From Polaromonas sp. (GTDB lineage: Bacteria > Pseudomonadota > Gammaproteobacteria > Burkholderiales > Burkholderiaceae_C), in NCBI GenBank assembly GCA_026786065.1, contig JAJAYS010000325.1, positions 1 to 16,018 on the forward strand: a DNA stretch of 16,018 bases, given 5' to 3'. The notes under the pieces were generated by a model. The model worked only from the letters and a program-made list of their open reading frames with translations, did not search any database and was not told the DNA's origin. Both the position numbers and the translations under genes were made by a program. Positions 1 through 16,018 of the stretch are shown in pieces. Each line of letters starts with the position of its first letter. Position 1 is the stretch's first letter.

Positions 1-302
1 GCCAGCAGGCTGGCTGCCGCGACCGACGCCGCCAGCGCCCGGCTTGCGCCGCGCCCCAGCGCAGCGAGGGCGTTGACCACCAGCAGACCGAACAGCAGCC
101 CGGCCGGAGCCGCCAGCGGCCCGGGAATCAGCGCAAGAAAGAAAAGCGGCTCGCCAGACAGCAGCCGGTTGGGCGCGACCTTGACGAAAGGCAGGCCGGC
201 CAGCGCCAGCAGAGCGAGCGCACTGAGCGTGAGCTGCACCGGGTTGCCCTGCCAACCCGCTGGACGGCTTTCGCGCCAAGCCGATCCCGATGCGGGTGCC
301 AC
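1..302 (-). CDS. YehY-like osmoprotectant ABC transporter permease, N-terminal part (runs off the window)
   Basis: This is the start of a membrane permease that continues beyond base 1; about 100 codons are visible. From the GTG at 302 the translation has a short polar N-terminus, then a hydrophobic helix, then the phrase PFVKVAPNRLLSGEPLFF. That closely resembles PFISYAPNRLVSGEG in E. coli YehY as I remember it. More hydrophobic helices follow. It starts about 28 bases after the stop of the OsmF-like binding protein, matching the E. coli yehZ-yehY order. An upstream TTG at 323 is an alternative start; an in-frame stop lies just before it. In the E. coli system YehY is an inner-membrane component of a low-affinity glycine-betaine-type importer. 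The transported substrate here is inferred from the family only, and the binding-protein-dependent permease domain itself is not in view. Confidence 0.7.
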   Translation of the reverse strand, partial: MAPASGSAWRESRPAGWQGNPVQLTLSALALLALAGLPFVKVAPNRLLSGEPLFFLALIPGPLAAPAGLLFGLLVVNALAALGRGASRALAASVAAASLL

Positions 303-330
303 AGCGTTGCCGGTGTGCCGCAACGCGGCC

Positions 331-1254
331 TTATTTCAACAGGCCTCTGGACTTCAAAAAATCGCTCGCGACCTTTTTGGCGTCCTGCCCTTCGAGCTGA
401 ATCTTGGCGTTCAGGCTTTGCAGCGTAGGCCCGTCGAGCGCCCGGAACACCGGCGCCAGCACCTCGCGGATTTTCGGGTTGCGCTGCAGCGCGTCGTCAC
501 GAACGATCGGGGTCGGTGCAAAAATCGCCTGCACCGCCTGCGTGTCTTCGAGTACCACCAGCCCGAGCGCCACCAGCGGCCCGTCGGTGCCGTAGGCCAT
601 CGCTGCATTGACGCCGGAAGTTTTTTCGGCGGCCGCGCGTATCGTCGCGGCGGTGTCGCCGCCGGCCAGCATCAAAATCTGGGCTGGTTTCAGGCTGAAA
701 CCGTAGGCTTTCTGAAACGCCGGCAAGGCGTCGGGGCGCTCGACGAACTCGGCTGAAGCCGCTAGCTTGAACTGCCCACCGCCGGCAATCCACTTGCCCA
801 GGTCGTCCAGCGTCTTCAGCCGGTTCGCGGTGGCCACGTCTTTGCGCAGCGCAATCGCCCAGGTGTTGTTGGCCGGCGCCGGCTCCAGCCAGACGATGCG
901 GTTCTTTTCAAAGTCGAGCGCCTTGACGCGCTCGTAACCGGCTTTCGCGTTTTTCCAGGCCGGGTTGTCCTCGTCGGCAAAAATGAAGGCGCCGTTGCCG
1001 GTGTATTCGGGATAGATGTCGATCTCACCGGCGGTGATGGCGGCCCGGACCACCTTGGTGTTGCCCAGCGAAGCCCGGTTCTCGGTCTTGATGCCGCTGG
1101 CTTCGAGCGCCAGCACGATCATGTTGCCGAGCAGCTTGCCTTCGGTGTCGATCTTGGAGCCGACCCGCAGCGGCGCGGCCGGTTGCGCCAGCGCGCCGGC
1201 TGCTGCCAGTGCGCCCATCAGGGCCAACGCAGCGATGCGTCGAATTAATTTCAT
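331..1254 (-). CDS. osmF: OsmF/YehZ-type osmoprotectant ABC transporter substrate-binding protein
   Basis: Periplasmic solute-binding protein of 307 residues expected to capture an osmoprotectant such as glycine betaine or choline and deliver it to the YehY-like permease encoded next. Residues 1-23 form a signal peptide (MKLIRR, hydrophobic core, ALA cleavage site before Q24). The mature protein starts with RVGSKIDTEGKLLGN and contains DIYPEYTGNGAFIF, APANNTWAIALR, FKLAASAEF and SGVNAAMAYGTDGP. These phrases match E. coli YehZ almost word for word from memory, over the whole length. The ATG is preceded by GAGG at 1265-1262, seven bases upstream, which settles the start. It is separated from nagZ by 184 bp containing a hairpin and a tandem repeat, so it probably begins its own transcript. 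Family assignment is firm; the actual ligand is not shown by the sequence. Confidence 0.9.
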   Translation of the reverse strand: MKLIRRIAALALMGALAAAGALAQPAAPLRVGSKIDTEGKLLGNMIVLALEASGIKTENRASLGNTKVVRAAITAGEIDIYPEYTGNGAFIFADEDNPAWKNAKAGYERVKALDFEKNRIVWLEPAPANNTWAIALRKDVATANRLKTLDDLGKWIAGGGQFKLAASAEFVERPDALPAFQKAYGFSLKPAQILMLAGGDTAATIRAAAEKTSGVNAAMAYGTDGPLVALGLVVLEDTQAVQAIFAPTPIVRDDALQRNPKIREVLAPVFRALDGPTLQSLNAKIQLEGQDAKKVASDFLKSRGLLK

Positions 1255-1299
1255 GGAACGGCCTCAAAAAAATTAAACATGTTTTGGACGATACCGCAG

Positions 1300-1333
1300 A
1301 CCGGTTGGGACTGCGCTGCAGTCGGGAACCGGT
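1300..1333. repeat. Imperfect inverted repeat (hairpin) between nagZ and osmF
   Basis: ACCGGTT (1300-1306) pairs with AACCGGT (1327-1333). Inside it, GACTGC (1309-1314) pairs with GCAGTC (1318-1323) around a three-base loop, with a small GG/GGG internal loop between the two stems. A TTTCT run follows on the plus strand but no U-tract follows on the transcribed minus strand, so a standard intrinsic terminator is not supported. It could be an operator or a nagZ mRNA 3' structure. Confidence 0.5.
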
Positions 1334-1343
1334 TTTCTCAGCC

Positions 1344-1374
1344 GCCTTAAAACTCGCCTTAAAACTCGCCTTAA
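1344..1374. repeat. 12-bp tandem direct repeat upstream of osmF
   Basis: The unit GCCTTAAAACTC occurs at 1344-1355 and 1356-1367, and the first seven bases recur at 1368-1374. On the transcribed strand this reads as spaced GAGTTTTAAGGC iterons about 90 bases upstream of the osmF start. It may be a binding-site array for a regulator or simple slippage; the sequence cannot separate these. Confidence 0.6.
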
Positions 1375-1438
1375 GGCCCGCCTCCAACCCCGCCTGATCA
1401 GCACCCAGCGCAGGCCGCCCGCCGGCGCCCTGACCCGG

Positions 1439-2500
1439 TCAGCCCAACAGGCCGACGGCGTGCATATAGGCCGGATGCAGCATCAGCGCGTCCCAAGGCA
1501 GGCCAGGCTGCGTCGGCAGCAGCGCCCGCCGGCGCATGTCACTGGACTCCAGCGCCTCCCAGCGGCCCTGGCGCTGCGCCTTGGCCATGCCGTCCAGCCA
1601 GGCATCGACCACCTTGCCGCCGCCGTCAAGCGACTGGTTGCACAGCAGCGCCAGGTCGCAGCCGGCGTTCAAGGCGGCCATCGCGGCATCAACATAGCTG
1701 ACCGCCTTGCCGTCGATCGTGCGGGCCGCCTGCATGCTAAGGTCGTCGCTGAAAATCGCGCCTCCAAAACCCAGCCGGCCGCGCAGGATGTAGGTCAGCC
1801 ATTGCTCCGAAAAGCCGGCTGGTCGCACGTCGACCTTGGGGTAGATCACATGCGCCGGCATCACGCCGGTCAGCGTGGCGTTTAGCCATTCATAGGGGGC
1901 GGCGTCGTCGGCCAGGATTTTTTTCAGTCTGCGCGAATCGACGGGTATGGCGGTATGGCTGTCGGCCTTGACGAAGCCATGACCGGGAAAGTGCTTGCCG
2001 CAGTTGGCCATGCCGCTTTGCAGCAGGCCGTGCATCAGGCTTTTGGCGAGCAGCGCCACGACGCGCGGATCGCGGGCGAAAGCGCGGTCGCCGATGACGC
2101 CGCTGTCGCCCCAATCGAGGTCGAGCACCGGCGTAAAGCTCAGATCGACACCGCAGGAGCGCAGCTCGGCACCCATCACATAGCCGCAGCCGGTAGCCGT
2201 GTTGGTCGCCCCCAGCGGGTCCTGCAACCACTGCTGGCCGAGCGCACGCATCGGCGGCAGATGCGTGAAGCCGTCGCTGCGAAAGCGTTGCACCCGCCCG
2301 CCTTCGTGATCGACGCAGATCAGCAGGTCGGCCCGCACCGCCTTGATCTCGGCACACAGCGCCGTCAGCTGCGCCCGGTTCTCCCAGTTGCGGGCGAACA
2401 AAATCAGGCCGCCAGTCAGCGGATGGGCCAGGCGGCGGCGGTCGTCGGCGTTCAGGCTCAGGCCGGCGACGTCGATGATCAGGGGGGCATGGGATTCCAT
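1439..2500 (-). CDS. nagZ: Beta-N-acetylhexosaminidase NagZ (GH3)
   Basis: Cytoplasmic glycoside hydrolase family 3 enzyme that removes N-acetylglucosamine from GlcNAc-1,6-anhydro-muropeptides during peptidoglycan recycling. The 353-residue length is usual for proteobacterial NagZ. Visible motifs are ICVDHEGGRVQRF (residues 61-73), the family loop GKHFPGHG at 168-175 followed by D180-S-H182 (the Asp/His general acid-base dyad of GH3 NagZ), and FSDDLSM, with D252 as the expected nucleophile. The start is the ATG at 2500, with a weak AAAGG about ten bases upstream. It is the last gene of the recO-pdxJ-acpS-nagZ run, but a repeat-rich 289-bp gap lies between it and acpS, so its expression may be partly uncoupled. 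There is no signal peptide, as expected. Confidence 0.95.
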   Translation of the reverse strand: MESHAPLIIDVAGLSLNADDRRRLAHPLTGGLILFARNWENRAQLTALCAEIKAVRADLLICVDHEGGRVQRFRSDGFTHLPPMRALGQQWLQDPLGATNTATGCGYVMGAELRSCGVDLSFTPVLDLDWGDSGVIGDRAFARDPRVVALLAKSLMHGLLQSGMANCGKHFPGHGFVKADSHTAIPVDSRRLKKILADDAAPYEWLNATLTGVMPAHVIYPKVDVRPAGFSEQWLTYILRGRLGFGGAIFSDDLSMQAARTIDGKAVSYVDAAMAALNAGCDLALLCNQSLDGGGKVVDAWLDGMAKAQRQGRWEALESSDMRRRALLPTQPGLPWDALMLHPAYMHAVGLLG

Positions 2501-2575
2501 CCGGTAAGGCCTTTCAGTCGCTATAATCTTTGTAGCTGCTAACGCCCGTATTTATTGGGCTTCAGCCTGTTTTTC

Positions 2576-2800
2576 TATAAATTTTAGTAACTACTCAGGT
2601 GTTCGCGCTTGCTATTTTTTTCCCTTTTCCTCTGGGAGAGGGTTAGGGTGAGGGCAGCCGGCTGTGGAGGAGTCACGGGAATCGCCATCGGGGAACCCTC
2701 ACCCCCTTCGACAGGGCTCAGGACAGGCCTGCCCTCTCCCAGAGGGCGAGGGAGCAAGAAAAAATGACTGTATCCGGCAACCTGAGTAGTTATAAATTTT
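2576..2800. mobile_element. MITE-like fold-back insertion between acpS and nagZ
   Basis: TATAAATTTT occurs at 2576-2585 and again at 2791-2800, consistent with a 10-bp target-site duplication. The 205 bp between them have inverted ends: ACTACTCAGGT (2590-2600) against ACCTGAGTAGT (2780-2790). Two more inverted pairs lie inside: a 14-bp perfect pair CCTCTGGGAGAGGG (2629-2642) / CCCTCTCCCAGAGG (2732-2745), and GGGTGAGGG (2646-2654) / CCCTCACCC (2697-2705). The two arms are therefore diverged inverted copies of one unit around a roughly 40-base centre. There is no coding capacity, so it would need a transposase supplied elsewhere. The right boundary overlaps the acpS stop codon. Four extra bases (2586-2589) separate the left duplication from the left inverted end, which is a blemish in the model. 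Confidence 0.6.
2706..2731. repeat. Second extragenic repeat nested in the right arm of the fold-back element
   Basis: In the left arm the segment GGGAGAGGG is separated from GGGTGAGGG by three bases (TTA, 2643-2645). In the right arm the corresponding blocks are separated by about 26 bases reading CCTTCGACAGGGCTCAGGAC and on to 2731. A related sequence, CCTTTTACAAGGCTCAGGAC, occurs independently between era and recO (5011-5030). This suggests one small repeat inserted into, or recombined with, another. Confidence 0.5.
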
Positions 2801-3191
2801 CGGGCTTTTCGACGATACAGAAGCTGGCGGCGTAATCGGTCTCGTCGGTGACCGTGACCAGCGCCCGCAGACCGCGCGCGTCGCACCAGTCCTTCAGCGC
2901 GCCATGCAACACGATTACCGGCTTGCCGCTGGCTTCGTTGGCGATCTCGCAGCGGTGCCAGGTCATCGGTAGCCGCAGCCCGAGGCCGATGGCCTTGCTG
3001 AAGGCTTCTTTGGCCGAAAACCGGGTCGCCAGGTATTTGATGCCGCGCTCCGGCCAGCGTGCGCTGCGGGCCTGCCAGATGCCGAATTCGCGCTCGCACA
3101 AAATCCGCTGTGCAAAACGGTCGCCGTGGCGCGCCAGGCTGGCGCGTATGCGGCGCACGTCGCAAATGTCGGTGCCGATGCCGTAGATCAT
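2790..3191 (-). CDS. acpS: Holo-[acyl-carrier-protein] synthase AcpS
   Basis: Transfers the 4'-phosphopantetheine arm of coenzyme A to a serine of apo-ACP, switching on fatty acid synthesis. At 133 residues it has the usual AcpS length. It starts [15 protein letters not shown], with D8 as the expected Mg ligand, and has the second signature [13 protein letters not shown] with E62 and K61; both are diagnostic. The ATG at 3191 is preceded by AAGGCGGG. It lies 96 bp downstream of pdxJ, the usual partner order. The stop codon TAA sits exactly at the edge of the MITE-like insertion: its last A comes from the inserted element. Joining the sequence across the proposed 10-bp duplication gives an ancestral GAA AAT TTA TAG end, so the protein C-terminus would be unchanged by the insertion. 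Confidence 0.93.
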
Positions 3192-3287
3192 GACCCGCCT
3201 TGCCGGTCTTGCCAGGCACTGCGCTGAAGGACGCAGCGCGGGCTTGCGGTGGTCACCGGGCCGACGCCCGACTGCCGCGCCAGAGCG

Positions 3288-4106
3288 TCATACCGACGCA
3301 AACACGTCATCAATGACCCGCAGGTAGGCCCGAACCGCACCGGCAAAGCCCAGCTCCAGCGCGTCGGCCATCAGCGCATGGCCGATAGAGACTTCACGCA
3401 CGCCGGGGACGGCCCGCAGAAAATCGCCCAGGTTGCTGAGGTTAAGGTCATGGCCGGCATTCAGGCCCAGGCCGCAGCCTGTGGCGGCGTGCGCCGACTG
3501 CGCGAAGCGGCGCAAGGCCAGCGCCGGGTCGCCGTCGGCAAAAGCCAGCGCATAGCTTTCGGTGTACAGCTCCACGCGGTCCGCGCCGGCCTCGCGGGCG
3601 GCGGGCATCGCTTCGGCAACCGGGTCCATGAACAGGCTCACCCGGACCTTGCGGTCGTGCGCCTGCGCGATCAGCGGCGCCAGCCGCTCGGCGTCGGCCG
3701 GGAAGCTCCAGCCGTGATCACTGGTGAACTGGCTCTCGCTGTCGGGAACAAAAGTGCACTGGTGCATCGGCAGGCCTCGGGCGCTGAGGTCGCGTACGAA
3801 ATGCATCAGGTTCTGGAACGGGTTGCCTTCAATGTTGAATTCGCGGTCGGGCCAGTCTTTCATCAGCGCGGCAACCTCGAGCACGTCGCCGCTTCGAATG
3901 TGCCGCTCGTCGGGGCGCGGATGCACGGTGATGCCGTGCGCCCCGGCCTGCAGGCAGACCTCGGCGATGCGGGTCACGCTGGGCCGATCAATGTGGCGGG
4001 CGTTGCGCAGCAGGGCGACTTTGTTGATGTTGACCGACAACACGGTTTTCACGGGGGTCGCGGCGGAGATCGGTTTAATCTTCGTTTCGGTCTGGGCGGT
4101 TTTCAT
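3288..4106 (-). CDS. pdxJ: Pyridoxine 5'-phosphate synthase PdxJ (NINK-type variant)
   Basis: Condenses 3-amino-2-oxopropyl phosphate with 1-deoxyxylulose 5-phosphate to form pyridoxine 5'-phosphate, the ring-closing step of DXP-dependent vitamin B6 synthesis. The TIM-barrel landmarks are present: LSVNINKVALLRNAR (residues 23-37), ITVHPRPDERHI with H62 and R64, EFNIEG with E93, and LGLNAGHDL with H219. The E. coli enzyme has NIDH where this one has NINK (26-29), and several other stretches (HPRPDERHI, VELYTESYA, VSIGHALMADAL) resemble the Bacteroidetes form as I recall it. The N-terminus is about 20 residues longer than E. coli PdxJ. The ATG at 4106 lies nine bases after the recO stop with a GAG-containing ribosome site, so it is probably co-translated with recO. 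At 272 residues it is slightly long. Confidence 0.92.
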   Translation of the reverse strand: MKTAQTETKIKPISAATPVKTVLSVNINKVALLRNARHIDRPSVTRIAEVCLQAGAHGITVHPRPDERHIRSGDVLEVAALMKDWPDREFNIEGNPFQNLMHFVRDLSARGLPMHQCTFVPDSESQFTSDHGWSFPADAERLAPLIAQAHDRKVRVSLFMDPVAEAMPAAREAGADRVELYTESYALAFADGDPALALRRFAQSAHAATGCGLGLNAGHDLNLSNLGDFLRAVPGVREVSIGHALMADALELGFAGAVRAYLRVIDDVFASV

Positions 4107-4115
4107 GAGGCTCTT

Positions 4116-4865
4116 TTATAAGGCTTGCAAGTCCATCATCATCTGGCGCGTTTTCAGCGTTTTCACGCCGCAATGGTAGTGCAGCAGGCCGCGCAACTGG
4201 CTCTTGAGCTCGGTCATCCCCGGAATGCAGGCGTGCATGGTTTGCGCAAACGGCGCGGCGTCAAACAAGGCTTGGTGCAGCGCCTGCCATGTCGCGCCGG
4301 GCAGGCTGCTTCGTTCGTCGTCGTCCGCCTGGCGCAAGCCGGCTTCGGGCACCAGCAGGTAGCGCGCCTGGGCATCAAGCGGGGCCAGCGTGGCGCTTTC
4401 AATGTCCAGGTCCGGCAGCAGGCCGATTTCGCGCAGCAAACGCAGCTCGAACGCGCGCAGGGCGAGCTGCAGCGTATCGGCGCCGGGGCTGCCCAGCAGC
4501 GCCACGGTGGCGGCGTAGGCGTCGAACAGCGCAGGATGCGGGTCGTCCCGCGCCAGCAGGCGCATCAACAGCTCATTGAGGTAATAGCCCGACAACAGCG
4601 CGTCGCCGGTCGGCATCATATGCCCGCCCTGCCACTCGGCGCTCTTGAGCGTGCGAATTTCGCCGTCGCCACCAAAGGCAATGCGCAAGGGCTGCAGCGG
4701 CAGCAAGATTGGCCGGAAGTTCGAACTCGGCTTTTTCGCGCCCCGCGCCACCAGCGCGGTCCGGCCGAAGCCCCGCGTGAAAACTTCAAGAATCACGCTG
4801 GATTCACTCCAGTCGTAGCGGTGCAGCACATAGGCGGGCTCGTCACTGATGCGCTTGGTGGTCAC
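4116..4865 (-). CDS. recO: DNA repair protein RecO
   Basis: RecFOR-pathway mediator that anneals DNA and helps load RecA onto SSB-coated single strands. The 249-residue protein opens with the typical RecO OB-fold: [40 protein letters not shown], then [11 protein letters not shown]. The helical C-terminal half includes [15 protein letters not shown] and [17 protein letters not shown], both characteristic. The C-terminal part lacks the four-cysteine zinc motif found in some RecO proteins. The start codon is GTG at 4865 and no clear Shine-Dalgarno precedes it; I kept it because the distance to the OB-fold matches other family members. Upstream lies a 367-bp repeat-filled gap separating it from era; downstream pdxJ follows within ten bases. 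Assignment is secure, the exact start less so. Confidence 0.92.
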
Positions 4866-4928
4866 AAAAGAGTGTCAGGAGAAAAAATGGGAGGCCAACG
4901 CGCGTCCAGCAAAATAAAACCCCGGCAG

Positions 4929-4985
4929 GCGCCGCGGAGCCGGTTTCACCGGGCCGCAAGCGCAACGCTTCCCGCCTGGGGGCAT
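4929..4985. repeat. Double-hairpin extragenic repeat, copy A
   Basis: This copy starts GGCGCCGCGGAGC and contains a hairpin CCGGT-TTC-ACCGG (4940-4952), followed by GCCGCAAGCGCAACG and a weaker CCC-GCCT-GGG stem (4971-4980). It aligns with copy B (5121-5177) with many substitutions but conserved layout, in direct orientation about 190 bp away. Confidence 0.65.
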
Positions 4986-5000
4986 CCTTCGATACCTCAG
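4982..5000. repeat. GATACCTCAG-type repeat, copy 1
   Basis: GCATCCTTCGATACCTCAG at 4982-5000 recurs as GCACCCTTCGATACCTCAG at 5054-5072, a single mismatch over 19 bases in direct orientation, 72 bp apart. The motif continues as GGCGAACC after the second copy. I associate it with a dispersed extragenic repeat of Burkholderiales, from memory only. Confidence 0.6.
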
Positions 5001-5053
5001 GCCCTTCGCCCCTTTTACAAGGCTCAGGACAGGCAGGCTCGGGACGATCGGAT

Positions 5054-5072
5054 GCACCCTTCGATACCTCAG
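5054..5072. repeat. GATACCTCAG-type repeat, copy 2
   Basis: Second copy of the 19-base direct repeat, differing from the first only at the fourth base (C for T). It continues into GGCGAACCGG, which makes it the more complete of the two. Confidence 0.6.
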
Positions 5073-5120
5073 GGCGAACCGGAGAGAGTGCGACCGTGGG
5101 AGCTCATTACTTGCGAAACA

Positions 5121-5177
5121 GGTGCCGCGGGACTGGCTTTGCCAGACCGCAGGCGCAGCGGCCCCCTCAGGGGGCAG
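5121..5177. repeat. Double-hairpin extragenic repeat, copy B
   Basis: This copy starts GGTGCCGCGGGAC and contains a hairpin CTGGC-TTT-GCCAG (5133-5145), then ACCGCAGGCGCAGCG, then a near-perfect palindrome GCCCCCTCAGGGGGC (5161-5175). A tail with AGCGACACGCAGTGCGCGA and GTGGGGGCCC runs to about 5210. Both stems of the first hairpin differ from copy A while remaining paired. Confidence 0.7.
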
Positions 5178-5232
5178 GGAGCGACACGCAGTGCGCGACC
5201 GTGGGGGCCCTTCCACAACCGTAGAGGCCGCA

Positions 5233-6303
5233 TCACTCATACCCGAACGTTCTGACCCGCGCCTCGTCGTCAGCCCAGCCGGACCGCACCTTGACCCAGA
5301 TCTCCAAAAATACCTTGCCACCGGTCAGCGCTTCTAGCTCATGGCGCGCCTCGGTGCCTATGCGTTTGAGCTTCTCGCCTTTTTCACCAATGATCATGCC
5401 CTTGTGCCCATCCCGCTCGACCACGATGGTTGCGGCGATCTTGCGCAGCGCGCCTTCTTCCTCGTAACGGTCGATGATGACGGTCGAGGTGTAGGGCAGC
5501 TCGTCGCCGGTCAGCCGGAACAGCTTCTCGCGGATGATTTCGGCCGCCATGAAGCGGTCGCTGCGGTCGGTGAGTTCGTCGGCACCGTAGGTCCAGGGCT
5601 GCAACGGAAGGTATTTTTCGCAAATACCGAACAGCCGCTCGATGTCTTTGGCATTGTTGGCCGACATTGGAACGAATTCAGCAAAGCTGTGGCGCTCCTG
5701 CATACTCTTGAGCCAGGGTGCGATGTCGGCGCGCCGGTGAATCAGGTCAAATTTGTTGGCCAGCAGAATCGCCGGCGTTTTCTCCGGCAGCAGGCTCAAC
5801 ACGGTCGCATCGGCCTGATTGAACTGGCCAGCCTCGACCACGAAGACGATCAGATCGACGTCGTTGACAGCACCGACCACGGTGCGGTTCAGCGAGCGGT
5901 TCAGCGCATTGCCGTGGCGCGTCTGGAAGCCGGGGGTATCGACAAACACGAACTGCGTCGGGCCGACAGTGCGCATCCCGGTAATGCGGTGGCGCGTGGT
6001 CTGGGCCTTGCGCGAGGTGATGCTGACCTTTTGCCCGACCAGCGCATTGAGCAGCGTGGATTTGCCGACATTGGGCTTGCCGATGATGGCGATCAGGCCA
6101 CAGCGCTGACTGCCTTCGGGCACGCCGGGCGCCGCTGCAGCGGCAGCAGGCCCGCCGCCAGCCAGCGCTTTGGCCAGCATCGCTCCGATGGGGTCGTGGG
6201 GGTGGGCCGGGGCTGCGTGCGGCGTTTCAGGTGTCACAGCGGCAGGCGCCGTCTCTTGGGGGGCAGTAGCCTGGGTGGCAGTCGGTTTCGGAATTGGACG
6301 CAT
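5233..6303 (-). CDS. era: Ribosome-assembly GTPase Era with a long N-terminal extension
   Basis: Essential GTPase that binds the 3' end of 16S rRNA and helps mature the 30S subunit. G1 is GKPNVGKS (residues 75-82), the switch region is QTTRHRITG (101-109), G3 is DTPGF (122-126) and G4 is NKFD (183-186). A C-terminal KH domain contains [15 protein letters not shown] and the family ending [19 protein letters not shown]. The protein is 356 residues against roughly 300 for most Era. The excess is a Pro/Ala/Thr-rich N-terminal tail of about 60 residues before [14 protein letters not shown]. The ATG at 6303 is the first possible start after an in-frame TGA. An internal ATG (residue 42) has GGAG only two bases away, too close to be ideal. 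Whether the tail is translated is uncertain; the GTPase itself is certain. Confidence 0.95.
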
Positions 6304-6401
6304 CAGTTTTCCAGTCGGAGACCGCAGATCTCAAGAAGGCGGTGGAAGATGTTGAGAAGGGCTGCATAACTTTTGCGGGAGGGGACATGCCAATCAGAAA
6401 A

Positions 6402-6426
6402 GGCTGCGATCCGCCTTTTTGCAGCC
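6402..6426 (-). terminator. Weak terminator-like hairpin between rnc and era
   Basis: On the transcribed strand GGCTGC (6426-6421) pairs with GCAGCC (6407-6402) and is followed by TTTTCT. The stem is only six pairs with a 13-base loop, so it is at best a weak terminator or an RNA-processing site in the 209-bp rnc-era spacer. A second small stem (CCTGC/GCAGG, 6436-6451) lies just upstream in the transcript. Confidence 0.3.
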
Positions 6427-6512
6427 GCCTGCTGGCCTGCTAAATGGCAGGAGAAGCTAGGTGGCCCATCCATCCGGACTCCGCAGACCCGCCAGAGTTT
6501 TGCCGGGGGTCC

Positions 6513-7238
6513 CTAGGACTCAAGCGTTTTGACAAAGGCCAGCATGGCCGTCTCGGCGGCCTGCTCGCCCGCACGCCGGGAGCCGCCGATGCCGCGCTCG
6601 GCCCGGCGGTACTCTGCAATTTCGCATTCGACATCGAAGGTCTGTTTGTGCGCGGCGCCCATCGTGCCAACGACCCGGTATATCGGCAAACCCATTTTGC
6701 GCCCCTGCAGCCACTCCTGCAATTGCGTCTTCGGGTCTTTGCCGATCGCCGGCATTTGCGGGTTGATGGCGACATCCTTGAAGAGCCGCCGCACCAGCTG
6801 GTCGGCGCTGTTGAAGCCGGCGTCCAGGAAGACCGCACCGATCACCGCTTCAAGCGCGTCGGCCAGAATCGACGGCCGCTTTTGGCCGCCCGATTTCGCC
6901 TCGCCCTCGCCCAGCCTGAGCAGGTCCGGCAAACCCAGGCCCACGGCAAGCTGATGCAGCGTCTCCTGTTTGACAAGGTTGGCCCGGACTCGGGACAAGT
7001 CCCCCTCCGGCAGGCTTGCGAGCTGCTCGAACAACAATCCAGCCACGGCGAGATTGAGCACCGAGTCACCGAGAAACTCGATACGCTCGTTGTGGTCCGC
7101 CGAAAAGCTGCGGTGCGTCAGCGCCTGTGTCAACAGTTCGGGCCGGGAAAACGCATGCTGAAGCCGGGTTTGCAGCGCCCGCATGGCTGTCGCGGAAGCG
7201 CCTTTGGCTGGCCCCATCGGGGTCGTCAGGCTGCTCAA
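6513..7238 (-). CDS. rnc: Ribonuclease III
   Basis: Double-strand-specific endoribonuclease that processes rRNA precursors and structured mRNAs. The catalytic domain carries [24 protein letters not shown] (the RNase III signature) and [18 protein letters not shown], with the acidic metal ligands in place. A double-stranded-RNA-binding domain follows: [20 protein letters not shown] through [16 protein letters not shown] chose the TTG at 7238 because GGGAG lies six bases upstream (7249-7245), giving 241 residues; most RNase III proteins are about 225-230. Alternatives are TTG 7274 (first codon after an in-frame stop), ATG 7217 and ATG 7184, none with a good ribosome site. It sits downstream of lepB and the DUF4845 gene and upstream of era, the usual proteobacterial lepB-rnc-era context. 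Confidence 0.95.
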
Positions 7239-7391
7239 GTGAAGCTCCCGCGAGGGCGCATGGCGCGATGGCAAGCGTCGGCCCGGTCACTTCGGCAACA
7301 ACACCGACCCAGGACCGTAGCGCGAGCGATGGGCAGGGTCATGAAAACAAACCGGTCGTGCGGTCCTCGGAAGTGCACCTGACAGTCCGAC

Positions 7392-7733
7392 CTAATTTGA
7401 CCGGCCGTCGTACTTCAAAAGCAGAAAAGCCGGTCCCGCAAGGGGGATCTCGCGCGAGTAAGCGAAGGCCACGACGGTCTTGCCGCCATCTTTGGTGACG
7501 ATCAGGTCTTTGCCCGAGATGGTGCTGATGTCGTCGATTTGCGCGGCCTTGTCGAAGGTCGAGCGAATTTCGGCCACCGTGGCACCGTCCTTGGCCTTGT
7601 TTACCGCCTTCGTGATCGCCTGATATTCAATATAGGTTGGCACTGCCTTGGCTGCAACGAGAAAGGTGGATCCAGCCAGCACTCCAAAGAACAATAGCCC
7701 GATAAGGGACAAACCGCGTTGATGGTGTTTCAT
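7392..7733 (-). CDS. DUF4845 family small membrane protein
   Basis: Protein of 113 residues with an N-terminal basic stretch (MKHHQRG), a single hydrophobic helix (about residues 8-28) and a soluble C-terminal region including AVPTYIEYQAITKAV and VAFAYSREIPLAGPAFLLLKYDG. The pattern and its position between lepB and rnc match the DUF4845 family, whose function is unknown to me. The N-terminus (RGLSLIGLLFFGVLAG) looks superficially like a type IV pilin-like leader, but the glycine-phenylalanine-glutamate context of true pilins is absent. The ATG at 7733 has a GGGGG tract eight bases upstream. It is probably cotranscribed with lepB (55-bp gap) and lies 153 bp before the chosen rnc start. The family call is fairly secure; the role is unknown. 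Confidence 0.85.
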   Translation of the reverse strand: MKHHQRGLSLIGLLFFGVLAGSTFLVAAKAVPTYIEYQAITKAVNKAKDGATVAEIRSTFDKAAQIDDISTISGKDLIVTKDGGKTVVAFAYSREIPLAGPAFLLLKYDGRSN

Positions 7734-7788
7734 TATTTCTACCCCCGTACTTTTTTTAAGATGGTCCCTACTGTCCGAATCTGCCAGA

Positions 7789-8766
7789 TCAATTGAAAGG
7801 GCCGATACGCTTTAAATTCCCAAAATTCATCCACACATAGAAAGCTTTTCCGACGATGTTCTTCTCGGGCACGAAGCCCCAGTAACGTGAATCGAGCGAA
7901 TTGTCCCGGTTGTCACCCATCATGAAGTAGTGGCCTTCGGGCACCTTGCAGGCCACACCCTGGCTGCTGTAGTTGCAGTTTTCACGATAGGGGAAGTTCT
8001 CGGCGCCGGCGACGAAAGGCGGCCGGTCGTCGTCGTTGAGCAACAAATAGGTCTTGCCGCTGGTCTCCTGGAACTGCCGGGAGTAGCGCATGGTGTCGGC
8101 ATCGAAATAGTCTGGAAGCGGCACCTTGGGCACCGGCTTGCCGTTCACCGTCAGCTTTTTGTCAAGGTAGGCGACTTCGTCGCCCGGCACGCCAACAACC
8201 CGCTTGATGTAATCGAGACTCGGCTTTGGCGGATAGCGGAACACCATTACGTCGCCACGCTGCGGACTGCCCACGTCAAACACCTTCTGATTGATGACCG
8301 GAAGTCGCACCCCGTAAGAAAATTTATTGACCAATATCAGATCGTTGATCATCAAGGTCGGGATCATCGATCCGGAAGGAATCTTGAAGGGCTCGAAAAG
8401 AAACGAGCGCAACAGGAAAACCGCCAAAACGACCGGGAACAATCCGGCAGTCCAATCCAGCCACCATGGCTGCATCAGCAGCCTGGCGCGGGCGTCGGCG
8501 CTGTGGTCGTCAACCTGGGTGATGCCCTGTCTGGCGAGTTCGGCGCGGCGCGCGGCCACGCTGGCTTCAATGGATTCGGCTGACCTGCGCCGCTGCGGCA
8601 AGAAATACAGTTTTTCGGCAACCCAGTAAATGCCGGTGACCACCGCCGCGAGGAACAGCAGCAACGAGAAGTTGCCATCGACTGCGCCCAAATACCACGC
8701 AACACCGTAACCCAGGAACGCCGCAAGAACGAGCGATGTAAGCGACCCCATTGCGCCTGCCATCAT
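7789..8766 (-). CDS. lepB: Signal peptidase I LepB
   Basis: Inner-membrane serine protease that cleaves signal peptides from exported proteins. Two N-terminal hydrophobic helices (about residues 8-27 and 33-52) flank a charged cytoplasmic segment, then a third helix (about 107-122) leads into the periplasmic catalytic domain. The nucleophile is S133 in [10 protein letters not shown], and the general base K188 lies in [13 protein letters not shown]. The substrate-pocket box is GDVMVFRYP, and the final box [14 protein letters not shown] is intact. The 325-residue length fits the family. The start codon overlaps the lepA stop as ATGA (8766-8763), so translation is likely coupled. It supplies the processing activity needed by the exported MucD, RseB and OsmF proteins in this window, although that is a general housekeeping link. 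Confidence 0.96.
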
Positions 8767-10574
8767 TCTTCAACCTGCAAAATAGCAAGAAATGCCTCTT
8801 GGGGAACCTCCACCGAACCGATCTGCTTCATCCGTTTTTTACCCGCTTTTTGTTTTTCGAGAAGCTTTCGCTTGCGCGAAATGTCACCGCCGTAGCACTT
8901 TGCAATGACGTTTTTTCGCAAAGCTTTTATTGTCTCACGGGCAATGACGTTGGCCCCGATGGCGGCCTGGATCGCGACGTCGAACTGCTGGCGGGAGATG
9001 ATCTCGCGCATCTTGCCGACCACCGCCCTGCCCCGGTAGGCCGACTGGCTCCGGTGCACGATGATCGAAAGCGCATCGACCTTCTCGCCGTTTAGCAAGA
9101 TATCGACCTTCACCACATCGGACGCCCTGAATTCCTTGAATTCGTAGTCCATCGACGCATATCCGCGCGAAACCGATTTAAGTTTGTCGAAGAAGTCGAG
9201 GACGATCTCGCCGAGCGGCATTTCGTAGGTCAGCATCACCTGCTTGCCGTGGTAGGCCATATTGAGCTGCACGCCACGCTTGAGGTTGGCCAGCGTCATC
9301 ACCGCGCCCACGTAATCCTGCGGCATGTACAGGTGCACGGTCACGATCGGTTCGCGAATCTCGCTGACCCGGCCCGCATCGGGAATCTTCGACGGATTCT
9401 CGACCTTGATGATCTCTCCGTCCGGCTGCAGCACTTCATATACGACGCTTGGCGCGGTGGTAATGAGGTCCTGGTCGAACTCGCGCTCGAGGCGCTCCTG
9501 CACGATTTCCATGTGCAGCAGCCCGAGAAAGCCGCAGCGAAAGCCGAATCCCAAAGCCTGGCTGACTTCGGGCTCGTAATGCAGCGAGGCGTCGTTCAGC
9601 TTAAGCTTCTCCAGCGCATCCCGCAGCGAGTCGTACTCGCTGGCCTCGGTTGGATACAGCCCGGCAAAAACCTGCGGCTGGATTTCCTTGAAGCCAGGCA
9701 GCGCCACTGTGGCAGTGGCTGCTGCGCCACCGCTGCCGGCCTTGATGATGGTGACCGTGTCGCCCACCCGCGCCGCCTGAAGCTCTTTGATGCCGGCAAT
9801 GATGAAGCCAACCTGGCCGGCCTCCAGCGACTGGCGCGGCTCGGTGTGCGGGGTGAACACGCCGAGCTGATCGGCGTTGTAGGTCGCCTCGCTGGCCATC
9901 AGCTTGATGCGGTCGCCGAGCGCCAGTCGCCCATCGACCACCCGCACCAGCATGACGACGCCAACATAAGCGTCATACCAGCTGTCGATGATCATCGCGC
10001 GCAGCGGCCCGGCCGGATTGCCCTTGGGCGGCGGAATGCGGGCGATCACCGCTTCGAGAATTTCGTCGATCCCCATGCCGGTCTTGGCGCTGCAGGCAAT
10101 CGCGTCGGTCGCGTCGATGCCGATGACCTCCTCGATTTCTTGCTTCGCGTTGTCCGGGTCGGCCTGTAGCAAATCCATTTTGTTCAACACCGGCACCACC
10201 TCGACACCGAGGTCAAGCGCGGTGTAGCAGTTGGCAACCGTTTGAGCTTCGACACCCCGACTTGCATCGACCACCAGCAGCGCCCCTTCGCATGCAGACA
10301 GCGAACGACTCACCTCATAGGAAAAGTCCACGTGGCCCGGCGTGTCGATCAGGTTGAGCTGATAAGTCTGCCCATCGCGTGCCAAATACTGCAGCGCTGC
10401 GGTCTGCGCCTTGATGGTTATCCCACGCTCTTTCTCGAGGTCCATCGAGTCAAGCACCTGGGCACTCATCTCGCGATCCTGAAGTCCACCGCAGCGTTGA
10501 ATGATGCGATCAGCGAGTGTGGATTTGCCGTGATCGATGTGCGCAATGATCGAAAAATTTCGGATGTTGTTCAT
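8763..10574 (-). CDS. lepA: Elongation factor 4 (LepA), ribosome-associated GTPase
   Basis: Translational GTPase related to EF-G that acts on ribosomes, with proposed roles in back-translocation and in 30S biogenesis or initiation. From the ATG at 10574 the protein has 603 residues: G1 AHIDHGKST (11-19), switch [15 protein letters not shown]3 DTPGHVDF (77-84), NKMD (131-134), and the LepA-specific C-terminal region with [22 protein letters not shown], which is diagnostic against EF-G. One more in-frame codon, TTG at 10577, directly precedes the ATG; I prefer the ATG. No strong Shine-Dalgarno is seen. The stop overlaps lepB. The gene is preceded by an intrinsic terminator only about 65 bases upstream of its start and is separated from mucD by 725 bp. 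Confidence 0.97.
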
Positions 10575-10617
10575 CAACGAGAACGCCTAAGTGCTTGAAA
10601 CCATTGCCGGAGCGTGC

Positions 10618-10636
10618 GCGCGATTTGCGATCGCGC
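10618..10636 (-). promoter_or_regulatory. Palindrome in the lepA leader
   Basis: GCGCGAT (10618-10624) and ATCGCGC (10630-10636) form a perfect 7-bp stem with a five-base loop. It begins two bases after the U-tract of the preceding terminator and ends about 43 bases before the lepA start. It could be an mRNA stem or a DNA operator. Confidence 0.5.
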
Positions 10637-10638
10637 AT

Positions 10639-10670
10639 AAAAAAGGGCGCGGCCTGTAAGGTCGCGCCCT
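10639..10670 (-). terminator. Intrinsic terminator just upstream of lepA
   Basis: On the transcribed strand, AGGGCGCG pairs with CGCGCCCT as an 8-bp GC-rich stem (10670-10663 with 10651-10644), extended by two pairs past one mismatch, and is followed directly by six Ts (10644-10639). This is a textbook rho-independent terminator. Because the mucD terminator already lies about 550 bp upstream, this one must act on a transcript that starts inside the gap. Confidence 0.85.
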
Positions 10671-10704
10671 GAACCAACAATCTATGGCAACTGCGATAGT
10701 TGGA
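10639..10704 (-). ncRNA. Candidate short RNA or terminated lepA leader
   Basis: If TACAAT at 10716-10711 is a -10 box, transcription would begin near 10704, exactly at the base of a hairpin (CCAAC/GTTGG outer stem, 10703-10699 with 10678-10674, plus a short inner stem). It would end at the terminator about 65 bases later. This would be a compact two-hairpin RNA. The same sequence would equally serve as a lepA leader with premature termination. No -35 box of quality is seen, so this is a candidate only. Confidence 0.3.
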
Positions 10705-10710
10705 AACCTC

Positions 10711-10739
10711 ATTGTAGGCAAAAAGCCGGGAACCAACAG
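10711..10739 (-). promoter_or_regulatory. Possible sigma70-type promoter (weak)
   Basis: TACAAT (10716-10711) matches the -10 consensus at five of six positions and is preceded two bases earlier by TG. The hexamer 17 bases upstream is CTGTTG (10739-10734), a poor -35. It is supported mainly by its position just before the hairpin and terminator. Confidence 0.3.
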
Positions 10740-10811
10740 GCCAAAAAGGCGCAAATTTTGAAAGTTGCTGGGTCGCAACAAGAAGTTATCAACAGGATAT
10801 TAACATTTGTT

Positions 10812-10829
10812 TTGCTCCGATTGGAGCAA
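10812..10829. repeat. Perfect 7-bp hairpin in the mucD-lepA gap
   Basis: TTGCTCC (10812-10818), loop GATT, and GGAGCAA (10823-10829) form a perfect inverted repeat. There is no T-run on the transcribed side, so it is not a terminator. The size and symmetry would suit a dimeric regulator site, but no regulator is implied by the sequence. Confidence 0.5.
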
Positions 10830-10888
10830 CATGTGCGCCGCCTGATGAAACGGCCTCGACCTGTCGTCAAGAAGCAGATCCACCACAG

Positions 10889-10946
10889 AAAAAAAACTAT
10901 ATATTTTTTTATTATATATTATATCTCAAAAAGATTAAAAACTTCT
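10889..10946. promoter_or_regulatory. AT-rich island, possible promoter or UP region for lepA
   Basis: By manual count only six of 58 bases are G or C, in striking contrast to the GC-rich surroundings. On the minus strand it contains two TATAAT hexamers (10923-10918 and 10916-10911). A TTAGAA lies 19 bases upstream of the first, a marginal -35. A transcript from here would have a leader of more than 300 bases before lepA, crossing the hairpins and the terminator. Confidence 0.4.
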
Positions 10947-11194
10947 AAGGCTAGGCAAGAGGGCGGCCAGACTGCTTACAAAAATCGCACACTTAAGCTA
11001 AAAATGCTTTGATAAGCGGCTGTTCGACCTTGTTCGCGTCCGCCAGAATCCGTTAACTTCAAACCAAAGATACAACTTAAAAAGCATACCGAGCGTCGCC
11101 AAGGCGGGGAACGGTCGCTTATTTGGGATGGGTTAAACAGGGGCGCCTGGATTCGCATCTTTTTTACCGGTTCGCGCTGCACAACCACGCCGCA

Positions 11195-11231
11195 GAAAAA
11201 TCAAGGCGGCGGGTTTCGCGCTTCCCGCCGC
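11195..11231 (-). terminator. Intrinsic terminator after mucD
   Basis: On the transcribed strand a perfect 8-bp stem GCGGCGGG/CCCGCCGC (11231-11224 with 11213-11206) with a ten-base loop is followed by CTTGATTTTT. It lies about 70 bases after the mucD stop, so the rpoE-rseA-rseB-mucD transcript should end here. Confidence 0.85.
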
Positions 11232-11299
11232 AAAAATCCATCGCTTGATCTGCGCTCTTTCTGAAAGGCAAGCCCTAGGCCGAGCTTCCAAGGCGCAGA

Positions 11300-12772
11300 C
11301 TATCGAGCGGGTCGAATCAATGCATACTGGACCAAATCGCCCCTGCGAAATAAAACGTTGACCGCCTTCGTTTTGTCAATTTTTGTGAGAGCGGCCTCGA
11401 ACTCCTTGACGCTGGCAATTTCAAAATTTGCGATGGCAACAATGACATCGCCCTCCCGCAGACCAGCGCGCGACGCCAAGCCTTCCACCGCGTCAACCTT
11501 GACGCCGCCCTTAAGTTTGAGCTCCTTCTTTGCCGCTTCCGGAACTTCACTGACCATGAGGCCGAGGGATTGCGCTGGCCCGGCAACCTGGGGCTTGGGC
11601 TCGGGAACGGACGCCCGACTCGCCGATTTCTCGGGCTCAACTTCAGCAATCGTGACGGTCAGCTCCTTCACACTGCCCCTACGAAAGACGGTAATACCGG
11701 ACTTGGTGCCCGGTTTCACGTTGCCAACCAGGCGCGGCAAATCTGTAGAGCGATCAATCGGCTTGCCTTCGAATCGGGTGATGATGTCGCCCGCCTCGAC
11801 GCCCGCTTTTTCGGCTGGAGACCCACTCTCGACGCCGCGAACCAGAGCGCCCTGCGGCTTGCCCAAACCGATCGACTCGGACACCTCCTTGCTGACCTGG
11901 TCGATTTGAACCCCGATCCGACCGCGCGTAACTCTTCCGGTGTTGCGCAACTGATCTGCAATTCTGGTGGCCTCGTCGATCGGGATCGCAAAGGAAATGC
12001 CCTGAAACCCCCCTGAACGCGAATAGATCTGACTATTGATGCCGACGACTTCGCCGCGCATGTTGATCAGGGGACCACCCGAATTGCCCGGATTGATGGC
12101 CACATCCGTCTGGATGAAAGCGAGGTAATCGCCCGTATCGCGTTGCTTGGCACTGACAATACCTGCGGTGACGGTGTTGTCCAGACCGAACGGCGATCCG
12201 ATGGCCATGACCCACTCGCCAACTCGCAATCGCCCGATGTCGCCGATTTTCACTGCAGGAAGTCCGGTCGCCTCGATTTTCACGACGGCCACGTCCGTCC
12301 GTTTGTCAGAGCCGACAATTCTGGCCTTGAATTCCCGCTTGTCGGGCAAAGTAACCAGAACCTCTTCGGCCCCTTCAATGACGTGTGCGTTGGTCATTAC
12401 AAAGCCATCTGCGGTCAATATAAATCCCGAGCCGACTCCGCGGGGCTGAGCCTCTTCGCCGTCGGGTCCAGGCTGACCGCGCTCAGGCCGCGGAGAGCGC
12501 GGCAGATTCGGCGGTACCGGAATTCCAAAGCGCTTGAAAAATTCAAGCATTTGCTCATCGGTATTTCCCGCCCCGGCGGTGGCCCGTTTTTCCAGCGTCC
12601 GGATGTTGACGACCGAGGGGCCGACCAAGTCCACCAGATCGGTAAAGTCAGGGAGAGTGCGGCCCTGTGCAGAAGCAGACAGTGGCGCAAGCAGAACGCC
12701 CGAGCTGAAAAGCACCGCCAACAACCCGTTCAGGAGCCAGGACCGGATACCACTGGAATTCGCTTTAAACAT
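11300..12772 (-). CDS. mucD: HtrA/DegP-family periplasmic serine protease MucD
   Basis: Periplasmic protease/chaperone that degrades misfolded envelope proteins; in Pseudomonas the homologous mucD closes the algU-mucA-mucB cluster. The 490-residue protein has a signal peptide (residues 1-35, SASA then QG). The trypsin-like triad is H130 (MTNAHV), D160 (KRTDVAVVKI) and S231 (NPGNSGGPL). Two PDZ domains follow (about 300-395, with SGSPAEKAGVEAGDIITRFEGKPI, and about 415-490, with GLASRAGLREGDVIVAI). A flexible segment rich in Pro, Arg and Gly (about 86-111) precedes the protease core. The ATG at 12772 has AAGGG six bases upstream (12783-12779), which rules out the 40-codon upstream extension of the frame. 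A strong terminator follows the gene. It lies 116 bp downstream of rseB. Confidence 0.95.
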   Translation of the reverse strand: MFKANSSGIRSWLLNGLLAVLFSSGVLLAPLSASAQGRTLPDFTDLVDLVGPSVVNIRTLEKRATAGAGNTDEQMLEFFKRFGIPVPPNLPRSPRPERGQPGPDGEEAQPRGVGSGFILTADGFVMTNAHVIEGAEEVLVTLPDKREFKARIVGSDKRTDVAVVKIEATGLPAVKIGDIGRLRVGEWVMAIGSPFGLDNTVTAGIVSAKQRDTGDYLAFIQTDVAINPGNSGGPLINMRGEVVGINSQIYSRSGGFQGISFAIPIDEATRIADQLRNTGRVTRGRIGVQIDQVSKEVSESIGLGKPQGALVRGVESGSPAEKAGVEAGDIITRFEGKPIDRSTDLPRLVGNVKPGTKSGITVFRRGSVKELTVTIAEVEPEKSASRASVPEPKPQVAGPAQSLGLMVSEVPEAAKKELKLKGGVKVDAVEGLASRAGLREGDVIVAIANFEIASVKEFEAALTKIDKTKAVNVLFRRGDLVQYALIRPAR

Positions 12773-12888
12773 CTTGTGCCCTTGATTGAAGAATGAACGA
12801 AGTACGGTTGATTTGGTGCTTATTGGAGGGCTATCAATGGGTGAACGGCCGCGACACGGCTGGACGCACTGCCAATCGGTCAATAAAG

Positions 12889-13971
12889 TCATTTACTTGC
12901 GCGTCGCTCGAGACTGTCGGCAAACAGCCTGAGGGTGCCCATTGGAACCTCGCCCACCAGCGTGAGCCAGTAATTCTCGATCTGGCGCGTCAATGTCTGG
13001 GTTGCCCCCACCGAACCACCGCCCTCGCTTTGCTGGCGCTGCGAGTCAGATGGCTCGACAAAGATGGAAACTGAGGCTAAGCCATCCGAAAAAATCCACT
13101 GTAACGCGTCGGCTCCCTGCGCACCGTTTGAATTGCCGACAGGACGTCGATAAAAATGAAGCGGCATGAAGCCTGCAACCGGCACACGCAAAGCCCAGCC
13201 TTCACTTGCCGCAGTCGTTTTGACCAAGTCAGTGTTCTCTACCCGATAGCCTTCAAGGTTCGCCATCATTTGCATCAGCTGATCAACCCGGACCGGTGCA
13301 TCCAGCTGAAGCTCGGAAAATGCAGACTGCTCTAGCACTTTTCCATTTGAGTCCAACGTCTGGGATTTCACCAGAAGGCCCCGCCGTTGCTCGGTCCAGA
13401 CCCTGTAGCCAAAACGTTTTGAATCTTTTGGAATCAGCGTTGTGACGTCAGCAGCAACCCCAGCCACGCGCGCTACCCCTTCGTGACGCGCTCTGTAAAA
13501 ATCGGCAATCCGAGTGTCGTTGGAATCAAGCAAACCGGGAAATGCGCCTAACGAATCGCGCCGCTCACTGCGAACCACCTTTTGGTCGATCAAAAAGGTT
13601 ACGACTTGGTCATTGTGGCGAAAAATTGATCGAGGCGGGCCGCTGAGTGTTTCGACCCGCTCGATCTGGCGATCGCCTTCGCATGCATGGAAGACTTTGG
13701 CACTCGACATCGCGCCGCCGGACGAAACCACGAACGTGCCGATGTAAGCAATCGTCTTGGACGCACTATGGGTTCGCGCAAGCCAGTAGTTGATTGAGGG
13801 ACTCTCGGCGACGATGGAACGGGCCACAGCCGACCGCTCCTGAAACATAGCCTGCGCCGCAGCATCGCCTGCCACCAAATGCCACGCTAAGAGCACCAAA
13901 CCGAACCGCAAAAAAATGCAGCAAGACCAAGTTGCCTTCAACTTGCATATCTCCGTCACTGCGCCCACCAC
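12889..13971 (-). CDS. rseB: Periplasmic sigma-E regulator RseB/MucB
   Basis: Periplasmic protein that binds the anti-sigma factor and shields it from regulated proteolysis until envelope stress occurs. An N-terminal hydrophobic segment ending AGDAAAQA is a signal peptide. The MucB/RseB N-terminal domain follows (INYWLARTHSASKTIAYIGTFVVSSGGAMSSAKVFHACEGDRQIERVETLSGPPRSIFRHNDQ in outline, consistent with the LolA-like fold), then FGYRVWTEQRRGLLVKSQTLDSNGKVLEQ, a family hallmark. The C-terminal domain includes WALRVPVAGFMPLHFYRR and FSDGLASVSIFVEP. As listed it uses GTG 13971, three bases after the rseA stop. A TTG at 13941 has GGAG nine bases upstream and gives a cleaner signal peptide, so the true start may be 30 bases further in. 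Confidence 0.92.
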   Translation of the reverse strand: MVGAVTEICKLKATWSCCIFLRFGLVLLAWHLVAGDAAAQAMFQERSAVARSIVAESPSINYWLARTHSASKTIAYIGTFVVSSGGAMSSAKVFHACEGDRQIERVETLSGPPRSIFRHNDQVVTFLIDQKVVRSERRDSLGAFPGLLDSNDTRIADFYRARHEGVARVAGVAADVTTLIPKDSKRFGYRVWTEQRRGLLVKSQTLDSNGKVLEQSAFSELQLDAPVRVDQLMQMMANLEGYRVENTDLVKTTAASEGWALRVPVAGFMPLHFYRRPVGNSNGAQGADALQWIFSDGLASVSIFVEPSDSQRQQSEGGGSVGATQTLTRQIENYWLTLVGEVPMGTLRLFADSLERRASK

Positions 13972-13974
13972 GGC

Positions 13975-14589
13975 TCAACGACCTGCGGTGCCGGAGGGCG
14001 ATTCAAATATCGCGCTACGCAGAAAGCCAGACGGTATCTGAGACGCAGACGCACCGACTTGGCGATGTGCCTCCATCCACTCTTGCAGTCTGGCGTCGCG
14101 CACCATCTCGCCTTGCGGCGTTGCGATCAGTATCTGCTCCGATGACGGTGCAAACGCCCATTCCGGGCCGACAAACGCGAACGAGCCAACGATGCTCCAG
14201 CCGACTGCAGACACCGCTGCGATGGATGCAAAGCCGGCCACCAACTTCCAGTAAAAGCTGTGATCGTTGGCGGCGTCGCGCCGATGCGTTGTTGCTGATA
14301 CCCCAAGCTCAGCGCCATGAGCGGGAGTCGTGACCTCGCCAGCGTGACCCGATTCAAATGCCAATCGGCGCCCGAAGCGCTGTTCGAAGCCGGGGTCGAA
14401 AACTTGCAAAGCCGATGAAGGGGAACGCAACAACTCACCAACTAAATGATAAGTCTTCCACCGCTCGCGCACTGTCTCGTCGCGCCCGAACTCCGCCAAG
14501 GCGGCGTCAAGCTCAAGCGAACCGCATTCGCCGTCGGCTAAGGCAGACAGAACTTCAGCCGCCGGAACGTTCTCTTCTTGGATCATCAT
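13975..14589 (-). CDS. rseA: Anti-sigma-E factor RseA/MucA
   Basis: Single-pass inner-membrane anti-sigma factor that holds RpoE inactive and releases it after proteolysis. The 204-residue protein has a cytoplasmic N-terminal domain (EVLSALADGECGSLELDAALAEFGRDETVRERW in outline, with W44 and Y47 of RWKTYHLVGELLR, the sigma-binding signature). One membrane helix lies at about residues 115-138 and a periplasmic C-terminal region of about 65 residues follows. The ATG at 14589 has AGGTG six bases upstream (14600-14596), so I chose it over the upstream GTG at 14598. It starts 70 bp after rpoE and ends three bases before the rseB GTG, indicating one operon. The sequence outside the N-terminal domain is weakly conserved, as usual for the family. 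Confidence 0.92.
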   Translation of the reverse strand: MMIQEENVPAAEVLSALADGECGSLELDAALAEFGRDETVRERWKTYHLVGELLRSPSSALQVFDPGFEQRFGRRLAFESGHAGEVTTPAHGAELGVSATTHRRDAANDHSFYWKLVAGFASIAAVSAVGWSIVGSFAFVGPEWAFAPSSEQILIATPQGEMVRDARLQEWMEAHRQVGASASQIPSGFLRSAIFESPSGTAGR

Positions 14590-14659
14590 ATAAAGCACCT
14601 AATTCGTTCAACTTCAGCGCAGCCATCCCGCTTGCGGCCAAACGAAATTTTTGAAACGC

Positions 14660-15286
14660 TCACCAGCGTTTTCCCGACTGGTTGTCAAGCAACGGTTTGA
14701 TTTTTTGAGAGATGGACTCGCGAGCACGAAATATTCGGGATCGCACTGTGCCGATCGGACAATTCATCAACTGCGAAATTTCGTCATAACTCAGTCCTTC
14801 GATTTCTCGCAACGTGATTGCCTGGCGAAGCTCCACCGGCAAGGCAATCATGGCGGCGTTGACCATTTCAGCAATCTCCTTGCTCGCGAGGATGGTTTCC
14901 GGGGTCTCCGGGCTGGTTAGTTCATTCTCAAATGGGGAAGTTTCATCGTCATCGCCAGATTTGAAGGAGTTTTCGGAGATCGTCGGATCGCGCTTAAGTT
15001 CCATTAACGCTTTTTTTGCAGTGTTGACCGCAATCCGATAGAGCCAGGTGTAGAACTGCGCATCGCCCCGAAACTGCGCGAGTGCCCGGTAGGCGCGGAT
15101 AAACGTCTCCTGGGCAATGTCTTCGACCAAATCGACATCGCGAACCATTCGGCCGATCAAGCGCTGGATGCGTCGCTCGTACTTGATGACCAGCAGCTCA
15201 TACGCTTTTTTGTCGCCGGCCACCGTTCGCGCCACCAACAGGGCGTCGGCGTCGTTCGGCTTGTCGGCAGGCGTGGGCTCGCTCAT
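14660..15286 (-). CDS. rpoE: ECF sigma factor RpoE/AlgU
   Basis: Extracytoplasmic-function sigma factor that directs RNA polymerase to envelope-stress promoters and normally activates its own operon. The 208-residue protein contains region 2 (about 27-98: YELLVIKYERRIQRLIGRMV, DLVEDIAQETFIRAYRAL, FYTWLYRIAVNTA) and region 4 (about 143-196, with the helix-turn-helix YDEISQLMNCPIGTVRSRIFRARE). The linker (about 99-130) is long and acidic (GDDDETSPFENELTSPETPE). I chose ATG 15286 because the protein then begins MSEP, like related proteins, and because the gene starts 13 bases after the preceding membrane gene ends; the frame extends 31 more codons upstream without family support. No clear sigma-E promoter was found upstream within the window. 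Confidence 0.95.
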   Translation of the reverse strand: MSEPTPADKPNDADALLVARTVAGDKKAYELLVIKYERRIQRLIGRMVRDVDLVEDIAQETFIRAYRALAQFRGDAQFYTWLYRIAVNTAKKALMELKRDPTISENSFKSGDDDETSPFENELTSPETPETILASKEIAEMVNAAMIALPVELRQAITLREIEGLSYDEISQLMNCPIGTVRSRIFRARESISQKIKPLLDNQSGKRW

Positions 15287-15299
15287 TGTGTAAGGCGCG

Positions 15300-15830
15300 T
15301 CAGGTTCTTGGGGTGTTTTCGGCAGGTTTAACCCCCCATGCTGCCACAGGCGCAACGGCGGGCGGCGAGGCATCTTCACCCGCCCGCGTCAAGGGGGCCT
15401 TTCCGGGAAGATGGACGGCGCGTCGAAAGGCCAGCCAGCGCTCTGGACACTCGGCGCCGCTTACCCAGAGCCACGCGGTTTGCCTTGTATGAAGCGTGAC
15501 TCGGACGATGAGCAGGCGCTGAAAATCGGCAACGACCGTTATCGAGCGGGCTTCGCAGCGGTTTGGACATTTATCCGCCCGCCAAACCCACAGCGCGCCG
15601 TCCCAGTGCAAAAGGCCCGAATCGCCCTGCAGAATCCCCCAAACGACCCCTGCTCCAGCAACTAAAACAGCGCCGGCGACAACCAGAAATCGCCAATGGC
15701 TAGGCGATAGCGCCTGACTCCAGAACACCAGCAGGCTTAGGCCGATGAACCAGAGGCCAGCCAGCAGCATTGCGGGGAGTCGGGACGCCCTTATCGGGTA
15801 GCTAACTGAAGGTGCGTGATGGGTGCTCAA
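15300..15830 (-). CDS. YgfX/CptA-like two-helix membrane protein
   Basis: Predicted inner-membrane protein of 176 residues with two hydrophobic helices (about 20-37 and 48-67) and then a soluble domain containing LLHWDGALWVW, SITVVADFQRLLIVRV and WLWVSGAECPERWLAFRRAVH. The two-helix plus beta-rich layout, the Trp-rich strand and the ending W-x-x-x-R-R-A resemble the YgfX family. E. coli YgfX (CptA) has been described as a membrane toxin acting on cell-shape proteins, but that role should not be assumed here. The start is TTG 15830 with no clear ribosome site; an internal ATG (residue 21) would remove part of the first helix, so I prefer the TTG. It lies between fabF and rpoE, ending 13 bases before rpoE, and may be cotranscribed with it. 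Confidence 0.65.
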   Translation of the reverse strand: MSTHHAPSVSYPIRASRLPAMLLAGLWFIGLSLLVFWSQALSPSHWRFLVVAGAVLVAGAGVVWGILQGDSGLLHWDGALWVWRADKCPNRCEARSITVVADFQRLLIVRVTLHTRQTAWLWVSGAECPERWLAFRRAVHLPGKAPLTRAGEDASPPAVAPVAAWGVKPAENTPRT

Positions 15831-15879
15831 GGAATGAGCCTGGATACAAGGTCAGACAAAGCCGCCAGCGCATTAGCAG

Positions 15880-16018
15880 TCAGGCACGCTTGAACACCAG
15901 TGAACCATTGGTGCCACCAAAACCAAAGTTGTTTTTGACCGCGTATTGGAGGCGCGCGTCACGGGCCGTGTTGGCGCAATAGTCGAGATCACACTCGGGA
16001 TCCTGGTTAGAAATGTTA
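15880..16018 (-). CDS. fabF: Beta-ketoacyl-ACP synthase II FabF, C-terminal end (gene enters from outside the window)
   Basis: Only the last 45 codons are visible, ending KNNFGFGGTNGSLVFKRA and a TGA at 15882-15880. The NFGFGGTNGSLVFKR ending is the classical C-terminus of FabF, the elongating condensing enzyme of type II fatty acid synthesis. Upstream residues CDLDYCANTARDARLQYAV also fit the family (NPDPECDLDYVPN-type sequence, here NQDPECDLDYCAN). The catalytic Cys-His-His residues lie outside the window. No terminator is seen in the 49 bases before the next gene, so read-through into the YgfX-like gene and rpoE is possible. It shares a pathway with AcpS, which activates the ACP that FabF uses. 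Confidence 0.93.
   Translation of the reverse strand, partial: NISNQDPECDLDYCANTARDARLQYAVKNNFGFGGTNGSLVFKRA

Follow-up and report, generated by a model that had tools for sequence, protein, structure and literature searches.

In a 16,018-nt stretch of DNA from Polaromonas sp. (hereafter the window), the gene acpS ends inside a short mobile element. We consider it highly probable that an IS66-type MITE was inserted in trans at a fixed spot past a dispersed hairpin repeat, here called A, that the insertion generated an 8-bp duplication and that it gave acpS a new stop codon. Judged from sequence comparison, the elements found at such places can be read as members of one clade of IS66 that strongly prefers a REP-like repeat. 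We observed the element ends, 8-bp duplications, a fixed spacing on one side of A, autonomous relatives at like sites and relatives free of the element. The two open reading frames concerned lie on the minus strand and are those which we take to be acpS (2790..3191; homologues in 55 of 61 relatives) and, downstream of it, nagZ (1439..2500; homologues found), the names being those given in an earlier sequence-only reading. The gene acpS is essential in many bacteria. Labels of the form L### denote loci examined and G### genomes examined; G000 is the window's own Polaromonas genome (2.93 Mb, 396 contigs, 84% complete), and a Polaromonas label is carried by many of the closest relatives of its nagZ.

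The sequence-only reading had described a 205-bp fold-back segment with inverted ends, interpreted as a MITE insertion with a target-site duplication. The fold-back is indeed present: the inverted ends match exactly over 13 bp (TAACTACTCAGGT/ACCTGAGTAGTTA) and the region 2587-2793 folds strongly as DNA (z = -6.7 relative to 200 shuffles). Its borders, however, had to be corrected. We searched for copies across 87 genomes of the genus, and the full copies elsewhere in Polaromonas, mostly 179-184 bp long and located among L193-L206, end in GTAACTACTCAGGT...ACCTGAGTAGTTAC or close variants and are flanked by 8-bp duplications, which both supports the interpretation as a MITE insertion and sets the window element at 2587-2793 (207 bp, no strand assigned). 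Its left terminal inverted repeat, GTAACTACTCAGGT (2587..2600, plus strand), matches the family end exactly, and the last base of the right one (2780..2793, minus strand) is T where most copies have C; the end pair has one mismatch. A single open reading frame of at least 90 aa crosses the element, on the minus strand from 3219 to 2584 with its start beyond acpS, and acpS overlaps the element by 4 bases. Short (207 bp), present in multiple copies, bounded by inverted ends and a target duplication and devoid of coding capacity of its own, the element has the properties of a MITE. Elements with other interiors and ends of the same GTAACTACTCAGGT...ACCTGAGTAGTTAC type were found in G018 and G015.

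The interior of the MITE seems to be built on an independent repeat. Sequences similar to its left inner arm, TCCCTTTTCCTCTGGGAGAGGG (2621..2642, plus strand; the right arm lies at 2732..2753, minus strand), were also found apart from these ends. The inner CCCTCTCCC/GGGAGAGGG arms recur in G000, and many of the 62 genome matches span only the arm part. A further dispersed repeat, CTTCGACAGGGCTCAGGACAGG (2706..2727, plus strand), is nested in the window copy; its core TTCGACAGG is missing from L193-L199, and a stretch resembling CTTCGACAGGGCTCAGGACAGG is found at 5009-5034 of the window. The copies at L193 (494-677), L199 (521-704) and L271 apparently represent one insertion common to G003, G090 and G069. 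In G069 (L240/L271), the inner arm is directly followed by the right flank, which looks like the result of a deletion between similar repeats.

On the basis of its ends, the length of its duplication and its autonomous relatives of about 1.5 kb, the window element, a MITE, is best assigned to the ISBst12 group of the IS66 family. The terminal inverted repeats of the element family start with GTAA or GTGA, its target duplication is 8 bp long (matching at 7/8 positions in the window itself), and a same-ended autonomous relative, L281, encodes an IS66 transposase (NCBIfam NF033517, 291 bits versus a cut-off of 180). Unlike the ISBst12 group, the window element carries no transposase. The IS66 transposase domain PF03050 was matched in 38 of the 87 genomes of the genus; no match was detected in G000, which is 84% complete. 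Copies of about 1.5 kb with a single transposase end in GTAACTACTCAG in L284 and in GTAACTACTAAC in L280 and L281. In the four autonomous elements examined (1,496-1,550 bp), a single transposase frame of 484-506 codons takes up most of the length, so that tnpA/tnpB would have little space. A separate set with GTGACTGTTCAG ends, which we call the GTGAC lineage (L272-L279 and L287, the last of 1,363 bp), presents perfect 8-bp duplications in 9/9 cases. In G408, which belongs to another genus, copies measure 1,637 bp; one of their ends is an exact GTAACTACTCAGGT, and their transposase shares 61% identity with its L281 counterpart. Within the ISBst12 group, ISDge4 is described in the accessible text of PMC12898284 as having ends GTGACTACTCAGCA/GTAACTGCTCAGCA and a direct repeat of 8 bp. 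It resembles the window family in its GTAAC/GTGAC ends with CTACTCAG and its 8-bp duplications, and its 449-aa transposase likewise corresponds to one long frame. ISDge4 was seen entering a protein gene, whereas the clade found at A appears to prefer a target.

The copy of A in the window lies at 2516..2586 on the plus strand, with the model match at 2516-2572 and a tail extending to 2586, and the left duplication (2579-2586) falls within this tail, a target that the sequence-only reading had overlooked. The match scored 56 bits (E = 2.3e-16) with R1, a covariance model built without the tail from 26 copies of A, 7 of the 33 gathered copies being omitted. In the 25 of these 26 copies that could be checked, no element end was found at gaps 0-33 (at most 3 mismatches allowed), and chance-like ends occurred at gaps 34 and 35. 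With one mismatch allowed, the A pattern matched 359 times in G000 versus 12 times for a reversed control, and 174-523 times in eleven other Polaromonas genomes. A is palindromic and of high copy number, as a REP is. Its fold is a hairpin followed by a T-rich tail, the RNA fold z-scores of the two strands being -2.0 and -2.5; a terminator scan gave a weak excess (2 found versus 0.6 expected). The only match to a known RNA family at 2400-2900 was below threshold (15.4 versus 37 bits). We also considered BRE, a repeat found in Bordetella and Polaromonas (PMC3110155), as the identity of A. According to the accessible part of that source, Bordetella BREs average 69% GC and no genome has more than 29, the maximum being in Polaromonas JS666; A, with 44% GC at the window site and hundreds of matches, is set apart from BRE by description only. 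A agrees in part, at the sequence level, with a motif printed for P. naphthalenivorans, ATAGCT(N)22CAAAAG, reported as a potential novel motif with 125 copies, 101 of them intergenic (PMC5217627). This motif fits exactly in two of eight A-bearing loci tested (L281 and L116) and inexactly in the other six. The accessible part of PMC5217627 gives it neither a function nor a link to transposons, whereas A is here an insertion site. Other literature matches, PMC2755013 (accessible part) among them, contained nothing on A.

We then asked where same-ended elements lie relative to A. Using the exact end sequence as the only criterion, we selected 31 insertions: 21 from the genus set, which correspond to 23 places because two matched at both ends, and 10 extra ones from G275 and G408. 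In 20/31 of them (14/21 in the genus set and 6/10 among the extra ones), an element end follows an A hairpin on its 3' side at a distance of 13-15 nt. Not all of the 31 are independent: L240 and L241 represent a single shared insertion, G018 and G090 contribute five each, and another five are near-identical copies in G408. A 21st insertion at A, L198/L260 (gap of 14 nt), was found with a looser end match; its end is degenerate, which explains why the exact-end count missed it. Conversely, these loci contain 24 A hits (25 less one overlapping minus-strand hit of L242); 20 of them have an element end 13-15 nt away on the 3' side, and on the 5' side no element end occurs within 300 nt of any. No A hairpin was detected beside the remaining 10 of the 31 insertions (L240, L241, L247, L243, L246, L251, L301, L304, L305 and L310), which indicates that targeting is strong without being absolute. 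The only IS66 remnant with an exact MITE end found in Polaromonas, in G080 (L243/L261), is not at A. A second list of 37 insertions was chosen for lying at A and informs on spacing only: 17 are at 13 nt and 13 at 14 nt (30/37 together), and the others are at 9 nt (one), 12 nt (three), 15 nt (two) and 16 nt (one). Given the 359 A places in the 2.93 Mb of G000, about 5 in 10,000 random insertions would be expected at the four positions 12-15. In G408, L305 and L308 are very short same-ended elements (103 and 106 bp), the latter at A and the former not. L304 and L310, also in G408, both have the exact end GTAACTACTCAGGT, and the 1,514 bases that follow it, up to the end of the locus, are identical in the two; this sequence starts unlike the IS66 copies and possibly belongs to another element with borrowed ends.

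Autonomous copies occupy the same position as the MITEs. IS66 copies lie 13-15 nt past A at L280 and L281 in Polaromonas and at L292, L297, L300, L307 and L309 in G408 (L307 and L309 with a 494-codon frame each; L302, L303 and L306 among the 31 insertions are the elements of L292, L297 and L300). The same spacing from an A hairpin was found at L293, an IS66 copy with a partial transposase from a third genus (G329). In a midpoint-rooted tree, the six transposases from A sites split from those of L284, L294, L272, L279 and L299 with support of 98/98; L293 sits on a long branch in this tree, L292, L300 and L307 are almost or fully identical, and L297 and L309 were left out, as were L295, L298, L209, L223 and L261, which offered no usable protein. 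No A hit (E up to 1) was detected in the nine GTGAC-lineage loci, eight of which come from G036, a genome with 428 A pattern matches. Likewise, there was no A hit at L284, L294, L298 or L299, of which L294 and L298 have one end at a contig edge. L284, with GTAACTACTCAG ends, lies in G093, which also carries MITEs, and its duplication matches at only 2/8 positions. For the five autonomous copies at A whose two ends are known, the number of matching duplication positions out of 8 was 8 for L280, 6 for L297, 5 for L281 and 3 each for L292 and L300. The flanking 8-mers of L292 and L300, both in G408, are unpaired within each copy, and AATTCCCC lies next to A at L300 and L309, whereas at L292 it is found in reverse on the side away from A. 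An inversion between copies or gene conversion is a possible origin of this pattern.

These observations suggest the following history. In an ancestor of the window lineage, an IS66-type transposase acting in trans would have placed the MITE 14 nt past an A that already lay in the acpS-nagZ interval, with duplication of the 8 bp AAATTTT(A/C). The place would not be random, as members of one transposase clade and same-ended MITEs tend to insert 3' of A hairpins at a fixed distance. A transposase of this clade presumably attached to the ends of the MITE, made cuts staggered by 8 bp in the AT-rich tail and joined the element; we infer both its action in trans in the window lineage and the autonomous lineage from which it came. 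The near-constant spacing, combined with the variable sequence of the tail, suggests that it is the hairpin, or something bound to it, that is read, and recognition of A would be due to the transposase and not to a factor of the host. As a tentative extension, it is conceivable that this IS66 clade evolved to read the structure of the A hairpin (extruded DNA or a terminator-like fold) and not its sequence, measuring 13-15 nt from it, such that A would offer one transposon lineage, together with several unrelated same-ended MITEs, a built-in safe harbour in at least three genera.

Alternatively, the target might be chosen through a host protein or process acting at A, such as a nucleoid protein or transcription termination. 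The T-rich tail that follows the hairpin would fit such a process, as would tails that differ in sequence while the spacing barely changes. Yet the habit tracks one transposase group over three genera, and other ISBst12-type lineages of Polaromonas (the GTGAC lineage and L284) do not share it, which leaves host choice as the less probable of the possibilities, albeit one of some weight. Much less plausible is a scenario without any choice of target, in which elements insert at random and survive only past gene ends, where A also lies. It is true that A follows acpS in relatives, that 101 of the 125 reported copies of the matching motif are intergenic (PMC5217627, accessible part) and that 10/31 insertions lie away from A. 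Survival would not, however, produce a spacing of 13-15 nt in 20/20 cases on one side of the hairpin with 0/24 on the other, nor would it account for the GTGAC lineage, which has A hits in 0/9 loci despite 428 A matches in G036.

The length of the duplication was estimated from 34 elements for which both ends were found among the examined loci. Mean flank identity was 0.76 at a length of 8 and 0.39 or less at each of the other lengths from 4 to 12, and 8 was the best length both in this set and in the nine GTGAC-lineage elements. The flanks agree at a minimum of 6 of the 8 bases in 24/34 elements, versus 2.7% of mismatched left-right pairs, and at fewer in the other 10; flanking duplications, which the sequence-only reading had proposed to look for at other copies, are therefore present. 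This set includes L032 and L207, for which rival end pairs existed and the choice was made with the flanks in view, and three pairs that look like shared insertions (L193/L199, L194/L197 and L195/L202). L301, which lacks a clear pair, L305 and L308 are outside the set; the duplications of L305 and L308 match at 7/8 positions. In the window, the left duplication AAATTTTA (2579..2586), inside the tail of A, and the right duplication AAATTTTC (2794..2801), in the last coding bases of acpS, are identical at 7/8 positions (no strand applies to either). The sequence-only reading had instead proposed a 10-bp duplication, TATAAATTTT, around a 205-bp element that supplied only the final A of the stop codon, a version that we reject as scarcely credible: the ten bases are indeed identical at 2576-2585 and 2791-2800, but mean flank identity across the 34 elements is 0.28 at length 10 versus 0.76 at length 8, and the element's own ends reach GTAAC/GTTAC. 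The 10-bp identity appears accidental, because the left flank reads TAT and so does the right end of this element, which is mostly TAC elsewhere.

Relatives without the element were examined at 102 acpS loci with enough downstream sequence (the window and 101 others, some genomes being present twice). None of the 101 others carries an element end within 400 nt after acpS, as far as the sequence extends, and the stem motif of A is found shortly after acpS in 27/102 loci, none of them with the element. An 8-bp duplication predicts, in a close strain free of the element, a joined pre-insertion site ...TATAAATTTTC... beside A. Of the relatives in which the sequence-only reading had anticipated an empty site, L071 (Rhodoferax sp. 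Bin2_7) presents the exact joined site AAAATTTATA, the only such case among the 101. Another idea is that A and the fold-back form one composite mobile unit, with the left TATAAATTTT internal to it and no target duplication. A does stand beside an element-like end (0-5 mismatches) in 10 places of G000 (the window, L002, L004-L007, L010, L011, L027 and L032). Nevertheless, A is present in hundreds of copies, the elements located at A differ in their interiors, the motif follows acpS where no element does, and the 8-bp duplications enclose only the element, the one on the A side lying between the two. Duplications that exclude A refute a composite unit for the well-preserved copies, and we regard it as most improbable overall.

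The acpS gene ends in GAA AAT TTA TAA, as the sequence-only reading had stated, and its stop codon (TAA, 2790..2792, minus strand) is wholly inside the element. Contrary to that reading, the element contributes not only the final A but the entire stop codon and, at 2793, the last base of the Leu codon. Since the element ends in GTAAC, its outermost bases would have given acpS an in-frame TAA at once; the usual end would produce TTG TAA (Leu-stop), which implies that the stop came with the insertion. Whether the protein changed hangs on the one base at which the duplication copies differ, A at 2586 and C at 2801: the ancestral end would be PENL-stop with C and P-stop with A. In L071, GAA AAT TTA TAA runs into the hairpin repeat of that locus, and L061 is similar. 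Both carry the base that gives ENL, which favours an ancestral PENL end. The earlier proposal of an unchanged protein is thus favoured by these relatives, insofar as that single base can decide it.

REPINs/RAYT are short, non-coding and multi-copy with inverted ends. Other bacterial MITEs are likewise short, non-coding, multi-copy and bounded by inverted ends (PMC10969869, accessible part), and the window family differs from them in its IS66-type ends and clear 8-bp duplications. The accessible part of the same review cites the JS666 genome paper for Polaromonas MITEs. We found no report of IS66 MITEs or of IS66 target specificity in a literature of which most subscription papers were out of reach, such that an earlier report is possible. 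Insertion sequences that target REPs include IS1397, IS621, ISPpu9, ISPpu10, ISPsy8 and ISRm22 (Tobes and Pareja 2006, PMC1525189). Like the elements at A, they use a palindromic high-copy repeat as their insertion site; unlike those listed in the accessible text, the elements described here insert beside the hairpin, in its AT-rich tail, and include MITEs. That text counts five families (IS3, IS110, IS4, IS256 and IS5), IS66 not among them.

If confirmed, our results would add IS66 to the five transposase families listed, in the accessible text of PMC1525189, as targeting REP-like repeats. A would gain a role as a landing site, the matching repeat being listed only as a potential motif in the accessible part of PMC5217627. 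The window also illustrates how an element with a stop codon in its ends (GTAAC) can insert into the final codons of a gene such as acpS and leave its protein almost or fully unchanged. Finally, the A-targeting clade and the other ISBst12-type lineages would, if the preference is confirmed, constitute a natural contrast for finding what determines the target of a transposase.
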